From assembly GCF_002210285.1 (NCBI RefSeq), contig NZ_MWQE01000003.1, positions 62,001 to 126,000 on the forward strand: a stretch of 64,000 nt of DNA, written 5' to 3'. Positions 1 through 64,000 of the stretch are shown here, piece after piece. This DNA is from Fibrobacter sp. UWR2. Lineage in GTDB: Bacteria; Fibrobacterota; Fibrobacteria; Fibrobacterales; Fibrobacteraceae. Made by a program: the position numbers and the translations under genes. The notes below the pieces were generated by a model. The model searched no databases, was not told where the DNA came from, and saw only the letters and a program-made list of their open reading frames with translations. The stretch's first letter is position 1. Each line of letters begins with the position of its first letter.

Positions 1-188
1 ATGAACGCCATTTTTCGGGCTTGACGCTTGGCGTCACACATGATGCCTACGATGAAATTGTTCAAGAAATTGCAGAATTCCGCAAAAGAATTATTGCGAT
101 TGCAACGAGAACGAATGATACGGACGAAGTATATCGTTTGAATGTTCAGTTCTTTCCGATGACAAAAAAGTGTGTAAAAAAGGATTAG
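1..188 (+). CDS. TIGR02147 family protein, 3' fragment at window edge
   Basis: Frame 3 is open from the window edge to TAG at 186-188 and encodes about 61 residues (starting ERHFSGLTLGVTHDAYDEIV). This is nearly the same as the C-terminus of the complete protein at 2367-3200 (ERNFSGLTLGITRNAYEEIV), so it is the tail of a paralogue whose 5' part lies outside the window. TIGR02147 is a family known almost only from Fibrobacter; its N-terminus looks like a helix-turn-helix region, so a regulatory role is possible but unproven. The stop is followed within 10 nt by the FISUMP lipoprotein start, the same arrangement as in the second cassette, so the two are probably co-transcribed. Confidence 0.85.
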   Translation, partial: ERHFSGLTLGVTHDAYDEIVQEIAEFRKRIIAIATRTNDTDEVYRLNVQFFPMTKKCVKKD

Positions 189-197
189 GAGGATATC

Positions 198-2078
198 ATG
201 AAAATTTCAAAACAAAACACGCTGCTGCATGATTTTGTTGGGCCTGCATTCTGCCTGATGATGACGGTTGTTCCTCTCGTGATCTTCTCGGGTTGTTCTG
301 GAGATGACGGTAAATCGCCGTTGGTGCACGAAGGTGGCTACACTGAAGAAACCGCTTCGCTTGAAAACATCACGGTTGCCGGTCGTGCATTGAACTTGTA
401 TGTGAAGGCGCAGGAGGTGGAATCCGACGATGAAGAATCGGTTGCGGTTATCTCGGGATCTGCTTATGCCGAGGGAGCCCGGGTAAAGTTTTTCGGAGTC
501 GATACGGCGACATTTGAAATTTCCGAAGAACCGTTTGCACAGGCGCAATCGGATAATGACGGTAATTTCGAAGTGAAGGATGTTTCTCCCGAGAGCCCGT
601 TCGCTGTTGTCGAGGTTACTGGAAATATTGCTTTGAATGTGAAGAATCCTGGCGGTATGTTGTCGTATTATCCGGACGATTCGCTGGCCGAGACTACTTA
701 TAGGACCGTTGTGGATTTGCGCAAGACAAAAGATGTGAAGGTTAATATACTGACGACCTTGGCGACAGGCCGCGTGTTTAACCTCGCAAAATCGGGGCTA
801 ACCTTTGCAGAAGCGAAGACCCAGGCTGAAACGGATGTGTTACATGCGCTTGGAATACGCGAAACTTTAGACGCGTTCGACAAGGTGGATTACTCAAAAA
901 AAACGAGTTCCATTTTCCCTGTGTTCATTATGACCAGTTATCTGTTTGAAGGTTCCCTTGCGGCGGTAGACCTTGCGGCTGCCGACATTGCTGAGGATGG
1001 CAATTGGAGAGCACTTACTTACGAGCGTTATTTTGACCAGAAACATGCGGAGATGATGTTCCATTTGCTACGTGAGCCGGAATTCCTTGTGCTTTTGGGG
1101 CTTGATTCAACGGATACCCTTGTTGCGGAATTGGCAGAAAAGTACTTCTTTAATGTTGTAATAAAGATTGCGTACAGAAAGGGCGATTGCACCGAGAGTC
1201 GTCAGGGAGAATCATTTGATCATGGTTATTATGTCTATGTAGTATGTGAAGACGATTATTGGAGGGTTCGTGAAAAGGAATTGCAGAAAAATCTTGGAAC
1301 GATGACGGACGATCGTGATGGTAAGGAGTACAAGACATTTTCGTTTACATACAAGGATACGACATGGACTTGGTTTGCGGAAAATTTGAATTATGCTGTT
1401 GACGGCTCTTGGTGTTACGATGATGACCCGTCCAATTGCGAAACTTACGGGCGCCTGTATTCGATGTGGACAACGTTCAAGGTTCCTAGGGATACGGCGT
1501 TTGTTGCGAAGGAATGGGCGTGCTTCTATCCGGCTCCCTCGGAGGCTGGTAATGAGGATGAACTTTGCAAAGGCTATGAAGAAGCGAGAGATCGTGTGTT
1601 TGATGCTTTCGATTCGGCGGATGTTCAAGGTGTTTGCCCGGAGGGTTGGCATGTTGCAACTCCGGATGATTGGGCGAATTTGATTGATTACGCGTTTGAT
1701 GAAATCGGCTATGCCGATGATGTGTCTGCGGCCTTTAAAACAACGACATGGACGGCGGGATCTGATGGAAAAGATGCCTTTGGGTTCAATATGTTGCCGG
1801 CTGGCCGTGTCGACCGTCGGGATCTTCCGGAATGGTACTACAGTACAGAATACGTTGACGGCACTAATCCGCAGCATGTAGCAGGAGATTTTGGCTTAGG
1901 GGCGTATGGCTGTTTTTCTGCGTGGGGCGACGGTCATAAGTCTCCGTTTAAAATAAGGAGTAAAGAAAATGGCAAGAATCATCTTCCCTATTGTGTAAAC
2001 CCTGCTGATGAGTATGGAAATGTTACTCAAATTACAGGCTTTGAGTATGGACATTCTGTCCGCTGCGTGAAGGACTGA
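198..2078 (+). CDS. FISUMP-domain lipoprotein (cassette 1)
   Basis: This 626-residue surface lipoprotein has an N-terminal signal with lipobox FSGC (Cys about 33), an Asp/Glu-rich N-terminal half, and a C-terminal FISUMP domain from about residue 364. Visible FISUMP landmarks are GTMTDDRDGKEYKT, WFAENLNY, GRLYSMW, GVCPEGWHVATPDDW, FGFNMLPAGR and the terminal SVRCVKD. The domain name is established; its function is not, though many such proteins are exported. The start has a good ribosome site (AGGAGG) overlapping the upstream stop region. The gene is followed directly by a terminator, closing a two-gene unit with the TIGR02147 gene. It is a divergent paralogue of the protein at 3210-5168, with shared N-terminal layout. 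Confidence 0.9.
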   Translation: MKISKQNTLLHDFVGPAFCLMMTVVPLVIFSGCSGDDGKSPLVHEGGYTEETASLENITVAGRALNLYVKAQEVESDDEESVAVISGSAYAEGARVKFFGVDTATFEISEEPFAQAQSDNDGNFEVKDVSPESPFAVVEVTGNIALNVKNPGGMLSYYPDDSLAETTYRTVVDLRKTKDVKVNILTTLATGRVFNLAKSGLTFAEAKTQAETDVLHALGIRETLDAFDKVDYSKKTSSIFPVFIMTSYLFEGSLAAVDLAAADIAEDGNWRALTYERYFDQKHAEMMFHLLREPEFLVLLGLDSTDTLVAELAEKYFFNVVIKIAYRKGDCTESRQGESFDHGYYVYVVCEDDYWRVREKELQKNLGTMTDDRDGKEYKTFSFTYKDTTWTWFAENLNYAVDGSWCYDDDPSNCETYGRLYSMWTTFKVPRDTAFVAKEWACFYPAPSEAGNEDELCKGYEEARDRVFDAFDSADVQGVCPEGWHVATPDDWANLIDYAFDEIGYADDVSAAFKTTTWTAGSDGKDAFGFNMLPAGRVDRRDLPEWYYSTEYVDGTNPQHVAGDFGLGAYGCFSAWGDGHKSPFKIRSKENGKNHLPYCVNPADEYGNVTQITGFEYGHSVRCVKD

Positions 2079-2130
2079 TATGTTGTGATTCTGTTAGGAG
2101 GAAAGGGGGAGCCCAAATAGGGGGAGCAGG

Positions 2131-2158
2131 AAGGCGGGCTTATGCCCGCCTTCTTTTA
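2131..2158 (+). terminator. Rho-independent terminator of cassette 1
   Basis: A 9-bp perfect stem AAGGCGGGC/GCCCGCCTT (2131-2139 and 2144-2152) with a TTAT loop is followed by a T-rich run. The same stem sequence terminates cassette 2 at 5225, which supports cassette duplication. Confidence 0.9.
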
Positions 2159-2254
2159 TATTCTAAATTTATCGTGTAAATATGGCAAATTTTAAAATAG
2201 GTTTGTAAAATTGTGAAATTTAAACAAAAATTTTGATTTTTTATTGTAAAACTA

Positions 2255-2283
2255 TTGACTTTTGGAAAAATAGTGTTTATATT
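2255..2283 (+). promoter_or_regulatory. Promoter TTGACT-N17-TATATT for cassette 2
   Basis: TTGACT (2255-2260) and TATATT (2278-2283) are separated by exactly 17 bp in an AT-rich stretch upstream of the TIGR02147 gene. The same architecture recurs at six other places in the window. The leader to the start at 2367 would be about 77 nt. Confidence 0.75.
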
Positions 2284-2366
2284 TAATCTCGGAACGGCCC
2301 GCATGGCCATAAACCTGAGATAAATCAGGAGGGGAGCAATCGGTGCGGTCGTTGTTTGGAGGAAAA

Positions 2367-3200
2367 ATGAAGGATATACTTGAATACACGGGCTACCGCC
2401 AGTATATCGCGGACTATTATGCCGAGAGAAAGGCAAAATCTGCGTTCACTTGGCCGGAATTTGCGAATGCGGCGGGGTTCACTTCGCCGGTCTACCTGAA
2501 GTACGTAAGCGAGGGGCGTTACAACCTGAGTGGCGAGGCGGCTGTTCGCGTTGCGCAGGCGATGAAACTTGCGGGCTTTGAACAGGAATATTTCTGCGAG
2601 ATGGTCAAGTTCGACCATGCGAAGAAGGATGCCGAGAAGAAGGCTGCGTTCAGCAGGATGCTCGCGATTGCCGATGCACACAAGGTGAAAATCCTGGAAG
2701 GGGATTCCTTCCGGTTCTTTAGTGACTGGAAGAATCCGGTGATTCGTGAGCTTGCTCCTGCCATGCCGGGGGCAAAGCCGCTGGCGCTCGCGCATGCTTG
2801 CCGCCCGAAGGTGAGTGCTGCCGAGGTGAGTGAAACGCTCAAGTTCCTCGTGAGTGCGGAACTGCTCAAGAAAGACGAAGCCGGTAATTACAAGCAGACT
2901 GAAAAGTCCGTGACGACGGGCCCGATGGGTGTGACCCCGGTGGCCGTGCGCGGGCTTCATCGCCAGATGGGCGAAATTGCTCTCGAGGCCATTGAGAACG
3001 TGCCGCAGGATGAACGCAACTTTTCGGGCCTTACGCTTGGTATTACGCGCAACGCCTACGAAGAAATTGTCAAGGAAATCGCAGAATTCCGCAAGAGGGT
3101 TGTCGCGATTGCCACGCGTGAAGACGAAACGGATGAAGTCTACCGTATGAACATCCAGTTCTTCCCGATGACGAACAAGAACGGAAACAAGAAGGGTTAG
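2367..3200 (+). CDS. TIGR02147 family protein
   Basis: This 277-residue soluble protein belongs to the Fibrobacter-specific TIGR02147 family. The N-terminal 60 residues (DILEYTGYRQYIADYYAERK, then a segment resembling a helix-turn-helix around AAGFTSPVYLKYVSEGRYNLS) suggest DNA binding; the rest is a family-specific domain ending in EIAEFRKRVVAIATRE. I chose ATG 2367 because GGAGG sits 5-6 nt upstream; a GTG at 2343 extends the frame but lacks a ribosome site. It is preceded by a strong promoter and followed after 9 nt by a FISUMP lipoprotein, so it may regulate that gene; this is inference from context only. Confidence 0.88.
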   Translation: MKDILEYTGYRQYIADYYAERKAKSAFTWPEFANAAGFTSPVYLKYVSEGRYNLSGEAAVRVAQAMKLAGFEQEYFCEMVKFDHAKKDAEKKAAFSRMLAIADAHKVKILEGDSFRFFSDWKNPVIRELAPAMPGAKPLALAHACRPKVSAAEVSETLKFLVSAELLKKDEAGNYKQTEKSVTTGPMGVTPVAVRGLHRQMGEIALEAIENVPQDERNFSGLTLGITRNAYEEIVKEIAEFRKRVVAIATREDETDEVYRMNIQFFPMTNKNGNKKG

Positions 3201-3209
3201 GAGGAGATC

Positions 3210-5168
3210 ATGAATTACTTTGAAATGAGTAGCAAATTTATTTGCAGTGTGGTGATGCCGCTCGCCTTGATGTTTGCGGCGTGCTCTACCGACGACAAGC
3301 CGATAGCGGGAGGCTCTGCCGAAGAGACAGGTGTGTATGCGGATATCAAGGATATTACCTTAAGGGCTGCTGCGTACCGCGTTTTGGCGAATTCGGATCC
3401 CCTACAGGATAGCGCGTTTACCATAGAAGGGTTCCGGCCTGGTTCTATTGCGTGGCTTTACGAACTGGATTCGACCAGCTTTGCTGAAACGGGAGTTTCG
3501 TATTCTGATACACTCCGGCAAGATGGCGACAATTTCAGCTTCAAGAATGTTGCTCTTGAGAGCCCGTATGTTTTGGTACGAGTCCTTGGCCGGAATGATG
3601 ATGATTCTTGGGACAATCTCGTGGCTATTGCCGATGTCAGGAAAACAAAAAAAGTGACCCTGAATCTGTTGACGACTTTCAAGACGGCGCTTTGGCGTTA
3701 TCTGGCAAAGGAAGGCGTTGCTCACGATAGTCTTGATCTTCTTTCGGAAAGTGCGGCTTTGGAGGCGCTTGGCATTACCGATGGGTTCAATGGATTTGAA
3801 AGCGGCGAAATCCTAGAAAATAAAAAATATATCATGACAGAAGCTGCTGTCTCGACGATGTTTTACAGGCTGGGGGAGACAGAATGGAATTCCGTTGATT
3901 CGGTTAAGAGTGTCCTTGAACGGAACGGAAGCCTGGATGAATTGGATTCAGCAACAAGGAAACGCTTTATGTCGCGGCTTTCCAAGGAACTTTCTTGGAA
4001 ATGGTGGATTTCCCGCATGAACCATGATGTGCTGGATTCTTCGGAATTAGAGGAAGAAGTTTTATCAGTCTATAAAGAAGAGTTTGCTTATTCGAAGGTT
4101 TTGGCAGGCGTGTATATGAGGGTTGCGGGTGAAGGCTTCTGCACGAAAAGTCGCGAAGGGGATGCGGTAAAGCTTGCCGATACAAGTATGTACCTGGTCT
4201 GCCGATCGGAAGGCTGGAGAATCGAGATGGGTGAGGCCGGAAAAGTACATCCGGAAAACGGAACGATGACGGATTCTCGCGATGGTAGGACGTACCGGAC
4301 GGTGACTTACAATATCGACGGAAAGATGCAGACATGGATGGCAGAAAACCTCAAATACGAGTATGGAAAATCCCGTTGCCTTGATGACAAAGATCGCCGC
4401 TGCGAAGTATACGGCAGGCTCTATACGTGGCGAGATGCACTTGCTCTCGATTCGTCAATCGTTTGGACCAAGGAAGAATGCGAGGAATACTACCGTCCGG
4501 GCTTTGAGGAATATGAAGCATGTGTGGCGAAATATCAGGATTGGCCTAATGTTGATTCTGCAACGCTTGATTATCGCTGTGGCAGCCCCTGGGACTTGTC
4601 TGCGACATGTGAAGAAGCAACAGTGGATGAGCGCAAAGCCAAGTATAAATACCAAATGGCGATGGAAATGATTGATTCGGTGAATCACCAGGGGGTTTGC
4701 CCCGATGGTTGGCATGTTGCGACGGCGGACGATTGGAACGGTCTGTACAAGTATGTAGGGGATGCATTCAATGTAGGGAAAAAGGAAGTCGTGATGTACC
4801 TTTTGCAGTCCGAATATACGGATGGACCTGTTGGTTTTGGTCTGCGGTTGTTGCCGACTTGGGAGGGGCACCATACCAGTCTTCAAATAGAATGGGAACA
4901 GGCTGGAAATCGCTTCCTTAATGTATACGCTCCAATTTATGCGGTCCCCTTCTATAAGGAAGATTGGGCGGATGGGGATTTGGAAACTCCTGAAGATTAC
5001 GACTCTAAGTATGAACCCCCGTATGGGTATGATAATCGATGGTTTGTGGATGTTACGGGGTATGGTATTCTTGATGGTTGGGCGAGATATGAAACCATGT
5101 ATATTCGATCGGGTTTCGATTACGAATGGCTTTTTATGAACATGCCTGTCCGCTGCGTGAAGAACTGA
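3210..5168 (+). CDS. FISUMP-domain lipoprotein (cassette 2)
   Basis: This is a 652-residue lipoprotein with signal and lipobox FAAC (Cys about 25), an N-terminal region with the same plan as the protein at 198-2078 (for example TVVDLRKTKDVKVNILTTL there and IADVRKTKKVTLNLLTTF here) and a C-terminal FISUMP domain from about residue 350: NGTMTDSRDGRTYRT, WMAENLKYEYG, GRLYTWRDAL, GVCPDGWHVATADDW, LRLLPTW, MPVRCVKN. A cysteine-rich insert lies inside the domain (YRCGSPWDLSATCEE). It starts 9 nt after the TIGR02147 gene with an AGGAGG site and ends before a terminator identical in stem to that of cassette 1. The two cassettes look like an old tandem duplication. Confidence 0.9.
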   Translation: MNYFEMSSKFICSVVMPLALMFAACSTDDKPIAGGSAEETGVYADIKDITLRAAAYRVLANSDPLQDSAFTIEGFRPGSIAWLYELDSTSFAETGVSYSDTLRQDGDNFSFKNVALESPYVLVRVLGRNDDDSWDNLVAIADVRKTKKVTLNLLTTFKTALWRYLAKEGVAHDSLDLLSESAALEALGITDGFNGFESGEILENKKYIMTEAAVSTMFYRLGETEWNSVDSVKSVLERNGSLDELDSATRKRFMSRLSKELSWKWWISRMNHDVLDSSELEEEVLSVYKEEFAYSKVLAGVYMRVAGEGFCTKSREGDAVKLADTSMYLVCRSEGWRIEMGEAGKVHPENGTMTDSRDGRTYRTVTYNIDGKMQTWMAENLKYEYGKSRCLDDKDRRCEVYGRLYTWRDALALDSSIVWTKEECEEYYRPGFEEYEACVAKYQDWPNVDSATLDYRCGSPWDLSATCEEATVDERKAKYKYQMAMEMIDSVNHQGVCPDGWHVATADDWNGLYKYVGDAFNVGKKEVVMYLLQSEYTDGPVGFGLRLLPTWEGHHTSLQIEWEQAGNRFLNVYAPIYAVPFYKEDWADGDLETPEDYDSKYEPPYGYDNRWFVDVTGYGILDGWARYETMYIRSGFDYEWLFMNMPVRCVKN

Positions 5169-5224
5169 TATGCTGTAGATCTGTTAGGGGGAAAGGAGAG
5201 GACCCACAAACGGGGGGGAGCAGG

Positions 5225-5252
5225 AAGGCGGGCTGAGGCCCGCCTTCTTTTT
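5225..5252 (+). terminator. Rho-independent terminator of cassette 2
   Basis: Stem AAGGCGGGC/GCCCGCCTT (5225-5233 and 5238-5246), loop TGAG, then CTTTTT. The stem is identical to that at 2131, and the flanking GGGGGAGCAGG context is also shared. Confidence 0.9.
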
Positions 5253-5382
5253 GCGTTTTTGTGAAGCAGAAGGGGGTGGATATCGGGCGAAAAGCGTTGA
5301 CTCGCCTGGTGGTCAGGTGGTTGCTGCGCCGAAATATTGTATCTTTATAGTACATGTTCCGTTTAGGAACGAAGGATTTATT

Positions 5383-6138
5383 ATGAAACCAGGTAAGACC
5401 GAACTCCGCTTGAATGCTGAAATCGAAAAGCGCGGTGCCCTTTTTGCGGTGCTGCTCGACCCCGATACTTCGGACGAGGCCGCATTCGTTAAGGCGGGTT
5501 CGATGGCCGCCGAGAACGGCGCCGACCTCTTGCTCGTTGGCGGTTCGTACCTTGGGAACTTCACGCTCCCCAAGCAGGTGGCTGCCCTCAAGGCGGCGGT
5601 AGACCTGCCCGTGGTCCTTTTCCCGGGTGGTGCCTCGCAGGTGGTTCCCGGTTTCGATGCGATGCTCTTCATGACTCTCGTAAGTGGCCGCAATCCGAAC
5701 TACCTGATTGACGAGCAGGTGCGCGGTGGCGCGCTCGTTCGTGCGCTCAATATGGAAGCCATCCCGACGGCCTACCAGCTCATCAACAGCGGCAAGCGAA
5801 CGACGGTGGAATACATCAGCGGTACCATGCCCGTACCCGCGAACAAGCCCAAGCTCAGCATGGTGAACTCCATCGCGGCAGAACTCATGGGCATGCGCTA
5901 TGTGTACCTGGAAGCGGGCAGTGGCGCCGAAGAGCCCGTACCCGTGGAACACATCGCCTACACCCGCAAGGCGACCGAGATGACCATCATTACCGGCGGT
6001 GGAATCAAGGACCCGCAGACGGCCGCCATCCGCGTGGCTGCAGGCGCGAACATCATCGTGACCGGCACGCTGTGGGAAAAGGTGGAAGACCCGGCTCTCT
6101 TGAAGGAGTTTGCTTCGGCAATTCATATCAAGGGATAG
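5383..6138 (+). CDS. Geranylgeranylglyceryl phosphate synthase family protein
   Basis: The 251-residue protein matches the GGGPS/PcrB family, a TIM-barrel prenyltransferase that joins a polyprenyl diphosphate to sn-glycerol-1-phosphate. Visible motifs are the LLDPDTS Mg-binding region (residues 24-30), LLVGGSYLG, LFPGGASQV, YLEAGSGAEEPV, TGGGIKDPQTA and NIIVTGTLWE. Family length is about 230-250, so ATG 5383 fits, with GAAGGA just upstream; a 44-residue in-frame extension lacks a ribosome site. Such enzymes make archaeal membrane lipids but also occur in Bacillota and Bacteroidota, where the product is less clear. The gene stands alone between a terminator and lipoprotein genes. Confidence 0.9.
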   Translation: MKPGKTELRLNAEIEKRGALFAVLLDPDTSDEAAFVKAGSMAAENGADLLLVGGSYLGNFTLPKQVAALKAAVDLPVVLFPGGASQVVPGFDAMLFMTLVSGRNPNYLIDEQVRGGALVRALNMEAIPTAYQLINSGKRTTVEYISGTMPVPANKPKLSMVNSIAAELMGMRYVYLEAGSGAEEPVPVEHIAYTRKATEMTIITGGGIKDPQTAAIRVAAGANIIVTGTLWEKVEDPALLKEFASAIHIKG

Positions 6139-6216
6139 ATCCGTCGCCTAGGAACAAGGCGATAGGGTTAGTTCTTTTTATTGTTATCTGAATTTTTTTA
6201 TAGAAGGAGAAGTCAG

Positions 6217-6666
6217 ATGAAATCATTATTTTTCTTTATTATAGCACTATTCGTTTTTTGTGGATGTTCTTCGGACGATCCGTCCGAGGCTCCCGTACAG
6301 GAACCTGTTACGGTCAGTTGGTCGCTTTCGGGTACCTTCGGTAACGCTACGGTCGATTCCGTAAGTGCCGACACGGAACTGCCGCGGATGGTAAAGCGTA
6401 CGGATTCCTCGACGCTCCATATCAACGGCTTCGACACCGCCTATTTTGAAAAGAGAATTTCACTGCGCCACCTGCAGGTGAATGCCGGCGCCGAAGTCGA
6501 TGTCGACGACGAGGGCAATTTTACTTTTGACAACCAGACCGTATTCGGACTTTGCGAGAACACGAACTCCATCAAGATTATCCCGAGCGCCAAGGGAAAC
6601 GCAAACCTGAACCCGGGCTCGATTATCCTGTATTCCTATAACGACGGCTATTATCAGTACCAGTAA
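6217..6666 (+). CDS. Small lipoprotein of unknown function
   Basis: The 149-residue product begins MKSLFFFIIALFVFCGCSSD, a clear lipoprotein signal with lipobox FCGC (Cys17). The mature part has alternating strands and Gly/Ser turns (SWSLSGTFGNATVDSVSAD) and may be a small beta-sandwich; I recognise no family. ATG 6217 is supported by AAGGAGA 7 nt upstream, rather than the longer frame from 6181. It lies 17 nt before the next FISUMP lipoprotein gene, so the two are likely one operon and may act together at the outer membrane. Confidence 0.75.
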   Translation: MKSLFFFIIALFVFCGCSSDDPSEAPVQEPVTVSWSLSGTFGNATVDSVSADTELPRMVKRTDSSTLHINGFDTAYFEKRISLRHLQVNAGAEVDVDDEGNFTFDNQTVFGLCENTNSIKIIPSAKGNANLNPGSIILYSYNDGYYQYQ

Positions 6667-6683
6667 CGGAATTGGCTTGACCT

Positions 6684-8909
6684 ATGAAGAAGATTCTTTT
6701 TTTGATTTCTTTATGTGCATGGATTGTCGGGTGTAGCGACTCCCCTTCGGACGGCCCGAAGGAACCCGAGCAGCCTATAGAATACTCCGATTCGCTTTCC
6801 GTGAGGATTCTCCATTATAACGGGACGGACGCTATTTACGAACTCGCCGCGTATCAGGATTCCTATCTCTTCAACGGAGAACTTGGCGATGGCGACCATT
6901 ATACCATTGAACGAAACTTCTATATCGACACCGTCGTTTTTGATGTTTCGCCAAGATTCCACCAATGTAAGGATTCAAGTTCCTTGACATACAAGATTGA
7001 CGGTAAAAAGGTCGAGACGGTCGAATCGAAATGGGGACGGCAGGCGCTTCCCCTGCCCGACGAAAAAAAGCACACCGTCGAAATCTCGGCAGTGTCGACC
7101 TGTAACCAGACGACGGTCATGTTCGATATCGTCCCTTCCGAAAAGCCCGGAAAAATATTCAAGCATACTGACCGTTTTTACCTGAGCTTTTCCCCGAGAA
7201 TAGACTCTTATCCTTACAAGAACGGTTCCCTGTTCCTCACCATAACGCCCAGCGTGGCACCGCAATACTTCGAAGGCGACACGACGCTTTCCCGGTGCAA
7301 GCTGATGAGCGGTGAAGACAGCCTCATCATTCCCATGTCATTCGATAAGTACAAGAAACGTCTAGGAACTCTCGCTCACATAAACGCGGACAGTGTCACG
7401 CTCACTTCGTTTACGGATGCACATAAGGACTTTTCGCTTGCCTGCGCCCTGTATTTCCAGTCATGGAAAGTCCCGGCCAAGGTCGATTCGGTACAATACT
7501 TCCAGGCATTCCCCGTTTCTTTCAAGAAGACCATCGAAGCGCCCTACATTGGCGAACGCAACGGAAGAATTGATATTTTACGCGAAGACGACATGTTGTC
7601 TTATCTTGTAATAATGCGCGTCCACAAGAGGGGAACCGACGAGGTTGTGCACAAGATATATTACGATTATATCCAGGACACCCTTCATGTTGGTCCAAGC
7701 TGGTTCCTTCCGCAAGATTCCGTCGGCTGTCCGGTTGACATAGATTCCATCCACGCTTATACATTGCCCTATGTGCTGGCCTCTCCGGAATCGTTCCAAG
7801 TGTGGGATTATCTCTTTTGGAAATACGCCCTAAGCTGTCTGGACGGTAAATGGTGCCCCGAAACAGAAGATGTTAAAACGGATCTCGACACGACTCTCGC
7901 GAAACTGTTTTCCAAGCACGATGGAATGGATCCGCATACATGGATGTCCGCTTTCGCGTGGGAAAGAGACCCTCCGGGCCCCTGTGAATTGCCGAAGTAC
8001 AGTTCCAGCTCCAAGACAGTAGAAAGCAGTTCGAGTTCAGCCTTAGAAGAATGCAACGACGACAATCTCGGAAAAATGGATTCCATGTATGTTGACGAGT
8101 ACAAAGCGATGCTTTACTACGTATGCTATTTCCATACATGGAATGAAGCCTCTGATATCGAGATCCGTTTAAAGAAGTCTTGTACAGCTAAAAACCAGGA
8201 TGAGGTCGTTATAGACGAAAAAGGATTAAAATACATATGCGGGGTGGACTGGCGTCTGGCATCGATTTACGATGAAGAAACTATCGATTATACAAATCCA
8301 GATATTGACTACAAGACCTTTACGGATGATCGGAACGGGAAGACGTACAAGATTGTAGATATCGGAACGCAAACCTGGTTCGCCCAAAATCTGTCTTACG
8401 ATACGGATTCTATTACAGGTGCATCGTGCAAGGGGCTTGAACCCATAAATTGTGAAAAGGGTGGAACGCTGTATCTATGGACGACCGCAGTTGCCTTGCC
8501 GCAGAAATACCAGAATGAAAAGGCTAGGGGATTATTGAATGATCCCGTACAGGGCATCTGCCCCGAGGGATGGAGAATTCCCAGTAAAAAAGATTGGGAA
8601 ACTCTAAACACCTATGTTGAGCAGAACAAGAAGGCTAGCACGGTCGCGGAGGCTTTAAAGGCCAAGGGCGCATGGAATTTTGGCTATAACGAGCAAATTA
8701 CAGATGAGTTCGGTTTTTCAGTCGTTCCTGCCGGAACCTCGGCTGGAAGTGGTGATTATTACACCCGCTTCTGGTCTACAACCGAATCGGAAGTTTATCA
8801 AAATGGCGTTTTTCAATGGGAACTGACGGAAAATGCAGGTCCCTACATCGCTGAAGATATTAACAAGAAGACTCCTGTTTCCGTTCGTTGCCTAAAGAAC
8901 AAGGAATAG
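6684..8909 (+). CDS. FISUMP-domain lipoprotein (third copy)
   Basis: This is a 741-residue lipoprotein with lipobox IVGC (Cys17). The N-terminal 430 residues are beta-rich and of no family I know. A serine linker (SSSSKTVESSSSS, about residues 441-453) typical of Fibrobacter exported proteins leads to a FISUMP domain at about 545-741: KTFTDDRNGKTYKIVDIG, TQTWFAQNLSYDT, GTLYLWTTAV, GICPEGWRIPSKKDW, FGFSVVPAGTSAG, FWSTTESE, VSVRCLKN. It has no TIGR02147 partner; instead it follows a small lipoprotein by 17 nt. The ribosome site is weak, so translation may be coupled to the upstream gene. It is only distantly similar to the other two FISUMP proteins. Confidence 0.9.
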   Translation: MKKILFLISLCAWIVGCSDSPSDGPKEPEQPIEYSDSLSVRILHYNGTDAIYELAAYQDSYLFNGELGDGDHYTIERNFYIDTVVFDVSPRFHQCKDSSSLTYKIDGKKVETVESKWGRQALPLPDEKKHTVEISAVSTCNQTTVMFDIVPSEKPGKIFKHTDRFYLSFSPRIDSYPYKNGSLFLTITPSVAPQYFEGDTTLSRCKLMSGEDSLIIPMSFDKYKKRLGTLAHINADSVTLTSFTDAHKDFSLACALYFQSWKVPAKVDSVQYFQAFPVSFKKTIEAPYIGERNGRIDILREDDMLSYLVIMRVHKRGTDEVVHKIYYDYIQDTLHVGPSWFLPQDSVGCPVDIDSIHAYTLPYVLASPESFQVWDYLFWKYALSCLDGKWCPETEDVKTDLDTTLAKLFSKHDGMDPHTWMSAFAWERDPPGPCELPKYSSSSKTVESSSSSALEECNDDNLGKMDSMYVDEYKAMLYYVCYFHTWNEASDIEIRLKKSCTAKNQDEVVIDEKGLKYICGVDWRLASIYDEETIDYTNPDIDYKTFTDDRNGKTYKIVDIGTQTWFAQNLSYDTDSITGASCKGLEPINCEKGGTLYLWTTAVALPQKYQNEKARGLLNDPVQGICPEGWRIPSKKDWETLNTYVEQNKKASTVAEALKAKGAWNFGYNEQITDEFGFSVVPAGTSAGSGDYYTRFWSTTESEVYQNGVFQWELTENAGPYIAEDINKKTPVSVRCLKNKE

Positions 8910-8919
8910 ATTTCCCTCT

Positions 8920-9441
8920 ATGTCCACATTCACGAAGTACATCCAGAACGAGGAACACTACTCCGAGGTGATTTCGCGCATCGCGAAGGTCCGCAATACG
9001 CTGTGGATCGGTACCGCCGATATCAAGGATGTCTATGTGAAGCAGGATGGCGACGCGATTCCCCTGCTGGGGCAAATTGCCGGCCTCTTGAAACGCGGGG
9101 TGGGCGTGCGCTTAATTCATGCGAAGGAACCTGGCCCGAACTTCCGTGAAGATTTTGACCGGTTCAAGATTCTCGCAACCGACCTGGAACGCGTGATGTG
9201 CCCGCGGGTGCATTTCAAGATGATGATTTTCGACCTGGAGACGGCCTACATCGGGTCTGCGAACCTCACGGGTGCGGGCATCGGCATGAAGAGTTCCCTG
9301 CGCCGCAATTTCGAGGCGGGTATCCTCACGAACGATCCTGCACTTGTCGAGCCTGCCATCGAGCAGTTCGATACGCTCTGGATGGGCTCGCACTGCAAAA
9401 AATGCGGCCGTCAGGAATTCTGCGGCGACCGCATCAAGTAG
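8920..9441 (+). CDS. PLD-like domain protein with a single HKD motif
   Basis: This 173-residue cytosolic protein has one phospholipase D-type motif, HFKMMIFD followed by YIGSANLTGAG (about residues 103-126; HxKx4D then GSxN), the hallmark of PLD-superfamily phosphodiesterases and nucleases. With one motif it would have to dimerise to form an active site, as Nuc-type enzymes do. The C-terminus carries CKKCGRQEFC, a possible metal site. It starts 10 nt after the FISUMP gene without a strong ribosome site. No signal peptide is seen, so it is unlikely to act on surface substrates; nucleic-acid or lipid substrates are both possible. Confidence 0.8.
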   Translation: MSTFTKYIQNEEHYSEVISRIAKVRNTLWIGTADIKDVYVKQDGDAIPLLGQIAGLLKRGVGVRLIHAKEPGPNFREDFDRFKILATDLERVMCPRVHFKMMIFDLETAYIGSANLTGAGIGMKSSLRRNFEAGILTNDPALVEPAIEQFDTLWMGSHCKKCGRQEFCGDRIK

Positions 9442-9553
9442 ATACCCACCTTTTTTGCATTTTTCCTGCAAGGCGGGCGTTCTTTTTCGCCCGTAATTGT
9501 GTATTTTTCATAAAAAAGACGCTGCACCGCGAGGTGCGGTTTTTGAGGTATAT

Positions 9554-9844
9554 ATGCAAAAACTGATTATTACGACTTTCGTGCTCCGCGTGCTGGGCCT
9601 CGCCCTGATTGTCCTTGGCCTTTCGGGCTTCGGGCACAACCTGATTTACAATACATTCCCCGGACTCGAAGGCTATTCCCTCAATCCGGTCTGTTACGCG
9701 GGCATCGTGATTTATGTTGCTGGCGCACTCATCTATTTCTTTGTGAACAAGAAACGTCGCGCCGATCGCCGCCGCGAAGAGATTGAAGAGGCTGAGGAAC
9801 GTGCCTTCCAGAGTTCTGCCAAGGAAGATGGCAAGGACGCATAG
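9554..9844 (+). CDS. Small inner-membrane protein, two transmembrane segments
   Basis: The 96-residue product starts MQKLIITTFVLRVLGLALIV; two hydrophobic helices (about 4-25 and 45-65) are followed by a positively then negatively charged tail (KKKRR-type region then REEIEEAEERAF) that should face the cytoplasm. ATG 9554 has GAGG upstream; a longer frame from 9497 runs through a GC-rich hairpin and is less likely. I recognise no family. It ends 7 nt before the ABC ATPase start, so it probably belongs to the same operon and could assist that transporter. Confidence 0.7.
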   Translation: MQKLIITTFVLRVLGLALIVLGLSGFGHNLIYNTFPGLEGYSLNPVCYAGIVIYVAGALIYFFVNKKRRADRRREEIEEAEERAFQSSAKEDGKDA

Positions 9845-9851
9845 GTGAATT

Positions 9852-10775
9852 ATGAGTGATCTGATGATAAAGATTGAACATCTGCACAAGACTTACCGCA
9901 GCGGTTTCTTGATGAAGCCGAAGCTTGCGCTCAAGGATGTGAGTTTCAGTGTGGAACCGGGCCAGGTGTATGGTTTTATCGGCCCCAATGGTGCGGGCAA
10001 GTCTACGACCATCAAGGTGCTGACGGGCCTGTTGAACTATGAATCGGGCACGGTGTTGGTGAACGGCATCAGCCCGCGCGACGTGAAGAGCCGCCGCTTC
10101 ATAGGCTATTCTCCGGAGCAGCCGTATTTTTACGATTACCTCACTGGCCGCGAACTGCTGCGTTTTTACGGCAAGCTCGTCGGGCTCGACGGTGCGGAAC
10201 TGGACAAACGTATCGGCTGGGCGCTCGACCTGCTGCATGCGAACAAGGACTGGATCGATCGCCGCCTGCGTTCGTACTCCAAGGGCATGATGCAGCGTGT
10301 GGGGATTGCGCAGGCGATTCTCTCCAAGCCGAAACTGCTGATTCTCGACGAACCGATGAGCGGACTCGACCCGATGGGACGCCGCGACGTGCGCGAAGCC
10401 ATCATGGAACTCAACCGCGATGGCGTGACCATTTTCTATTCAAGCCACCTGCTCAGCGACGTGGAAAGCATTAGCCACAAGGTCGCGATGATCGTGGATG
10501 GCAAGATTGTTCGCGAAGGGACGGTCGACGAGATAACGGAATCCTGCGGCGTAGAGTACCACGTGCGTACGCGCAAGGCGATTCTCGAGAGCGACCTGCC
10601 TCAGGGAATTTCGCTTGCAGGGCATCCGATGGAATTCGTATGCGAAGACGATGCCGCCCGCGACAGGTTGCTCGGCTACTGCCTCTCTAATGGAATCGCT
10701 GTCGAGAAGATGGACCACAAGCGTCCGAGCCTTGAAGACATTTTGACGGAGGAAATTGCCCGTGCAGACGCTTAA
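9852..10775 (+). CDS. ABC transporter ATP-binding protein
   Basis: This 307-residue ATPase has all hallmarks: Walker A GPNGAGKST (about 44-52), Q-loop near YSPEQPYFYDYLT, signature-like YSKGMMQRVGIAQA, Walker B KLLILDEPMSGLDP, and the switch histidine in FYSSHLLSDVE. The fold and C-terminal extension match ABC-2 exporters of the gliding/NodI/CcmA type. The next gene encodes the permease and overlaps it by 14 nt, so the two make one exporter. The substrate cannot be told from sequence; neighbours (PilT-like ATPases and a surface patatin) hint at an envelope task. Confidence 0.92.
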   Translation: MSDLMIKIEHLHKTYRSGFLMKPKLALKDVSFSVEPGQVYGFIGPNGAGKSTTIKVLTGLLNYESGTVLVNGISPRDVKSRRFIGYSPEQPYFYDYLTGRELLRFYGKLVGLDGAELDKRIGWALDLLHANKDWIDRRLRSYSKGMMQRVGIAQAILSKPKLLILDEPMSGLDPMGRRDVREAIMELNRDGVTIFYSSHLLSDVESISHKVAMIVDGKIVREGTVDEITESCGVEYHVRTRKAILESDLPQGISLAGHPMEFVCEDDAARDRLLGYCLSNGIAVEKMDHKRPSLEDILTEEIARADA

Positions 10776-11565
10776 GCATATTGCAATTATTGCGCACAAT
10801 ACGTTCCGCGAATCGATCCGTGACAAGATCCTCTACAACATCGTGTTCCTCGCGATTGCGCTTACGCTTTTCAGTATCGTGCTTGGTGAATGGTCGGTAT
10901 TCGACCGCGCCTACGTGATCAAGTCGACAACACTTTCGGTGATGAGCCTTTCGGGCCTCCTGATTTCCATCTTCGTGGGTATCAGCCTAGTGCAGAAGGA
11001 AATCCAGCGCCGTACCGTGCTCACACTGCTCTCGAAGCCGATTAGCCGTGTGACGTTTATCGTGGGTAAGTATTTCGGCCTTCTGGCCGTGGTGGCGGTC
11101 CACCTTACCATCCTCACGTGCATTTTCTATGCGATGCTGTTCATCATCAACGCCGACCCGACGGCGAACTTGCTCACCGCCATTTACCTCATCTTCTGCG
11201 AGATGGCCGTAATTATCGCGGTGGCGCTCCTGTTCAGCAGTTTCAGTAGCACGGTGCTCTCGGCTCTGTTTACGCTCGGAGTCTACTTTGCGGGCCACCT
11301 GAGTAACCAGCTTTTGGAACAGGTGCGGTTCGCAAGCCGTATGGGCGAGATGGGCGGTACTTCAACCGCGCTGTTCGAGAAGGCTGCGGTTGTGATCCAT
11401 GCGATTTTCCCGGGACTCTACCGTTACAACGTGACAAGCTATGTGGTGCACGGTGTCGCGCTCCCGGATATGTACTTGTTCTGGAACACCGTCTATGCAG
11501 TCGGTTATGTGGGAGTTTTCCTCGCGATTGCTAGCTGGTGGTTTAGCCGGAGGGATTTCCTATGA
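10762..11565 (+). CDS. ABC-2 type transporter permease
   Basis: This 267-residue membrane protein has about six hydrophobic helices and the ABC-2 permease plan (RESIRDKILYNIVFLAIALT at the N-terminus; QRRTVLTLLSKPISR after the second helix). I chose GTG 10762; a TTG six nt upstream also gives an open frame, and a GGAGG at 10748-10752 could serve either. It overlaps the ATPase gene and its stop overlaps the next start (ATGA at 11562), indicating translational coupling through the operon. It would form the membrane channel driven by the ATPase at 9852-10775. Confidence 0.88.
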   Translation: MQTLKHIAIIAHNTFRESIRDKILYNIVFLAIALTLFSIVLGEWSVFDRAYVIKSTTLSVMSLSGLLISIFVGISLVQKEIQRRTVLTLLSKPISRVTFIVGKYFGLLAVVAVHLTILTCIFYAMLFIINADPTANLLTAIYLIFCEMAVIIAVALLFSSFSSTVLSALFTLGVYFAGHLSNQLLEQVRFASRMGEMGGTSTALFEKAAVVIHAIFPGLYRYNVTSYVVHGVALPDMYLFWNTVYAVGYVGVFLAIASWWFSRRDFL

Positions 11566-13157
11566 GAAACCAGTATATGGCGAAGGTCCTGGTCCACAAC
11601 AAGGTGGTGTCGCAGGACCAGATTGATGCGCATTGGGCCGAGGCGAATGACCAGGTTGATATTGGCCTGGTGCTCGTGAGGGCCGGCCTGCTACAGCAGG
11701 CGATGTACGAGAAGGTACTTGCCTTCGTTAAAAACCTCGAGGCTAAAAATGCAGCAGCTGCTCCTGCAAGGCCCGCTGCCCAGCCGGCTGCGCCCGCTGC
11801 GGCTCCTGTAGCTCCGGCAAAGCCCGCCGTGCAGGCGAAACCCGCCGCGCCGGCTCCCGAACCGGAATCGGAGCCCGCGCTCCAGATCGAGGGCAACAAC
11901 ATCTATGGCGAATCCTCCTCCTCGAACATGGTTGTCGAGAAGGTTTCGGGCCTCGAGACGACAAGCATCTCGAGCATCGGCATCTCTACGGAAAGCGATG
12001 CGGAAGAGGCCGATGTTGAAAACGGCGAACTGCCTTCGCGCTTTGCGATTGTATCGGGCGAAGGCTCCGAAGTCATGGCGCCCGAGACGCTGTTGCCGAC
12101 AATGAACCTGAAGAAGGTCATCGCGTTCGCCCGCAAGTTCGGGGCTACGGACATCTATCTTTTTGCCGACCGCCAGATAATGATGCGCCAGTCCGGTGCG
12201 ATATTCCCGGCGACCGAGCAGGCGCTCGACAAGACGCGTGTCGCGGAACTTCTGGCAGAAGCCGCCGAGGGTTTTGCCGATGGGTACAAGGTTGTTGCGG
12301 GCAAGAATTTCAGCAAGACCTTCGGCCTTCCCGGCGTGGGCCGCGCGCGCATTTCTGTCACGTGGGACGATGTCAACCCGAGTGTCTCGATACGCGTTAT
12401 CCAGAACGAGTCCGTCTCGTTTGACAATTTGTTCCTACCGCAGTTCTGCCAGTCGTTTGCGAACCTGCCGAGTGGCCTTGTGCTTGTTGCGGGCCCCTCG
12501 ACGAGCGGCCGCTCTACGACCGTCACGACATTTGCCGAGATGATTGCGGCAAGCCGTCCGTGCTATATCCATACTATCGAGCGCCCTATCGAGCGCTTGC
12601 TCAAGAACCCGAACGGTGCGATTGCGCAGAAGGAAGTCGGCCTTCACGTGAAGAGCGGAATTGCGGGCATCGAACTTGCCATCCGTGACGGTGCCGACGT
12701 AATCTGCTTTGACCACCTGGAATCCATGGAAGAACTGAACCTGCTCTTGCAGGCGGCAAATGCCGGCGCGCTCGTGTTTGCGGTAACCGGCGGCAACAAT
12801 ATCCATGCGCTCATTTCCAAACTGCTGATGTCCGTGCCCGAGACTAACCGCAGTGCTTTTGCCTGCACGCTTGCCGACCAGCTGAAGGGCGTCATCGTGC
12901 AGCACCTGATTCCCGTGGTGCAGAACCAGGGCCTGGTGCTTGCTGTCGAGGCCATGCGCGTGACGTCGACTGTTGCGAACATGATCCGTCGTTGCGATAT
13001 CTCGCAGCTGGTGGCCGCGATTAGCAGCCAGAAGGACCAGGGCGTGACACTTGACGATTCCCTGCAGAAGTGCGTGGAATCCGGTTATATCGATGGCGCG
13101 GAAGCCTGGAAGCGCGCGTACGACAGCCGTCGCTTTGCGGCATACAGGCCGGCATAA
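11562..13157 (+). CDS. PilT-like ATPase homologue with altered Walker A
   Basis: This 531-residue protein has three parts: an N-terminal domain like the T2SS/PilB N-domain (residues 1-60), an Ala/Pro-rich linker (about 64-110) and a PilT-type secretion ATPase core (about 175-531). The P-loop reads GPSTSGRSTT, with Arg317 in place of the catalytic lysine. The Asp box is TIERPIE instead of TIEDPIE, Walker B lacks the usual GEMRD, and the His box HT is missing. ATP hydrolysis is therefore doubtful; a regulatory or structural role beside an active ATPase is more likely. A ribosome site (GGAGGG) is clear and the start overlaps the permease stop. Confidence 0.82.
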   Translation: MRNQYMAKVLVHNKVVSQDQIDAHWAEANDQVDIGLVLVRAGLLQQAMYEKVLAFVKNLEAKNAAAAPARPAAQPAAPAAAPVAPAKPAVQAKPAAPAPEPESEPALQIEGNNIYGESSSSNMVVEKVSGLETTSISSIGISTESDAEEADVENGELPSRFAIVSGEGSEVMAPETLLPTMNLKKVIAFARKFGATDIYLFADRQIMMRQSGAIFPATEQALDKTRVAELLAEAAEGFADGYKVVAGKNFSKTFGLPGVGRARISVTWDDVNPSVSIRVIQNESVSFDNLFLPQFCQSFANLPSGLVLVAGPSTSGRSTTVTTFAEMIAASRPCYIHTIERPIERLLKNPNGAIAQKEVGLHVKSGIAGIELAIRDGADVICFDHLESMEELNLLLQAANAGALVFAVTGGNNIHALISKLLMSVPETNRSAFACTLADQLKGVIVQHLIPVVQNQGLVLAVEAMRVTSTVANMIRRCDISQLVAAISSQKDQGVTLDDSLQKCVESGYIDGAEAWKRAYDSRRFAAYRPA

Positions 13158-13169
13158 GGAGGTGTTTCG

Positions 13170-14177
13170 ATGGCTACAGAAATAGAATCCCTTTTGGAAT
13201 ATGTGATGAACGTCGGTGGCAGCGAACTGATTGTCACCGAGGGAGCCCCGTCCGCTGTTCGCCTTGCCGGCAAGGTGTGTGCCGTGCCGGATGCTCCCGC
13301 TGTTGAATTTGGTGCGCTGCGTGAGTTCCTCGGCTCGATGGAGGGCGACGACGGTTCCATGCTTTGCGGCCCTTGGGCTGGCGTCAAGTGGCGCGTCCGC
13401 TATTTTCGCGAGGCGCTTGGCAATGCTGCCGTGTTCCGCCCGCTGATTGCGGAATGTCCGTCATTTGATTCCCTTGGCGCTCCCGCTTCTGTCATGGGTC
13501 TTCAGGGGCTGAGTTCCGGCCTTGTCGTCTTTGCTGGCCCCGCGTGCTCCGGCAAGACGACGACGGCGTCGGCATATGTCAAGGCCCTGTGCGAATCACG
13601 GGTTATGCGCGTGAGCCTTCTTGATGCAAATGCGGAAATCCCGATTACGGTCGGGAACAGCCTCGTGCTCAAGGATTCTGTTGGGTCGGTGGAAGCCCGC
13701 ATGTCGCAGGCGCTTCGCAGTGGCTGCGACCTTATCTGGCTGGGCGATTTCAAGGGTGATGCTCTCCTCCCGATGTTGCGTGCCGCCGAGGCGGGCGCCC
13801 TGGTGGTTTGCTGCGTTACCGCGGGCAATTCTGCGGGCGTACTGGATTCTCTCCTTTCGTCTGTCCCTGCTCAGGACCGCGATCTTTGCCGCACCATGCT
13901 TGCCGCCTACCTCAAGTCGGTCGTGGTGCAGCGCCTGTTGCCTGGTGCTGCCGAAGGCAGTGGTGCCGTTCCCGCATGGGAAGTTTTGTTCAACACGCAG
14001 AATGCGTCTACGCTTATCCGTAGTGGAGAGTTCTTCAAGCTCGCGTCCATCATTGCGGCGTCGGCCTCGGAAGGCATGATGCTCATGGATGATTGCCTTG
14101 TGGAACTTGTGAAGTCCGGCTATGTGGCCCGTGAAGAAGCGGAGAGGTATGTTTCTAGTACGGTTCGCTTTGACTAG
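13170..14177 (+). CDS. Second PilT-like ATPase homologue
   Basis: This 335-residue protein resembles PilT without extra domains: an N-terminal PAS-like region (LLEYVMNVGGSELIVTEGAP, compare the ASDLH motif of PilT), then a P-loop GPACSGKTTT with an intact Lys129. Walker B (CDLIWLGDFKGD) and the His box (AGALVVCCVTAGNSA) are strongly altered. It parallels the preceding gene through the whole core (AAEAGALV, LLSSVP, VVVQRLLP), so the two are ancient duplicates. One has lost, and one has kept, the P-loop lysine, suggesting a paired or hetero-oligomeric complex. The gene starts 12 nt after its partner with AAGGAGG. No pilin or PilC gene is nearby. Confidence 0.82.
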   Translation: MATEIESLLEYVMNVGGSELIVTEGAPSAVRLAGKVCAVPDAPAVEFGALREFLGSMEGDDGSMLCGPWAGVKWRVRYFREALGNAAVFRPLIAECPSFDSLGAPASVMGLQGLSSGLVVFAGPACSGKTTTASAYVKALCESRVMRVSLLDANAEIPITVGNSLVLKDSVGSVEARMSQALRSGCDLIWLGDFKGDALLPMLRAAEAGALVVCCVTAGNSAGVLDSLLSSVPAQDRDLCRTMLAAYLKSVVVQRLLPGAAEGSGAVPAWEVLFNTQNASTLIRSGEFFKLASIIAASASEGMMLMDDCLVELVKSGYVAREEAERYVSSTVRFD

Positions 14178-16482
14178 CCCTTCGCGCTTGTTCTTTTTGG
14201 CTGCCGTCCTGGCGGCCTTTTCGGTGTTGCATGCGGAGCCTGCGCAGGAAAATGCCTTGGACATGTTGCAGAGTCTTTCTGCCGTGCCGGATTCTGCTGT
14301 CGTCCAGGATTCTGTGCAAGCCCCTTCCGATAGTGTCGTGCAGTCCCCTTCCGCACTTGATTCTGCTGTAGCTTCGGTTTCGTTGCCGTCTACGAAAAAG
14401 TCGGTGCTGTATCTTGGCGGCGGCGAGAATTCCCTGTGGTTCCATCTGGGTGTCCTCTATGCCATCGAGACGTATTCCGTACCCGTCGATTCTGTCGTCG
14501 GAACATCGTGGGGAGCCTACATCGGTTCGCTGTGGGCGAGGGGCGTTTCTCCCGACGATATCCAGCGTATCCTTCTCAATTCCGATATGGATGCGGTACT
14601 GGCCGCTGACGGGGATAAACCCGTGGATGATTCCCGCTTTGCGGTTCCGGTTTCGGAGACAGGTGTCCCGAGCCTTCGCCAGCGCTTTTCTATCCACGTG
14701 GATTCCTCGGGCTCGCTGCACCGTCGTCTAAAGAAGCTTTCTCCGGATACGGCATCCATAGAATCGTCCCTTGCGTTCTTGCGTCTGCAGGAATCGCTCT
14801 TGCGCCACAAGGAAAAATTCCGCATTCCCTTCTCGGTTCTAGGCTGCGATGGCGTGGTAGGCAGTTCCTACGAAAACGTCATGTCGAACATTCCCGTTTC
14901 GAACGCTCCTTCGGGGGAGCGTGCCTCGGGTGAACTCTGCCCGAACCTTGCGCTTCCTGCCGAAGATTCTCCGGACGAACTTGCCATCATCGTAGTCTCT
15001 GATCCGCTGCGCGGCGAATACCGCGGGCCTGCATGGAAACGCGTCATTCGGGAAGGGGTCCTCAAACATCTCGGGTCTCAACCCGGCCTTATTGTGCGCC
15101 CGCATACGGTTGCGGACTCTTCGCGTAACGGTTGGATACAGGCCGGCTTCTCGGCGCTGGAATCGAAGGTCTCGCAGATGACGTCCCTTGGCAAGCGCGA
15201 TGTTGACTACGTGTCGGGCCGCGTGCCTTCTGTTCCTTGGTTCAAGTTCAAGCCGACATATGACAGCCTCCCTTCGGAATCCCACAATCCGGTAAAGTCC
15301 TACTGGAACGCCTCCGATACGGGGCTGGTTGCTCCCGCCAATTTTGCTTACGGCCTGTCGCAGTTCCCTTCGTGCGATTCGGTCTCGTTCAACATGCTCC
15401 ACGATGGCGACGTGCTCGTGGACGCAAATATCGAACCGACATTCGATATCGCCGCGGGTGGCTTCGGCTCGAATGTGCTGGGCCCGAACGCCTATGCCGA
15501 ACTCTCGTTCTACTATATCGACCAAATGGAGATCGCGCTGACGCTTGCGGGCTTTTACGGCGGGAACTCTTTCGGCTTCACTCCGCGCCTTTCGATTGAC
15601 CGACTCTGGAGCAAGAATTGGGGACTTGCCGTTGCCTTCGACTGGATGCACCTGCGTCCGCTGAAATCGTATATGGATGAGATCCCTGCCTACCTGCGAA
15701 TTTACGAGGAACAGAAGAGCGATATCTCTATCTCGCTCTACTACAAGCTGGACGCTCACCTGAATGTCTCTGCGGAATTCCTCTTTGCCGACAGGACATA
15801 CGAGGTGGAGGGCCGCATCTACCAGAAAGACGCGTACGACGTGTATCCCGCATCGCAGAAGGTGCGAGCCGAATTCCTCTCGGGTGATGGCGATCCGTGG
15901 TTCTCCCGTGATGGCGTCTCTGCGCACATGGAACTCGGGCTTACCTCCATCGGGTTCGATTTCGGCTTCGATGAAATCATCCCGACGTTCATAACGATGT
16001 ATGCCGACGTGCAGTATTCGCTTTCGCCGAAACCGTTTGTCGCGTTGACCGCCTCTGCCGCGTTCGCGATGGACAGGTACCACAAGGACGGATTCGGCTA
16101 TGTGTACCCGGAATCCTTCGAGATATCTGCACTCGACAATGCGATTCGCCCGAGAGTCCGGGCGACCCCGTGGCGCACGGAATGGATCGATGCGGATTTG
16201 TCGTCACACCAGTACGGCCTGCTGCGCCTTTCGGGTGGGCTGCACTACCATGGGACCGGCCTGTGGCTCTTCTCGGCCTACATGCACGATTTCGAGGAAA
16301 ACCCGGCTTCGCAACTGGGTAAGCACAAGTTCGTGTTCGAACCTGCGCTCCGGCTGTCCTATAAGTCCATCAATGTCTATGCTGGGCTATCGCGCATAGT
16401 GGACGACGATACTTTCGGTGACCTCAAGAAGTTCAGTGATTACGACTTCTTTATCCGCGTCGGCAACTACGACCTGTTTTAG
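14149..16482 (+). CDS. Patatin-like protein with outer-membrane beta-barrel
   Basis: The 777-residue product has a signal peptide (to about residue 32, LHAEPA), a patatin-like phospholipase domain and a long C-terminal region of amphipathic strands that looks like an outer-membrane barrel, the layout of PlpD-type (type Vd) autotransporters. The oxyanion loop LGGGENSLWFHLGVL and nucleophile elbow GTSWGAY (Ser in GxSxG) are present. The usual catalytic DGG/DGA motif is not obvious, so the dyad may be incomplete. ATG 14149 has GGAGAG just upstream and lies inside the end of the PilT-like gene (29-nt overlap), tying it to that operon. Confidence 0.85.
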   Translation: MFLVRFALTSPSRLFFLAAVLAAFSVLHAEPAQENALDMLQSLSAVPDSAVVQDSVQAPSDSVVQSPSALDSAVASVSLPSTKKSVLYLGGGENSLWFHLGVLYAIETYSVPVDSVVGTSWGAYIGSLWARGVSPDDIQRILLNSDMDAVLAADGDKPVDDSRFAVPVSETGVPSLRQRFSIHVDSSGSLHRRLKKLSPDTASIESSLAFLRLQESLLRHKEKFRIPFSVLGCDGVVGSSYENVMSNIPVSNAPSGERASGELCPNLALPAEDSPDELAIIVVSDPLRGEYRGPAWKRVIREGVLKHLGSQPGLIVRPHTVADSSRNGWIQAGFSALESKVSQMTSLGKRDVDYVSGRVPSVPWFKFKPTYDSLPSESHNPVKSYWNASDTGLVAPANFAYGLSQFPSCDSVSFNMLHDGDVLVDANIEPTFDIAAGGFGSNVLGPNAYAELSFYYIDQMEIALTLAGFYGGNSFGFTPRLSIDRLWSKNWGLAVAFDWMHLRPLKSYMDEIPAYLRIYEEQKSDISISLYYKLDAHLNVSAEFLFADRTYEVEGRIYQKDAYDVYPASQKVRAEFLSGDGDPWFSRDGVSAHMELGLTSIGFDFGFDEIIPTFITMYADVQYSLSPKPFVALTASAAFAMDRYHKDGFGYVYPESFEISALDNAIRPRVRATPWRTEWIDADLSSHQYGLLRLSGGLHYHGTGLWLFSAYMHDFEENPASQLGKHKFVFEPALRLSYKSINVYAGLSRIVDDDTFGDLKKFSDYDFFIRVGNYDLF

Positions 16483-16484
16483 CT

Positions 16485-17495
16485 TTACTCGCCCCGATTC
16501 TTAGCGGCGACATCCTTGTACTTGTTGTGGTCGGCAAGCGTGTTGCTGAAGAAGTGCGTCATGCTTCCGTCATCCTTTGCAACAAAGTAAAGCGCTTTCG
16601 TCGTGGCGGGGTGGAGCGTCGCCTCGATTGCCTTTCGCCCCGGGTTCGATATCGGGCCGGGCATGAGTCCCTTGAACTTGCGCGTGTTGTAGGGGCTGTT
16701 GCTGTTGAGCTGGCTCTTGTAGATGGGGCCGGTCAGGTTCTTGAAGATAAAGCGTACTGTCGGGTCTGCTCCGAGCGGCATGCCGATCTCGAGCCTGTTA
16801 TGGAACACGCCGGCAATCAGCGGGCGTTCTTCTGGGATGCCGGTCTCTTCCTCGACGACACTTGCGAGCGTGAGCACCTTGTGCCAGCTGCCGAGGGTCT
16901 TCCACTTGGAGGGCCTCGGGTCGGCCTCCAGCTGGTCACGGAGTTTCAGGTTGGCCTCGACCATCTGCCTGAGTATGGCCTTCTCGTCGGCATCGATGGC
17001 GAACGGATAGGTGTCGGGGAGCAGGTACCCTTCAAGCGAGTTGGCGTCGACGCCCAAACTGCGGGCGAACTTCGGGTCCTGGACGAGGTCGTTCCAGCGC
17101 TTTTCGTCGATGTTGGGGAAGGCCTTTTTCAGGTAGGCGGGCATTTCCCACGAGGCCCGGCCTTCGGGTATGGTCACCTTGCGGGTGGCGGTTTTGCCGC
17201 TGCCGAGGATTGCGGCGATTTCGTCGAGGGTCTGGTGCGGCGGGATCTCGTACCAGCCCTTCTGGATGGAGGGCTGTTTGAGCTTGTTCCATACCTTGTA
17301 GGCGAGTTCGTCGGTCCAGATACCCTTCTCTTTCAGGAGGCTGCCGAGCTTTGAAGAAGGGAGCCCGCTGGGTATCTCGACAAGGACAATTTTGTCGTTT
17401 TCGGATGTCGCATTGATGCGATTTTTAGCCTGGAAATAGCAAAAAGCGGCCGAAAAGGCCAAAAAAAGGAAAAAAAGCGCGAAAATCTTCTTCAT
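16485..17495 (-). CDS. mltG: Endolytic murein transglycosylase MltG
   Basis: This 336-residue inner-membrane protein has an N-terminal anchor (KKIFALFFLFLAFSAAFCYF), a LysM-like segment and the YceG/MltG catalytic domain. The signature is present: TLASVVEEETGIPEERPLIAGVFHNRL with the catalytic Glu, and GADPTVRF. MltG cuts nascent glycan strands and sets their length during peptidoglycan synthesis, so it fits with the mre/rod operon further along. Start ATG 17495 follows a -10 box TAAATT by 6-8 nt with no ribosome site, so its mRNA is probably leaderless. It converges with the patatin gene, the two stops being 2 nt apart. Confidence 0.95.
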   Translation of the reverse strand: MKKIFALFFLFLAFSAAFCYFQAKNRINATSENDKIVLVEIPSGLPSSKLGSLLKEKGIWTDELAYKVWNKLKQPSIQKGWYEIPPHQTLDEIAAILGSGKTATRKVTIPEGRASWEMPAYLKKAFPNIDEKRWNDLVQDPKFARSLGVDANSLEGYLLPDTYPFAIDADEKAILRQMVEANLKLRDQLEADPRPSKWKTLGSWHKVLTLASVVEEETGIPEERPLIAGVFHNRLEIGMPLGADPTVRFIFKNLTGPIYKSQLNSNSPYNTRKFKGLMPGPISNPGRKAIEATLHPATTKALYFVAKDDGSMTHFFSNTLADHNKYKDVAAKNRGE

Positions 17496-17503
17496 GATGT
17501 AAA

Positions 17504-17532
17504 AATTTAAAAGAAATTGTGACGGATTGCAA
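17504..17532 (-). promoter_or_regulatory. mltG promoter TTGCAA-N17-TAAATT
   Basis: On the minus strand TTGCAA (17532-17527) and TAAATT (17509-17504) are 17 bp apart, and the mltG ATG begins 8 nt after the hexamer. Transcription should start at or next to the start codon. Confidence 0.7.
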
Positions 17533-17592
17533 AAATAAAAGGTATATTCGTATAGCATTGTTGAATATTTTACCTTGCTTTTGAGGAACTAT

Positions 17593-18030
17593 ATGAAAAA
17601 GCTTTTCGCTATTACGCTTGCTTTGATGGTCGCAGCCGCCTTTGCCGCTCCGAACAAGGTCAAATCCAAGCTGGGTGACATTGAACTTACCAAGGAAAAG
17701 GGTGGTGGAAACGTGGTCTGCACCGCCGGGTTCAATGACGAACTTACGATCGTTAAGGACGGTGATACCGATGTGCTGGTCAAGGGTAGCTGCGGCCAGG
17801 GCTGGGTGCCGAAATCCAAGGTCGAATACGTTGCCGCTCTCGCTGGTGACAAGTCCATGAAACTCGATGGCGTGGACGTGGTTGGCTGGCTCGATAACCC
17901 GAGCGCCGTGTTCGTGTTGGAAGACAACGATATGGACTTCGACGGTGTGAACATCGACCGTGACTTCAAGGAATACCTGCAGCACACGATGGACCGCGAA
18001 ACCATGGAAATGCACAACAACGAAAACTAG
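17593..18030 (+). CDS. Secreted small protein, possibly SH3-like
   Basis: The 145-residue product has a clear cleavable signal peptide (KKLFAITLALMVAAAFA, cut after about residue 19). The mature part includes VLVKGSCGQGWVPKSKVEYV, which resembles the GWV..V end of bacterial SH3-like domains, and a C-terminus rich in Asp, Glu and Met. I do not recognise a named family. ATG 17593 follows GAGGAAC. It is divergent from mltG and ends before a strong terminator, so it is a single-gene unit. Confidence 0.72.
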   Translation: MKKLFAITLALMVAAAFAAPNKVKSKLGDIELTKEKGGGNVVCTAGFNDELTIVKDGDTDVLVKGSCGQGWVPKSKVEYVAALAGDKSMKLDGVDVVGWLDNPSAVFVLEDNDMDFDGVNIDRDFKEYLQHTMDRETMEMHNNEN

Positions 18031-18054
18031 TTCGTGCTTCACAAAGAATTATGG

Positions 18055-18089
18055 GATGACGCTCTGTAAGGGGCGTTATCTTTTTTTTT
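18055..18089 (+). terminator. Rho-independent terminator
   Basis: Stem GATGACGCTC (18055-18064) pairs with GGGCGTTATC (18071-18080) using two G-U pairs, followed by nine T. It closes the gene at 17593-18030. Confidence 0.9.
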
Positions 18090-18115
18090 AATACTCAACT
18101 TGGGAGATGTTCTAT

Positions 18116-20647
18116 ATGGCGCATAAACTCGTATACTCGGCCTTGGCCATAGGGCTTGCAGCCTCAGTCGGCATTGCAAAAGAAGTCCTGCTCGGCGATT
18201 TCAATACGGTGTACACGTCGAGAATAGGGTTAGGCTATTACCTCCATGACTGGGATAAGGTGACGGGTACGGTTGGTAACGAAAACAGTAGCATCTACCT
18301 GCTCGAAGTGACGGATAGCATCGTCAAAGTAGACACTACGATTGTAGGTGACAGCATTGTCACGGTGGAAAGCACGGTTCCTGTTACCAGATATGTCTCT
18401 ATAGACTCCGCCAATGCTGAAGAAGGCGCAAATTACGGTATCGGCTTCTTTGGCCGCACGAACAATATCGGTATTACAGTACTCTACCCCGTAGGGGTCG
18501 TCGGTGCGTGTACGGAGTATACCTACGAATATAAGGGTGCCGCCCACCAGTTCGTGTTGATCTCCGACGGAGATGGCAACGACGACATGCACTATACCGA
18601 TAAGGATAAGTTGATTCCGGCAAGCGATACACTTACCGTGGCCCACGTGAAACCGGGCGATTTGAAGGACCGTTATGGCTGGGGCTCCAACCACCTGGAC
18701 GCAAGTACGGTTGTACGTGTCCGCTGGAATCTCGAGACCAAATTTCCGGGAGAATACCTCTACATCGACAACCTGAAGTGCATTAGGCCGGATGGATATG
18801 TCATTGCGTTCTATAGTGACGAACTGCTCGTGAAGACTCAGATTCTCCCCGAAGGGGAAATGCCTACGTATACCGGAAGAACCCCGGCAAGGGAACAAAG
18901 CGAGAACTTCGCCTACTACTTCAAGGGCTGGGATCGGACCTTTGCTGCAGCGACTGCAGATACATCATACCATGCCGTGTTCGACAGTTCCCTCATCTAC
19001 AAGATGGAGGAAGGCGAAACCGTCGTTATTGAAGATTTTGAAAATTGCAAGGATGGTGAGGAATGTGTCAACGAGTGGAACGGCAAGTTCTGGCTTGACG
19101 GCGATGCGGGTAATGGCGGCAAGTTCAATGTTGCGTATGGCGCCTTTGCGGACGATTCGTCTAATGCAGCGAAGTTGACGTACCTGCTGAATCAGGATTC
19201 GGCTGAAACTCCGTTTGCACGTGCCGTGATGAATGTGAACGACGTGAGTGCCCGTGACCTTTCGACTTGCGAAGTCATCAAGTACGATTACAAGGGCGCT
19301 GCGCACAATTTCAGGGTTCGCTCCAGCTATGATGTTGGCGGCAACTATCACATGAAGAGCGTGGCGGAAAGTGAAGTGTGGAAGACCGAACTGGTTCCTG
19401 TCGCAACGCAGTTGAAGCAGCAGAGCGGCTGGGGGAAGGCGGTGAACCTCATGGATGCGATGAAGCGTGTTGAGGCGTTTGACTGGGATATCCAGGACGA
19501 AAGCGGAAAGGAAGGCTCGCTCGAAATAGACAACGTCCGTTGCGTGAATCTCCCGGTCTACAACATCACCTTTGTCGACGGTGAAAACGTAATTGAAGAA
19601 CTGCTTGTTTCTGAAGGCGACATGCCGAAGTGCCATCTCTGCGATAGCTATGCGAAAAAGATAGAGCCTACTGTATCGCATCGCTATACCTTTACGGGTA
19701 TGTTTACTCCGGAGGTTGTCGCTGCGACAGAAGATGTGTCTTACCAGGTGGTGTGGGATAGCACGCTCCGCGCGTACACGGTGACCTTCCTTGACGGCTT
19801 TGATACCCTGGCTACGGCGGAATGGGAATATGGCTCGATGCCCAGTTACGAAGGTACACCGGCCAAGGCTGTCACGGCCCAGTATACCTACACCTTCAAG
19901 GCCTGGGACAATGAATTCGTCGAGGTGACGGGACCTGCAGCGTACACGGCTCTGTTCGATAGCACGTTGAACAAGTACATTGTGAAGTTTGTTGTTGCTG
20001 GCAAGGCTGACTCTGCAGAGTACGCCTACGGCACGAAGGCCGATAGCCTAAAGGTTCCCGAAACCACGAAGGCCGCTACCGACAAGTACACCTACACGTT
20101 CAAGGCCTGGGACAAGAAGTTGGCCGACGTGACGGGAGAGGCGACTTACACGGCCTTGTTCGACAGCACGGTAAACAAGTATCTTGTAAAGTTTGTGTCC
20201 GAAGGCAAGATGTTGGATTCTGCCTACTATGAGTATGGCACCAAGGCCAGCGACATCAAGGTCCCGAAAGCGAGCAAGAAGGATACCAAGGACTCTACGT
20301 TTACTTTCGAAGGCTGGAGCGCCAAGATTGCCGACGTGACGAAGGATGTGACCTATACGGCCAAGTTCAAGGCGAAGAAGAAAGAGTCGAAGTCCGAGGC
20401 GATTGCCGCTACGGCGCAGAATGGTTTCAAGTTCGGGTTTGCAGCCAACGAACTCACGGTTGTGCAGCCGGGCTTCTCGATGGTTCGTGTGCAGGTGTTT
20501 GACATGGTTGGCCACCTGGTGGAAACCTTCGACGAACAGTTCGATGGCTCCAGGATCTTCAGTCTCGCTCACCTGACGCAGGGCGCCTACATGGTGCGGG
20601 TCGTAAGTCGTAGCCAGATGCGCACGGCGAGGATTACCGTGAAATAA
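18116..20647 (+). CDS. Large secreted protein with InlB-type repeats and T9SS-like sorting domain
   Basis: The 843-residue protein has a signal peptide (ending about IGLAASVGIAKE), two carbohydrate-binding-like halves (around DLKDRYGWGSN and QLKQQSGWGKAV, which repeat each other) and at least five InlB/Listeria-Bacteroides repeats of the type YTFKAWD...YTALFDSTLNKY (from about residue 470 to 760). The C-terminus (VRVQVFDMVGHLVETFDEQF ... GAYMVRVVS) matches type IX secretion sorting domains. Such proteins are exported to the surface in Fibrobacter and may bind plant polysaccharide or other cells. ATG 18116 is chosen over 18107 because GGGAG (18102-18106) lies 9 nt from it. Confidence 0.85.
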   Translation: MAHKLVYSALAIGLAASVGIAKEVLLGDFNTVYTSRIGLGYYLHDWDKVTGTVGNENSSIYLLEVTDSIVKVDTTIVGDSIVTVESTVPVTRYVSIDSANAEEGANYGIGFFGRTNNIGITVLYPVGVVGACTEYTYEYKGAAHQFVLISDGDGNDDMHYTDKDKLIPASDTLTVAHVKPGDLKDRYGWGSNHLDASTVVRVRWNLETKFPGEYLYIDNLKCIRPDGYVIAFYSDELLVKTQILPEGEMPTYTGRTPAREQSENFAYYFKGWDRTFAAATADTSYHAVFDSSLIYKMEEGETVVIEDFENCKDGEECVNEWNGKFWLDGDAGNGGKFNVAYGAFADDSSNAAKLTYLLNQDSAETPFARAVMNVNDVSARDLSTCEVIKYDYKGAAHNFRVRSSYDVGGNYHMKSVAESEVWKTELVPVATQLKQQSGWGKAVNLMDAMKRVEAFDWDIQDESGKEGSLEIDNVRCVNLPVYNITFVDGENVIEELLVSEGDMPKCHLCDSYAKKIEPTVSHRYTFTGMFTPEVVAATEDVSYQVVWDSTLRAYTVTFLDGFDTLATAEWEYGSMPSYEGTPAKAVTAQYTYTFKAWDNEFVEVTGPAAYTALFDSTLNKYIVKFVVAGKADSAEYAYGTKADSLKVPETTKAATDKYTYTFKAWDKKLADVTGEATYTALFDSTVNKYLVKFVSEGKMLDSAYYEYGTKASDIKVPKASKKDTKDSTFTFEGWSAKIADVTKDVTYTAKFKAKKKESKSEAIAATAQNGFKFGFAANELTVVQPGFSMVRVQVFDMVGHLVETFDEQFDGSRIFSLAHLTQGAYMVRVVSRSQMRTARITVK

Positions 20648-20667
20648 AAGAGTGGTGTCTCCGGAAA

Positions 20668-20703
20668 TTTCCCCGTCGCGGTATGGCCCGGCGGGGATTT
20701 TTC
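20668..20703 (+). terminator. Rho-independent terminator
   Basis: CCCCGTCG (20671-20678) pairs with CGGCGGGG (20689-20696) with one G-U pair; flanking A/T bases extend the stem and a run of T follows. Confidence 0.85.
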
Positions 20704-20765
20704 AGGCCCCTTCTATAAAAATGCGTAAATTTGCATATTTGCATAATTTGGTGATAGATTTTTTC

Positions 20766-20777
20766 TATATTTTGCGC
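20766..20777 (+). promoter_or_regulatory. -10 box of azlC, probably leaderless
   Basis: TATATTTT (20766-20773) stands 4 nt before the ATG at 20778; no ribosome site is present. I see no good -35 box at the 17-bp position. Confidence 0.55.
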
Positions 20778-21482
20778 ATGACTTTTTCAGATGGTGTAAA
20801 AGGCGGACTGCCGATAGGGCTCGGGTACTTCGCGGTCTCGTTCTCGTTCGGCATTGCGGGCTCGAAACTTTTGAGCTGGCCGCTGGTCACGTTCATCTCG
20901 ATGACGAACCTCACTTCGGCAGGGCAGTTCGCGGGCCTCCAGATTATGGCGGATGCCGCAGGTACCTTTATCGAGATGGCCATCGCGACTTTCTTTATCA
21001 ACCTGCGTTATAGCCTGATGGCGATTTCCTTGTCGCAGAAGGTGGCGCCCAGTTTCGGTACGGGCAAGCGCCTGCTTCTCGCTACGGGCATCACCGACGA
21101 AATCTATGCGCTTGCGGTAAGCCAGACGGAGCCTGTCACGGCGCGCTATTTTGCGGGCCTCATGGTGCTCCCTTACATCGGGTGGTCCTCGGGTACGCTC
21201 TGCGGCGCCATCTGCGGCGAAATCCTCCCGTCCATCGTGACGAACGCCCTCGGGGTGGCGCTGTACGGCATGTTTGTCGCCATCGTCGTTCCGCAGATGA
21301 AGGCGCACCGCCCCACGCTTATCGCCGTATTGATTGCTATCGCCTGCAGTTTCGCGTTCAAGTACGTACCCGCGCTCAGCGGTGTCACCGTCGGGTTTGC
21401 GATTATCATCTGTGCGCTTGTCGCATCGCTCATCGGTGCGGCATTCTTCCCGGTGAAGGATGATGAGGAGGAATCGGCATGA
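20778..21482 (+). CDS. azlC: AzlC-family amino-acid exporter subunit
   Basis: This 234-residue membrane protein matches AzlC, the large subunit of two-component branched-chain amino-acid exporters. Visible signatures are GLPIGLGYFAVSFSFGI, AGQFAGLQIM, NLRYSLMAISLSQKV and ATGITDEIYALAV, with about seven hydrophobic helices. ATG 20778 is preferred over the longer open frame because a TATATTTT box ends 4 nt upstream and the family starts here. The stop overlaps the azlD start (ATGA), so the two subunits are translationally coupled. Confidence 0.92.
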   Translation: MTFSDGVKGGLPIGLGYFAVSFSFGIAGSKLLSWPLVTFISMTNLTSAGQFAGLQIMADAAGTFIEMAIATFFINLRYSLMAISLSQKVAPSFGTGKRLLLATGITDEIYALAVSQTEPVTARYFAGLMVLPYIGWSSGTLCGAICGEILPSIVTNALGVALYGMFVAIVVPQMKAHRPTLIAVLIAIACSFAFKYVPALSGVTVGFAIIICALVASLIGAAFFPVKDDEEESA

Positions 21483-21799
21483 TTACGGTTCATGATTATT
21501 GCCTCTTCCTTCTCGTGATGGCGGGTGTCACCTACCTGCTGCGCGCGGTGCCGTTTGTCCTTTTGAAGGGCAAGATCAAGAGCCGCTTCTGGCGTTCGTT
21601 CCTCGCGTATGTGCCCTATACGGTTCTTGCCGCGATGACGGTGCCGGCCATCTTCTATTCCACGAATAGCATGCTTTCGGGTGCGTGCGCACTCATCGCT
21701 GCGGTTATCGCGTCGCTCCTCGGGCGTGGCCTCGTGGGTGTTGCCGTAGTTGCCTGCATTACGGTGCTGGGCGTCGATGGCATCATGCTGTTGCTGTAA
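21479..21799 (+). CDS. azlD: AzlD-family amino-acid exporter subunit
   Basis: The 106-residue protein is the usual small partner of AzlC, with about four hydrophobic helices and the family motif TYLLRAVPFVLLKGK followed by FLAYVPYTVLAAMTVPAIFY. Together with AzlC it should export branched-chain amino acids or related compounds across the inner membrane. The start overlaps the azlC stop by 4 nt. A convergent tRNA-Arg unit follows after about 45 nt. Confidence 0.92.
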   Translation: MITVHDYCLFLLVMAGVTYLLRAVPFVLLKGKIKSRFWRSFLAYVPYTVLAAMTVPAIFYSTNSMLSGACALIAAVIASLLGRGLVGVAVVACITVLGVDGIMLLL

Positions 21800-21841
21800 A
21801 CCATAAACGGCTCGCGATAAACGATAAACAGCGCACAAGAA

Positions 21842-21863
21842 AAGCGCTCCGTGCGGAGCGCTC
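21842..21863 (-). terminator. Terminator of tRNA-Arg
   Basis: On the minus strand AGCGCTCC, loop GCAC and GGAGCGCT (21863-21844) are followed by TTTTC. It ends the tRNA-Arg transcript and may also work for azlD from the other side. Confidence 0.85.
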
Positions 21864-21867
21864 TAAT

Positions 21868-21939
21868 ACCCATGTCCGGAATCGAACCGGAATAACCTCC
21901 TTCGGAGGGAGGGACACTATCCATTGTGATACACGGGCC
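21868..21939 (-). tRNA. tRNA-Arg (CCG)
   Basis: The minus strand folds as a cloverleaf: acceptor GCCCGTG with CATGGGT, D-arm with AATGGAT, anticodon stem CCTCC/GGAGG enclosing CTCCGAA (anticodon CCG, reading CGG), T-arm TCCGG-TTCGATT-CCGGA and discriminator A. CCA is not encoded. The acceptor begins with a G-U pair, which is a little unusual. Confidence 0.92.
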
Positions 21940-21988
21940 CGGCCAATGCAATCCCGCAGTGCGCGGAATCCATCCGGTTTTGTGCCTG

Positions 21989-21996
21989 CAAATATA
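21989..21996 (-). promoter_or_regulatory. -10 box of tRNA-Arg (TATATTTG)
   Basis: TATATTTG on the minus strand lies about 50 nt upstream of the tRNA 5' end and matches the TAnnTTTG form seen at rpsU and tRNA-Phe. The -35 region is not a good match. Confidence 0.45.
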
Positions 21997-22009
21997 GTAA
22001 AACCGCATC

Positions 22010-22035
22010 GTCATGGCGAACTTGATTCGCCATCT
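22010..22035. repeat. Intergenic hairpin GTCATGGCGAA
   Basis: ATGGCGAA and TTCGCCAT form an 8-bp stem with loop CTTGA between tRNA-Arg and the rimO 3' end. It could act as a weak terminator for rimO and resembles the GTCATCCCCG hairpins near 58.4 and 62.9 kb. Confidence 0.5.
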
Positions 22036-22061
22036 CACTGCATTGGAGTATCGTCCAGTGA

Positions 22062-23375
22062 CTAGTCGACTATCTTGACTATCAGTTCGTGCGGTTCGGC
22101 GTCCACCACCAGCGCATCGTAGAATTCACCCACGTCGGCGTCGCCTTCCAGCACCTTCACGATGTCGTCGTTCTCCATCGAGTTGCCTTCGGTGCGCCCG
22201 TAGAAGTGGTATTCGCTTTCTTCGGCGATCTGGTCGATGATAACGCGGACCTTTTTCCCGATCATCGCTTCGGCGCGTTCCGCGTCGAGTTCTTCCTGCA
22301 GGCCTGTCACCGCGTCAAGCCTTGCGCGTGCTTCGCTCTCGTCAACGGCTGGCAGGTTCATCTCCATCACGGGCGTGCCCTCTTCGGGGCTGAACACGAA
22401 TCCGCCCAGGTGGTCGAACTGGATGTCTTCTAAAAGTTCCATCAGTTCTTCGAAATCTTCGTGCGTCTCGCCGGGGAACCCGACAAGCACGGTCGTGCGC
22501 AGTGTAACTCCTGGAATGCGTTCGCGAATCTTGTGCAGGATGTCGACAAGTTCTTTTTTGCGGTAGTTGCGCTTCATGTTCTTGAGCACGTTGTCGCTTG
22601 CGTGCTGGATAGGCATGTCCACGTACTTCACGAGGCGCGGTTCACTTGCCATCAGGTCTAAAAGTTCGTCGTCCACGAACATCGGGTACCAGTAGAGCGT
22701 GCGTATCCACGGGATGTTCGTGTTGTCGAGAATCGCCTTCAGAAGTTGTGCAAGCGTGCCGCCCTTCTTGCCCTTCTCGCGCCCGAAGTAGGTCGTGTCC
22801 TGCGCGATGAGGGTAATTTCCTTCACGCCCTGCGCCTCGAGGCCCTTGGCCTCCTCGACGATTTCGTCGATGCTGCGCGACACCTGCTTGCCACGGATGA
22901 GTGGAATCGCGCAGTAGGCGCAGCGCCGGTTGCATCCTTCCGCAATCTTCAGGTAGGCGTGATGCTTGAACCCGCCGAGGTTCATGCGCGGGAGGTTCTC
23001 CGCATCGCAGGTCTGCGGTGCGACGATTCCCATCTTCTTCAGAAGTTCGCCCGGCTTGTACGTGCCTACCCAGTAGTCCACCTCGGGCAGTTCCTTGATA
23101 AGCTCGTCACCATAGCGGCCCGAGAGGCAACCGGAGACGATCAGTTTCTGCTTGGGCTTCTTGCCGTTAATTTGTGCGAGAATCGCGTTGATGGATTCTT
23201 CCTTCGCGGCCTCGATGAACCCGCAGGTGTTCACCAGGATGTAGTCCGCCTTGGCAGCGCTGTCGCAAGTCGCAAAGCCTGCGTGCAGCATTTCGCCGAC
23301 GAGGTTCTCCGCGTCGACCTGGTTCTTGGCGCATCCTAAGTGGACAACAAAAACTTTGGGCTTTTTTGTGGGCAT
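22062..23375 (-). CDS. rimO: Ribosomal protein uS12 methylthiotransferase RimO
   Basis: This 437-residue radical SAM enzyme adds a methylthio group to the conserved aspartate of ribosomal protein uS12. It shows the three methylthiotransferase parts: UPF0004 N-terminal domain (HLGCAKNQVDAENLVGEM, NTCGFIEAAKEESINAI), radical SAM core with CNRRCAYC (CxxxCxxC) and a C-terminal TRAM domain ending DALVVDAEPHELIVKIVD. The AKNQVD and GFIEAA signatures separate RimO from MiaB. The start is 4 nt from a TAAATTTG box with no ribosome site, so translation is probably leaderless. Confidence 0.95.
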   Translation of the reverse strand: MPTKKPKVFVVHLGCAKNQVDAENLVGEMLHAGFATCDSAAKADYILVNTCGFIEAAKEESINAILAQINGKKPKQKLIVSGCLSGRYGDELIKELPEVDYWVGTYKPGELLKKMGIVAPQTCDAENLPRMNLGGFKHHAYLKIAEGCNRRCAYCAIPLIRGKQVSRSIDEIVEEAKGLEAQGVKEITLIAQDTTYFGREKGKKGGTLAQLLKAILDNTNIPWIRTLYWYPMFVDDELLDLMASEPRLVKYVDMPIQHASDNVLKNMKRNYRKKELVDILHKIRERIPGVTLRTTVLVGFPGETHEDFEELMELLEDIQFDHLGGFVFSPEEGTPVMEMNLPAVDESEARARLDAVTGLQEELDAERAEAMIGKKVRVIIDQIAEESEYHFYGRTEGNSMENDDIVKVLEGDADVGEFYDALVVDAEPHELIVKIVD

Positions 23376-23379
23376 AATC

Positions 23380-23387
23380 CAAATTTA
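23380..23387 (-). promoter_or_regulatory. -10 box of rimO (TAAATTTG), leaderless start
   Basis: TAAATTTG on the minus strand is followed by GATT and then the rimO ATG (23375). It matches the Bacteroidota-type TAnnTTTG box. Confidence 0.6.
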
Positions 23388-23449
23388 GAAAAACATCTAT
23401 TTCGAAAAAAGGCTATTTTTTCAAAATCAAATTCTAAGGAGAAAGAATT

Positions 23450-23884
23450 ATGAAAAGTAAAAGTGCTTTGGCGCTGTTGGCTATGACTTTCGGCCTGGTT
23501 GCCTGTGAAACTACGGAATCAACCGGAGACTTTTCGTGCGATGTGACGCGTTCTGGCTCGACGGTGATTCTGGACGAACGTCTTTCTGGCTCTGCGAGCT
23601 ATATCTCGAAGGTTACGGCGCAGGTTGATGACTATGGCTACGACTACGTGAGCGTTGAGACGGAATTGTGGTATGCCAATAGCGCTTATGCGAGTGAGGA
23701 ATGCAGCGAACAGAAAGATAATGCACGGGGTTGGAAAGATGGTTCCGTGGACGTCACTTGCTCCGGGAACTATATCAATATCTATGAATACGACGAAGGT
23801 TCTTTGGATGATTATGAACGCGATTTTAATAGACAGTGTGAAGAAGCCTACCGCAGGTACGAAAGCGGTGATCTGCAACTCTAG
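23450..23884 (+). CDS. Small lipoprotein of unknown function
   Basis: The 144-residue product has a lipoprotein signal (KSALALLAMTFGLVAC, Cys20) and a mature domain with several Cys (FSCDVTRSG, ASEECSEQKD, DVTCSGNY, RQCEEAYRR) that probably form disulphides in the periplasm. Strand-like segments such as SYISKVTAQVDDYGYDYVSV suggest a beta-rich fold. I do not recognise the family. AAGGAGA is 8 nt before ATG 23450. The gene ends before a terminator shared with the SPOR lipoprotein on the other strand. Confidence 0.78.
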   Translation: MKSKSALALLAMTFGLVACETTESTGDFSCDVTRSGSTVILDERLSGSASYISKVTAQVDDYGYDYVSVETELWYANSAYASEECSEQKDNARGWKDGSVDVTCSGNYINIYEYDEGSLDDYERDFNRQCEEAYRRYESGDLQL

Positions 23885-23904
23885 TTTCTGTCTTTAGTCA
23901 AAAA

Positions 23905-23931
23905 AAGAACTCCGCCACTGGCGGAGTTCTT
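23905..23931. terminator. Bidirectional terminator
   Basis: A 12-bp perfect stem AAGAACTCCGCC/GGCGGAGTTCTT with loop ACT has T-rich sequence on the plus side and a poly-A (T on minus) run on the other. It serves both convergent genes. Confidence 0.92.
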
Positions 23932-23949
23932 TCGTTATACTGTAATAGC

Positions 23950-24783
23950 CTATTCCCAGTCGTCCACGAAGTCTTCTGCAGGCGGGGCCGGAGGTGCGGC
24001 AGGAGCCGGAGCAGGTGCGGGCGCGGGTGCCGGAGCAGGTTCGGGCTCTGGTGCCGGAGCGGGAGCCGGAGCAGGTTCGGGTTCAGGTGCCGGTGCTGGT
24101 GCTGGAGCCGGAGCCGGAGCGGGTTCCGGTTCAGGGGCAGGGGCGGGAGCGGGTGCTGGCTCGGGTTCCGGTTCGGGAGCCGGGGCCGGTTCGGGCTGAT
24201 TGTCCTGCGGAGGAGCATAGTACGAACTGGATTCGCCACCTTCACCGGCGGGGTTACCCACTTCGTCATTCTTGCTGTTGTCCACCCACCACTGGAAATT
24301 GAGTGCCGAGAGGACCTGCTTTCCGTATTCCTGGGCTACGGCGTAGGTCGGGAAGAATCCGACGCGCACGCGGTAGTAGGTGCCTTCGAGTTCGCCCGGG
24401 TTCTCGACCTCGGCGACGTAGGCCTTGATGTTCTGTTCGGCAAGTTTCTTCACGATGGCGTCAGCACCCTTCTTCGAGGGCTGGATGCTCACCTGGATTA
24501 CGAAGGCGCCTTCGCTTTGCTGCTGGATGCTGCCGGTTGCCGCGGGGGCGCTTTCGGCCTTGGCGGGTTCGGCCTTTTCTTCTTGCTTGGTGTCCTGGGA
24601 AAGCGACTGGATGGGTACCAGCTCGGGCTCTTCGGACGCAGGGGCCTGCTCAGCCTTCTTTTCGACGGGGGCCGTCGTGTTGTTTTGCATTTCGGGAACG
24701 ATTTCTTCCTTTTCACCGCAGCTGCAGAGGAGCGTTCCTGCAAGAGATGCGACGCAAAGGGTGAGCGACCATGTCTTTTTCAT
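23950..24783 (-). CDS. SPOR-domain lipoprotein with Pro-Glu-Ala repeat tail
   Basis: The 277-residue lipoprotein has lipobox LCSC (Cys22), a charged linker, a SPOR domain at about residues 92-170 (AFVIQVSIQPSKKGADAIVK ... YYRVRVGFFPTYAVAQEYGK) and a long tail of PEP/APAP repeats (about 195-265) ending DFVDDWE. SPOR domains bind denuded peptidoglycan at division sites; the rigid Pro-rich tail may span the periplasm or contact a partner. Order is unusual, since SPOR domains more often lie at the C-terminus. The repeats are coding, not a CRISPR-like array. Confidence 0.85.
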   Translation of the reverse strand: MKKTWSLTLCVASLAGTLLCSCGEKEEIVPEMQNNTTAPVEKKAEQAPASEEPELVPIQSLSQDTKQEEKAEPAKAESAPAATGSIQQQSEGAFVIQVSIQPSKKGADAIVKKLAEQNIKAYVAEVENPGELEGTYYRVRVGFFPTYAVAQEYGKQVLSALNFQWWVDNSKNDEVGNPAGEGGESSSYYAPPQDNQPEPAPAPEPEPEPAPAPAPAPEPEPAPAPAPAPAPAPEPEPAPAPAPAPEPEPAPAPAPAPAPAPAAPPAPPAEDFVDDWE

Positions 24784-24927
24784 TCAAATCTCCGGAAAAA
24801 TGAACGTTTTTTGCCGAAAAAAGGTGGTTTTTACATGTAAAAATATATATAAGTATTTGAAGTTAAGCAAGTTATAATAAAAAAAATGTCGTGAAAATGG
24901 CCGGTTTTGCGTCGTTCTGCCTGCCCC

Positions 24928-24956
24928 TTGACGAAAACTATTCAAATAAATATATT
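24928..24956 (+). promoter_or_regulatory. rpsU promoter TTGACG-N17-TATATT
   Basis: TTGACG (24928-24933) and TATATT (24951-24956), with TG following to give TATATTTG, are 17 bp apart. The start codon of rpsU lies 44 nt downstream. Confidence 0.8.
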
Positions 24957-25000
24957 TGGCTATCCAAAAAACGAATTTCTAATTTAACCAAAGGATAATC

Positions 25001-25210
25001 GTGATCGGCGTTATTGTTAAGTCCAACGAACCTTTCGAACGCGCTCTCAAGCGTTTCACCAAGTCTTGCGAAAAGAACGGCATCATTTCCGATGTCAAGA
25101 AGCGCCAGCGCTTTGAAAAGCCTTCCGAAGAAAAGAAGCGCATCGAGACTGCTGCCCGTCGCAAGCGTCTTAAGGAAATCGCTGACCAGAACCGCAAGCG
25201 CCTCTACTAA
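25001..25210 (+). CDS. rpsU: Ribosomal protein bS21
   Basis: The 69-residue basic protein is a clear bS21: GVIVKSNEPFERALKRFTKS at the N-terminus, KKRQRFEKPSEEKKR in the middle and a basic helix ending RKRLY. It binds the 30S platform near the 3' end of 16S rRNA and assists initiation. The start is GTG at 25001, with AAGGA 6-7 nt upstream. A strong promoter precedes it, and a YqeY-type gene follows, a pairing common in bacteria (often with dnaG and rpoD further on, which are absent here). Confidence 0.97.
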   Translation: MIGVIVKSNEPFERALKRFTKSCEKNGIISDVKKRQRFEKPSEEKKRIETAARRKRLKEIADQNRKRLY

Positions 25211-25217
25211 TACCGCT

Positions 25218-25231
25218 CCCGGCTAGCCGGG
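25218..25231. repeat. 14-bp perfect palindrome between rpsU and the YqeY-like gene
   Basis: CCCGGCTAGCCGGG is a perfect palindrome, flanked by AATAC and GTATT arms at 25209 and 25234. No T run follows, so it is more likely an RNA stem for processing or attenuation than a terminator. Confidence 0.5.
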
Positions 25232-25358
25232 CAGTATTGGTCGTCGTTCGTTTACGATAAGCGTCAACTGAATCCGTGAGTCGTCGGTCCATGGCCGGTG
25301 GCTCATTGCGTGTTTCTAGAGGTTTTCAACCGCGGACTGTTCCGCAAAGGGTAAAAAA

Positions 25359-25829
25359 ATGAGCTGTGCACTCCTTACAAAGATCCTTGATGACATCAAG
25401 ACAGCCATGAAGGCACACGATGCCGAAACGCTCGGCACCCTCCGTACCCTCCATTCCGACATCAAGAACGAGGCCATGAAGCAGGGGGCCACCCCCGCGC
25501 AGATTACCGAGAGCATCACTGACGAAATGTGCGTCGACGTGCTTGCCCGCAGCGTGAAGCAGAAGCAGGAAGCCATCGAAATCCTCAAGAAGGGCGGTTT
25601 CATGGACAAGATTCCTGCCGAGGAATCCTGCATCGCGCTCTACCGCAAGTACATGCCGGCCGAAATGACCGAAGACGAAGTCAAGGCCCTCATCGCTGAA
25701 ATCAAGGCCGCGACCGGCGCTGCAAGCCCGAAGGACATGGGCAAGATCATGAAGGAACTCTCCCCGAAGGTCAAGGGCCGTTTCGACGCCAAGCGCGCTT
25801 CCGCCCTCGTGCAGGAAGCGTTGAAGTAA
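25359..25829 (+). CDS. GatB/YqeY domain protein
   Basis: This 156-residue cytosolic protein matches the YqeY family, whose C-terminal half is shared with the tail of GatB and may bind tRNA. Typical segments are LLTKILDDIKTAMKAHDAET, LGTLRTLHSDIKNEAMKQ, YRKYMPAEMTEDEVKALIAE and MGKIMKELSPKVKGRFDAKR. The exact role is not known. It follows rpsU by about 150 nt with a palindrome between, probably within one transcript, and ends at a strong terminator. The ribosome site is poor (AAAGGGTAAAAAAATG). Confidence 0.93.
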   Translation: MSCALLTKILDDIKTAMKAHDAETLGTLRTLHSDIKNEAMKQGATPAQITESITDEMCVDVLARSVKQKQEAIEILKKGGFMDKIPAEESCIALYRKYMPAEMTEDEVKALIAEIKAATGAASPKDMGKIMKELSPKVKGRFDAKRASALVQEALK

Positions 25830-25854
25830 TTGTTCGACTTTATCGTGAATCTCT

Positions 25855-25884
25855 CCCCGCACCAAGTGCGGGGTTTCTTTTTTT
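25855..25884 (+). terminator. Rho-independent terminator
   Basis: CCCCGCAC/GTGCGGGG stem (25855-25862 and 25866-25873), loop CAA, then TTTCTTTTTTT. Confidence 0.95.
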
Positions 25885-25945
25885 CAAATAGTCTGTAGTT
25901 GTAGGAATCAAATTATATATTTAAAAAATTTTTAGAAGAATTTAT

Positions 25946-26686
25946 ATGGAAGAATCTTTAACAAATAGAATTTATTCTTTAGTAAAAGAGCCTATTCAAG
26001 GTGGCTTGTCAATAACTCGAAAATCTACCCCGATACCTTTTTTTGGTAACCTTGAAAGTGCGAAAGTCTGCACGATTTCTCTTAATCCAAGTGATAGGGA
26101 ATTTCTTGATAGTAAGGGTTCACTGTTGAATAAGAAACGGTTGTATGACAGAGATTTGTTAAAAAAAGAAGACGATGAATCTCTTACAGAGGCTGATGCG
26201 AAAAAAGTTGTTGATGGTTGTGAAAAATATTTCGAAAACAATCCGTATCGTTTGTGGTTTAATAAGATGGATTATTTTTTAAAGTCATTCGAATCGACTT
26301 ATTCCTATTACTCTAAAACAGCTGTTGCATTGGATTTGGCTCAATGGGCGACTACTCCTAAATGGTCTAGTCTTTCGGAATACGTTAGATCAGAATTGCT
26401 GAGTAAAGGGATCCCTTTTTTAAAGGATATTCTTGAATACAAAAAATTTGATTTTATTTTTTTGAATGGAAAAACTGTATTTGAAGAAGTCGTCTCGCGC
26501 TTAAAAATTGGCTATAATCAAAAAAAAGTAACTGTCGGAAAGACAAATTTTTCTGTATATTTTGGAAAATATGCTTCAAGTAATGTGATAGGTTGGTCTG
26601 TCTATTTGCAATCTAAGCAAGGGGGCGGTTACGAGAATATATGTAGGATTGCTAAAAAGATTTCTGAAGAATACCAAAAGATATAA
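25946..26686 (+). CDS. AT-rich orphan, possibly UDG-superfamily-like
   Basis: The 246-residue product is encoded in clearly AT-richer DNA than its neighbours (AAA, TTT, TTA and AAT codons dominate). The N-terminal segment PIPFFGNLESAKVCTISLNPSDREFL (key residues: FG at 33-34, NPS at 47-49) recalls a group of hypothetical proteins related to uracil-DNA glycosylases, with NPS in place of the active-site loop; a second hydrophobic block FDFIFLNGKTVFEE lies near residue 170. This assignment is weak and from memory. It stands alone after a terminator, with no clear ribosome site, and looks horizontally acquired; a DNA-repair or defence role is possible. Confidence 0.65.
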   Translation: MEESLTNRIYSLVKEPIQGGLSITRKSTPIPFFGNLESAKVCTISLNPSDREFLDSKGSLLNKKRLYDRDLLKKEDDESLTEADAKKVVDGCEKYFENNPYRLWFNKMDYFLKSFESTYSYYSKTAVALDLAQWATTPKWSSLSEYVRSELLSKGIPFLKDILEYKKFDFIFLNGKTVFEEVVSRLKIGYNQKKVTVGKTNFSVYFGKYASSNVIGWSVYLQSKQGGGYENICRIAKKISEEYQKI

Positions 26687-26700
26687 TGAACAGTAATTTC

Positions 26701-26708
26701 TAAATTTG
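26701..26708 (+). promoter_or_regulatory. -10 box TAAATTTG upstream of the sigma-54-type regulator
   Basis: TAAATTTG lies 25 nt before the start at 26734, in the context TTTCTAAATTTG that is also found before rimO and menG. No clear -35 box. Confidence 0.45.
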
Positions 26709-26733
26709 ACTTTGTAATCAACTAGTTGCCAAC

Positions 26734-28263
26734 ATGCCCACCTCGCAATCCAAAATCCAGGAACTGGAACTGCTCTACAAGATCAGTTCCATCCTGAACC
26801 AGACGCTCGATTTCGAGAGCGTCGCGCACCCGATTCTGGAAGTGGTGGAATCCACGATGGGCGTGGAGCATGCGACCCTCACTCTTTACAACCGCCACAC
26901 TGGCGAAATTTCCATTGAAATCGCAGAGGGCTTGAGCAGCCGCCAGGCGCGCAAGGGCCGCTACAAGGTGGGCGAGGGCATCACGGGCCGCGTCGTGGAG
27001 ACCGGCAAGCCGATTATCATTCCCTCGGTCGCGAAGGACCCGGACTTCCTCGACCGCACTGGCCGCGGCAAGTCAGAAGATAAGGCGTTCCTCTGCGTTC
27101 CCGTCATCATGGAGCACCAGGTCATCGGCGCATTCAGTGCCGACGTGCAGAACCCGGTGGAAGACGAACTTCCTGAAAAGTTGCGCCTGCTTGAAATCAT
27201 CGCGCAGATGCTTGCTGCTGCAGTGAAACTCCGGCGCGAGGCCCGCGAGGAGAACGAACTCCTGAAGGCGGAAAACGAACGCCTGACGCTTGAACTCAAG
27301 GACCGCTTCCAGCCCGACAACATCATCGGGCGCTCCAGCGAGATGCAACGCGTGTATGCGCAGATTGACCAGGTTTCGAAGAGCCCCCTCCCCGCGCTCA
27401 TCGTGGGCGAGGTCGGTACGGGCAAGGGGCTCGTTGCAGAAGCAATCCATTACCGTTCCGACCGCAACATGGGCCCGTTCGTCCGCGTCCATTGCGCGTC
27501 CATGCCGGAATCGGTATTGGACCGTGAACTTTTCGGCAGTGTGCGTGGCGCCCTCGTGGGCGTGTTTGCCGAAACGCCCGGCCGCGTAGAACAGGCCGAA
27601 GGCGGCACGCTGTTCCTAGACGAGGTGGGCGAACTCTCGCCGAACCTTCAGGTAAAACTCTTGCGCCTGTTGCAGCATGGCGAAATAGAACGTATTGGTG
27701 CCCGCATCTCAAAGAAGGTGAACGTCCGCGTGATTGCGGCCACCACCAAGAACTTGCAGCAGATGGTCGAAGAAGGCGCCTTCCGCGAAGACCTCTACTA
27801 CCAACTGCACATCTTCCCGATATATGTGCCGCCGCTGCGCAACCGCAAAACCGACATTGTACTTTTGGCCGACCACTTTGTGGAGCATTACTGCCGCATC
27901 GTAGGCAAGAACGTGCGCCGCCTTGCGCGCACGACCATCAACATGCTCATGAGTTACCCGTGGCCCGGAAATGTGCGTGAACTCGAGAACGGAATCGAGC
28001 GTGCGGTACTCGTGGCCGACGAGGACGTCATCTACCCGCACCATTTCCCGACCACACTCCAGACGGCCGAGACGAGCGGGACTCCCGTGAACGGCAACCT
28101 CAAGCGCATGGTGGAAGCCTACGAGAAGGACATCATCTGCGATGCCCTCAAGAGCAGTAAGGGCAAGGTTGCCGCTGCTGCGCGCAGTCTTTCCACGACT
28201 CCGCGCATTCTTACATACAAAATAAAGCAGTTGGGGATAGACTTGGCGGCCTTCGGAAAATAG
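26734..28263 (+). CDS. GAF-AAA+-Fis regulator with altered GAFTGA loop
   Basis: This 509-residue protein has a GAF domain (about 15-170), a coiled linker (REEARENELLKAENERL-type region), an AAA+ domain with Walker A GEVGTGKG (225-232) and Walker B TLFLDEVGEL, R-finger region downstream, and a C-terminal Fis-type helix-turn-helix (GKVAAAARSLSTTPRILTYK). This is the NifA/NtrC plan for sigma-54 activators. However, the sigma-54-contacting loop GAFTGA is replaced by GALVGV (272-277), which should weaken or abolish contact with sigma-54. It may act with sigma-70 RNA polymerase or with an altered partner. No ligand is evident. Confidence 0.9.
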   Translation: MPTSQSKIQELELLYKISSILNQTLDFESVAHPILEVVESTMGVEHATLTLYNRHTGEISIEIAEGLSSRQARKGRYKVGEGITGRVVETGKPIIIPSVAKDPDFLDRTGRGKSEDKAFLCVPVIMEHQVIGAFSADVQNPVEDELPEKLRLLEIIAQMLAAAVKLRREAREENELLKAENERLTLELKDRFQPDNIIGRSSEMQRVYAQIDQVSKSPLPALIVGEVGTGKGLVAEAIHYRSDRNMGPFVRVHCASMPESVLDRELFGSVRGALVGVFAETPGRVEQAEGGTLFLDEVGELSPNLQVKLLRLLQHGEIERIGARISKKVNVRVIAATTKNLQQMVEEGAFREDLYYQLHIFPIYVPPLRNRKTDIVLLADHFVEHYCRIVGKNVRRLARTTINMLMSYPWPGNVRELENGIERAVLVADEDVIYPHHFPTTLQTAETSGTPVNGNLKRMVEAYEKDIICDALKSSKGKVAAAARSLSTTPRILTYKIKQLGIDLAAFGK

Positions 28264-28267
28264 TTGC

Positions 28268-28840
28268 TTAGTTGTAAGTCAACGAAAGCATGAGACTGAA
28301 TCCGTAACCCGACGAGCTGTGTTGCTTTTGGAAATTCTTTATATAGGTGAATGCAATGGCTCCGCCAAGTCCCCATTCGTAGCCTACCCACCATTCCTTA
28401 CCGACTTCCGCTTCCAATCCGATGCCCTTGTTCTTTTCCTTGAAATCAAAATTGGCATCGAGTGCTGAACTTGTCTGGACGAAGCCGACGGAAAAACTGA
28501 AGAAGACATTGGCGGGAGTGTAGTGTGTGGCTCCGGCGCCGAAGAGTATCGAAGTGATGCCGTCGATGGGATAGGTGTCGCCTTCGTAAGAAAGTTCATT
28601 TTCGTTTTCGATGCTGAGAACTGTGAAATGAACAATCATGTCGGGGCTGAACGCGGCCCCAATTTTCATGTCAAATTCCGAAGCGACTCCGTCAATTTCC
28701 ATTTCCCTGTTGCCGCTCCTGATTTTATAATCCTGGTAGCCGGCTCCAACGGCATAGTTCATAAAGAACCCGTCGTGGGTGTGCGGCTCGGCTGCCGCTA
28801 GTGCTGTTAATGCGGACAATGCTGTAATGAATTTCTTCAT
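28268..28840 (-). CDS. Small outer-membrane beta-barrel protein in the radical SAM operon
   Basis: The 190-residue product has a signal peptide (KKFITALSALTALAAAEP) and a series of amphipathic strands with Gly/aromatic ends (NYAVGAGYQDYKI, GFVQTSSALDANFDF, YGFSLMLSLTYN), with the terminal aromatic-rich strand typical of outer-membrane barrels of about eight strands. ATG 28840 lies 2 nt after the stop of the radical SAM gene, so it is translationally coupled to it; a start at 28861 would overlap. It is the third gene of the operon and may anchor or receive the lipoprotein product. No family is recognised. Confidence 0.75.
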   Translation of the reverse strand: MKKFITALSALTALAAAEPHTHDGFFMNYAVGAGYQDYKIRSGNREMEIDGVASEFDMKIGAAFSPDMIVHFTVLSIENENELSYEGDTYPIDGITSILFGAGATHYTPANVFFSFSVGFVQTSSALDANFDFKEKNKGIGLEAEVGKEWWVGYEWGLGGAIAFTYIKNFQKQHSSSGYGFSLMLSLTYN

Positions 28841-28841
28841 T

Positions 28842-29918
28842 TTAGACGCCGGCATTTTCAAGGCGTTTCACGTGGCAGTAGGCGAGTTCCTTGGTTTTCT
28901 CATCGCGCAAATGCAGGCTCGAACCTTCGCAGTAACGCCAGTACTTGCATTTCCGGCATTCGCCAATCCGGGCCCAGCTGCGGTCACGCATCACCTGGTA
29001 GCGGTTCTGCCACACGTCCCACAGGTCGTCCTTGTAGATGTTGCCCTGTATGTAGTCGCCGCGCAGGCTCGGGCATGCCGAGATGCTGCCGTCGCAGAGC
29101 ACGGAGGCGATGTTCACGCCCGCCCAGCAGAAGAACGGCTGGTCACGCACGATCTTCTCGTAGTTGCCGAGGAATCCTTCGCAGTCGTAGTTCACGTTGA
29201 TCATGCCCTGCTTCTTGGCTTCGCGAATGAACTCGAATGTCTGGCGGAATTCGTCGTTCGTGAGCATGAACAGCGGGTTATCTTTCGCGCGGCCCTTCGG
29301 GAACACGTTCGAGACTCTCCAGCGCTTCACTCCGAGGTTAACGAGCAGGTTGTGGATGCGGGGGAGTTCGCCCAGGTTCTTCTTGTTTACGCACGTCATC
29401 ACGTCGAAGGTGAGTTCGTCGACACTTGCCGCCATGTGGATAGCGCGCACGGCGCGTTCGAAACTGTGTGCGTTTCCGCGGAAAAGGTTATGGTTCTCTT
29501 CCAGCCCGTCAAGGCTGATGGTAAGCGAGCGGAGCCCAGCATTCATCAGGTTGGTGAATCGCTCGGGTGTGAGCGCGAGTCCGTTAGTGACCATGCCCCA
29601 CGGGTAGCCGCGCATCTTGATTTCCCTGCCGCATTCCTCGAGGTCGGCGCGCATCAGGGGTTCGCCGCCGGTAATCACCACGGCAAAGTTCCTGGGGTCG
29701 ATGTGCGGAGCGAGCCCGTCGAGTACCTTCATGAAGTCTTCGCGGGGCATGTCCGGGATAGCGTCGGCGACGCAGTCGCTTCCGCAGTGCTGGCAATGCA
29801 GGTTGCAGCGCAACGTGCATTCCCAAAAGAAATACGTTAGCGGGTGCGCCTTTATCTCGTTATGGCGATACAGGCGGTGCGCTTCGAGCGCGAGTCTTTT
29901 CTTGAGTCCAAGATGCAT
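28842..29918 (-). CDS. Radical SAM/SPASM enzyme of a lipoprotein-associated system
   Basis: This 358-residue enzyme has the radical SAM cluster motif CNLHCQHC (C38, C42, C45) within HPLTYFFWECTLRC, GGEP at ITGGEPLMR for SAM binding, and a C-terminal SPASM region with Cys in SVLCDGSISACPS and CRKCKYWRYC for two auxiliary Fe-S clusters. SPASM enzymes usually modify peptides. The N-terminus strongly recalls the Bacteroidota rSAM/lipoprotein family (TIGR04133 as I remember it). Its start overlaps by TGATG with a cryptic TGA after the upstream lipoprotein gene, so translation is coupled. The likely substrate is the KYGV-repeat lipoprotein just upstream. Confidence 0.9.
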   Translation of the reverse strand: MHLGLKKRLALEAHRLYRHNEIKAHPLTYFFWECTLRCNLHCQHCGSDCVADAIPDMPREDFMKVLDGLAPHIDPRNFAVVITGGEPLMRADLEECGREIKMRGYPWGMVTNGLALTPERFTNLMNAGLRSLTISLDGLEENHNLFRGNAHSFERAVRAIHMAASVDELTFDVMTCVNKKNLGELPRIHNLLVNLGVKRWRVSNVFPKGRAKDNPLFMLTNDEFRQTFEFIREAKKQGMINVNYDCEGFLGNYEKIVRDQPFFCWAGVNIASVLCDGSISACPSLRGDYIQGNIYKDDLWDVWQNRYQVMRDRSWARIGECRKCKYWRYCEGSSLHLRDEKTKELAYCHVKRLENAGV

Positions 29919-29929
29919 CAGACGCCGTA

Positions 29930-30634
29930 CTAGGTTTCGTCCTTTGTGGCGCCATCATCAGTGTCAACCGGCCCGCAGATATCGCTCGGGCACCCGTACA
30001 GGTCCACGGCTCCGTCCAGGATGTTGTACTTGGACTGGAATTCTGCGTAGTTGTAGACCTTGCCGTCATCGCACTTGTAGGTTGTCTCCTTGATGTAGAC
30101 GACTCCGTACTTGGCACAAACTTGGTCGCCGGTGCATTCCGGGGTTTGTGCGGTTTCGGTAACCTCTTCCGTACAGTTGAGACCGTCTTCGCAGGTGATT
30201 TTTTTGCCCTTCCGTTCGCAGGTGTACATCACTCCGTACTTGGGCGCAATCGACTCGCTGCTGGAACTGGGGGCGATGACGCCATACTTTGCGGCAATCA
30301 TTTCGCTGCTGGAACTCATTGTCACGCCGTACTTGGGGGCAATTATTGTACCGCTGGACATTGGTACGCCGTACTTGGGCGCAATCATTTCACTGCTGGA
30401 ACTCTTGGCTTTTGAACTGGAACTTGCGACATTCGGGCTGTCGCCGGAAGAACTGCCTTCCTCCTCTGTTGCGGAACTGGATTCCTGCCCGCCCGTTGCG
30501 GAACTGGAGGAGGGTTTCTCGATGGAGGAACTGGATGGGGAGTCTTCGGATGCCGAAGACGGGTCGCTGTCACAACTGGCCCAGAAGAAACCGGTGAGAG
30601 CCAGCAAGATTTTTTTCCAGTGCTTGTATAACAT
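29930..30634 (-). CDS. Lipoprotein with five KYGV repeats, putative radical SAM substrate
   Basis: This 234-residue lipoprotein has lipobox WASC (Cys21), a Ser-rich linker (22-80), then KYGV motifs at 87-90, 101-104, 116-119, 132-135 and 175-178. The first four sit in units such as SSSSEMIAPKYGV; the fifth is in a Cys-containing domain (CERKGKKITC, CTEEVTE, CTGDQVC). Repeats of a Tyr-Gly motif beside a SPASM radical SAM enzyme suggest multi-site modification of Tyr or a neighbour. Start ATG 30634 has GAGGG upstream. The stop is TAG at 29932-29930; the next in-frame codons read Tyr-Gly-Val-TGA, so the gene may have lost a terminal KYGV by one substitution. Confidence 0.85.
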   Translation of the reverse strand: MLYKHWKKILLALTGFFWASCDSDPSSASEDSPSSSSIEKPSSSSATGGQESSSATEEEGSSSGDSPNVASSSSKAKSSSSEMIAPKYGVPMSSGTIIAPKYGVTMSSSSEMIAAKYGVIAPSSSSESIAPKYGVMYTCERKGKKITCEDGLNCTEEVTETAQTPECTGDQVCAKYGVVYIKETTYKCDDGKVYNYAEFQSKYNILDGAVDLYGCPSDICGPVDTDDGATKDET

Positions 30635-30666
30635 TTGGGGTCCCTCGGGGAATGCTGTATACGGGT

Positions 30667-30695
30667 AATATATATAAAAGAAATCGGAAATGCAA
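30667..30695 (-). promoter_or_regulatory. Promoter TTGCAT-N17-TATATT of the radical SAM operon
   Basis: On the minus strand TTGCAT (30695-30690) and TATATT (30672-30667) are 17 bp apart. The lipoprotein start follows about 32 nt later. It faces away from tyrS. Confidence 0.75.
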
Positions 30696-30758
30696 CAAAT
30701 GCGCTCTGCCCGAATGGCAAATAATTCTATATTTCTTCCGAAGAAACAAGGATTCATT

Positions 30759-31976
30759 ATGCAATTTCGTCCCGTTAAGGAACAGCTTGATATTTTGATG
30801 CGCGGCGTTATCGATGTCGTGCCGCAGGAAGAACTCGAAAAGAAACTCCAGAAGTCCTACGATACCGGAGTCCCGCTCCGTATCAAGATGGGTGTCGACC
30901 CGACTGCCCCGGACGTGCACTTCGGCCACACGGTCGTGATGCGCAAGCTCCGCCAGTTCCAGGACCTCGGCCACACTGTTGTGCTCATTGTGGGTGACTA
31001 CACCGCACAGATCGGTGACCCGAGTGGCCGCAACAAGGCGCGCCCGCGCCTTAGCCACGAGCAGGTGCTCGAGAACGCGAAGGAATACCAGGAACAGTTC
31101 TTCAAGGTTGTCCGCCGCGACCAGGTGGAAATCCACTACAACGGCGAATGGTTCTCCAAGCTCCCGTTCAGCAAGGTGACCGAACTCATGGGCCAGTTCA
31201 CCGTGGCCCAGATGCTCGAACGCGAGGACTTCCACAACCGCTACACGGCCAACACACCCATCAGCCTGCACGAGTTCATGTACCCGATGATGCAGGGCTA
31301 CGATTCCGTCGCCATCAGGAGCGACGTAGAACTGGGCGGCACCGACCAGAAGTTCAACGTGCTCCGTGGCCGCGACTTGCAGCTTTTCGAAGGCATGGAA
31401 CCGCAGATCGGTCTCTTCATGCCGATTTTGCTCGGTACTGACGGCAAGGTCAAGATGTCCAAGTCCATCGGCAACTACGTGGGCCTGAACGAACCGGCCG
31501 ACGTGATGTACCACAAGATTTACAGCCTCGCCGACAGCATCGTCGAGAACTGGTTCGAACTTTTAACCAACATACCGCTTGCAGAAATCAAGCAGATGAT
31601 GGCCGACATCACCGCGGGCAAGATGAACCCGAACGATGCCAAGCACCGCCTCGCTATCGACATCGTGACGCAGTACTACGGCGCAGAAGCCGCCGAGGCC
31701 GCCGCTGCCAAGGAACGCGAAATCCACAGCGGTAACGCCATCCCGAGCGATGCTGCCGAGTGCAGCGTGGCGGCCGGCACCTACGGTGCCCTGGACCTGC
31801 TCGTTGAAATCAAGGCGTTTGCAAGCAAGGGCGAAGCCCGCCGCATGGTCCAGAACGGCGGCGTCAAGATTGCCGGCGAAAAGCTTGCCGACCCGCAGTC
31901 CCAAATCGAAATCAAGGGTGGCGACCAGCTGGTTATCCAGGTGGGCAAGCGCAAGTTCTACAAGGTGAATTTCTAG
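30759..31976 (+). CDS. tyrS: Tyrosyl-tRNA synthetase
   Basis: The 405-residue class I synthetase joins tyrosine to tRNA-Tyr. The HIGH motif reads HFGH (54-57), KMSKS is intact (232-236, KVKMSKSIGN), the tyrosine pocket segment GYDSVAIRSDVELGGTDQKFN is present, and a C-terminal S4 RNA-binding domain includes KGEARRMVQNGGVKIAGEKL. The DPTAPDVHFGH form marks the TyrZ-like long subtype. ATG 30759 follows AAGGA by 6 nt; the longer frame from 30690 is not supported. It is divergent from the radical SAM operon and is followed 8 nt later by a PfkB-type kinase. Confidence 0.97.
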   Translation: MQFRPVKEQLDILMRGVIDVVPQEELEKKLQKSYDTGVPLRIKMGVDPTAPDVHFGHTVVMRKLRQFQDLGHTVVLIVGDYTAQIGDPSGRNKARPRLSHEQVLENAKEYQEQFFKVVRRDQVEIHYNGEWFSKLPFSKVTELMGQFTVAQMLEREDFHNRYTANTPISLHEFMYPMMQGYDSVAIRSDVELGGTDQKFNVLRGRDLQLFEGMEPQIGLFMPILLGTDGKVKMSKSIGNYVGLNEPADVMYHKIYSLADSIVENWFELLTNIPLAEIKQMMADITAGKMNPNDAKHRLAIDIVTQYYGAEAAEAAAAKEREIHSGNAIPSDAAECSVAAGTYGALDLLVEIKAFASKGEARRMVQNGGVKIAGEKLADPQSQIEIKGGDQLVIQVGKRKFYKVNF

Positions 31977-31984
31977 GAGGTCCC

Positions 31985-32941
31985 ATGCCTCAGGAAACGT
32001 TGATCCTCGGTCTCAATCCCGCCTGGCAGCGCCTGTTCTTCGTGGACAAGTTTACGCCTGGCGAGGTCCACCGTATCTCGAAGGTGGAGGAGTATGCCTC
32101 GGGCAAGGGCATCAACTGCTGCCGCGTGCTGCAGAACCTGGGCGGAACCCCGCTTCTCATGCATTTCCTTGGGGCAGACCACGGCTCCCGCATATTCGAC
32201 GAGGTCTCGGCGTGCGGTATCCAGCAGGCACCGGTGTGGATCAAGGAACAGACCCGCATCTGTACGACTATCGTGAGCGAGGGCGAATCTACCGAACTTA
32301 TCGAACCGTCGCCCGTTATTACCGATTTCGAGAACGACGATTTTGTGCAGACCTTGAACGAACACTGGAACTCGGCGCAGAGCGTTGCCCTGTGCGGGTC
32401 GTTCCCCGGTAACTTCAACGTGAAGAATATCGAGGACCTCGACTTTACGGGCAAGAAAATTTTTGTCGATGCCATATCGAACATCGACTCCTGGCTCGAG
32501 AAGGGCGTGGAACTCCTCAAGATCAACATGCCGGAATACAGCCAGCTGCTCGATCGCCTCGGAATCCCGCAGGTCAAGTCCAGCCCGCAGTTCTGGAAGA
32601 TGACGGCCACGGCTGTGCTCGAGCGCCTTCCTATCAAGAACCTCGTGGTGACCGACGAGGAATCGCCGGTACGTGCGTTCCGTCTGGTCGAGAAGAAGTT
32701 CCAGAGCGTTACCGCCGAGCCGCCTGCAGTCGAAGTGCAGAACAACGTGGGGGCGGGCGATTCCTTCTTTGCCGCCTGGCTCTACGCCGACAGCATGGGT
32801 CTCAGTTTCGAGGAATGCCTCGTGAAGGCTACCGCGGTAGCTGTTGCGCGCTGCGAAGTCGAGAAACCCTGGATGTTAAGCCTGGAACGTGTTGCCGAGC
32901 TGGAAGAGACTATTCGCTCGGGTCTCGAGAAGCAGGAATAG
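31985..32941 (+). CDS. PfkB-family sugar kinase (1-phosphofructokinase-like)
   Basis: The 318-residue kinase matches the PfkB/ribokinase fold: N-terminal GKGINCCRVLQNLGG (the GGKG-like motif, here SGKGIN), and C-terminal anion-hole motif NNVGAGDSFFAAW with the catalytic Asp. The overall sequence, without a lid insert, is nearest to 1-phosphofructokinase or tagatose-6-phosphate kinase. The substrate is uncertain, as there is no PTS gene here. AGGAGG is 6 nt before ATG 31985, close after tyrS. It ends 12 nt before mqnB. Confidence 0.87.
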   Translation: MPQETLILGLNPAWQRLFFVDKFTPGEVHRISKVEEYASGKGINCCRVLQNLGGTPLLMHFLGADHGSRIFDEVSACGIQQAPVWIKEQTRICTTIVSEGESTELIEPSPVITDFENDDFVQTLNEHWNSAQSVALCGSFPGNFNVKNIEDLDFTGKKIFVDAISNIDSWLEKGVELLKINMPEYSQLLDRLGIPQVKSSPQFWKMTATAVLERLPIKNLVVTDEESPVRAFRLVEKKFQSVTAEPPAVEVQNNVGAGDSFFAAWLYADSMGLSFEECLVKATAVAVARCEVEKPWMLSLERVAELEETIRSGLEKQE

Positions 32942-32953
32942 GAGCTTCCGCTC

Positions 32954-33601
32954 ATGAACGGGACGCTGGTTGCTTTTGCCTCCAAGCAGGAATTCAACGC
33001 GCTCTACCCGCGCGTGTCTGCCGTAGTGGCTTCTTCCATGCCCCAGCCGGTCGGAACCCGCTTCGACATTGCCGTGTGTGGGGTAGGCCAGCTTGAGTTC
33101 TCCGTGAATCTGGCGAAGTTCCTGGCCGAAAACCGCTACGAGCGCGTAATCCAGGTCGGGATTTGCGGAGCATACCCGAATCGCGGGCTCGAGATAGGCG
33201 ACGTGGTGCGCGTCGATACCGACATCGTCGGCGATATGGGCGTGCAGACCCGTGAGGGCCATTTCGTCGCCTGGAAGGATCTTGCCGGTAAGGACTGCTT
33301 CTACAGGGGGGCATCCCCGCGGTTCCTTGCGCTGTCGCTTGCATCGGTGCGCTCTGCCACGGGCGTCTCGGTAAACTGCTGTACGGGGACGTCGTACCTC
33401 GCGAACCGTCGCAGCGTCCTGTTCGATGCCGATGTCGAGACTATGGAAGGCGCCGCCTGCTTTGCCGTGTGTGCCCGATTCGGAGTTCCCGCCTACCAGT
33501 TCCGTGCCGTGAGCAACATCGCGACCGACCGCGACACCTCCACGTGGAAGATACCCGAAGCCATGGCCGCACTCAAAAGCGAGGTGCTGGACAATCTGTA
33601 A
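32954..33601 (+). CDS. mqnB: Futalosine hydrolase MqnB
   Basis: The 215-residue enzyme belongs to the nucleoside phosphorylase/nucleosidase superfamily; it removes hypoxanthine from futalosine in the alternative menaquinone pathway. Family features are VCGVGQLEFSVNLAKFLAE, VGICGAYPNRGLEIGDVVRV and VETMEGAACFAVCARFGVPA (the ExMExAA substrate site), then RAVSNIATDRDTSTWKI. The order mqnB then mqnD about 100 nt later supports the call over a general 5'-methylthioadenosine nucleosidase. The ribosome site is AGGAGC. Confidence 0.9.
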   Translation: MNGTLVAFASKQEFNALYPRVSAVVASSMPQPVGTRFDIAVCGVGQLEFSVNLAKFLAENRYERVIQVGICGAYPNRGLEIGDVVRVDTDIVGDMGVQTREGHFVAWKDLAGKDCFYRGASPRFLALSLASVRSATGVSVNCCTGTSYLANRRSVLFDADVETMEGAACFAVCARFGVPAYQFRAVSNIATDRDTSTWKIPEAMAALKSEVLDNL

Positions 33602-33610
33602 ACAATGTGC

Positions 33611-33663
33611 AATGTGGAATGTGTAATGTGAAATGAAGAAATTCACATTACACACCCCACATT
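33611..33663. repeat. Long imperfect inverted repeat between mqnB and mqnD
   Basis: The 22-nt arm 33611-33632 (AATGTGGAATGTGTAATGTG then AA) is the reverse complement of 33642-33663 with two mismatches, loop 9 nt. Both arms are made of repeated AATGTG units; further CATCTCACATCCCACAT units continue to 33699. It forms a strong hairpin in the mRNA, with no T run after it. Confidence 0.8.
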
Positions 33664-33702
33664 TAGCATCTCTCATCTCACATCCCACATCTCACATTTG
33701 TT

Positions 33703-34494
33703 ATGCGTCTTTCTCTCGGCATTTCCACCTGTCCTAACGATACCTACATCTACGAGGCGCTTGTTGCCGGCCTCGAGAAATCCCTCTTCGAGTGGGACGT
33801 TCACTTTGCCGACGTGCAGACGCTCAACGAGATGGTGTTGCGCGGAGAACTCGACGTGGCGAAGGTGAGTGCGCGCGTCTATCCGAAACTCCGTGAGAAC
33901 TACGTGTGCCTTGGCTGCGGTGGCGCCATCGGGTACGGCTGCGGTCCTCTGCTGCTTTCTTCGCGTTCTGGCGCCTTCGACCCTGCGCAGGAGACCGTCC
34001 TTCCAGGCGAAAACACTACGGCCGCCCTCCTGTTCCGCTTCTGGTACGGGCGTGAGTTCGGCAAGGCCCCGCAGGTGCGCTATGCCCTCTTCAACGAGGT
34101 CTATTCAGGACTCCTCGAACAACGCTTTGCGCAGGGAGTCACTATTCACGAGCATCGATTCACCTGGAAGCGTGACGGTCTCCACCTGCTGCAGGACCTC
34201 GGCGCCTACTGGGAACAGCATACCGGCTCGCCCATCCCGCTAGGTATCGCCGTTGCGAAGCGTGGCCTCGGCTTTGCCGCGATCGCGCAGGTCGAGAGCG
34301 AGATCCGGCGTAGCCTTGTGCTTGCACGTTCGCGCGCGTCTCTCGTGACTCCGTTCATTCGCGAAAAGGCCCAAATCGATACCGACGAGGTCATCGAAAA
34401 GCATATCCGGATGTTTGTGAACGATTTCTCGGAGAACGTGGGCGATGCGGGTGAACGGGCCCTAAAGTGCCTTTGGGACGTTTTGGACTGTTGA
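33703..34494 (+). CDS. mqnD: 1,4-dihydroxy-6-naphthoate synthase MqnD
   Basis: The 263-residue protein has the periplasmic-binding-protein-like fold of MqnA/MqnD. It begins LSLGISTCPNDTYIYEALVA, then VQTLNEMVLRGELDVAKVSA (the motif that binds product and carries the reaction) and CGGAIGYGCGPLLLS. MqnD splits cyclic de-hypoxanthinylfutalosine to give 1,4-dihydroxy-6-naphthoate, the next steps being decarboxylation and prenylation (ubiX-like and UbiA-like genes near 59 kb). ATG 33703 has no good ribosome site; the hairpin region is just upstream. Confidence 0.95.
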   Translation: MRLSLGISTCPNDTYIYEALVAGLEKSLFEWDVHFADVQTLNEMVLRGELDVAKVSARVYPKLRENYVCLGCGGAIGYGCGPLLLSSRSGAFDPAQETVLPGENTTAALLFRFWYGREFGKAPQVRYALFNEVYSGLLEQRFAQGVTIHEHRFTWKRDGLHLLQDLGAYWEQHTGSPIPLGIAVAKRGLGFAAIAQVESEIRRSLVLARSRASLVTPFIREKAQIDTDEVIEKHIRMFVNDFSENVGDAGERALKCLWDVLDC

Positions 34495-34620
34495 TAACCT
34501 GTTGATATTCCCAAAAATCGTGTAATAATCCGTAAACGTAAAATTGTTTTTACAAAATAGCGAATTTTTGCGAAAAACTTTATTTATTTTCCAAAAAGCA
34601 TCTTTTTAGGGAGTTTACCT

Positions 34621-34821
34621 ATGAGCTTAGTCAACGACCTCGATACCGAAGTTGAAAACTTCAAGCGTGAGTACGAAAAGTTCGAACGCGGCAACAAGTC
34701 CGCCGGAACGCGTGCTCGCAAGGTTCTACAGGATATCAAGAAGACCTGCCAGGAGATCCGCGTGTCGATCCAGGGGGCGAAGAAGGAGGAGGAAAAGTCT
34801 AGCCTTCCCCCCGCTAATTGA
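34621..34821 (+). CDS. Histone H1-like protein (Hc1 family)
   Basis: This 66-residue basic helical protein resembles Hc1/HctA-type histone-like proteins and their short Bacteroidota relatives: FKREYEKFERGNKSAGTRAR, then KVLQDIKKTCQEIRVSIQ, then a charged tail. The GNKSAGTRARK box is characteristic. It should bind DNA non-specifically and help compact the nucleoid. GGGAG is 8 nt before ATG 34621. It is a monocistronic gene followed by a terminator. Confidence 0.85.
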   Translation: MSLVNDLDTEVENFKREYEKFERGNKSAGTRARKVLQDIKKTCQEIRVSIQGAKKEEEKSSLPPAN

Positions 34822-34836
34822 CAAGTTTGTGCCTTT

Positions 34837-34862
34837 AATCGGACGATTAGCCGATTTTTTTG
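34837..34862 (+). terminator. Rho-independent terminator
   Basis: AATCGG/CCGATT stem (34837-34842 and 34851-34856) followed by TTTTTTG. It is short but has a good T run. Confidence 0.7.
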
Positions 34863-34893
34863 CGTTTTTTTGGTTAAATACGCAAAAAAACGT

Positions 34894-34922
34894 TTGACTA
34901 ATGCCCGTTATGAAGGTATATT
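34894..34922 (+). promoter_or_regulatory. Promoter TTGACT-N17-TATATT of the envelope cluster
   Basis: TTGACT (34894-34899) and TATATT (34917-34922) are 17 bp apart, the same hexamers and spacing as at 2255. The first gene starts at 35005. Confidence 0.8.
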
Positions 34923-35004
34923 CCCATGTGGGTTTTTATTTGTCGATTTGGCAAACGAAAAAGTTTAACGAATATGTGTTCTATGATTGGAGAAACGTAG
35001 CAGT

Positions 35005-36522
35005 ATGACCCTAAAGAAACTGGTCTTAATAACGGCCGGAGCTCTGCTTCTTTCAGGAAACGCCATGGCAAGGATTATCAACGTGCCTGGCGAATTCCAG
35101 AAGATTGGCGACGCTCTCGGTAATGCCGACGCCGGCGATACTATCAAGGTGGCGCGCGGTACCTATAACGAGAACATCACCTTGGTGATGGGCGTGATCC
35201 TGAAAGGTGAAGATCCGCTGACAACGATTATCGACGGTGGCCGTAATGGCCCGACCGTCATGGGTACTTCGGGCGCCGAAATGTCGCACTTCACTGTGAG
35301 GAACGGTCTCGAAGGTATCCTTTGCGAAAACGCAGCGCCCTACATCCACCACTGCTACGTGATGGACAACCATGCTACGGGTATTGGTGCGTTCATCTCG
35401 CTCCCGCATCTGCGTAACAACGTGGTGTACGGCAACCGCTGGTCCGGTATCCTTGCCTGGGGTGCCAAGTCCCTCGACGCCTACATCGAACACAACGTTG
35501 TGCTCCGCAACGGCTACTCTGGCCTTGCGCTGAAGGGACCGACCAACGTGGTCGCCCGTAACAACATCTTCATGGAGAACCACTACTACGGTGTGTTCGC
35601 CGACCCGGCCGCCGGCCAGACGAAGGTGGAGTACAACAACATCTACAAGAACTACTACCCGTTCAACCACTTCATCAAGGTGAACCGCACCAACGTTTCC
35701 CTCGATCCGAAGTTCATGAACCACTCCCTTTCGAAGCCGAACTTCTACTGCCAGTCCACCTCGCCGATGCTCAAGCGTGGTAAGGGCAAGCTCGATATCG
35801 GCCTTACGACTGTCGAGGTCGTGAAGGAAGAGGAAGCTGTCGAAGAAACCCGCAACCCCGATAGCGATGCCGATGGCCTCTGCGATCCGTGGGTCTCTGA
35901 AGAAGGCGTTTCCGACAAGTACGCAAGCGTCTGCACGGGTATCGATAACTGCCCCGAAGAAGCCGAAGACTTCGACGGCTACCAGGACGACGACGGCTGC
36001 CCGGATGCGGACAACGACCGTGACGGTCTCTGCGATCCGTGGGTTGAAGCTAAGGGTATGCTCTCCAATTTTGCCCACGTGTGCCAGGGTGTCGACCGCT
36101 GCCCCGAACAGGCCGAAAGCCAGAACGGGTACAAGGACGACGATGGTTGCCCGGACGAAGTCCCGCAGCCGCCTAAGAAGGTGTTCGTGCTTGAGGGTGT
36201 GAACTTCGAATCCGGTAAGGCTACGATTACTCAGGATTCCTACATCTCCCTCATGAAGGTTGTCGATATTATGGAAACCTTCAAGGAAGCTACGTTCGAA
36301 ATTGTTGGCCATACAGACAACGTTGGTTCTAAGGACAAGAACAAACAGCTCTCCGCTGACCGCGCTGCTGCCGTGAAGAACTTCCTTGTTGAAAATGGCA
36401 TTGACGAAAGCCGTATGACGACTTCCGGTATGGGCGACTCCAAGCCGGTAGCCTCTAACAAAACCCCTGAAGGGCGTGCGCAGAACCGTCGTATCGAGTT
36501 CACCCGCACGGATATCAAGTAA
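35005..36522 (+). CDS. Beta-helix + TSP3-repeat + OmpA-domain protein
   Basis: The 505-residue envelope protein has a signal peptide (KKLVLITAGALLLSGNAMA), a right-handed parallel beta-helix (about 25-270; repeated short strands with Asn/Gly turns, GDTIKVARGTYNENITL), two TSP type-3 calcium-binding repeats (DSDADGLCDPW, DNCPEEAEDFDGYQDDDGCP) and an OmpA C-terminal domain (FESGKATITQDSYISLMKVV, VGHTDNVGSKDKNKQLSADR), which should bind peptidoglycan. The TGLDN..CP pattern is normal for OmpA linkers, but a beta-helix in place of a barrel is not. ATG 35005 has GGAG upstream. It opens the envelope cluster, 11 nt before the next gene. Confidence 0.88.
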   Translation: MTLKKLVLITAGALLLSGNAMARIINVPGEFQKIGDALGNADAGDTIKVARGTYNENITLVMGVILKGEDPLTTIIDGGRNGPTVMGTSGAEMSHFTVRNGLEGILCENAAPYIHHCYVMDNHATGIGAFISLPHLRNNVVYGNRWSGILAWGAKSLDAYIEHNVVLRNGYSGLALKGPTNVVARNNIFMENHYYGVFADPAAGQTKVEYNNIYKNYYPFNHFIKVNRTNVSLDPKFMNHSLSKPNFYCQSTSPMLKRGKGKLDIGLTTVEVVKEEEAVEETRNPDSDADGLCDPWVSEEGVSDKYASVCTGIDNCPEEAEDFDGYQDDDGCPDADNDRDGLCDPWVEAKGMLSNFAHVCQGVDRCPEQAESQNGYKDDDGCPDEVPQPPKKVFVLEGVNFESGKATITQDSYISLMKVVDIMETFKEATFEIVGHTDNVGSKDKNKQLSADRAAAVKNFLVENGIDESRMTTSGMGDSKPVASNKTPEGRAQNRRIEFTRTDIK

Positions 36523-36533
36523 AGGAGTAGGTG

Positions 36534-38771
36534 ATGATGCATACTAGTTTCATCAAGACGTCAGTCCTCGGACTTACTGTGGCTGCGAGCTCTCTTTTTG
36601 CAGAAGCCACCTACGCTCCGCATAAATATCAGCAGAATGACTGGTTCGCCGAATTCGGTGGCAACACCGCCATGTACGTGAACCCGGCGAGCATTTCCGA
36701 AACGGAACAGCTCGAATTCAGCGCTGCATTCTTCAGTTCCATCAGCGGCGAAGCTAGCCAGGAATACTTGAGCTTGACTTTCCCGATGGACTACAAGCAC
36801 ACGCTCGGCTTCTCGTTCTTCGAGAACGGCGCTTCCATCGACGGCGGCAAGTCCTACGGTGAATACGCATTCATGTTCGGTTATGCGTACAACCTGTTCC
36901 AGCTGCTTTCTCTCGGTGTGGACATCTCGGTGCTCTACATCAACCAGTTCGATGAAGTCACCCAGCTGACCGTTGGCTCCGATATCGGCTTGAGCTGGAA
37001 CCCGCTCGCTTCTTCGAAGCTCGGCTACCTCCTCGTCGGTGTTGCCTTGCAGAACATCCTCCCGCCGGCCGTTGCTACGGGCGACGATGCCCCGATGTTC
37101 GTGCTCTTCACTGAAGACGAAGCTTACAAGATTCCGACCAACCTGAACATCTCCTTGTTCTACCGTGGTCTTAACAGAAGCCTCGAAGCTAAGATCGAAG
37201 CCTCCCTCATCGACATCATGCACGATGAAGACGAAGGTGGTGAAGGTTTCAACCTCGAAACGAGCTTCACCTTGACTTACTACCTGTCTCCGCACTTGGG
37301 TGTGCGTGGCCGCTTCACCAAGGAAGGTTACTTCGTTGCTGGTGCGACTGTGAACGTCAAGGACGTGAGCATCTTCCGTTACCTCTCTCTTGACCTCGAA
37401 ATGTCGCACGACGACCTCTACGCCAAGAAGAACCGCGGATTCATCTGGGCCGTGAAGATTACTTCTCGCTTCGGTGACACCCGTGAAGAGAAGATCGGCG
37501 AAGAACGTTACCGTCGTTTGAAGATCGAACCTGAAAACGACTACCGCGCCGCTATGCGTCTGTACTTGAACCGTCAGTTCCTCGAAGCCGCCTATGCCTT
37601 CGGTAAGGTCCAGACCAAGTACCCCGCATTCCACCTTGTGGACCAGGCCGCCTTCTATAAGGCAAAGTCCTTCGAAAACCTCCGTATGCACAAGGCTGCC
37701 AAGGCCGTGTACGAAGACGCTATCAAGCGCTATCCGCAGAGTGACCAGAAGGCCAAGTACCACTTCCAGTTGATGAACATCGACTATAAGGAAGGCAAGT
37801 ACACCGAAGCCATGAGCAAGTACCAGAACATTGCCCAGAAGTTCGGTGAAAGCGACGTGAAGGCTGACGCTGACTACGTTGCCGGCCAGATCAAGTTCGA
37901 ACAGGGCCTCTACCAGGAATCTGTCGACCTGCTCGCCGCCATCCTTCCGGGTAACGCGAACTACTTCTACGCCCGTTACACCATGGGTATCGCCTACAGC
38001 CGTCTCGGCAAGTTCGAAGAAGCTGAAAACTGCTTCCGCGACATTACCGAACAGCAGTACTCCAACCAGTCCGAACAGGACCTCCAGGATGCCGCCCGCG
38101 TGAAGCTCGGTCACATCTACTTCTCCGGCGAGAAGGCTGACATTGCCGCCGCCGCCCAGATGTATGGCCAGGTGCAGGCCGGTTCTCCGGTGTACGACGA
38201 AGCTATGCTCGGTATTGCATGGTCGTTCCTCAAGGTGAACAAGCCGGACGACGCCATGAAGCCTGCAAAGTGGATCATTTCTAACCTTCCGGAATCCTTC
38301 CTCGTGTCTGAAGCCTACCTCGTTCAGGGTTACTGCTACTTCATGAAGAAGGATTACAAGAACGCAGCTGCTTCCTTGGAACAGGCCGAAAAGAAGACCG
38401 AACAGCCGGCTGTGTCTGTCGCCGCCCGCGATAGCGCCCGTCAGGCCTTCGACGCCATGCAGGACGAATTCGACTCTGTTCAGGTCAAGGCTCTTGACCT
38501 TGCCCGTCAGCTCCCCACCCCGCGTGTGGAAAGCAAGCGTGAGGCTCTGCGCCCGACCTTCGACAAGGCGAACCAGGCTATTGAAGATTACGCAGCATTC
38601 ACCCAGAGAGCTATCCAGAGCGACCGCTTCGAATCCAACCGTAAGCGCATCCTCGAAGACGCCGGCTTTACTTTGGCAACCGTCAAGACCAAGATGGGTC
38701 AGGGCTCTGCCGGAAACGCCGAAGCAGCGAAGGAACTCGACGCTTTGGACGATTTGGAATTGGATGAATAA
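36534..38771 (+). CDS. PorV-like barrel plus TPR repeat protein
   Basis: The 745-residue product has a signal peptide (LGLTVAASSLFAEA), a barrel-like region (about 25-330) starting FAEFGGNTAMYVNPASIS, which recalls PorV/PorQ-type outer-membrane proteins, and about ten TPR-like helix pairs (about 335-640), for example AAKAVYEDAIKRYPQSDQKA and DPVDLLAAILPGN-like units. The end is charged and coiled. Linking a barrel to a periplasmic or surface TPR array suggests a scaffold for a secretion or motility machine. GGAG is 6 nt before ATG 36534; GTG 36531 is also possible. A long open frame on the other strand is a codon-bias shadow. Confidence 0.8.
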   Translation: MMHTSFIKTSVLGLTVAASSLFAEATYAPHKYQQNDWFAEFGGNTAMYVNPASISETEQLEFSAAFFSSISGEASQEYLSLTFPMDYKHTLGFSFFENGASIDGGKSYGEYAFMFGYAYNLFQLLSLGVDISVLYINQFDEVTQLTVGSDIGLSWNPLASSKLGYLLVGVALQNILPPAVATGDDAPMFVLFTEDEAYKIPTNLNISLFYRGLNRSLEAKIEASLIDIMHDEDEGGEGFNLETSFTLTYYLSPHLGVRGRFTKEGYFVAGATVNVKDVSIFRYLSLDLEMSHDDLYAKKNRGFIWAVKITSRFGDTREEKIGEERYRRLKIEPENDYRAAMRLYLNRQFLEAAYAFGKVQTKYPAFHLVDQAAFYKAKSFENLRMHKAAKAVYEDAIKRYPQSDQKAKYHFQLMNIDYKEGKYTEAMSKYQNIAQKFGESDVKADADYVAGQIKFEQGLYQESVDLLAAILPGNANYFYARYTMGIAYSRLGKFEEAENCFRDITEQQYSNQSEQDLQDAARVKLGHIYFSGEKADIAAAAQMYGQVQAGSPVYDEAMLGIAWSFLKVNKPDDAMKPAKWIISNLPESFLVSEAYLVQGYCYFMKKDYKNAAASLEQAEKKTEQPAVSVAARDSARQAFDAMQDEFDSVQVKALDLARQLPTPRVESKREALRPTFDKANQAIEDYAAFTQRAIQSDRFESNRKRILEDAGFTLATVKTKMGQGSAGNAEAAKELDALDDLELDE

Positions 38772-38786
38772 GGAAAAAATAGGATG

Positions 38787-38817
38787 AGACCCGAAATCCA
38801 AGGATTTTGGGTCTTTG
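38787..38817 (+). terminator. Hairpin after the PorV-like/TPR gene
   Basis: AGACCCGAAATCC/GGATTTTGGGTCT (13 bp with one G-U pair, loop AA) is followed by only TTTG. It is probably a partial terminator or an mRNA stability element inside the operon. Confidence 0.6.
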
Positions 38818-38848
38818 TCGATTAAAAAAACAGGTGGAAAAGAGAAAA

Positions 38849-41800
38849 ATGAAAAATTTCTGGCTTATTGGTGCAGTTGTTTGCTCTCTTGTTGGAGCTT
38901 CCTTTGCTGCCTCTGACCCTTGTAAGGATAAGACGGCAGAAGTCAAGAAACTGGCCACAAAGTGCAAATCCATGCCGAAGGATTCCGAACAGAGGAAGCA
39001 GTGCATGGGTCAGGCGAAGGTCCTCAAGAACCAGGCCGAACAGGCATGCCGCTCTGGCGGCCTCAACGAAGACGGCATGGTGAAGGCCATCGAACAGTGG
39101 GAAAAACTCGCCAAGGGCGAAACCTGTAAGGGCAAGAAGTCCGACCGTTGTGCCGGTGCTCTCCAGCAGCTGGGTCACTACCAGTTCATGCTCGAAGAGA
39201 AGCGCTTCTTGGATATTCAGGGACAGTACGAAGAAGACGTGGCATGGTGTGCCGACCGCGACAACAAGCCGGCCAAGTGCGCCAACATCGGCCAGTACCC
39301 GAAGGCCGACCACCAGAAGTCCCTGGGCTACTTCCTCGAGTACATCGACAAGTATCCGAAGGCTCCGAAGATTCCGGCGGTGCTCTACCAGGCTGCTGCC
39401 GTGCAGGAAGCTAGTGGCGAAGACGAGAAGGCGTTCAAGCTCCGTGACCGCTTGGTCAAGAACTTCCCGAACGACGGTCTCGTTCCGAAGGCTTGGCTCC
39501 GTATAGCCGAATACCACTTCATGAACCGTAAGTTCCGCGACGCTATCAACGCCTACAAGAAGGTGACTGGCTTCGAGAACCTTACCGGTAAGGAAGCGGC
39601 TCTCGCCATGTACCACTTGGCTGAATCCTACTACAACATCGCTGAATACGAAACTGCAGCTTATAAGTACTACGAATATATCATCGGCGCCGACAAGGGT
39701 AAATATCCTAACGACTTGCGCGCAGAAGCTATGGACTTCATGGCGGCCTCCTTCTCTGACTTGGAAGGTGGTGGTGTCGCCGAAGCTGAAGCCTTCTTGA
39801 AGGATAAGAAGGTTCCGTTCAAGGATTCCGTGTACTACCGCATCGGTATGAAGAACAAGGACCACGACCGTAACGAAGAAGCTGTCCAGTCCTTCAAGCG
39901 CTTGATGCAGATCAACCCGGACTACATCGACGCTCCGCTTGCTGACATTGCCATGATTGAAATCTTGCTCGTTCAGCAGAAGTTCGATGAAGCCCAGCAG
40001 TACCGCTACGTTGTGGTGAAGCGCTACGACAAGAACTCCTCTTGGCGCAAGAAAAACACCAAGTATAAGGAATCCGTCGCGAACGCCGACAAGGCCATCC
40101 GCGGCGCTATGCTCGAAATTCCGCACTACCATCACCAGCAGGCTGCCAAGATCACTAAGGAAGGTGATATCGAAGGCGGTAAGAAGCGCTATGCCGAAGC
40201 TATCAAGGCTTACGAGGCATTCCTTAACCGTTACAAGAACGAACCGACTTGGGATGAATACACCGTTCATATCGACCTCGCTGCCGCCTACCAGGAAATG
40301 GGCCAGCACGCGAACGCCGCCAAGATGTTCAACTGGATCGTCGATACCGATACGACCCGCTATGGCCGCCGTGCTCTCGGTTCCGCTGCCCTCCTGAAGA
40401 AGGAAGAAGCTGCGTACAACGCCGTGCTCATGATGGACCAGGCTCGCGAAGCCGCCTTGAAGACCAAGGCCAACGGCGACACGATCAAGGCCTACAGCCT
40501 CCCCGAAACGAAGGCATACTTCGCCCAGGTGGACAAGTACATGCAGAAGTTTGGCCAGAACAAGGAAGCTGCCGAACTTTCTTACAACGCTGCCCTCGTG
40601 CATTACAATGCCAAGCAGTTCAAGACTGCGGTTACGGTTCTTCGCGAACTCCGCCAGAAGTACCCGAACCACCAGTACATCTTGCTCATCAGCCAGATGC
40701 TTGCTAAGTCCTTGCTCGAATCCAACCAGCTCGATGAGGCCCTTGCCGAATTCGAATGGCTGTTGAAGCAGTACACGCAGGTGAAGGCCACCAAGAACGA
40801 CTCGATGGCCAAGGAAACCGAAAAGGCTATCGCATTCGTGCTCTACCAGATGGCTGAAAAGGCTGTTAAGGATGGCCAGTACGAGAAGGGCGCCGCCGCC
40901 TACCTCGCTCTCGTGAAGCGTTACCCGAAGGTCGAGATTGCCGACAAGGCTATCTTCGAAGCCGCTGCCGCCTTCGAAAGTGCTAACCAGTACACCAAGG
41001 CTGCCGAAACGTTCATGATCCTCCCGAAGCAGTATGCTAGCTCTCCGCTTACCGTGAAGGGCGTGCTCCGTGCCGCTTCCGCCTACAAGAAGGATAACAA
41101 GCCGCAACTCGCTGCTACTACGTTCCTCTTCATCACGAACAACTTCCCGCAGGATTCCATGGCCTTCCAGGCTATCGGCTTCGCTGCCTCCGTTTACGAC
41201 TCCATTCCGGATAAGAAGAACGCCGCTGTCACTTACGAACTCGCCTACAAGCGCTACCCGAAGAACGAGAAGACCCCGAGCTTCCTGTACAGCGCCTGCT
41301 TGAGCTACGACGAAGCCAAGATGACCGACGAAGCTATCCGCTGCTCCAAGGACCTCGTCCGCGACTACCCGAAGAGCACCTACGCTCTCGACGCTGCGTT
41401 CTCCATCCCGATGGCCTACGCAAACGCCAAGAAGTGGGATCTCGCCGCTTCCGAATACCACAACTTCATCAAGATGTACCAGGAAGACAAGGAAAAGCTG
41501 ATTGCCGCCTACATCGGTGCAGCCCGTGCCTACATGGAACTCAAGGAAGAAGACAAGGCTATTGCTGATTACGAAGCAACCCTCAAGAACTACGACAAGT
41601 TCGGTCTCCAGATTAAGAACGCCGACCCGGGTATCCCGGCTGAAGCCGCCTTCTATATCGGTGAACACGAATTCCACAAGATGGACCCGATTATCTTGAA
41701 GGGTAAGGAAAAGGACAAGGCCAAGATTGTTAAGCAGTTGGTGGACATCCTCCAGAAGGCTATGGGTCACTACTCCAAGTCTGCTGCCTACGCATCTGAA

Positions 41801-42691
41801 AAGTGGACCTTCCGTGCTACCAACAAGATGGGTATGCTCTTCGTGACCATGGCTGCCAAGATCCGTGAACAGGAAATGAACGCCAAGAAGGAAGAAGAGA
41901 AGTTTGCCGAACGTATTACCATCGTGCAGCAGCTGCCGACGTACTACGAACAGGCTCGTCCGATCTTCCAGAAGAACATCGACCTTGCTCGCGACCAGGG
42001 TTTCTACAACAAGGACGTGATCGAGGCTGAAGAAGGCTACATCGAAATGTTCTACCAGGGCTGCGCCGTGTTCGTCGAAGTGGCTGACGCATTCGCGAAT
42101 GCTCCGCTTCCGGACTCTGCCGCCATCGTCCAGGAATACATCTACGAAGAGATGGTGAAGGCTGACGCTGTCGAAGCCGCTCACGAAGACCTCGAGGCCT
42201 ACCGTGAAGAGCTCCAGAACAAGTCGAATGCTGCTAAGGAACTCGCTGTTCCGCAGTGTGCAACCGGTATCAAGGCCTCTGCTCACTACGGCATCGACAA
42301 CCAGTGGACAACGAAGCTGTTCGAAACCTTGAAGTCTCTTGACGAAGCCAACGAAGCTCTCGCCACGAAGATCGAAAAGTTTGACCCGTCTACGCTGTTC
42401 TCTGACCCGACCTACTTCAAGACCAAGGCTCGTATCGAACAGATTTCGAAGTCTGAAGTCATGACTCCGGAAGAACGCATCAATACGTTCCGCGAAATCA
42501 TCAAGGATGCTAAGGCTGAAGCTGAAAAGCTCCGTGCCGAACTTGCTGACCTCCAGAAGCAGCTCGCTTCCGGTGTGTCTGCAGCCTCCGAGCCCGAACC
42601 TTCTATGTCCGAGTCCGAACCTGAACCGGAAGCCGCTCCGGCTGCCCCGGCCAAGAAGAAGGCTGGCAAGAAGAAAGGTAAGAAGAAATAG
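38849..42691 (+). CDS. Giant periplasmic TPR-repeat protein
   Basis: This 1280-residue protein has a signal peptide (FWLIGAVVCSLVGASFAA) and is almost wholly built of TPR-like helix pairs, with typical units such as AAYQEMGQHANAAKMFNWIV and AALVHYNAKQFKTAVTVLRE. It ends in a coiled segment, a Pro/Glu stretch and a Lys-rich tail (KKKAGKKKGKKK). Length and content suggest a large periplasmic scaffold. It precedes an ExbB-ExbD-ExbD-TonB set in the same order as TPR-plus-Exb clusters in gliding bacteria such as the Agl system, which is known; a shared role is inference. ATG 38849 follows GGTGGAAAAGAG; the longer frame is unlikely. Confidence 0.82.
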   Translation: MKNFWLIGAVVCSLVGASFAASDPCKDKTAEVKKLATKCKSMPKDSEQRKQCMGQAKVLKNQAEQACRSGGLNEDGMVKAIEQWEKLAKGETCKGKKSDRCAGALQQLGHYQFMLEEKRFLDIQGQYEEDVAWCADRDNKPAKCANIGQYPKADHQKSLGYFLEYIDKYPKAPKIPAVLYQAAAVQEASGEDEKAFKLRDRLVKNFPNDGLVPKAWLRIAEYHFMNRKFRDAINAYKKVTGFENLTGKEAALAMYHLAESYYNIAEYETAAYKYYEYIIGADKGKYPNDLRAEAMDFMAASFSDLEGGGVAEAEAFLKDKKVPFKDSVYYRIGMKNKDHDRNEEAVQSFKRLMQINPDYIDAPLADIAMIEILLVQQKFDEAQQYRYVVVKRYDKNSSWRKKNTKYKESVANADKAIRGAMLEIPHYHHQQAAKITKEGDIEGGKKRYAEAIKAYEAFLNRYKNEPTWDEYTVHIDLAAAYQEMGQHANAAKMFNWIVDTDTTRYGRRALGSAALLKKEEAAYNAVLMMDQAREAALKTKANGDTIKAYSLPETKAYFAQVDKYMQKFGQNKEAAELSYNAALVHYNAKQFKTAVTVLRELRQKYPNHQYILLISQMLAKSLLESNQLDEALAEFEWLLKQYTQVKATKNDSMAKETEKAIAFVLYQMAEKAVKDGQYEKGAAAYLALVKRYPKVEIADKAIFEAAAAFESANQYTKAAETFMILPKQYASSPLTVKGVLRAASAYKKDNKPQLAATTFLFITNNFPQDSMAFQAIGFAASVYDSIPDKKNAAVTYELAYKRYPKNEKTPSFLYSACLSYDEAKMTDEAIRCSKDLVRDYPKSTYALDAAFSIPMAYANAKKWDLAASEYHNFIKMYQEDKEKLIAAYIGAARAYMELKEEDKAIADYEATLKNYDKFGLQIKNADPGIPAEAAFYIGEHEFHKMDPIILKGKEKDKAKIVKQLVDILQKAMGHYSKSAAYASEKWTFRATNKMGMLFVTMAAKIREQEMNAKKEEEKFAERITIVQQLPTYYEQARPIFQKNIDLARDQGFYNKDVIEAEEGYIEMFYQGCAVFVEVADAFANAPLPDSAAIVQEYIYEEMVKADAVEAAHEDLEAYREELQNKSNAAKELAVPQCATGIKASAHYGIDNQWTTKLFETLKSLDEANEALATKIEKFDPSTLFSDPTYFKTKARIEQISKSEVMTPEERINTFREIIKDAKAEAEKLRAELADLQKQLASGVSAASEPEPSMSESEPEPEAAPAAPAKKKAGKKKGKKK

Positions 42692-42709
42692 CGGTAAAAA
42701 CTATTTTAC

Positions 42710-42740
42710 GGGGAACCTCGTTCATGGGTTCCCCTCTATT
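42710..42740 (+). terminator. Terminator or attenuator after the giant TPR gene
   Basis: GGGGAACC/GGTTCCCC stem (42710-42717 and 42727-42734), then TCTATTATT. The weak T run may let part of transcription continue into exbB. Confidence 0.65.
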
Positions 42741-42879
42741 ATTCGGGGTTTTAGACGGGTTTTAGTGGCAGTAAATAAAGTTTTACCCCTAGAACCCTCC
42801 AAAAACGCCGAAAAAAAGATAAATATGAACAAAGATTTCAAAAACAAACACAAAAACAACACTCTAAAGGAGTACTCTA

Positions 42880-43500
42880 ATGTCTAAAATGCTTCAATCC
42901 TTCAGCCCTGAATCCGATGGTTGGCAGTTCATGTGGATCATCTTGGCCGTGTTCATCATCGGCCTGGGCATCTCTATCGAACGTATCATTTACATCCTGG
43001 TGAAGAGCTCCAAGGGCCGCGCCAAGTTCCTCGCTGATTTCGGCAAGCTCATCTCTTCTCAGCAGTTTGACCAGGCTCTGAGCCTCGCCAACGCTACCAA
43101 CCTCCCGGTTGCTCGCGTGATGTCTGCTATCGTTTCCAACCGTGCCGGTGGCCGCGAAGGCATGCAGGCGGCTTGCGATGCTGTGTTCCTGACTGAAGCT
43201 CCGCGTCTGACTCGTTACATCTCCCTCATTTCCGTGATGGCCTCCATCTCTACGTTGCTCGGACTTATGGGTACGATTTACGGTCTGATCTACACCTTCG
43301 ACGCCGTGGCTAACAAACCCGCTTCTGAACGTGCTAAGGCTCTTTCCGACGGTATCGCTATCGCTATGGGTACGACGCTTGAAGGACTTCTCTCCGCAGT
43401 GCCTCTCCTGGTCATTGTGGGCTTCCTCAACATGAACTCCGAACGCCTCATCCAGGAAATGGAAGAAAAGGGCCTCAAGATTATCAACTCCCTCGTCTAA
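42880..43500 (+). CDS. MotA/TolQ/ExbB proton-channel family protein
   Basis: The 206-residue inner-membrane protein has three hydrophobic helices (about 17-38, 110-132, 160-182) and the family core: PRLTRYISLISVMASISTLLGLMGTIYGLIYTF and IAMGTTLEGLLSAVPLLVI. It should form a pentameric proton channel around an ExbD-type dimer. AAGGAG is 7 nt before ATG 42880. The two ExbD-like genes and a TonB-like gene follow at 39, 2 and 3 nt, so this is one motor operon. Confidence 0.93.
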   Translation: MSKMLQSFSPESDGWQFMWIILAVFIIGLGISIERIIYILVKSSKGRAKFLADFGKLISSQQFDQALSLANATNLPVARVMSAIVSNRAGGREGMQAACDAVFLTEAPRLTRYISLISVMASISTLLGLMGTIYGLIYTFDAVANKPASERAKALSDGIAIAMGTTLEGLLSAVPLLVIVGFLNMNSERLIQEMEEKGLKIINSLV

Positions 43501-43539
43501 TAACTCAGAGAGTTTAGTCTTTAAATGGAGTTTTAAAAA

Positions 43540-44433
43540 ATGGCAAAAGAAATCAAGAAACCAGCAAAGCCTGAAGAACCGGACCTGTTGCCGGCGATGG
43601 GCTTGTTCACTATTCTGATTCCTATGCTTCTCTCCATGGCTGCTTTCTCCAAGCTGGCAATTGTTCAGGTGAACCTGCCCGAGCGCAGTATGATCAACCC
43701 GAACGATGAAACTCCTCCGCCGGATGAGCAGGCATTGAACCTGTCACTCGCCATCACTAGCGAATACCTCGTGATCGGTGCGCGTGGCGGTTTCCAGCCG
43801 AACGTCTATTTCAAGGAAATGTGGACGTTCCGCTGCAAGTCCGATGCCAAGCTTATCACTCATGCCGTTGAGGATGTCAAGGCTACAGTTGAAAGTGGAC
43901 ATGGCCCGAAGTGCAAGGACGGTACCGAGATGGATAAAGAGAAGTATCTCTATGAAATCGAGGCTATCGAACTCTGGGCTATCCAGAAAGAGTCTGAAGA
44001 AGATCCGGGTCGCGTGATCTGGGCTCTCTACTCGAACGGGGGCACCCCGGAAGAACCTGTCGCCGACAGTGCCTATGTTGACGGCAACAACAACTTCCTC
44101 GCTCTCCCGGGTGAAGGCGCCATGGGCCTCACTCCGCCGCCGGCTCTCAAGAAGCCTGCTGCAGGTACGGCTCTCGCTACCCTTACCCCGAACTCCGCTC
44201 GCACGCTCAAACCGGACGTGGCAGCGAAGAACCTTATTTACCCGCTTTCTGCATACGATCTGATCGCAAAGGATTTGATCGCTATCCATACGCAGTTCAT
44301 CGACCTGGAAGACGTCGACAACATCATCATCGTTGCTAACGATGATACCCAGTTCGACAAGATCATCCAGCTCATGGACCGTTCTAAGGAAGCGGGCTTC
44401 AGCAAGATCAACCTTGCAAAGTTGGGAGGTTAA
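43540..44433 (+). CDS. ExbD-like protein lacking the membrane aspartate
   Basis: The 297-residue protein has an ExbD-type layout: short cytoplasmic N-terminus, one membrane helix (LLPAMGLFTILIPMLLSMAA, about 16-36) and a large periplasmic domain (about twice the usual size, with Pro/Ala-rich insert) ending in the ExbD-like fold FDKIIQLMDRSKEAGFSKIN. The helix has no Asp or Glu, whereas ExbD and TolR use a conserved Asp there for proton flow. It may be a structural subunit beside the second ExbD. It starts 39 nt after ExbB and ends 2 nt before the next gene. Confidence 0.82.
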   Translation: MAKEIKKPAKPEEPDLLPAMGLFTILIPMLLSMAAFSKLAIVQVNLPERSMINPNDETPPPDEQALNLSLAITSEYLVIGARGGFQPNVYFKEMWTFRCKSDAKLITHAVEDVKATVESGHGPKCKDGTEMDKEKYLYEIEAIELWAIQKESEEDPGRVIWALYSNGGTPEEPVADSAYVDGNNNFLALPGEGAMGLTPPPALKKPAAGTALATLTPNSARTLKPDVAAKNLIYPLSAYDLIAKDLIAIHTQFIDLEDVDNIIIVANDDTQFDKIIQLMDRSKEAGFSKINLAKLGG

Positions 44434-44435
44434 TC

Positions 44436-44984
44436 ATGGCTAGAAGAACTCGTAAATACGCTGACGACGTCCCGTTCTCAATCACCTCCATGATGGACAT
44501 GATGACCATCATCCTGGTGTTCATGATCAAGAACATGGACGCTGAAGGTCAGCTCTTGACCCAGGCCGAAAACCTGATTCTTCCGGTCTCCACGTCCAAG
44601 GTCCAGCCGACAGAAGTTTCTCTGACGGTCGTGATCGATAAGGAATACGTGGTGGTCGACAATGAGAAAGTCGTGCCGACTCCGGACGTGCTTGCTCAGG
44701 AAGATCTCTGTGTTCAGCCTGTTCTCACTACCCTTTATGGGAAACGTAAGGCCGAAGTGGACCAGCACTTGCGCCAGGGCCAGCCTGCCGACGAAGCCGG
44801 TAGCGTTGTTGTCCAGATCGACAAGAGCATCCCTTACGACGCCATGTATAAGGTGATGGCTACCTGCGGTATCGCCGGTGTGCCGTCCTGCACTTCTTCC
44901 GAAGGCGAAACTGGCTACGAGAAGATGAGCGGTTATACTAACGTTTCCTTTGCCGTTCTCGAAAAGAACGGAGGGGAGGAATAA
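44436..44984 (+). CDS. ExbD/TolR-family protein
   Basis: This 182-residue protein has the standard ExbD helix with the proton-carrying Asp: FSITSMMDMMTIILVFMIK (Asp about 20), followed by a periplasmic domain (VSLTVVIDKEYVVVDNEKV, IPYDAMYKVMATCGIAGVP). It should couple the ExbB channel to movement of a periplasmic partner. It is translationally close to its neighbours (2 and 3 nt gaps). Together with the preceding ExbD homologue it may form a heterodimer with only one charged helix. Confidence 0.9.
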   Translation: MARRTRKYADDVPFSITSMMDMMTIILVFMIKNMDAEGQLLTQAENLILPVSTSKVQPTEVSLTVVIDKEYVVVDNEKVVPTPDVLAQEDLCVQPVLTTLYGKRKAEVDQHLRQGQPADEAGSVVVQIDKSIPYDAMYKVMATCGIAGVPSCTSSEGETGYEKMSGYTNVSFAVLEKNGGEE

Positions 44985-44987
44985 TCT

Positions 44988-45923
44988 ATGGCTAAGAAAA
45001 ATACTCCTGTAGATCCGTTAGTTGCGGCTCTTATGCCTGAATCCGACAAGAAGATGGCCACCATCGCTGGTGCATCCGTCCTTGTCGCTCTCGCTCTTTC
45101 CTTCTGGGCTTCCACCTACGAAATGGTGGTGGACGAAGTGATCTTCGATTCTTCTGAAGGCCCGGACCTTACCGCCCAGATGTCTATGGACGAGAAGAAG
45201 GAAGAAAAGAAAGAAGAGAAGAAGAAGGAAGAGCCCAAGAAGCCTCGTAAGAAGGCTGGTGGTGGCGGTAAGCCGCGCGGTAAGGGGCAGCCCAACGCTC
45301 CGCAGACTCGTGGTGTGTTGAAGCTCCTCACTGCACAGACCAAGACTGCTAGTGCTGCTGCTTACGACCTCATGAAGAACCAGAAGTTCACCAAGGACAT
45401 CGATAAGGTGCTCAAGGACGTGGCTGGTCTCCAGACGACGGGTAAGACTGTTCTCGGTGGCCGTCGCGGTAAGGCTGATGGTGGCTTCAACGAAGGTTAC
45501 GCCGAAGGCGGTGCCGGTGGTATCGGTGACGGCCTCGCAGGCCTCTTCGGTGGCGGCGGTGGCGGTATCTCTACCAAGGCCAAGGGTAACATCAAGACCC
45601 CGTCTGCCCGTGATATCGACATGGGCGCAGGTGGTGGTTCCCGTTCCGCAGCGGACATCATGAAGGTTGTCCGTCAGCGTACTCCGGGTCTCCGTCACAT
45701 CTACAACAAGTTCTTGAAGAAGAAACCGGGATTCCAGGGTAAGGTTACCCTGAAGTTCACGATCGCTCCGGGCGGTGAAGTTATCAGTATTTCCATTGCT
45801 TCTTCCACGACCGGCTACGGCGAGTTTGATGCTCAGATCAAGAGCGCCGTCGGTAACTGGACGTTCAGCAAGGTGAAATCCGGTAACACGACCGTTACGA
45901 TTCCGTTCACCTTCTCTGAATAA
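44988..45923 (+). CDS. TonB/AgmX-type periplasm-spanning protein
   Basis: This 311-residue protein has an N-terminal membrane helix (IAGASVLVALALSFWASTYEM), a Glu/Lys-rich coil (MDEKKEEKKEEKKKEEPKKP), a Gly-rich linker (LFGGGGGGISTKAKG) and a C-terminal TonB/AgmX-like domain (about 215-311, GLRHIYNKFLKKKPGFQGKV, TLKFTIAPGGEVISISIASS). It should transmit energy from ExbB/ExbD to the outer membrane. It is the last gene of the motor operon, followed by a strong terminator. Confidence 0.88.
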   Translation: MAKKNTPVDPLVAALMPESDKKMATIAGASVLVALALSFWASTYEMVVDEVIFDSSEGPDLTAQMSMDEKKEEKKEEKKKEEPKKPRKKAGGGGKPRGKGQPNAPQTRGVLKLLTAQTKTASAAAYDLMKNQKFTKDIDKVLKDVAGLQTTGKTVLGGRRGKADGGFNEGYAEGGAGGIGDGLAGLFGGGGGGISTKAKGNIKTPSARDIDMGAGGGSRSAADIMKVVRQRTPGLRHIYNKFLKKKPGFQGKVTLKFTIAPGGEVISISIASSTTGYGEFDAQIKSAVGNWTFSKVKSGNTTVTIPFTFSE

Positions 45924-45943
45924 TCGTAGCTCTGTTGTTGAAA

Positions 45944-45977
45944 AAGGTCATGCTTACAAAAGCATGGCCTTTTTTTC
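45944..45977 (+). terminator. Rho-independent terminator of the motor operon
   Basis: AAGGTCATGCTT/AAGCATGGCCTT stem (one G-U pair), loop ACAA, then TTTTTT. Confidence 0.92.
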
Positions 45978-46045
45978 ATTTTTCTGTTGCGTTTTTGCTT
46001 TTTTTAATCTAACTTTATAACAGAATTTTTAATAGGAGTCCTCAA

Positions 46046-47338
46046 ATGAAGTTGAGATCAGCAATTGCCGTTGGCACTGCTTTTGGCATTCTCGGGGTAG
46101 GTTCTGCATTTGCTACCTTCGCCCGTATCGAATCCATGGGCAAAAATACCACGTACATCATGGATGATGTGAGCATTTTTGACAACGCCGCAAACATCAA
46201 CCTCTATCCGAACTACCTCATCGGTGAATTCGGACCTTACACGCAGAATGTTAAGACTGGCGAGAACCAGGATCCGATGCACCCGAACTTCGGCGGCATC
46301 TTCTCCATCTCGCTCGGCGACGAAAATAATCCGGATCCGCGTCTCTCCATCGGTGGCCTCTTCGGCCGTATCAATACCGATCTCGCTCGCTTCCTGCCGA
46401 CCCGCGTTGTTGGCGAAAACGTCCGCGACACATCCCTGGTTCCCGAGACCGTGACGAACTTCGACGGCTTCCTCGGTGGTACGCTTTCTAACGGTGACGC
46501 CTGGGGCTTGCATATCTACATCGCTCACCAGGATGGTGGCTACGAGACTCCGAGTGGCACGTACCAAGTTGACGAGAACGCCTACGCCTCTATCGTGCAG
46601 GCTGATGCAGGCTTGAACATGCAGTTCGGCAGCAACATCGACTTCGAATTCTCTTTCGCCCTCGCCCGTATCCAGTTTGGCCCGGACCACAAGAACTTCT
46701 TCGATGATGGCGACTTCAGCTTCATCGCGAAGTCCCGCGCCTTCTTCACTCTCGAAGCCATCGACGGCGAACTGGTACCCGCGGTGTCCGCTAAGTTCAT
46801 CGAGGCCCCGGGCATCGATAACAAGCACGCCCAGGTCGGTGTCGGCATCAACGTCGCCCTTGACCGCGGCTTCTTCTGGTTGGGCGCAGACTTCATCTGG
46901 GACCAGACGAAGGCTCACGACTGGACGGTCAACTACAAGACCGGCGAAACCATCTACAACTCCCAGGATAACGACGATCCGGCATGGGACAAGCGTCGCG
47001 ACATCGGCGGCATGATCAGCTTCGGTATCGAACGCAATATCTGGTGGGACTGGTTCGTGATCCGCGTGGGTGGCCAGAAGTCCATCCTCTACACCGATTG
47101 TAATCAGAACGACAAGAACAAGGGCAAGTTCGGCATTTGCACGGACGACGGCAACTTCTTCAGCACGAACCCGCTTGCTGATGGCACGGCCGACGACCAC
47201 GTGGGCTTTGGCTTCGGCATCAACATCGAAGAAAAGCTGAAGATCGACGTGACGGTTGCCGAAGACCTCCTCTTCAGGAACCCGTTCCAGGGCGAAGGCC
47301 GCATGTTCTCCAGAATCTCTGCGACTTATTCCTTCTAG
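46046..47338 (+). CDS. Outer-membrane barrel protein of unknown function
   Basis: The 430-residue product has a signal peptide (KLRSAIAVGTAFGILGVGSAFA) and many amphipathic strands; it ends in SRISATYSF, with the C-terminal Phe typical of outer-membrane barrels. Early segments (IMDDVSIFDNAANINLYPNY) look like a short plug or extended N-terminus found in Fibrobacter outer-membrane proteins. I do not recognise a named family. It has its own region after the motor operon terminator and AGGAG upstream of ATG 46046. It may be the outer-membrane partner of the motor. Confidence 0.75.
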   Translation: MKLRSAIAVGTAFGILGVGSAFATFARIESMGKNTTYIMDDVSIFDNAANINLYPNYLIGEFGPYTQNVKTGENQDPMHPNFGGIFSISLGDENNPDPRLSIGGLFGRINTDLARFLPTRVVGENVRDTSLVPETVTNFDGFLGGTLSNGDAWGLHIYIAHQDGGYETPSGTYQVDENAYASIVQADAGLNMQFGSNIDFEFSFALARIQFGPDHKNFFDDGDFSFIAKSRAFFTLEAIDGELVPAVSAKFIEAPGIDNKHAQVGVGINVALDRGFFWLGADFIWDQTKAHDWTVNYKTGETIYNSQDNDDPAWDKRRDIGGMISFGIERNIWWDWFVIRVGGQKSILYTDCNQNDKNKGKFGICTDDGNFFSTNPLADGTADDHVGFGFGINIEEKLKIDVTVAEDLLFRNPFQGEGRMFSRISATYSF

Positions 47339-47360
47339 TTCTGCTAGAACAAGACTCTTG

Positions 47361-47396
47361 AGGAATGCTCTCCAACCGGAGGGCATTCTTTTTTTT
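47361..47396 (+). terminator. Rho-independent terminator
   Basis: AGGAATGCTCTCC/GGAGGGCATTCTT stem (47361-47373 and 47378-47390) with loop AACC and a run of T. Confidence 0.93.
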
Positions 47397-47410
47397 GTTG
47401 TGGCGATAAC

Positions 47411-47418
47411 TATCTTTA
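47411..47418 (+). promoter_or_regulatory. -10 box TATCTTTA, leaderless start
   Basis: TATCTTTA ends 5 nt before ATG 47424 and no ribosome site is present, so the lipoprotein transcript is probably leaderless. Confidence 0.5.
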
Positions 47419-47423
47419 TCCGC

Positions 47424-47804
47424 ATGAGATACACAATCCTTTTGACCTTGGCTCTTTTTTTGTTAGGTTGTTCTGAAAGAACGGAACGGATAGAGAATAA
47501 ACTAAATGCATATGTCCAGGAAGACCTTAAGTTCATTGTCGCCCAGACGATACATGCCTCCGGCGACAGGAGTGGAATCCTCGATACCCCTTACTACCGG
47601 GTAAAGGATTTCAGACTTTTCGCGGGTGACACGGCCGCCGTCTATTCGGCATACGCCGAGGTGGACTTCTTCATTTACCAGGACATCCAGATGCACGAGA
47701 AGCGCAAGTACCGCTACAACGCTCATGCACGCCAGTGGGACCGCTACTACAAGGCGCTGAAATACGGGCAGGATTCGCTAGAGCGGACAGCGACAGCGAA
47801 ATAA
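47424..47804 (+). CDS. Small lipoprotein upstream of mreB
   Basis: The 126-residue product has lipobox LLGC (Cys16, in RYTILLTLALFLLGC) and a mature domain with strand/helix mix (FIVAQTIHASGDRS, AVYSAYAEVDFFIYQDIQMH), perhaps a small cystatin-like fold. No family is recognised. ATG 47424 is 5 nt after a -10-like box; the longer frame reads into the previous gene and is rejected. It lies 51 nt before mreB. Confidence 0.75.
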   Translation: MRYTILLTLALFLLGCSERTERIENKLNAYVQEDLKFIVAQTIHASGDRSGILDTPYYRVKDFRLFAGDTAAVYSAYAEVDFFIYQDIQMHEKRKYRYNAHARQWDRYYKALKYGQDSLERTATAK

Positions 47805-47855
47805 AAATGTTTTATATTTTCCACTGTTAGATTTCACCTTTTCAAAGGAAATATT

Positions 47856-48878
47856 TTGTTCGGACTTTTCTCCTGTGATATCGGTATCGACCTGGGTACG
47901 GCGAACACGCTCGTTCACGTGGCAGGCCAGGGCATTGTCATTAACGAACCCACGGTGATCGCCGTGGACAGCAAGAACAACCGGGTGTCGGCAATCGGAT
48001 TCGAAGCGAAGAAGATGCTCGGTAGGACTCCGGGCGAGACCCGTGCCGTGCGCCCGATGCGCGATGGCGTGATTGCTGATTTTGAACTGGTGGAAACCCT
48101 GCTCCAGACATTTATCAAGCGCGTGCAGAAGTACCCGCTGTGGATTGTGAAGCCCCGCGTGGTCGTGGGCGTGCCGAGCGGCATTACTGAAGTGGAAAAG
48201 CGTGCTGTTATCGATGCTGCCCGCCAGGCTGGCGCCAAGGAAGTGCACCTGGTGCATGAACCGATGGCTGCTGCAGTCGGTATGGGCATCCCGGTCGAAG
48301 ACCCTGTGGGTAACATGATTGTGGATATCGGCGGCGGTACGTCGGATATCGCGGTTATCGCCCTGAACGGCACCGTCTGTAACGCCTCTGTGCGCGTGGG
48401 CGGCGACGAGATGGACGAAGCCATTGTGCGTTACCTGCGCACGATGTACAACCTCCATGTGGGCGAAAGCACTGCCGAACAAATCAAGATCCAGATTGGT
48501 TCCGCAAGCCCGCTCGAAGAAGAACTTTCGATGGAAGTGAAGGGCCACGACTTTATCGCCGGCATGCCGCGCACGATGACGATTTCGAGCACGGAAATCC
48601 GCGAGGCCCTGAACGAGCCTGTTACCGCCATTATCGAGGCCGTAAAGCAGGCCTTGAGCATCACGCCTGCTGAACTTTCTGCGGACATCTACGACAAGGG
48701 CATTATCATGACGGGCGGCGGTTCCCAGCTGCGCGGGTTCGACGAACGTATCCGCAAGGAAACGGGACTTTCCGTGAACGTCATCGACGAGGCCCTGGTG
48801 TGCGTTTGCAAGGGCGCTGCCCGCATTCTCGAAGACTTGGACAAGTATCGCCCCGTATTGATCGCTTCTTCTAACTAA
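47856..48878 (+). CDS. mreB: Rod-shape actin homologue MreB
   Basis: The 340-residue actin-like ATPase polymerises under the membrane and directs the rod elongation complex. Hallmarks are GIDLGTANTLVHV (phosphate 1), MIVDIGGGTSDIAVIAL (phosphate 2), IIMTGGGSQLRGFDE (adenosine) and VHEPMAAAVGMG. The start is TTG at 47856, AAAGGA 7-9 nt upstream. A TATATT box at 47813-47818 could be the -10. The order mreB-mreC-mreD-mrdA-rodA follows, the standard elongasome operon. Confidence 0.97.
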   Translation: MFGLFSCDIGIDLGTANTLVHVAGQGIVINEPTVIAVDSKNNRVSAIGFEAKKMLGRTPGETRAVRPMRDGVIADFELVETLLQTFIKRVQKYPLWIVKPRVVVGVPSGITEVEKRAVIDAARQAGAKEVHLVHEPMAAAVGMGIPVEDPVGNMIVDIGGGTSDIAVIALNGTVCNASVRVGGDEMDEAIVRYLRTMYNLHVGESTAEQIKIQIGSASPLEEELSMEVKGHDFIAGMPRTMTISSTEIREALNEPVTAIIEAVKQALSITPAELSADIYDKGIIMTGGGSQLRGFDERIRKETGLSVNVIDEALVCVCKGAARILEDLDKYRPVLIASSN

Positions 48879-48897
48879 GGAGTGCGTACAGGGTCCG

Positions 48898-49728
48898 ATG
48901 CTCAGGGCTTTCCGTTTCATTGTAGACCTGTTTACCCAGAGACATGGCATTGTTGCCTTTGTCTTCTTTCTGTTGCTCGGCATTCTTATCCGCCAGGCAC
49001 CGCAGACCGTGCACGATAGCATCGTCTCTACGGCGCTCGGTACGGTGTTCTATCCGGCACAGTTGGTTGTGGCTTCTGTAAGCTCGTTCCGTTCTGTGGC
49101 GGCTGAGAACGAACACCTCAAGGAAGAGAATGCGCGCCTGCGTCAGGAGACGTATTACGCGAGCGAGGGCTTGCAGGAACTGACTCGACTGCACACGTTG
49201 GTCCGGTTTGACGACAAGTGGGATTACCCGATTGTGACAGCACGCGTGGTGGGTCACAATCCTGGAAGGTTCCTCACGACTCTGGTTATCAACCGCGGTA
49301 CCATGCAGGGTGTGAAGGAGAACATGCCCGTGTTCTCGATGAATGGGCTTGTCGGTAAGATCACGAAGGCGACAAGCACGCATTCGCGTGTGCAACTTCT
49401 AGTCGACCCGAATCTTAAGTTGTCTGTGCTCGAACGTAAGTCGCGTGTGGTGGGCTTCCTTGAATCTGTAGATGGCCATTTGCTTACGGCGATGATTCCT
49501 TCGCATGCCGGTGTAGAAGTGGGTGACACACTCATCACTTCGGGCCTGGGTGGCATATTCCCCAAGGGAATCCCGGTAGGCACGGTGAAGGCGGTGCGCA
49601 AGTCGGATCTCGATGTGATGCGCCAGATGGACGTTGTCCCGTTCCAGGAATTTACGGCGCTCGAAGAAGTGTTCGTGATGGAGAAAGAACCCGAATGGAT
49701 AATCCAGGAGTTACTCGATGAGCAATAA
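48898..49728 (+). CDS. mreC: Rod-shape protein MreC
   Basis: This 276-residue bitopic protein has an N-terminal membrane helix (IVAFVFFLLLGILIRQAP), a coiled region (AAENEHLKEENARLRQET, about 65-90) and two beta-barrel-like domains (VVGHNPGRFLTTLVINRG, ITSGLGGIFPKGIPVGTVK). It links MreB to PBP2 and the periplasm. It follows mreB by 19 nt and overlaps mreD by 11 nt. Confidence 0.95.
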   Translation: MLRAFRFIVDLFTQRHGIVAFVFFLLLGILIRQAPQTVHDSIVSTALGTVFYPAQLVVASVSSFRSVAAENEHLKEENARLRQETYYASEGLQELTRLHTLVRFDDKWDYPIVTARVVGHNPGRFLTTLVINRGTMQGVKENMPVFSMNGLVGKITKATSTHSRVQLLVDPNLKLSVLERKSRVVGFLESVDGHLLTAMIPSHAGVEVGDTLITSGLGGIFPKGIPVGTVKAVRKSDLDVMRQMDVVPFQEFTALEEVFVMEKEPEWIIQELLDEQ

Positions 49729-50209
49729 TTGGAAATGGGTTCGCATGCTGTTGCTGTTCCTCCTCTGCTTTGCGATGCAGACGACTGTCGCGCAGTGGCT
49801 TTCCATTTTTGGTGCCGGTCCTGATTTTGTTGTAATCATGATTGTCTCCATCGCTATCACGTATGGGCCTGCGGCCGGTGTGCTGTGGGGATTCCTTGCG
49901 GGCTTTACGCAGGATATCTATGCCCCTGTGGAATGGCTTGGCGCCAACATGATTTCGTATACGGTTCTCGGGTTCCTTGTGGGCCAGCTCGAAGAAAGAT
50001 TCCTCACGCTGAACATGCCCGCGAAGGTTGGCGTTCTCGGATTTGGGTTCTTCCTCTGCGATATGCTTTATTTCTTCCTCACGGGTCTCGAGAAGGATGT
50101 GGTGACGAATCTGTTCTTCTCCAAGACGCTTCCGGAATGTGCGTATACCATGGTCGTGGGTGCTGTCGTATTCCACTTGTCCATCGGGAAGAAAAGGAAG
50201 CATGTTTAA
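49718..50209 (+). CDS. mreD: Rod-shape protein MreD
   Basis: The 163-residue integral membrane protein has about five hydrophobic helices, starting MLLLFLLCFAMQTTVAQWL and including FVVIMIVSIAITYGPAAGVL and GFLAGFTQDIYAPVEWLGAN, typical of MreD. It stabilises the Mre complex. Its start overlaps mreC and its end overlaps the mrdA start (8 nt), indicating translational coupling. Confidence 0.93.
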   Translation: MSNNWKWVRMLLLFLLCFAMQTTVAQWLSIFGAGPDFVVIMIVSIAITYGPAAGVLWGFLAGFTQDIYAPVEWLGANMISYTVLGFLVGQLEERFLTLNMPAKVGVLGFGFFLCDMLYFFLTGLEKDVVTNLFFSKTLPECAYTMVVGAVVFHLSIGKKRKHV

Positions 50210-52049
50210 AGTTTTCGATAACGAAGGCGTCCAGACGAGAAACTGGCATGTGCTGGTTTTCATGGCGGCCGTGATTATCTTTTTCACGATACTCCTGGTG
50301 CGCCTCTATTCCCTGCAGTATACGCATTACGACGAGAACCTCCAGCGCTCGGAAAACAACCGCCTGCGCCGTGTGGTGGTGATGGCGGAACGTGGCTTTA
50401 TCTATGACCGCAATGGCGAAGTCCTTGTGCGCAACCGTCCCTCGTACCAGATTGCCCTGCAGGCGATGCACCTGCCGCGCAAGGATTCCGTGCGCAAGAT
50501 TGTTTTCGACAGGCTCCTGAACATCAAGGACAAGGATGGCAGTCGCCTTTTCGATTCCCTGTCGCTCGATACGGCGTTCCAGCGTACGCGTTGGATAAAG
50601 AACCGCCCCATCCGCATTCTAGAAGACGCATCGCCGGAACAGGTCTCGATTATCGAAGAGCATTCTTCGGAACTACCTGGTGTTGTCACCTTGATTGAGT
50701 CTAGGCGCGAGTACCCTTACGGTACGCTTGCGTCGCATGTGCTTGGCTATACGAGCGAGATTTCGGAAGAGCAGTTGAAGAAGCCCGAGTTCGCTGCGTA
50801 TACGCAGGGCGACCGCATTGGCCAGAAGGGACTCGAGCAAGGGTACGATACCGAGTTCCGTGGCAAGAATGGCATGAAGCTCGTGGAAGTGAATGCGTCG
50901 GGCCGCGAAGTGGGGCAGGTGAAGGGCGTGGAGAGCATGTCGCCCGAGCCGGGACTCCACTTGATATCGACAATTGACCTCAAGTTGCAGAAGGTCGCCG
51001 AGGAGGCGATTGCGGATAGCGTGAAGGGTGCGCTTGTGGCGATTGACCCGAGGAACGGCGAGATCCTTGCGATGGTGAGTTCTCCGAGACTCGACCCGAA
51101 CATTTTCTCGCTCAAGAAGCGCGAGCGTAACAAGGGATGGGCGCAGGTGGCGCTTGACTCCATGCGCCCGCTTACGAACCGTGCTATTTCCGGAACGTAC
51201 ACGCCTGCTTCGGTATTCAAGCTTGCGACTGCGGGCGCTGGGCTTGAAAGCGGAATCCTCTCGGAAACGAAGTATTACCCCAAACCCTGCACGGGTGGCT
51301 ACCAGTACGGTGCGCGCTACCAGAAATGCTGGGGTGTGCACGGCAACCTGAACGTGGTGCATGCACTTCGCCTTTCGTGTGACGTTTTCTTCTATCAGGC
51401 GGGCCTCGAGATCGACATGAATCGCATTAACGAGTTTGCCCGCAGGTTCGGTTATGGCGAGCAGCCGCTCGGCGTGGACATTCCCGGCGAGAAGGGCGGC
51501 TGGCTTCCGGATTCCGTGTCGTTCAACCAGAGGAACAAGCGCCTGGGGTGGCGCTGGGCGAGAGGCCTTATCCTGAACCTCTCCATCGGTCAGGGCCAGC
51601 TGGTGACGCCGCTCCAGCAGGCGGTATTTGTCGGGTCGCTTGCGACAAACAAGGGCGTCTACAGGCCGCACTTTATGAAGGAACTGCGTGACAAGCAGGG
51701 GAATGTTGTCCGCCGGTATGAGCCGGAGATTGTCCGCCAGGGAACGATGAAACCCTCGACGCATAGGGTGCTCCTTGCGGCGATGGATTCCGTGGTGAAC
51801 CACCCGGGCGGAACCGGGAAGCGCGGCGCATTGCCCGGGATACGTGTGGGCGCGAAGACGGGTTCCGGTGAATGGAAGAAGGGCGAGAAGACGCATGCGT
51901 GGTATGCGGCTGTGGCGCCCCTCTATGAACCTGAAATTGCTGTAGCCGTGATTCTCGAGGCCGCGGGCGGCGGTGGTGCGAAAGCCGCCCCCATCGCGCG
52001 CAAGGTCCTGATGGCTTATTTCGGGCTCGAAGAGGAGGAAAAGAAATGA
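50202..52049 (+). CDS. mrdA: Penicillin-binding protein 2 (elongation transpeptidase)
   Basis: The 615-residue class B PBP has an N-terminal membrane helix (about 18-38), a pedestal domain with RGFIYDRNGEVLVRNRPSY, and a transpeptidase domain: SxxK at ASVFK (Ser337, Lys340), SxN-like SCD in LSCDVFFYQ, and KTGS in GAKTGSGEWKKG. It cross-links side-wall peptidoglycan with RodA. ATG 50202 with GGAAG upstream is preferred to the longer frame. It overlaps mreD at the start and rodA (ATGA) at the end. Confidence 0.96.
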   Translation: MFKVFDNEGVQTRNWHVLVFMAAVIIFFTILLVRLYSLQYTHYDENLQRSENNRLRRVVVMAERGFIYDRNGEVLVRNRPSYQIALQAMHLPRKDSVRKIVFDRLLNIKDKDGSRLFDSLSLDTAFQRTRWIKNRPIRILEDASPEQVSIIEEHSSELPGVVTLIESRREYPYGTLASHVLGYTSEISEEQLKKPEFAAYTQGDRIGQKGLEQGYDTEFRGKNGMKLVEVNASGREVGQVKGVESMSPEPGLHLISTIDLKLQKVAEEAIADSVKGALVAIDPRNGEILAMVSSPRLDPNIFSLKKRERNKGWAQVALDSMRPLTNRAISGTYTPASVFKLATAGAGLESGILSETKYYPKPCTGGYQYGARYQKCWGVHGNLNVVHALRLSCDVFFYQAGLEIDMNRINEFARRFGYGEQPLGVDIPGEKGGWLPDSVSFNQRNKRLGWRWARGLILNLSIGQGQLVTPLQQAVFVGSLATNKGVYRPHFMKELRDKQGNVVRRYEPEIVRQGTMKPSTHRVLLAAMDSVVNHPGGTGKRGALPGIRVGAKTGSGEWKKGEKTHAWYAAVAPLYEPEIAVAVILEAAGGGGAKAAPIARKVLMAYFGLEEEEKK

Positions 52050-53299
52050 TTTCCGGTAGATTCCTCGATAAGACCCTGAAGGTGGACTGGCTCTTTTTGG
52101 CCGTGACGCTTGCGCTCATGGTCTGTGGCGTGAGCCTTGTGTATTCGGCCACGGCGAACTCGGAAAGCGTTTTCTACGAGTCCTTCTGGTTCAAGCAGAT
52201 TGTCTATTTCGCGAGCGGCTGCCTGATTGCCGTGGGTATCGTGTTCCTGAAGATTGACTGGCTCAAGCGCATCTCTGCCCCGCTGTATATTTTGTCGCTC
52301 GTGCTTCTCTGTGTGGTGCTTTCTTCTGTGGGTGACGTGACGAAGGGTGCCGGCCGGTGGATTGACCTCGGCATATTCAAGTTGCAGCCGTCAGAGTTCG
52401 CAAAAATTGCCTACCTGCTCACGATATCGTACTGGCTTTCGAACCATCCGGTGAGTCTTTACAAGGTGAAGACATTTGTCGTGCCGTTCCTCCTGTTCAT
52501 CGTGCCTTTTGCGCTCGTGCTGAAACAGCCCGACCTGAGTACGGCGCTCGTGTTCATCGCGGTGACGCTTGTGGGGTTCTTCTTTGCGGGCCTTACGCTT
52601 ACCGACATGTTCTTGCTTGCAAGCCCGGTGCTTTCGGTCCTGTTCTCGCATTCGCAGGCGCTGATATTCCAGGTGCTGTGGGGGCTCCTGATCTGTGCGG
52701 TGGTGGTGGCGCTGATGCGCCGCAGACTGCCAAAGGTGCTGACCATCCTTTTCCTTGCGATGAACATCCTTGCCGGTTACGCAAGCTCGATGGTATGGAA
52801 CATGCTGGAACCGCACCAGCAGAAGCGCGTGAATACGTTCCTTGACCCGATGAGTGACCCGCTGGGCGATGGCTATCAGGTGCTGCAGTCGCTTACTGCG
52901 ATTGGCTCGGGTGGCCTTACCGGAAAGGGTTTCGGTCAGGGCTCGCAGACGAATCTCGCGTTCCTGCCCGAGGAACACACGGACTTCATTTTCAGCGTGC
53001 TGGGCGAGCAGTTCGGATTTGTCGGGTGCTTCTTTATCCTCGTGCTCTACGCGCTATTCCTGTGGCGTGCCAGCTCGACCTGCAAGCTTTTTGCCGACCC
53101 GTTCATAACGCTCATTACCATGGGCGCCTGCACGATATTCCTGTTCCACATTATCGTGAATATCGCGATGACGGTCGGGCTCATGCCCGTGACCGGGCTT
53201 CCGCTCCCGTTCCTTTCGTATGGCGGTTCGTTCGCGCTTACCTGCATGGTTCTCGTGGGCGGGCTTCTCTGCATGCGCTACCAGGGCCGCCGTCAATAA
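52046..53299 (+). CDS. rodA: Peptidoglycan polymerase RodA
   Basis: The 417-residue SEDS protein has about ten membrane helices and the family motifs: KGAGRWIDLGIFKLQPSEFA, VLKQPDLSTALVF (with catalytic-type Asp region), GFGQGSQTNLAFLPEEHTDF and GLPLPFLSYGGSFALT. It polymerises glycan strands with PBP2. Its position right after mrdA makes RodA more likely than FtsW. It is the last gene of the operon; comF follows after 66 nt. Confidence 0.95.
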   Translation: MISGRFLDKTLKVDWLFLAVTLALMVCGVSLVYSATANSESVFYESFWFKQIVYFASGCLIAVGIVFLKIDWLKRISAPLYILSLVLLCVVLSSVGDVTKGAGRWIDLGIFKLQPSEFAKIAYLLTISYWLSNHPVSLYKVKTFVVPFLLFIVPFALVLKQPDLSTALVFIAVTLVGFFFAGLTLTDMFLLASPVLSVLFSHSQALIFQVLWGLLICAVVVALMRRRLPKVLTILFLAMNILAGYASSMVWNMLEPHQQKRVNTFLDPMSDPLGDGYQVLQSLTAIGSGGLTGKGFGQGSQTNLAFLPEEHTDFIFSVLGEQFGFVGCFFILVLYALFLWRASSTCKLFADPFITLITMGACTIFLFHIIVNIAMTVGLMPVTGLPLPFLSYGGSFALTCMVLVGGLLCMRYQGRRQ

Positions 53300-53365
53300 A
53301 AAAAGTATCAATTTGGCTTAAATCCTGCGCGAAACCGTATTTATGTATAGGAGGACGGTTTCGCT

Positions 53366-54079
53366 ATGGAATTTATCCGTCGTTGTTCTGGATTTCTATT
53401 TGGCATGGAGTGCCTCGGATGCGGTAGTGTTTCCGAACGGCTCGATCCGTGGCTTTGCCCTGCGTGCAGGGAGGAACTTTTGCGCGAGTCGCGGGAATAC
53501 TCGTTCCCTGGCCCAGATGCCATGAGTCTATTCCCGATGCGCCCGCTTACGCGCAGGCTCATACATGCGCTCAAGTACAAGGGCCTCTCGGGGATGGCGT
53601 CGTATTTGGTGCGTCATTCCTCTGCCGTAGGCGAAGGCGGCGTGGCGCAGTCGATTGCGCTACTGGCAAGGCCTTACTACTTTGTCCCGGTTCCGCTCCA
53701 CAGTTCAAGGTACAGGGAGCGTGGCTACAATCAGGCGCAGAGGATTGCTGCCGCATTAGCGACCGTTACGGGAGGCCGTGTGTGCAACTGGCTTGCGCGC
53801 AGGGAATTCAGGGTTTCACAGACAAAACTTTCGCGCGAGGAGCGGGAGTGGAATGTGGCCGGTGCGTTTGAACGCAGGTTGCCGCGCGAACTGCCTCGCC
53901 GTGGTACGGTGTTCGTTGTCGACGACGTGTTCACGACCGGCGCGACAACATCGTCGTGTATTTCGGCATTCGGGCGCGATTTCCCGCTCGATACGAAGGT
54001 CTGCACGCTACTTTACGACGAGCCTGTCACGGCGACGATGGACTTTGTCGCGGACTGCAAGATGGAGTGGAACGTGTGA
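53366..54079 (+). CDS. comF: ComF-family phosphoribosyltransferase-like protein
   Basis: The 237-residue protein has an N-terminal zinc-finger-like pair (CLGCGSVSE ... CPACREELL), a middle RRLIHALKYKG motif and a phosphoribosyltransferase fold: YYFVPVPLHSSRYRERGYNQ and the PRPP loop VFVVDDVFTTGATT. ComF homologues are linked to DNA uptake and replication restart in other bacteria. ATG 53366 lies just after GGAGGACGG. Gene ends before a convergent tRNA-Ser. Confidence 0.92.
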   Translation: MEFIRRCSGFLFGMECLGCGSVSERLDPWLCPACREELLRESREYSFPGPDAMSLFPMRPLTRRLIHALKYKGLSGMASYLVRHSSAVGEGGVAQSIALLARPYYFVPVPLHSSRYRERGYNQAQRIAAALATVTGGRVCNWLARREFRVSQTKLSREEREWNVAGAFERRLPRELPRRGTVFVVDDVFTTGATTSSCISAFGRDFPLDTKVCTLLYDEPVTATMDFVADCKMEWNV

Positions 54080-54099
54080 TTTATGTGGAAAGGAAAATA

Positions 54100-54120
54100 A
54101 AAAAGCTCCCTGGGGGAGCT
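54100..54120 (-). terminator. Terminator of tRNA-Ser
   Basis: On the minus strand AGCTCCC (54120-54114), loop CCA and GGGAGCT (54110-54104) are followed by TTTTTTATTTT. It may also terminate comF. Confidence 0.88.
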
Positions 54121-54125
54121 CTTAG

Positions 54126-54206
54126 CGGAGGAAGAGGGACTCGAACCCCCAAGCCTTACGGCGGCGGTTTTCAAGACCGCTGACTTACCAATTAGCCTAT
54201 TCCTCC
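54126..54206 (-). tRNA. tRNA-Ser (TGA)
   Basis: The minus strand folds as a class II tRNA: acceptor GGAGGAA/TTCCTCC, anticodon stem GCGGT/ACCGC with loop CTTGAAA (anticodon TGA), a short variable arm GCC-GTAA-GGC, T-loop TTCGAGT, discriminator G as in Ser tRNAs. CCA is not encoded. Confidence 0.95.
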
Positions 54207-54219
54207 AAAATCAGCGCAA

Positions 54220-54248
54220 AGAATAAAAAACTAAAGGACATTCGTCAA
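54220..54248 (-). promoter_or_regulatory. tRNA-Ser promoter TTGACG-N17-TATTCT
   Basis: On the minus strand TTGACG (54248-54243) and TATTCT (54225-54220) are 17 bp apart; the tRNA begins 13 nt further on. Confidence 0.8.
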
Positions 54249-54301
54249 TTGGTTTTTCCCCGGTGGCATTGCCGTAAGCAATTATTAACTAATTTTTCAG
54301 C

Positions 54302-55465
54302 ATGGAGAACATGTCCGATAATATAGTGATGGAGAACAAGCGGGTCCTGGACCTTCTGTTCTCGTACATGCCCAAGATTGCTGCCGAAAGGAAGATGGAT
54401 AACCTGCTCGTGCTTATGGCCGATATGGGGCGCTCCATTGTTATGGCGGATCGCTGTTCCCTGTGGCTTACCGATGAGGAACATGGGGAACTGTGGACGA
54501 AGGTCGCTCATGGGGTGAGCCAGCTTCGCATTCCGATTGCCGCCGGCTTTGTCGGCTGGTCCGTGAAGAACGGAGAGCCGCTGCTTATCGATGATGCCTA
54601 CCTTGACCCTAGGTTCGACCATAGGAGCGACGAGAAGACGCACTACCGCACGACTTCGGTGATGACTGTGCCGCTGTTCGATTCGCAGGGCAAGGTGATG
54701 GGCGTGTTCCAGGCCATAAACAAGCAGGGTGACCAGAAGATTTTCTCTAGTCAGGACCTCGAAAGGCTTTCGCTTACGGCAGTCTATTCCGCAAAGACAG
54801 TGGAATCGGCGCGCCTCACGTCGGCGGTCGAGGACTCCAAGGACGAACTCGAAGCCACACAGGAAGAACTGATTCATATCCTGGGTGATGTTTCCGAATC
54901 CAGAAGTCGCGAGACGGGTGACCATATCCAGCGCGTGGCCGAAATCTCCTACAAGTTGGCGCAGTATTACGGGCTTCCCGAAATGGAGGCTCAACGCATC
55001 AAGCTTGCTGCCCCGATGCACGATTTGGGTAAGGTGGGTATTCCCGACGCTATCCTGAACAAGCCGGGCCGTTTTACCGACGATGAATACGAGGTGATGA
55101 AGTCCCACGCCATCAAGGGCGAGGAAATTCTCCTCAAGTCCAAGCGCGATCTTTTGAAGTTTTCGGCATTGCTTGCCGGTTCCCACCACGAACGCTGGGA
55201 CGGCAAGGGCTACCCGCGTGGACTAAAGGGCGAGGAAATCCCGCTGGCGGGCCGTATTTGCGCTGTAGCCGATGTGCTGGACGCCCTCTCGAGCCCGAGG
55301 TGCTACAAGCCCGCGTGGCCCGAGGAAAAGGTCAAGGAAGAATTCATCAAGCAGCGTGGGTTCCAGTTCCAACCGGAACTGGTGGACGTGCTCGTGGAAC
55401 ACTGGGACGATATCTTCGAGTGTTTCAGGCAGGCTCGTGCGAAGTTCGAGGCCGCCGCTGTTTAG
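54302..55465 (+). CDS. GAF + HD-GYP domain protein (cyclic-di-GMP phosphodiesterase type)
   Basis: The 387-residue cytosolic protein has a GAF sensor domain (about 25-180, VLMADMGRSIVMADRCSLWL) and an HD-GYP domain (about 200-387). Metal ligands and motifs are intact: SRSRETGDHIQRV, MHDLGKVGIPDAIL and HHERWDGKGYPRGLKGEEIPL (HHExxDGxGYP). It should hydrolyse cyclic-di-GMP or a related dinucleotide in response to a GAF ligand. The start could be 54302 or 54311, both in the sequence CATGGAGAACATG. It ends at a strong terminator. Confidence 0.94.
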   Translation: MENMSDNIVMENKRVLDLLFSYMPKIAAERKMDNLLVLMADMGRSIVMADRCSLWLTDEEHGELWTKVAHGVSQLRIPIAAGFVGWSVKNGEPLLIDDAYLDPRFDHRSDEKTHYRTTSVMTVPLFDSQGKVMGVFQAINKQGDQKIFSSQDLERLSLTAVYSAKTVESARLTSAVEDSKDELEATQEELIHILGDVSESRSRETGDHIQRVAEISYKLAQYYGLPEMEAQRIKLAAPMHDLGKVGIPDAILNKPGRFTDDEYEVMKSHAIKGEEILLKSKRDLLKFSALLAGSHHERWDGKGYPRGLKGEEIPLAGRICAVADVLDALSSPRCYKPAWPEEKVKEEFIKQRGFQFQPELVDVLVEHWDDIFECFRQARAKFEAAAV

Positions 55466-55492
55466 CAAGCGCGCCTGTGTTGTGAAAACTTT

Positions 55493-55525
55493 ACGGAACC
55501 CGGGATAAAGGGTTCCGTTTTTCTT
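55493..55525 (+). terminator. Rho-independent terminator
   Basis: ACGGAACCC/GGGTTCCGT stem (55493-55501 and 55510-55518), then TTTTTCTTT. Confidence 0.93.
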
Positions 55526-55549
55526 TCGGAGAGATTTCTTTTCTGGAAA

Positions 55550-55577
55550 AATGAAAACCCCCGACTTTCGTCGGGGG
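55550..55577 (-). terminator. Terminator of tRNA-Phe
   Basis: On the minus strand CCCCCGAC (55577-55570), loop GAAA and GTCGGGGG (55565-55558) are followed by TTTTCATTTTT. Confidence 0.92.
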
Positions 55578-55582
55578 CTTCG

Positions 55583-55655
55583 TGGTTCCGATTGGAGTTG
55601 AACCAACGACACGCGGATTTTCAGTCCACTGCTCTACCAACTGAGCTACAGAACC
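55583..55655 (-). tRNA. tRNA-Phe (GAA)
   Basis: The minus strand gives acceptor GGTTCTG/CGGAACC, D-arm GCTCAGTTGGTAGAGC, anticodon stem GTGGA/TCCGC with loop CTGAAAA (anticodon GAA), T-arm GTTGG-TTCAACT-CCAAT and discriminator A. Confidence 0.96.
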
Positions 55656-55666
55656 ATTTGGTAAGC

Positions 55667-55697
55667 CAAAGATAGAAGAAAACGTGATGTTTGTCAA
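55667..55697 (-). promoter_or_regulatory. tRNA-Phe promoter TTGACA-N17-TATCTTTG
   Basis: On the minus strand TTGACA (55697-55692) and TATCTT (55674-55669) are 17 bp apart, and TG follows to give TATCTTTG. The tRNA begins 11 nt later. This is the cleanest promoter of the window. Confidence 0.88.
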
Positions 55698-55829
55698 GGG
55701 TAAATAGAATATTACCGAAAATATTTTGTTTTTTGCTCAAATTCTTCTAAATTTAAGGTTGGATGTTTTGATTGGGTTCGGATGGGACTGTGGGGTCCCG
55801 TTATTGTCAATTCTTTTATAGGCAGTTCT

Positions 55830-58373
55830 ATGCGTCGAAAAAACTTTGTCCGGATCTTCGCTGTCGCGTCGTTGCTTCTTGGATTGTACGCCTGTTCTGA
55901 TGGGGAATCTACTGGTCCCATTGTCCCTCCCATAGAATCTGCAGGTTCTAACGGTGGTGGTAATTCCAGCGGTGGAGAACCGGGTGTTTCGAGTTCTTCC
56001 GAAACTGATATTGATACCATTCGCAAGATTGTTAATGGCGATACGGTTTACGACACGATTCATGTCCGTAAGCCCAAGGATTCGGTCGCTTACTGGGTCG
56101 GCAATTCCGCTCTCGTGATAACCGAAATCTCTCCGCTTAACCTGAGCTGGCTCGACGAAAACGGTGAGGATCCGGCGTGGGTCGAAATTTACAATGCCGG
56201 CAGTGAATCGGCGAACCTGAAGGGTTATTCTCTTGTCGAAAGCCGCGAGAAGCCGCGTAAGTGGGTCTTTGGTGACGAGATTATTGCCTCGAAGTCTTTC
56301 CGCGTCATCTTCTGCGACAAGAAGAATGTTGTCGAGATCGCTAACGGTGGCGATTCCGATGGGAAGCATCCGCGCCTCCATACGAACTGGAAGATTGAGA
56401 AGGATGGCGGCAAGGTATTCCTGATTGACGATCAGTACGGTATCCGTGACTCGGTCGAGTATCCTGCAATCAGTTCGGGTGACGTGAGCTGGGGTATTAC
56501 GGATGGCGGTGTCTGGAAGTACTTTGACAAGCCGACTCCGGAAGCGCCGAACACGAATTCCAAGGCCTACGATGCCATGGCTCCCTCTCTCGACCTGAGC
56601 CAGATAAAGGGTGGCTTCTTCAATGACCAGGTGACTATCAACCCGCCGTCGCTGCCGTCCGGAGTCAAGCTCCGCTGCACGCAGGATGGTTCTGTCCCGA
56701 CGGCGAATTCCCAGGAATTCAATAGCCCGATAACCTTCACGAACAGCACTTCGTTCCGCTGTGCCGTATTCAAGGAAGGAACGCTTTCCAAGGAAGTGGT
56801 GACCAAGACGTTCTTTATCAACCAGTCGGTCCGTATGCCGGTTGTCGCTATCAGCGTGGATCCTGAATTCTTCAACAAGCACTACATCCAGCCGGAGGCC
56901 GGTCGCACGAATGCGGATAATCCGGAATCGGCTCCTGCAGGCCTGTACGAGGATGTCGAGTACCCCGTGCATGTGGAATACTTTGATAAAGGCAGCAATT
57001 CCTCGTCCAATACCTGGGAAATCGATGCCGGCATCTCGATGATGGGTAACTACAGCCGCCTTGAACGCAAGAAGTCTGTCGCTGTCGTGATGCGCGAGGA
57101 ATACCAGGATGGCTGGCTGCACTACTCGCTGTTCGATACCCGCAAAAAGGACGACGACAAGTACAAGGGATTCAACCTCCGCAACAATGGTAACCGTTTC
57201 GTGAGCGACTACTTTGCCGACGCACTCGGTGGGGCCATCCTCGAAGGGAGCGGTATTGACTACCAGCGTAGCCGTCAGGTAGTGGTGTACTACAACGGCA
57301 AGTACTTCGGCATTCACGACATGCGCGAACGCTTCAACAAGAACTATATCGAGTCGAACTACGGTATTGATGCTTCGACCGTGACGATGCTGAAGCACCT
57401 TACCGAGACGGTCACGGCAAGCAACGGTTCTCCCGATGAATACATTGCCATGCTTGAATATGCCGCCAACAACGACTTCGGTAAGACTGAAGATAGCTCC
57501 GAAGTGGCGAAGCAGAGGGCTGACGAAAACTACGCCTATATCAAGACGATGATGGATGTCGGCAACTTTGCGGACTACATGGCCGCCGAAATTTATATCC
57601 ATAACGGTGACTGGCCGAACAACAACGTGCGTGTCTGGAAAGCTCCTGGTCAGAACTGGAAGTTCATGGTCTACGACCTGGACCACGGATTTGACTGGAA
57701 GTGGAACGTACAGGGCTTCGAGCAGAGCACGAACATGTTTGACTGGGTCAAGCAGGGTGGACGTTCCAGCGGAAAGTGCTACACGGGTAGCGAAAAGGAT
57801 TTCAAGGGTGACAAGGCTCATTGCTTCCATGTGCTCTACACGCGCCTGATCAAGAACTCCGATTTCAAGCGCCTGTTCATCAACCATTCTTCTGTGATGC
57901 TTCATAAATACCTGAATGCCGATGTGATTGAAAGTGTCCGCTCGAAGATGGCCGGTTCCATCGATGAAGCCGAAGCAGACAGGGACCTTAAGGAAAACGG
58001 ACAGACGGACCGCGGTTACGGCTCGTTCACGGTTTCCAACTCGAGCATTAGGGAATGGGCTGAAGAGCGCGACCGTATAATCAAGGAACAGTACCAGAGC
58101 GAATTCAAGGTCCATGACATGGTCACGGTGTCGATTTCTTCGAACGGTAGCGGCCAGGTGCTGATGGAAGGGATGAACCTTCCGGGAAGCACGGCCACTT
58201 CTACGAAGTACTCGGGTAAGTTCTTTAGCGGAAACGATATTGAACTGACTGCTGTGCCGTCTGGCGGATCCGTATTCGATAGCTGGTCTGGCTGCACCGC
58301 TGTGGAAGGCAAGCCGGAAACCTGCCGTGCAACGATTACCGATGGCTTGACGATTACGGCGAAGTTCAAGTAA
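55830..58373 (+). CDS. CotH-kinase-like lipoprotein with lamin-tail domain
   Basis: The 847-residue lipoprotein has lipobox YAC (Cys about 22, in LLLGLYACSD), a Ser/Gly linker, a lamin-tail-like domain (about 95-230, VITEISPLNLSWLDENGEDP), a chitobiase-C-like segment (LPSGVKLRCTQDGSVPT), a CotH kinase-like domain (about 330-720, with YYNGKYFGIHDMRERFNKNY and WKFMVYDLDHGFDW) and a C-terminal InlB/Bacterial-repeat region (IELTAVPSGGSVFDSWSGC). CotH proteins in spores are protein kinases; extracellular versions in polysaccharide degraders are less well known. ATG 55830 is chosen where a signal peptide begins. A 364-base stretch before it holds a terminator, tRNA-Phe and its promoter. Confidence 0.88.
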   Translation: MRRKNFVRIFAVASLLLGLYACSDGESTGPIVPPIESAGSNGGGNSSGGEPGVSSSSETDIDTIRKIVNGDTVYDTIHVRKPKDSVAYWVGNSALVITEISPLNLSWLDENGEDPAWVEIYNAGSESANLKGYSLVESREKPRKWVFGDEIIASKSFRVIFCDKKNVVEIANGGDSDGKHPRLHTNWKIEKDGGKVFLIDDQYGIRDSVEYPAISSGDVSWGITDGGVWKYFDKPTPEAPNTNSKAYDAMAPSLDLSQIKGGFFNDQVTINPPSLPSGVKLRCTQDGSVPTANSQEFNSPITFTNSTSFRCAVFKEGTLSKEVVTKTFFINQSVRMPVVAISVDPEFFNKHYIQPEAGRTNADNPESAPAGLYEDVEYPVHVEYFDKGSNSSSNTWEIDAGISMMGNYSRLERKKSVAVVMREEYQDGWLHYSLFDTRKKDDDKYKGFNLRNNGNRFVSDYFADALGGAILEGSGIDYQRSRQVVVYYNGKYFGIHDMRERFNKNYIESNYGIDASTVTMLKHLTETVTASNGSPDEYIAMLEYAANNDFGKTEDSSEVAKQRADENYAYIKTMMDVGNFADYMAAEIYIHNGDWPNNNVRVWKAPGQNWKFMVYDLDHGFDWKWNVQGFEQSTNMFDWVKQGGRSSGKCYTGSEKDFKGDKAHCFHVLYTRLIKNSDFKRLFINHSSVMLHKYLNADVIESVRSKMAGSIDEAEADRDLKENGQTDRGYGSFTVSNSSIREWAEERDRIIKEQYQSEFKVHDMVTVSISSNGSGQVLMEGMNLPGSTATSTKYSGKFFSGNDIELTAVPSGGSVFDSWSGCTAVEGKPETCRATITDGLTITAKFK

Positions 58374-58398
58374 GGCTTGCTGTTTCGGGAAAGGATTT

Positions 58399-58427
58399 GC
58401 GCGGGCTTGAAGCCCGCGCTTTTTTTT
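58399..58427 (+). terminator. Rho-independent terminator
   Basis: GCGCGGGCT/AGCCCGCGC stem (58399-58407 and 58411-58419), loop TGA, eight T after it. Confidence 0.95.
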
Positions 58428-58457
58428 AAACTGTCATCCCCGCAAAGGCGATATTTC

Positions 58458-58465
58458 TAAATTTG
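58458..58465 (+). promoter_or_regulatory. -10 box TAAATTTG of menG, leaderless start
   Basis: TAAATTTG ends 5 nt before ATG 58471 in the context TTTCTAAATTTG, the same as at rimO. There is no ribosome site. Confidence 0.6.
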
Positions 58466-58470
58466 TGTGC

Positions 58471-59172
58471 ATGAAAAGCCCCGTGCGCAAGATGTTCGAC
58501 GATATCGCCAACCGTTATGATTTCTTGAATCATACGTTGAGTGGCTGCCAGGACATTCTGTGGCGCAGGAGTTGCTGCCGCGAATTGAAGCGCATGAAGC
58601 CTGGCAAGCGCCTGCTAGATCTGTGTGGCGGGACGGGCGATTTTGCTGCGACCTACGAGAAGTTCAATGGCGTGCAGGATGTCGCCATCCTTGGCGATTT
58701 CTCGTACGGCATGCTGAAGGGGGCCGCGGACAAAAAAACGACTGCGGTGCCCGTGCAGCTTGATGCTATGAAGATGCCTTTTGCGGATGCGACTTTCGAT
58801 GTCATATTGAACGGGTTCGGGATGCGCAACTTGCCCGATGCGGAGGGCGGCCTCCGGGAATCCGCACGCGTGCTTGCCGATGGCGGGTACCTGCAGGTGC
58901 TCGAATTTTTCTCCCCGCGTAATGTGTTCAACAAGTTTTTCTACAAGTGCCTTGCGCCCCTGTTCATCCCGGTGCTGGGAGCAGTGTTCAGCAAGCGCGA
59001 TGCCTACGAGTATCTGGTGAATTCTATTATCCGTTTTTTACCGGTGGCAGACTTTGTCGCGCTTGCCGAAAAGAACGGCTTTGAACTCGTGCATGTGAAA
59101 CCCTGCTTTTTCGGGGTGGCGTACCGCGTGCTTTTGCGTCGCAAGTCGGCTACCGCGGGGGGTGCGCGATGA
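58471..59172 (+). CDS. menG: Demethylmenaquinone methyltransferase
   Basis: This 233-residue class I methyltransferase of the UbiE/MenG family performs the last step of menaquinone synthesis. Motifs are RKMFDDIANRYDFLNHTLS at the start, LLDLCGGTGDFAATYEKF (SAM-binding), DATFDVILNGFGMRNLPDAE and LEFFSPRNVFNKFFYKCL. ATG 58471 is favoured over GTG 58465 because the family begins here and a -10 box lies 5 nt away. Its stop overlaps the ubiX start (ATGAG), which with mqnP forms a quinone operon. Confidence 0.94.
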   Translation: MKSPVRKMFDDIANRYDFLNHTLSGCQDILWRRSCCRELKRMKPGKRLLDLCGGTGDFAATYEKFNGVQDVAILGDFSYGMLKGAADKKTTAVPVQLDAMKMPFADATFDVILNGFGMRNLPDAEGGLRESARVLADGGYLQVLEFFSPRNVFNKFFYKCLAPLFIPVLGAVFSKRDAYEYLVNSIIRFLPVADFVALAEKNGFELVHVKPCFFGVAYRVLLRRKSATAGGAR

Positions 59173-59744
59173 GCCGCTATGTCCTCGGGGTGACGGGTGC
59201 GAGCGGGGCAATCTATGCCACGCGTACGGCGATGTACCTGAAGCGCCTTGATCATGAGGTTTCGCTTGTGGTGACGGCGCCCGGCCGCGAAGTCGTGGAA
59301 TACGAAGGTCAGGCATCGCTTTTTGATTTTGCAGATAAAGTATTTAACGTGGATGACTTTTTTGCGGAATGCGCGAGCGGTTCTGCCGACTATGCGGGCA
59401 TGGCCGTGGTGCCGTGCTCCATGGGCACGCTTGGCCGCATTGCGGCGGGGACTTCGGATAACCTGCTGGTGCGTTCTGCGGATGTTTGCCTCAAGGAACG
59501 CCGCCCGTTGGTAATCGTACCCCGCGAGATGCCCTATAACTTGATCCACATCGAGAACATGGAACGCGTGACGCGCGCCGGTGCGATTGTTGTGCCTGCC
59601 TCGCCGCAGTTCTACAGCAAGCCCGCATCTATCGAGGAACTCGTAGATACCGTCGTAGCAAAAATCCTGAAACACCTGGGCGCAGCTTCGGTGGAGGATT
59701 GTGCCAAGATCGTGAAACCGTGGAGCGGGGGTCCTGTATGCTGA
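59169..59744 (+). CDS. ubiX: Flavin prenyltransferase UbiX
   Basis: The 191-residue enzyme makes prenylated FMN, the cofactor of UbiD-type decarboxylases; in the futalosine route a UbiD-like enzyme (MqnL) decarboxylates dihydroxynaphthoate. Typical features are YVLGVTGASGAIYATRTAMY (flavin site), VVPCSMGTLGRIAAGTSDNL and RPLVIVPREMPYNLIHIENM. It overlaps menG and mqnP at both ends. No ubiD-like gene is in the window. Confidence 0.94.
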   Translation: MSRYVLGVTGASGAIYATRTAMYLKRLDHEVSLVVTAPGREVVEYEGQASLFDFADKVFNVDDFFAECASGSADYAGMAVVPCSMGTLGRIAAGTSDNLLVRSADVCLKERRPLVIVPREMPYNLIHIENMERVTRAGAIVVPASPQFYSKPASIEELVDTVVAKILKHLGAASVEDCAKIVKPWSGGPVC

Positions 59745-60631
59745 AGAAAATATTAGAGTTCGGTCACTTGGTTCGCTTTAGCCATTCGCTTTTCGCGATG
59801 CCGTTTGCCATCGGTTCCATGTGGGTTGCCGCCAACGGTTTCCGCGGGATGGAGGTGGCGGCTGCCGCCAAGATGATTGCGCTTATCGTGGGCTGCATGG
59901 TGACTGCCCGCAATAGCGCCATGAGTTTTAACCGCATTGCAGATGCCGATATCGACGCGAAGAACCCGCGCACGGCAGGGCGCCACTTGCCGGCGGGCCG
60001 CCTAAGCAAGAAATCCGTGATTGCGTTCCTCGTGCTGAACGGTGTGCTTTTTGTACTGTTTGCCGCATTGCTGCAGCCGCTGGCCGGCCTGCTCGCTTTG
60101 CCCGTATGGCTTTTGCTGCTTTCTTATTCTTACTGGAAACGCTTCAGCTGGCTTTGCCACTGGTTTCTCGGGTTTGCGATAGGGATGAGCCCGCTGGGCG
60201 CCTGGATAGCCGTGCGCGGCGAGTTTGCCGTCTTCCCGATTTTCCTGCTTGTGATTCTCATGCTGTGGATGGGCGGTTTCGACATCATCTATGCCACGCA
60301 GGACGAAGAAATTGACCGCGCGATGGGGCTCAAGTCTGTGCCTGCGCGCTTTGGCCGCAAGCGCGCTCTGCAGATAGCTTTCTGGAGCCATATCGCGATG
60401 CTCGCCCTGTGCGTCGCCTTCGGCTTTGTCTGGGGCGTCGGTGCCGCTTGGTGGGTGGTGACCGCCCTGATGGCCGCCGCGGTCCTTTACATTCACTTAT
60501 TCCGCAAGTCCGATGACCTCGATGCCATGAACCGCGACTTCTTCTTGGCGAATGTCGCCATAAGCGTGCTCGTGATGGCGGGGCTCATCGTGTGGATTTG
60601 CCTGGGAGGCGATGTCAATGCCCTTTATTAA
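59738..60631 (+). CDS. mqnP: UbiA-family prenyltransferase (MqnP-like)
   Basis: The 297-residue membrane enzyme attaches a polyprenyl chain to an aromatic acid or naphthol. Both aspartate motifs are seen: SFNRIADADIDAKNPRTAGR (NRxxDxxxD) and IIYATQDEEIDRAMGLKSVP, with about eight or nine helices. In the futalosine context the substrate should be 1,4-dihydroxy-6-naphthol-type, hence MqnP rather than UbiA; this is context inference. The start ATG 59738 overlaps the ubiX stop. Confidence 0.9.
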   Translation: MLKKILEFGHLVRFSHSLFAMPFAIGSMWVAANGFRGMEVAAAAKMIALIVGCMVTARNSAMSFNRIADADIDAKNPRTAGRHLPAGRLSKKSVIAFLVLNGVLFVLFAALLQPLAGLLALPVWLLLLSYSYWKRFSWLCHWFLGFAIGMSPLGAWIAVRGEFAVFPIFLLVILMLWMGGFDIIYATQDEEIDRAMGLKSVPARFGRKRALQIAFWSHIAMLALCVAFGFVWGVGAAWWVVTALMAAAVLYIHLFRKSDDLDAMNRDFFLANVAISVLVMAGLIVWICLGGDVNALY

Positions 60632-60848
60632 GAAGACGAACGGGAAGTTTACCCTCGAAGACAAGATCAAGATGTTCGAACACATGGGCGGTACGGCGGC
60701 CGTGCTTGCCCTGCTGATGATTGTCCTTATCGAAACCGGAATTGCCGGGGAATACGAGGGCCTTGCCGATATGGGGCTGACCGCCATGATTGTGGTGCTC
60801 GCCGTGTCCCTTGCTGGGAGCATGTTCTTCAAGGGAAAGCGGAAGTAA
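60618..60848 (+). CDS. Small membrane protein after the quinone genes
   Basis: The 76-residue product starts MPFIKKTNGKFTLEDKIKMF and has two hydrophobic helices (HMGGTAAVLALLMIVLIETG and LTAMIVVLAVSLAGSMFF) and a basic end. It overlaps the end of the prenyltransferase gene by 14 nt, so it belongs to the operon and may help the membrane prenyltransferase; this is inference. ATG 60618 has GGGAGG at a better distance than ATG 60612. No family is recognised. Confidence 0.72.
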   Translation: MPFIKKTNGKFTLEDKIKMFEHMGGTAAVLALLMIVLIETGIAGEYEGLADMGLTAMIVVLAVSLAGSMFFKGKRK

Positions 60849-60879
60849 GGCCGTTTTTTTAAAAAACGATAAAAAATGA

Positions 60880-60908
60880 ACCCTAGCCATTGCGGCTGGG
60901 GTATTTTT
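60880..60908 (+). terminator. Rho-independent terminator of the quinone operon
   Basis: ACCCTAGCC/GGCTGGGGT stem (one G-U pair), loop ATTGC, then ATTTTT. Confidence 0.88.
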
Positions 60909-60919
60909 GTGGGTTTTGG

Positions 60920-60937
60920 GTTGTATACAACGTTGTG
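60920..60937. promoter_or_regulatory. Two overlapping palindromes, candidate operator
   Basis: GTTGTATACAAC (60920-60931) is a perfect 12-bp palindrome, and ACAACGTTGT (60927-60936) a second one overlapping it. They lie about 95 nt before the small zinc-ribbon gene, in a non-coding stretch, and have no T run. A dimeric repressor site would look like this. Confidence 0.4.
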
Positions 60938-61030
60938 TAAGAAATTTGTATGAAATTTTATGTGCTTTATGCTTGGGAAAGGGAATGAAATAAGATAGTT
61001 TTCAGTCTACAGAAACAAAAGGAGTAATAT

Positions 61031-61195
61031 ATGAGTATTGGTGGAAATGATGCTGTTGAATATGCGGAGCAGAATCCGAAGTGGAGATATCGGACGTGCT
61101 GCTGCTGTGGAAGGAAGTTTAGGGTGAATGTAGCCCTGTTCCCGCATGATGAGATGTGTGGTAAATGTAGGGAGAAAATGAGTAAGGATGACTAG
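61031..61195 (+). CDS. Small zinc-ribbon-like protein
   Basis: This 54-residue product was found by reading the sequence; it is shorter than most gene finders allow. It has two Cys pairs, RTCCCCGRKF and MCGKCREK, spaced as in a treble-clef or zinc ribbon. AAAGGAG sits 7 nt before ATG 61031, so the start is strong. It ends 56 nt before the next gene in an AT-rich region. Its function is unknown; metal-dependent nucleic-acid binding is a reasonable guess. Confidence 0.75.
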   Translation: MSIGGNDAVEYAEQNPKWRYRTCCCCGRKFRVNVALFPHDEMCGKCREKMSKDD

Positions 61196-61251
61196 TAGTC
61201 TGTAATATATAAGGTAAAAAGAACGGGTCGGCACACTTTAGGAAGCGAAAT

Positions 61252-62013
61252 ATGGCGTCATTAAAATTTGTTTTGCTGCTTTGCGTCCTATTGTGTGCTA
61301 TGTTCCCATTGAGTTTTACAATAGCATTGGTGGTTTTTATTGTGAAGTGGATACTTCGTGGTATTTCGTTGTTTATTCAGCAACTGGTGTTTGCGGAAAT
61401 TGTCTTTAAGAAAGTCCATAATGGCGGCTTGGCCGTTTTTATTAGAACGGTGATTACAGGGTCCTTTATCTCCTTGTTTGTTCTAGTTGTCCATCGTGGA
61501 CTTTGGTGGGATATTTCTCCCTGGGACCGTATTTTTACTTTGGAATGGTGGGATCTTGATGCCCGTTTGGAACTGCTAGATGAATGGTGGAAGTATTGTG
61601 GCATCTATGCTGCAGTTTATACTTCGTATTATGCCCGTTTTGTTAGCCAATGGACATATATATCGAATTTGTACAATCAGATAAAGAATGCCGAAATTAG
61701 CATGTGCATAGGGTGCGATGGAAAAACTCCTTGTACTCCAGATGTGAGCGTGGTTAATTGTAACCGGTGCGCTGCGTTGAAATTAAATGGATGGAAAGCC
61801 GGCTTTATAGAAGATGCCGAAACACTTCATATGGTGACGAAGCCTTTGTTTGCTGGGGTTATCTATTCATGGCTGACAAAAAACGATGAGGTTGCAAAAA
61901 TATATAAGACTCATCATTCCGAGACCTATGCCGCATCAGATAATCCTGAAGAACGGCTAGCAGCGTTGATAAAAAAACTAAAAAAGAGTCTAAAAATAAA
62001 AGAGGCTTCTTAG
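61252..62013 (+). CDS. AT-rich membrane protein of unknown function
   Basis: The 253-residue product has three or so hydrophobic helices in the first 90 residues (FVLLLCVLLCAMFPLSFTIA, LVVFIVKWILRGISLFIQQL, VFIRTVITGSFISLFVLVVH) then a Trp-rich loop (WWDISPWDRIF) and a soluble C-terminal domain with a possible metal site (CIGCDGKTPC, NCNRCAAL). Base use is AT-richer than in flanking genes. It follows the small zinc-ribbon gene; both carry paired cysteines and may be one transferred unit. GGAAG lies before ATG 61252. No family is recognised. Confidence 0.75.
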   Translation: MASLKFVLLLCVLLCAMFPLSFTIALVVFIVKWILRGISLFIQQLVFAEIVFKKVHNGGLAVFIRTVITGSFISLFVLVVHRGLWWDISPWDRIFTLEWWDLDARLELLDEWWKYCGIYAAVYTSYYARFVSQWTYISNLYNQIKNAEISMCIGCDGKTPCTPDVSVVNCNRCAALKLNGWKAGFIEDAETLHMVTKPLFAGVIYSWLTKNDEVAKIYKTHHSETYAASDNPEERLAALIKKLKKSLKIKEAS

Positions 62014-62035
62014 TGCAGATTTTTTGTGTCTGCTT

Positions 62036-62914
62036 CTACACTTCCAGATCGGCGGAATAGACGACCTCGGTAGTTCCGTCATCGCATTCGAATAAGAGGC
62101 TGCCGTCGGCGCGCATGTCGGCGATGCGGCCTTTTTTCTTTTGCACGCCTGTTCCGCCATCGCGATTTTCGTCGGTGCAGTGGTTGTTCACGACGATGGT
62201 GCCGCGCGCACCGATGAACTGGTCCATCTTGCGCCAGGCTGCAACCCACGGGGTAATCCCGAAGGCCTTGAATTGCCCGATGGCGCGTTCCAGGTTCGCG
62301 ATAAGCGTCTGCAGCAATTTTTCACGGTTGATTTTGCGGCCCGCGATTTCCTTGAGCGTCGTCACGGCTCTGCCTAGAGTGGCATAGTCGCTTGCGTCGC
62401 TGTTCACGTTGATTCCCACTCCCATGCTGATGGTGGGTGCCGGCGCAATTCCGGACGTGTTGGATTTTATATAAACTAATTCCGCGAGAATCCCGCAGAA
62501 CTTGCTCACGCCGCAGAGGATGTCGTTGGGCCACTTGACGGTCACCTTGCCGATTTCCTTGTTGCCGAGTCCTGTGCTTTCGCCGGATTCCTGCAGGTTG
62601 CGGAAAGTCTCCGCGAAGGTAATCGCCGCCACCTGCGTTATCTGCGGGGCGTCTTTCAGGAGGATGCCGTCAAGCGGGATGAGTATGTTGAAGTACAGGT
62701 TCTTGCCGGCGGGGGAATTCCATGTGCGTTCGTGTCGACCGCGGCCAGCGCTCTGGGAGTCGGCGACAATGAGCGTCCCGGGAGGGATTTCCCCCGCTGC
62801 GGCGAGCGACTTCATAAGGCTGTGAGTGCTTTCGATGCTGTCGTAGAGTAGGGCGGGCGCACTGCCGAAGCCTGTAAGGTGCCAGTCCGTGAATCTTGAT
62901 TCGGATGAAAACAT
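62036..62914 (-). CDS. birA: Biotin-protein ligase BirA (catalytic domain)
   Basis: This 292-residue enzyme joins biotin to acyl carrier domains such as that of acetyl-CoA carboxylase. It shows ADSQSAGRGRHERTWNSPAG (biotinyl-AMP loop), KWPNDILCG and a C-terminal SH3-like domain (DGSLLFECDDGTTEVVYSAD). It lacks the N-terminal DNA-binding domain of E. coli BirA, so it is probably not a repressor. ATG 62914 is chosen because the extra upstream residues come from the hairpin before it. Confidence 0.93.
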   Translation of the reverse strand: MFSSESRFTDWHLTGFGSAPALLYDSIESTHSLMKSLAAAGEIPPGTLIVADSQSAGRGRHERTWNSPAGKNLYFNILIPLDGILLKDAPQITQVAAITFAETFRNLQESGESTGLGNKEIGKVTVKWPNDILCGVSKFCGILAELVYIKSNTSGIAPAPTISMGVGINVNSDASDYATLGRAVTTLKEIAGRKINREKLLQTLIANLERAIGQFKAFGITPWVAAWRKMDQFIGARGTIVVNNHCTDENRDGGTGVQKKKGRIADMRADGSLLFECDDGTTEVVYSADLEV

Positions 62915-62926
62915 TTTCAAATGAAG

Positions 62927-62948
62927 ATCCCCGGTCGGAGCCGGGGAT
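62927..62948 (-). terminator. Hairpin between the 62.9-63.4 kb gene and birA
   Basis: ATCCCCGG/CCGGGGAT stem (62927-62934 and 62941-62948), loop TCGGAG. On the minus strand it is followed by CTTCATTTG, a poor T run, so some read-through into birA is likely. Confidence 0.6.
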
Positions 62949-62960
62949 GACAAAGCGGAC

Positions 62961-63407
62961 TTATTCCTCGTCTTCCTTCTGCTCCTGCAGTTCCTTGAGC
63001 GCCTCTTCGGGGAATATCGCGAAGAAGTCGCGCTTGCGGTCTTCGAAGAGCTGCAACATGCGTTCCTGCTCGAACTGCTCGCGGTCGATGTTCTGCATGA
63101 AGAACTCGTCGCGGGCGAAATCGCGCGTGGTCATCATCTTCTTGATGTCTTCGGAGAGGTCGACGTTGTCCCAAAGGATGTAGTACGACTGAACGTCGAG
63201 GCTTCCGAAGATGTCCACGTTGAGCTTGATGGAATTGCTCTTGCTGGAATCGACGAGTTCGACCCTTGTCTCGCGCTTTTCCGGACGGAATATCTGGGCG
63301 TCGCTGACGGGCTTGTTCACGTCGATATCGTCTGCGGGTGCGAACGTAAACAGGGTGCAGGCGAGCACTCCGGTACAGATGAGGATTTTACGCATTCCCG
63401 TAAACAT
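62961..63407 (-). CDS. Secreted protein of unknown function, coiled C-terminus
   Basis: The 148-residue product has a signal peptide (RKILICTGVLACTLFTFAPA), a strand-rich middle (RVELVDSSKSNSIKLNVDIF) and a charged helical end (DREQFEQERMLQLFEDRKRD). Start ATG 63407 is 4 nt after a TATATTAT box without a ribosome site; ATG 63395 is a second possibility. It sits before birA, separated by a weak hairpin. No family is recognised. Confidence 0.72.
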   Translation of the reverse strand: MFTGMRKILICTGVLACTLFTFAPADDIDVNKPVSDAQIFRPEKRETRVELVDSSKSNSIKLNVDIFGSLDVQSYYILWDNVDLSEDIKKMMTTRDFARDEFFMQNIDREQFEQERMLQLFEDRKRDFFAIFPEEALKELQEQKEDEE

Positions 63408-63411
63408 GTCT

Positions 63412-63419
63412 ATAATATA
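63412..63419 (-). promoter_or_regulatory. -10 box TATATTAT, leaderless start
   Basis: TATATTAT on the minus strand is followed by AGAC and then ATG 63407, the same 4-nt spacing as at azlC and rimO. Confidence 0.5.
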
Positions 63420-63497
63420 GCATCAGGAGAGTGAAAAGAAAAGAGTCGCGCAAAAGTACGTGAGGAAAATCCCCTTTTTTGCGTCTAAATTAGCAGT

Positions 63498-64000
63498 TTA
63501 GGGGGCCAATGGCATCCAGGGTTTCACCACGTCGATGGATTTGAGCAGGCCCTGCCTTTCGCGCCGTATGGCGGCTGCGGCAATCATAGCTCCGTTGTCT
63601 GTGCTGAGGCTCCTGTCGGGCACGCAGAAGCGGATCCCGTGCCTGCCGCAGTAGTCCTGCAACCTTGTCCTAAGCCAGGCGTTCGCGCTCACGCCGCCAC
63701 CCATCACGAGTGTCTTCATGCGGGTTTTCTTGAGCGCGTTGATGGTTTTCTCGACGAGGCTCCCGACAATGGCGTCCTCGAGCGAAGCGCAGATGTCGCC
63801 GAGGTTTTTCTGGATGTATTCCGGATCGTGCGTCTCGGTGTAGCGCAGCACCGCGGTCTTTAGCCCGCTGAACGAGAATTCGCAGTTCTCACGGGAGTGT
63901 AGCGCTCTCGGGAATTCCACGAAGTGGCGGTCCCTGCCCTGGGCGAGCCTGCTGATGGTTGCGCCCGCGGGGTACTTGAGCCCGAGTAGCTTGCCGCACT
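63498..64000 (-). CDS. tsaD: tRNA threonylcarbamoyladenosine biosynthesis protein TsaD, 3' part
   Basis: The frame is open to the window edge and encodes about 166 residues of the C-terminal half of TsaD (YgjD/Kae1), which transfers the threonylcarbamoyl group to A37 of tRNAs reading ANN codons. Visible parts are CGKLLGLKYPAGATISRLAQ, CEFSFSGLKTAVL, TLVMGGGVSANAWLRTRLQD and STDNGAMIAAAA (metal and nucleotide binding). The N-terminus with the HxxxH iron site lies beyond position 64000. Confidence 0.95.
   Translation of the reverse strand, partial: CGKLLGLKYPAGATISRLAQGRDRHFVEFPRALHSRENCEFSFSGLKTAVLRYTETHDPEYIQKNLGDICASLEDAIVGSLVEKTINALKKTRMKTLVMGGGVSANAWLRTRLQDYCGRHGIRFCVPDRSLSTDNGAMIAAAAIRRERQGLLKSIDVVKPWMPLAP

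What the first reader, a model, noticed from the sequence alone, without database searches (positions are those of the whole stretch)
28268..30634. Radical SAM/SPASM operon with a lipoprotein carrying five KYGV repeats
Seen: three coupled minus-strand genes encode a lipoprotein with five KYGV motifs (87, 101, 116, 132, 175), a SPASM-type radical SAM enzyme (CNLHCQHC plus extra Cys sets) and a small outer-membrane barrel. Known: SPASM enzymes modify peptides, often at repeated core motifs, and Bacteroidota have rSAM/lipoprotein pairs of unknown product (TIGR04133/TIGR04134 from memory). Inference: the enzyme modifies the Tyr or its neighbours in each KYGV of a surface lipoprotein, and the barrel helps display or export it. 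A multi-site, repeat-based surface modification in Fibrobacter would be new.
Basis: partly seen in the sequence, partly recalled or inferred. Interest (0 to 1): 0.85.

Follow-up and report, generated by a model that had tools for sequence, protein, structure and literature searches.

The report
Backbone-splicing enzyme for surface lipoproteins
A gut bacterium carries an enzyme next to a surface protein studded with six Tyr-Gly sites, and the same pairing of enzyme with Tyr-Gly sites across three bacterial phyla suggests the enzyme cuts pieces out of the protein backbone there, leaving reactive sites that in related peptides block proteases.

Summary
A lipoprotein (30634-29930, minus) with five KYGV sites, plus a sixth missed YG (Y213, DLYGCP), is coupled to a radical SAM/SPASM enzyme (TIGR04133, 599 bits, cutoff 425) and a small barrel gene. 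The YG sites are no accident: 210 of 216 distinct lipoproteins of this signal-peptide family around about 100 Fibrobacter enzyme loci carry YG (578 seen, 110 expected by shuffling, z=47; control lipoprotein-like ORFs z=1). Lipoproteins beside Bacteroidota/Treponema enzymes nearly all carry XYG[V/T/S/C]P. X varies; Y and G barely do. A sister Fibrobacter enzyme sits beside a zinc-ribbon protein with [I/L]YGPP in 8 of 8 loci. The PlpX-type family (TIGR04103) sits beside a Nif11 peptide with LYGLP and groups with TIGR04133 (88/89). [quoted passage not shown] I read the enzyme as a multi-site lipoprotein splicease. The target motif is strongly supported; the chemistry is inferred; a protease-trap function is speculative. 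The barrel is not a conserved part (3 of ~97 loci), and the lipoprotein is not TIGR04134. Scott et al. 2022 (Chem) was not readable, so priority is unchecked.

The parts
29930..30634 (-). Lipoprotein, 234 aa, lipobox FFWASC, Ser-rich linker, six XYG sites: predicted multi-site substrate
30371..30373 (-). Tyr88 codon of IAPKYGVPMS (site 1)
30329..30331 (-). Tyr102 codon of IAPKYGVTMS (site 2)
30284..30286 (-). Tyr117 codon of IAAKYGVIAP (site 3)
30236..30238 (-). Tyr133 codon of IAPKYGVMYT (site 4)
30107..30109 (-). Tyr176 codon of VCAKYGVVYI (site 5; Y and G invariant in 31 relatives)
29996..29998 (-).
29918..29932 (-). TAG stop followed in frame by TAC GGC GTC TGA (YGV stop); the TGA overlaps the rSAM ATG. 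Several orthologues read through to a C-terminal PLYGI
28842..29918 (-). TIGR04133 radical SAM/SPASM enzyme, 358 aa: predicted lipoprotein splicease
28268..28840 (-). Small predicted outer-membrane barrel, 190 aa; adjacent here but not conserved with the system

Best explanation
The enzyme is a lipoprotein-directed relative of the PlpX splicease. Before export it acts on the unfolded lipoprotein at each X-Tyr-Gly, removes the tyrosine except for its carbonyl (tyramine excision, -135 Da per site) and joins that carbonyl to the carbonyl of X. [quoted passage not shown] Here X is Lys five times and Leu once. The lipoprotein is then exported and lipid-anchored with a row of electrophilic ketoamides on a flexible Ser-rich stalk. 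The most likely use is binding, and probably inhibiting, proteases whose S1 pocket fits X. Shown here: the conserved enzyme-XYG pairing, Y/G invariance with variable X, and the shared clade with PlpX-type enzymes. Inferred: the chemistry. Speculative: the protease-trap role.
For: TIGR04133 membership. YG z=47 in 216 Fibrobacter lipoproteins against z=1 in 210 control ORFs; YG[VIACPTSL]P 224 against 3.4 expected. Motif [PA]-X-Y-G-[VIACP]-[PV], X = L45 K15 E10 D10 A6 %, matching published PlpXY tags PIRPLYGLPI and AVAAGYGVVFP (PMC10533398). In 62 Bacteroidota lipoproteins with median column identity 0.35, Y is 0.97 and G 0.98 while X is M/E/V/C. Treponema CYGMP. The zinc-ribbon neighbour of the sister enzyme has [I/L]YGPP in 8/8. 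TIGR04103 Nostoc enzyme beside Nif11 core SIALYGLPPELF. Tree: XYG-associated enzymes on one side of a branch, 88/89; shared HCGS, W200, R258 absent or rare in outgroups. Unlinked lipoproteins of the same signal family also carry XYG. XYG can direct several splicings in one precursor, and the products inhibit proteases (PMC10373908; PMC11117315).
Against: No PlpY/RRE partner seen (weak test) and no Nif11/NHLP leader. The SPASM domain lacks the sixth cysteine that PlpX-like enzymes have, and has an extra Cys246. HMM scores to TIGR04103 are little better than to AhbD/NirJ2. Branch support is moderate. No product measured. G031 lacks TIGR04133 yet has two lipoproteins with XYG.
Confidence: 0.68

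Rival explanations
1. The enzyme acts at XYG but does different chemistry (C-C or C-O crosslink of Tyr, thioether to a nearby Cys, epimerisation or hydroxylation) and leaves the backbone intact.
For: SPASM enzymes do all of these; the closest solved structures are SkfB, SuiB, anSME and PqqE; the auxiliary-cluster cysteines differ from PlpX-like enzymes; many Fibrobacter motifs have Cys nearby (CPEYGI, CLYGP, LYGCP).
Against: The motif is contiguous X-Y-G with X free, there is no conserved second partner residue, and it occurs in unrelated carriers exactly as in PlpX-type precursors.
Confidence: 0.22
2. XYG is only a recognition tag or an unmodified binding motif; the enzyme modifies another residue or another substrate.
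For: No product has been measured; six of 216 family lipoproteins have no YG; G031 has XYG lipoproteins without the enzyme in its assembly.
Against: Y and G are among the most constant residues while X and most flanking positions vary, and the same dipeptide is found beside related enzymes in unrelated protein folds.
Confidence: 0.07
3. The KYGV repeats are chance or a simple duplication in a low-complexity linker, with no link to the enzyme.
For: The region is Ser-rich and repeat number varies between relatives.
Against: Shuffle and control tests, synonymous codon differences between repeats, and three-phylum conservation.
Confidence: 0.03

Closest known systems
PlpX/PlpY splicease and spliceotides (PlpX family IPR026482; TIGR04103 used here as its nearest accessible representative)
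   Same: Radical SAM/SPASM enzyme paired with X-Y-G sites, +2 Pro/Val, several sites per precursor allowed, one clade in the tree.
   Different: Substrates are exported lipoproteins instead of Nif11/NHLP peptides; no PlpY/RRE found; no sixth SPASM cysteine; up to eight sites in one protein.
TIGR04133/TIGR04134 rSAM-lipoprotein pair of Bacteroidota
   Same: The enzyme is a full TIGR04133 member; the partner is a lipoprotein; both kinds of partner have XYG.
   Different: The Fibrobacter lipoprotein does not match TIGR04134, has no hit to the CarboxypepD_reg-like domain seen in TIGR04134 members, and carries many sites where theirs mostly carry one or two.
GDL-motif/DUF1843 peptide maturases (TIGR03913)
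   Same: Same enzyme clade; DUF1843 peptides carry PYG/LYG near the N-terminus.
   Different: Small peptides without a lipobox; some have YM or YA in place of YG.
FibroRumin rSAM peptide system (recalled from memory, not tested)
   Same: An rSAM maturase in Fibrobacter.
   Different: A peptide precursor system; no hit to it appeared among the 25 best families listed for this enzyme.

Membership tests
TIGR04133 radical SAM/SPASM protein | HMM score over the curated cut-off of 425 bits | tested here: met
   598.7 bits, full length
TIGR04133 radical SAM/SPASM protein | Encoded beside a lipoprotein | tested here: met
   Window and Fibrobacter loci, Bacteroidota and Treponema
TIGR04134 rSAM-associated lipoprotein | HMM score over 39.8 bits | tested here: not met
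   No hit for the window lipoprotein; no genome of the genus over the cut-off; Bacteroidota and Treponema partners do hit
PlpX-type splicease system | Radical SAM CxxxCxxC plus SPASM domain | tested here: met
   Pfam Radical_SAM and SPASM, fold
PlpX-type splicease system | Adjacent substrate with X-Y-G sites | tested here: met
PlpX-type splicease system | Enzyme in the PlpX-type clade | tested here: inconclusive
   Grouped with TIGR04103 at 88/89, but PlpX itself was not on hand and HMM bits do not single out TIGR04103
PlpX-type splicease system | Partner RRE protein PlpY | tested here: inconclusive
   No PlpY-like hit in the genome by sequence; fold-level search not possible
PlpX-type splicease system | Nif11/NHLP leader on the precursor | tested here: not met
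   Precursor has a lipoprotein signal peptide and no family hit
PlpX-type splicease system | Tyramine excision, -135.08 Da per site | not testable with these tools
   Needs mass spectrometry

The most novel reading that the evidence does not exclude
Fibrobacter dresses its surface with lipoproteins whose backbones are spliced at up to eight X-Tyr-Gly sites, giving membrane-anchored multi-headed alpha-ketoamide protease traps whose specificity is set by X (Lys, Leu, Glu, Asp, Ala) and diversified by gene duplication; the same splicing enzyme family modifies lipoproteins with one or two sites in gut Bacteroidota.
Probability: 0.3. Interest if true: 0.9.

Novelty: new variant of a known kind. Interest (0 to 1): 0.74.

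Why it matters
TIGR04133 is listed in NCBIfam only as a hypothetical equivalog with no product. A concrete, one-experiment prediction (-135 Da at each XYG) would give a chemistry to a widespread gut enzyme family, extend backbone splicing from small peptides to lipid-anchored surface proteins, show multi-site splicing of one natural protein, and suggest a cell-surface protease-inhibitor layer in rumen and gut bacteria. The enzyme may also be useful as a splicease that needs no PlpY.

Tried and rejected
Barrel as a partner: tblastn over all loci found homologues in only 2 others, not adjacent. TIGR04134 membership of the Fibrobacter lipoproteins: below cut-off in all 80 genomes; the weak hits lie mostly in long open frames. 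KYGV as a Lys-specific motif: X is free. Co-occurrence as proof: 39 of 40 near-complete genomes have an enzyme match (one, G028, only through the distant form) and 39 of 40 have a match to the lipoprotein signal profile; G028 has neither TIGR04133 nor the lipoproteins, but G031 has XYG lipoproteins without the enzyme, so this stays suggestive. Solved-structure searches for a splicease relative gave no splicease. Literature: no paper with TIGR04133, TIGR04134, or ketoamide + radical SAM + lipoprotein; Scott et al. 2022 is not held. Promoter/terminator scan was at chance level. The Tropicibacter enzyme was put in the XYG group by homology only; no XYG ORF was found near it.

Full report
What is there. 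On the minus strand at 30634-28268 lie a 234-aa lipoprotein, a 358-aa radical SAM/SPASM enzyme and a 190-aa predicted barrel, separated by 11 and 1 nt. The enzyme scores 598.7 bits to TIGR04133 (cut-off 425), has Pfam Radical_SAM and SPASM domains, and an AlphaFold model of mean pLDDT 90.6 closest to SkfB and SuiB by Foldseek and to SuiB (Z 26.2, rmsd 3.5, 315 aligned) and anSME (Z 25.7, rmsd 3.1, 311 aligned) by VIA-align. The lipoprotein hits no NCBIfam family and only below-threshold Pfam matches. It has five KYGV and one DLYGCP; the five KYGV differ at synonymous codons.

Same genome and genus. The genome has a second enzyme (82% identical) beside three more lipoproteins with XYG (EYGV, LYGV, LYGP, DYGI, LYGA, EYGI), so there are 12 XYG sites in four lipoproteins. 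A signal-peptide profile finds only these four strongly in the genome. In the genus, 71 of 80 genomes have the enzyme over the cut-off, often twice. I took up to about 7 kb each side of these loci and collected 216 distinct lipoproteins of the signal family (an [W/F]KK-type start and/or a FW.[SG]C lipobox). 210 carry YG; YG is the most over-represented common dipeptide (578, 5.2 fold). Against shuffles z=47; for 210 other lipobox-like ORFs of the same loci z=1.0. The motif is [PA]-X-Y-G-[VIACP]-[PV] with X mostly L, K, E, D, A. In one aligned family of 31 (median column identity 0.48) the Y of two sites is invariant while X is K/D/A/E/L. Lipoproteins of the same signal family encoded on other contigs or far from any enzyme also carry XYG, so action in trans is likely.

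Beyond the genus. A scan of species genomes returned 80 Bacteroidota loci, joined by plasmid hits in Phocaeicola, Parabacteroides and Treponema. Of 68 close lipoproteins, 97% have YG and 87% have YG-x-Pro (x from a small set) in the first 60 mature residues; aligned, Y is 0.97 and G 0.98 conserved at a median of 0.35. The three examples tested hit TIGR04134. A divergent Fibrobacter enzyme clade (35-38% identical) is followed in 8 of 8 loci by a protein with [I/L]YGPPI, a double-zinc-ribbon protein in the one tested and without a visible export signal. The Nostoc TIGR04103 enzyme stands beside a Nif11 peptide ending SIALYGLPPELF; GDL/DUF1843 peptides have PYG or LYG; an Agathobacter relative has an ORF ending MYGTGVRM. 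A maximum-likelihood tree places all these on one side of a branch against 13 other radical SAM enzymes (88/89). Support is moderate, sampling of outgroups is small, and one member (Tropicibacter) was included by homology only.

Mechanism. [quoted passage not shown] PMC11002830), that XYG can direct several splicings in one precursor (PMC10373908), and that the products are protease inhibitors (PMC11117315). The tags used for PlpXY, PIRPLYGLPI and AVAAGYGVVFP (the latter a GYG design), fit the Fibrobacter motif at -2, +1 and +2. From this I infer tyramine excision in TIGR04133 systems. Differences that caution: no PlpY found (weak), no RiPP leader, and a different auxiliary-cluster cysteine set (Cys246 gained, sixth SPASM cysteine lost). 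That TIGR04103 is PlpX's own family is my reading of the Nif11 context and the motif; PlpX itself was not on hand. The protease-trap role rests on the literature on spliceotides and on the P2 Pro/Ala, P1 X pattern; it is speculative.

The barrel is not part of the conserved system. The lipoprotein is not TIGR04134. The motif is XYG and the system spans three phyla.

Novelty. A lipoprotein-directed, multi-site member of the splicease kind would be a new variant of a known kind. The title of Scott et al. 2022 includes proteins, and I could not read it; it may already list TIGR04133.

Noticed in passing
window 29932-29916: In frame after the lipoprotein's TAG stop the DNA reads Tyr-Gly-Val-stop and that stop overlaps the enzyme's ATG; several orthologues end in PLYGI with the stop touching the enzyme start, so this strain seems to have lost a C-terminal XYG site to a nonsense codon.
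   Followed up: partly
L145:4622-5011 and L222: In Treponema and Tidjanibacter the X of XYG is the predicted lipidated lipobox Cys itself (TSC-YGMP, TAC-YGIE), so splicing would alter the lipid-bearing residue.
   Followed up: no
L174, L198, L214: Mini lipoproteins of 46-50 aa with a single MYGCPP or MYGVV site next to Bacteroidales enzymes.
   Followed up: no
L115-L122, gene after the enzyme: Zinc-ribbon protein with an invariant [I/L]YGPP beside a divergent TIGR04133 relative: a possible intracellular splicing substrate.
   Followed up: partly
L230:2674-6365: Tropicibacter PlpX-like enzyme lies in an operon with a trypsin-like peptidase and an M23 peptidase, without a visible XYG ORF.
   Followed up: no
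G031 (L275, L277): A 99% complete genome without TIGR04133 keeps two lipoproteins with XYG: recent loss, assembly gap, or counter-example.
   Followed up: partly
L148, L229, L231: DUF1843 peptides beside GDL maturases have YG in some copies and YM or YA in others.
   Followed up: no
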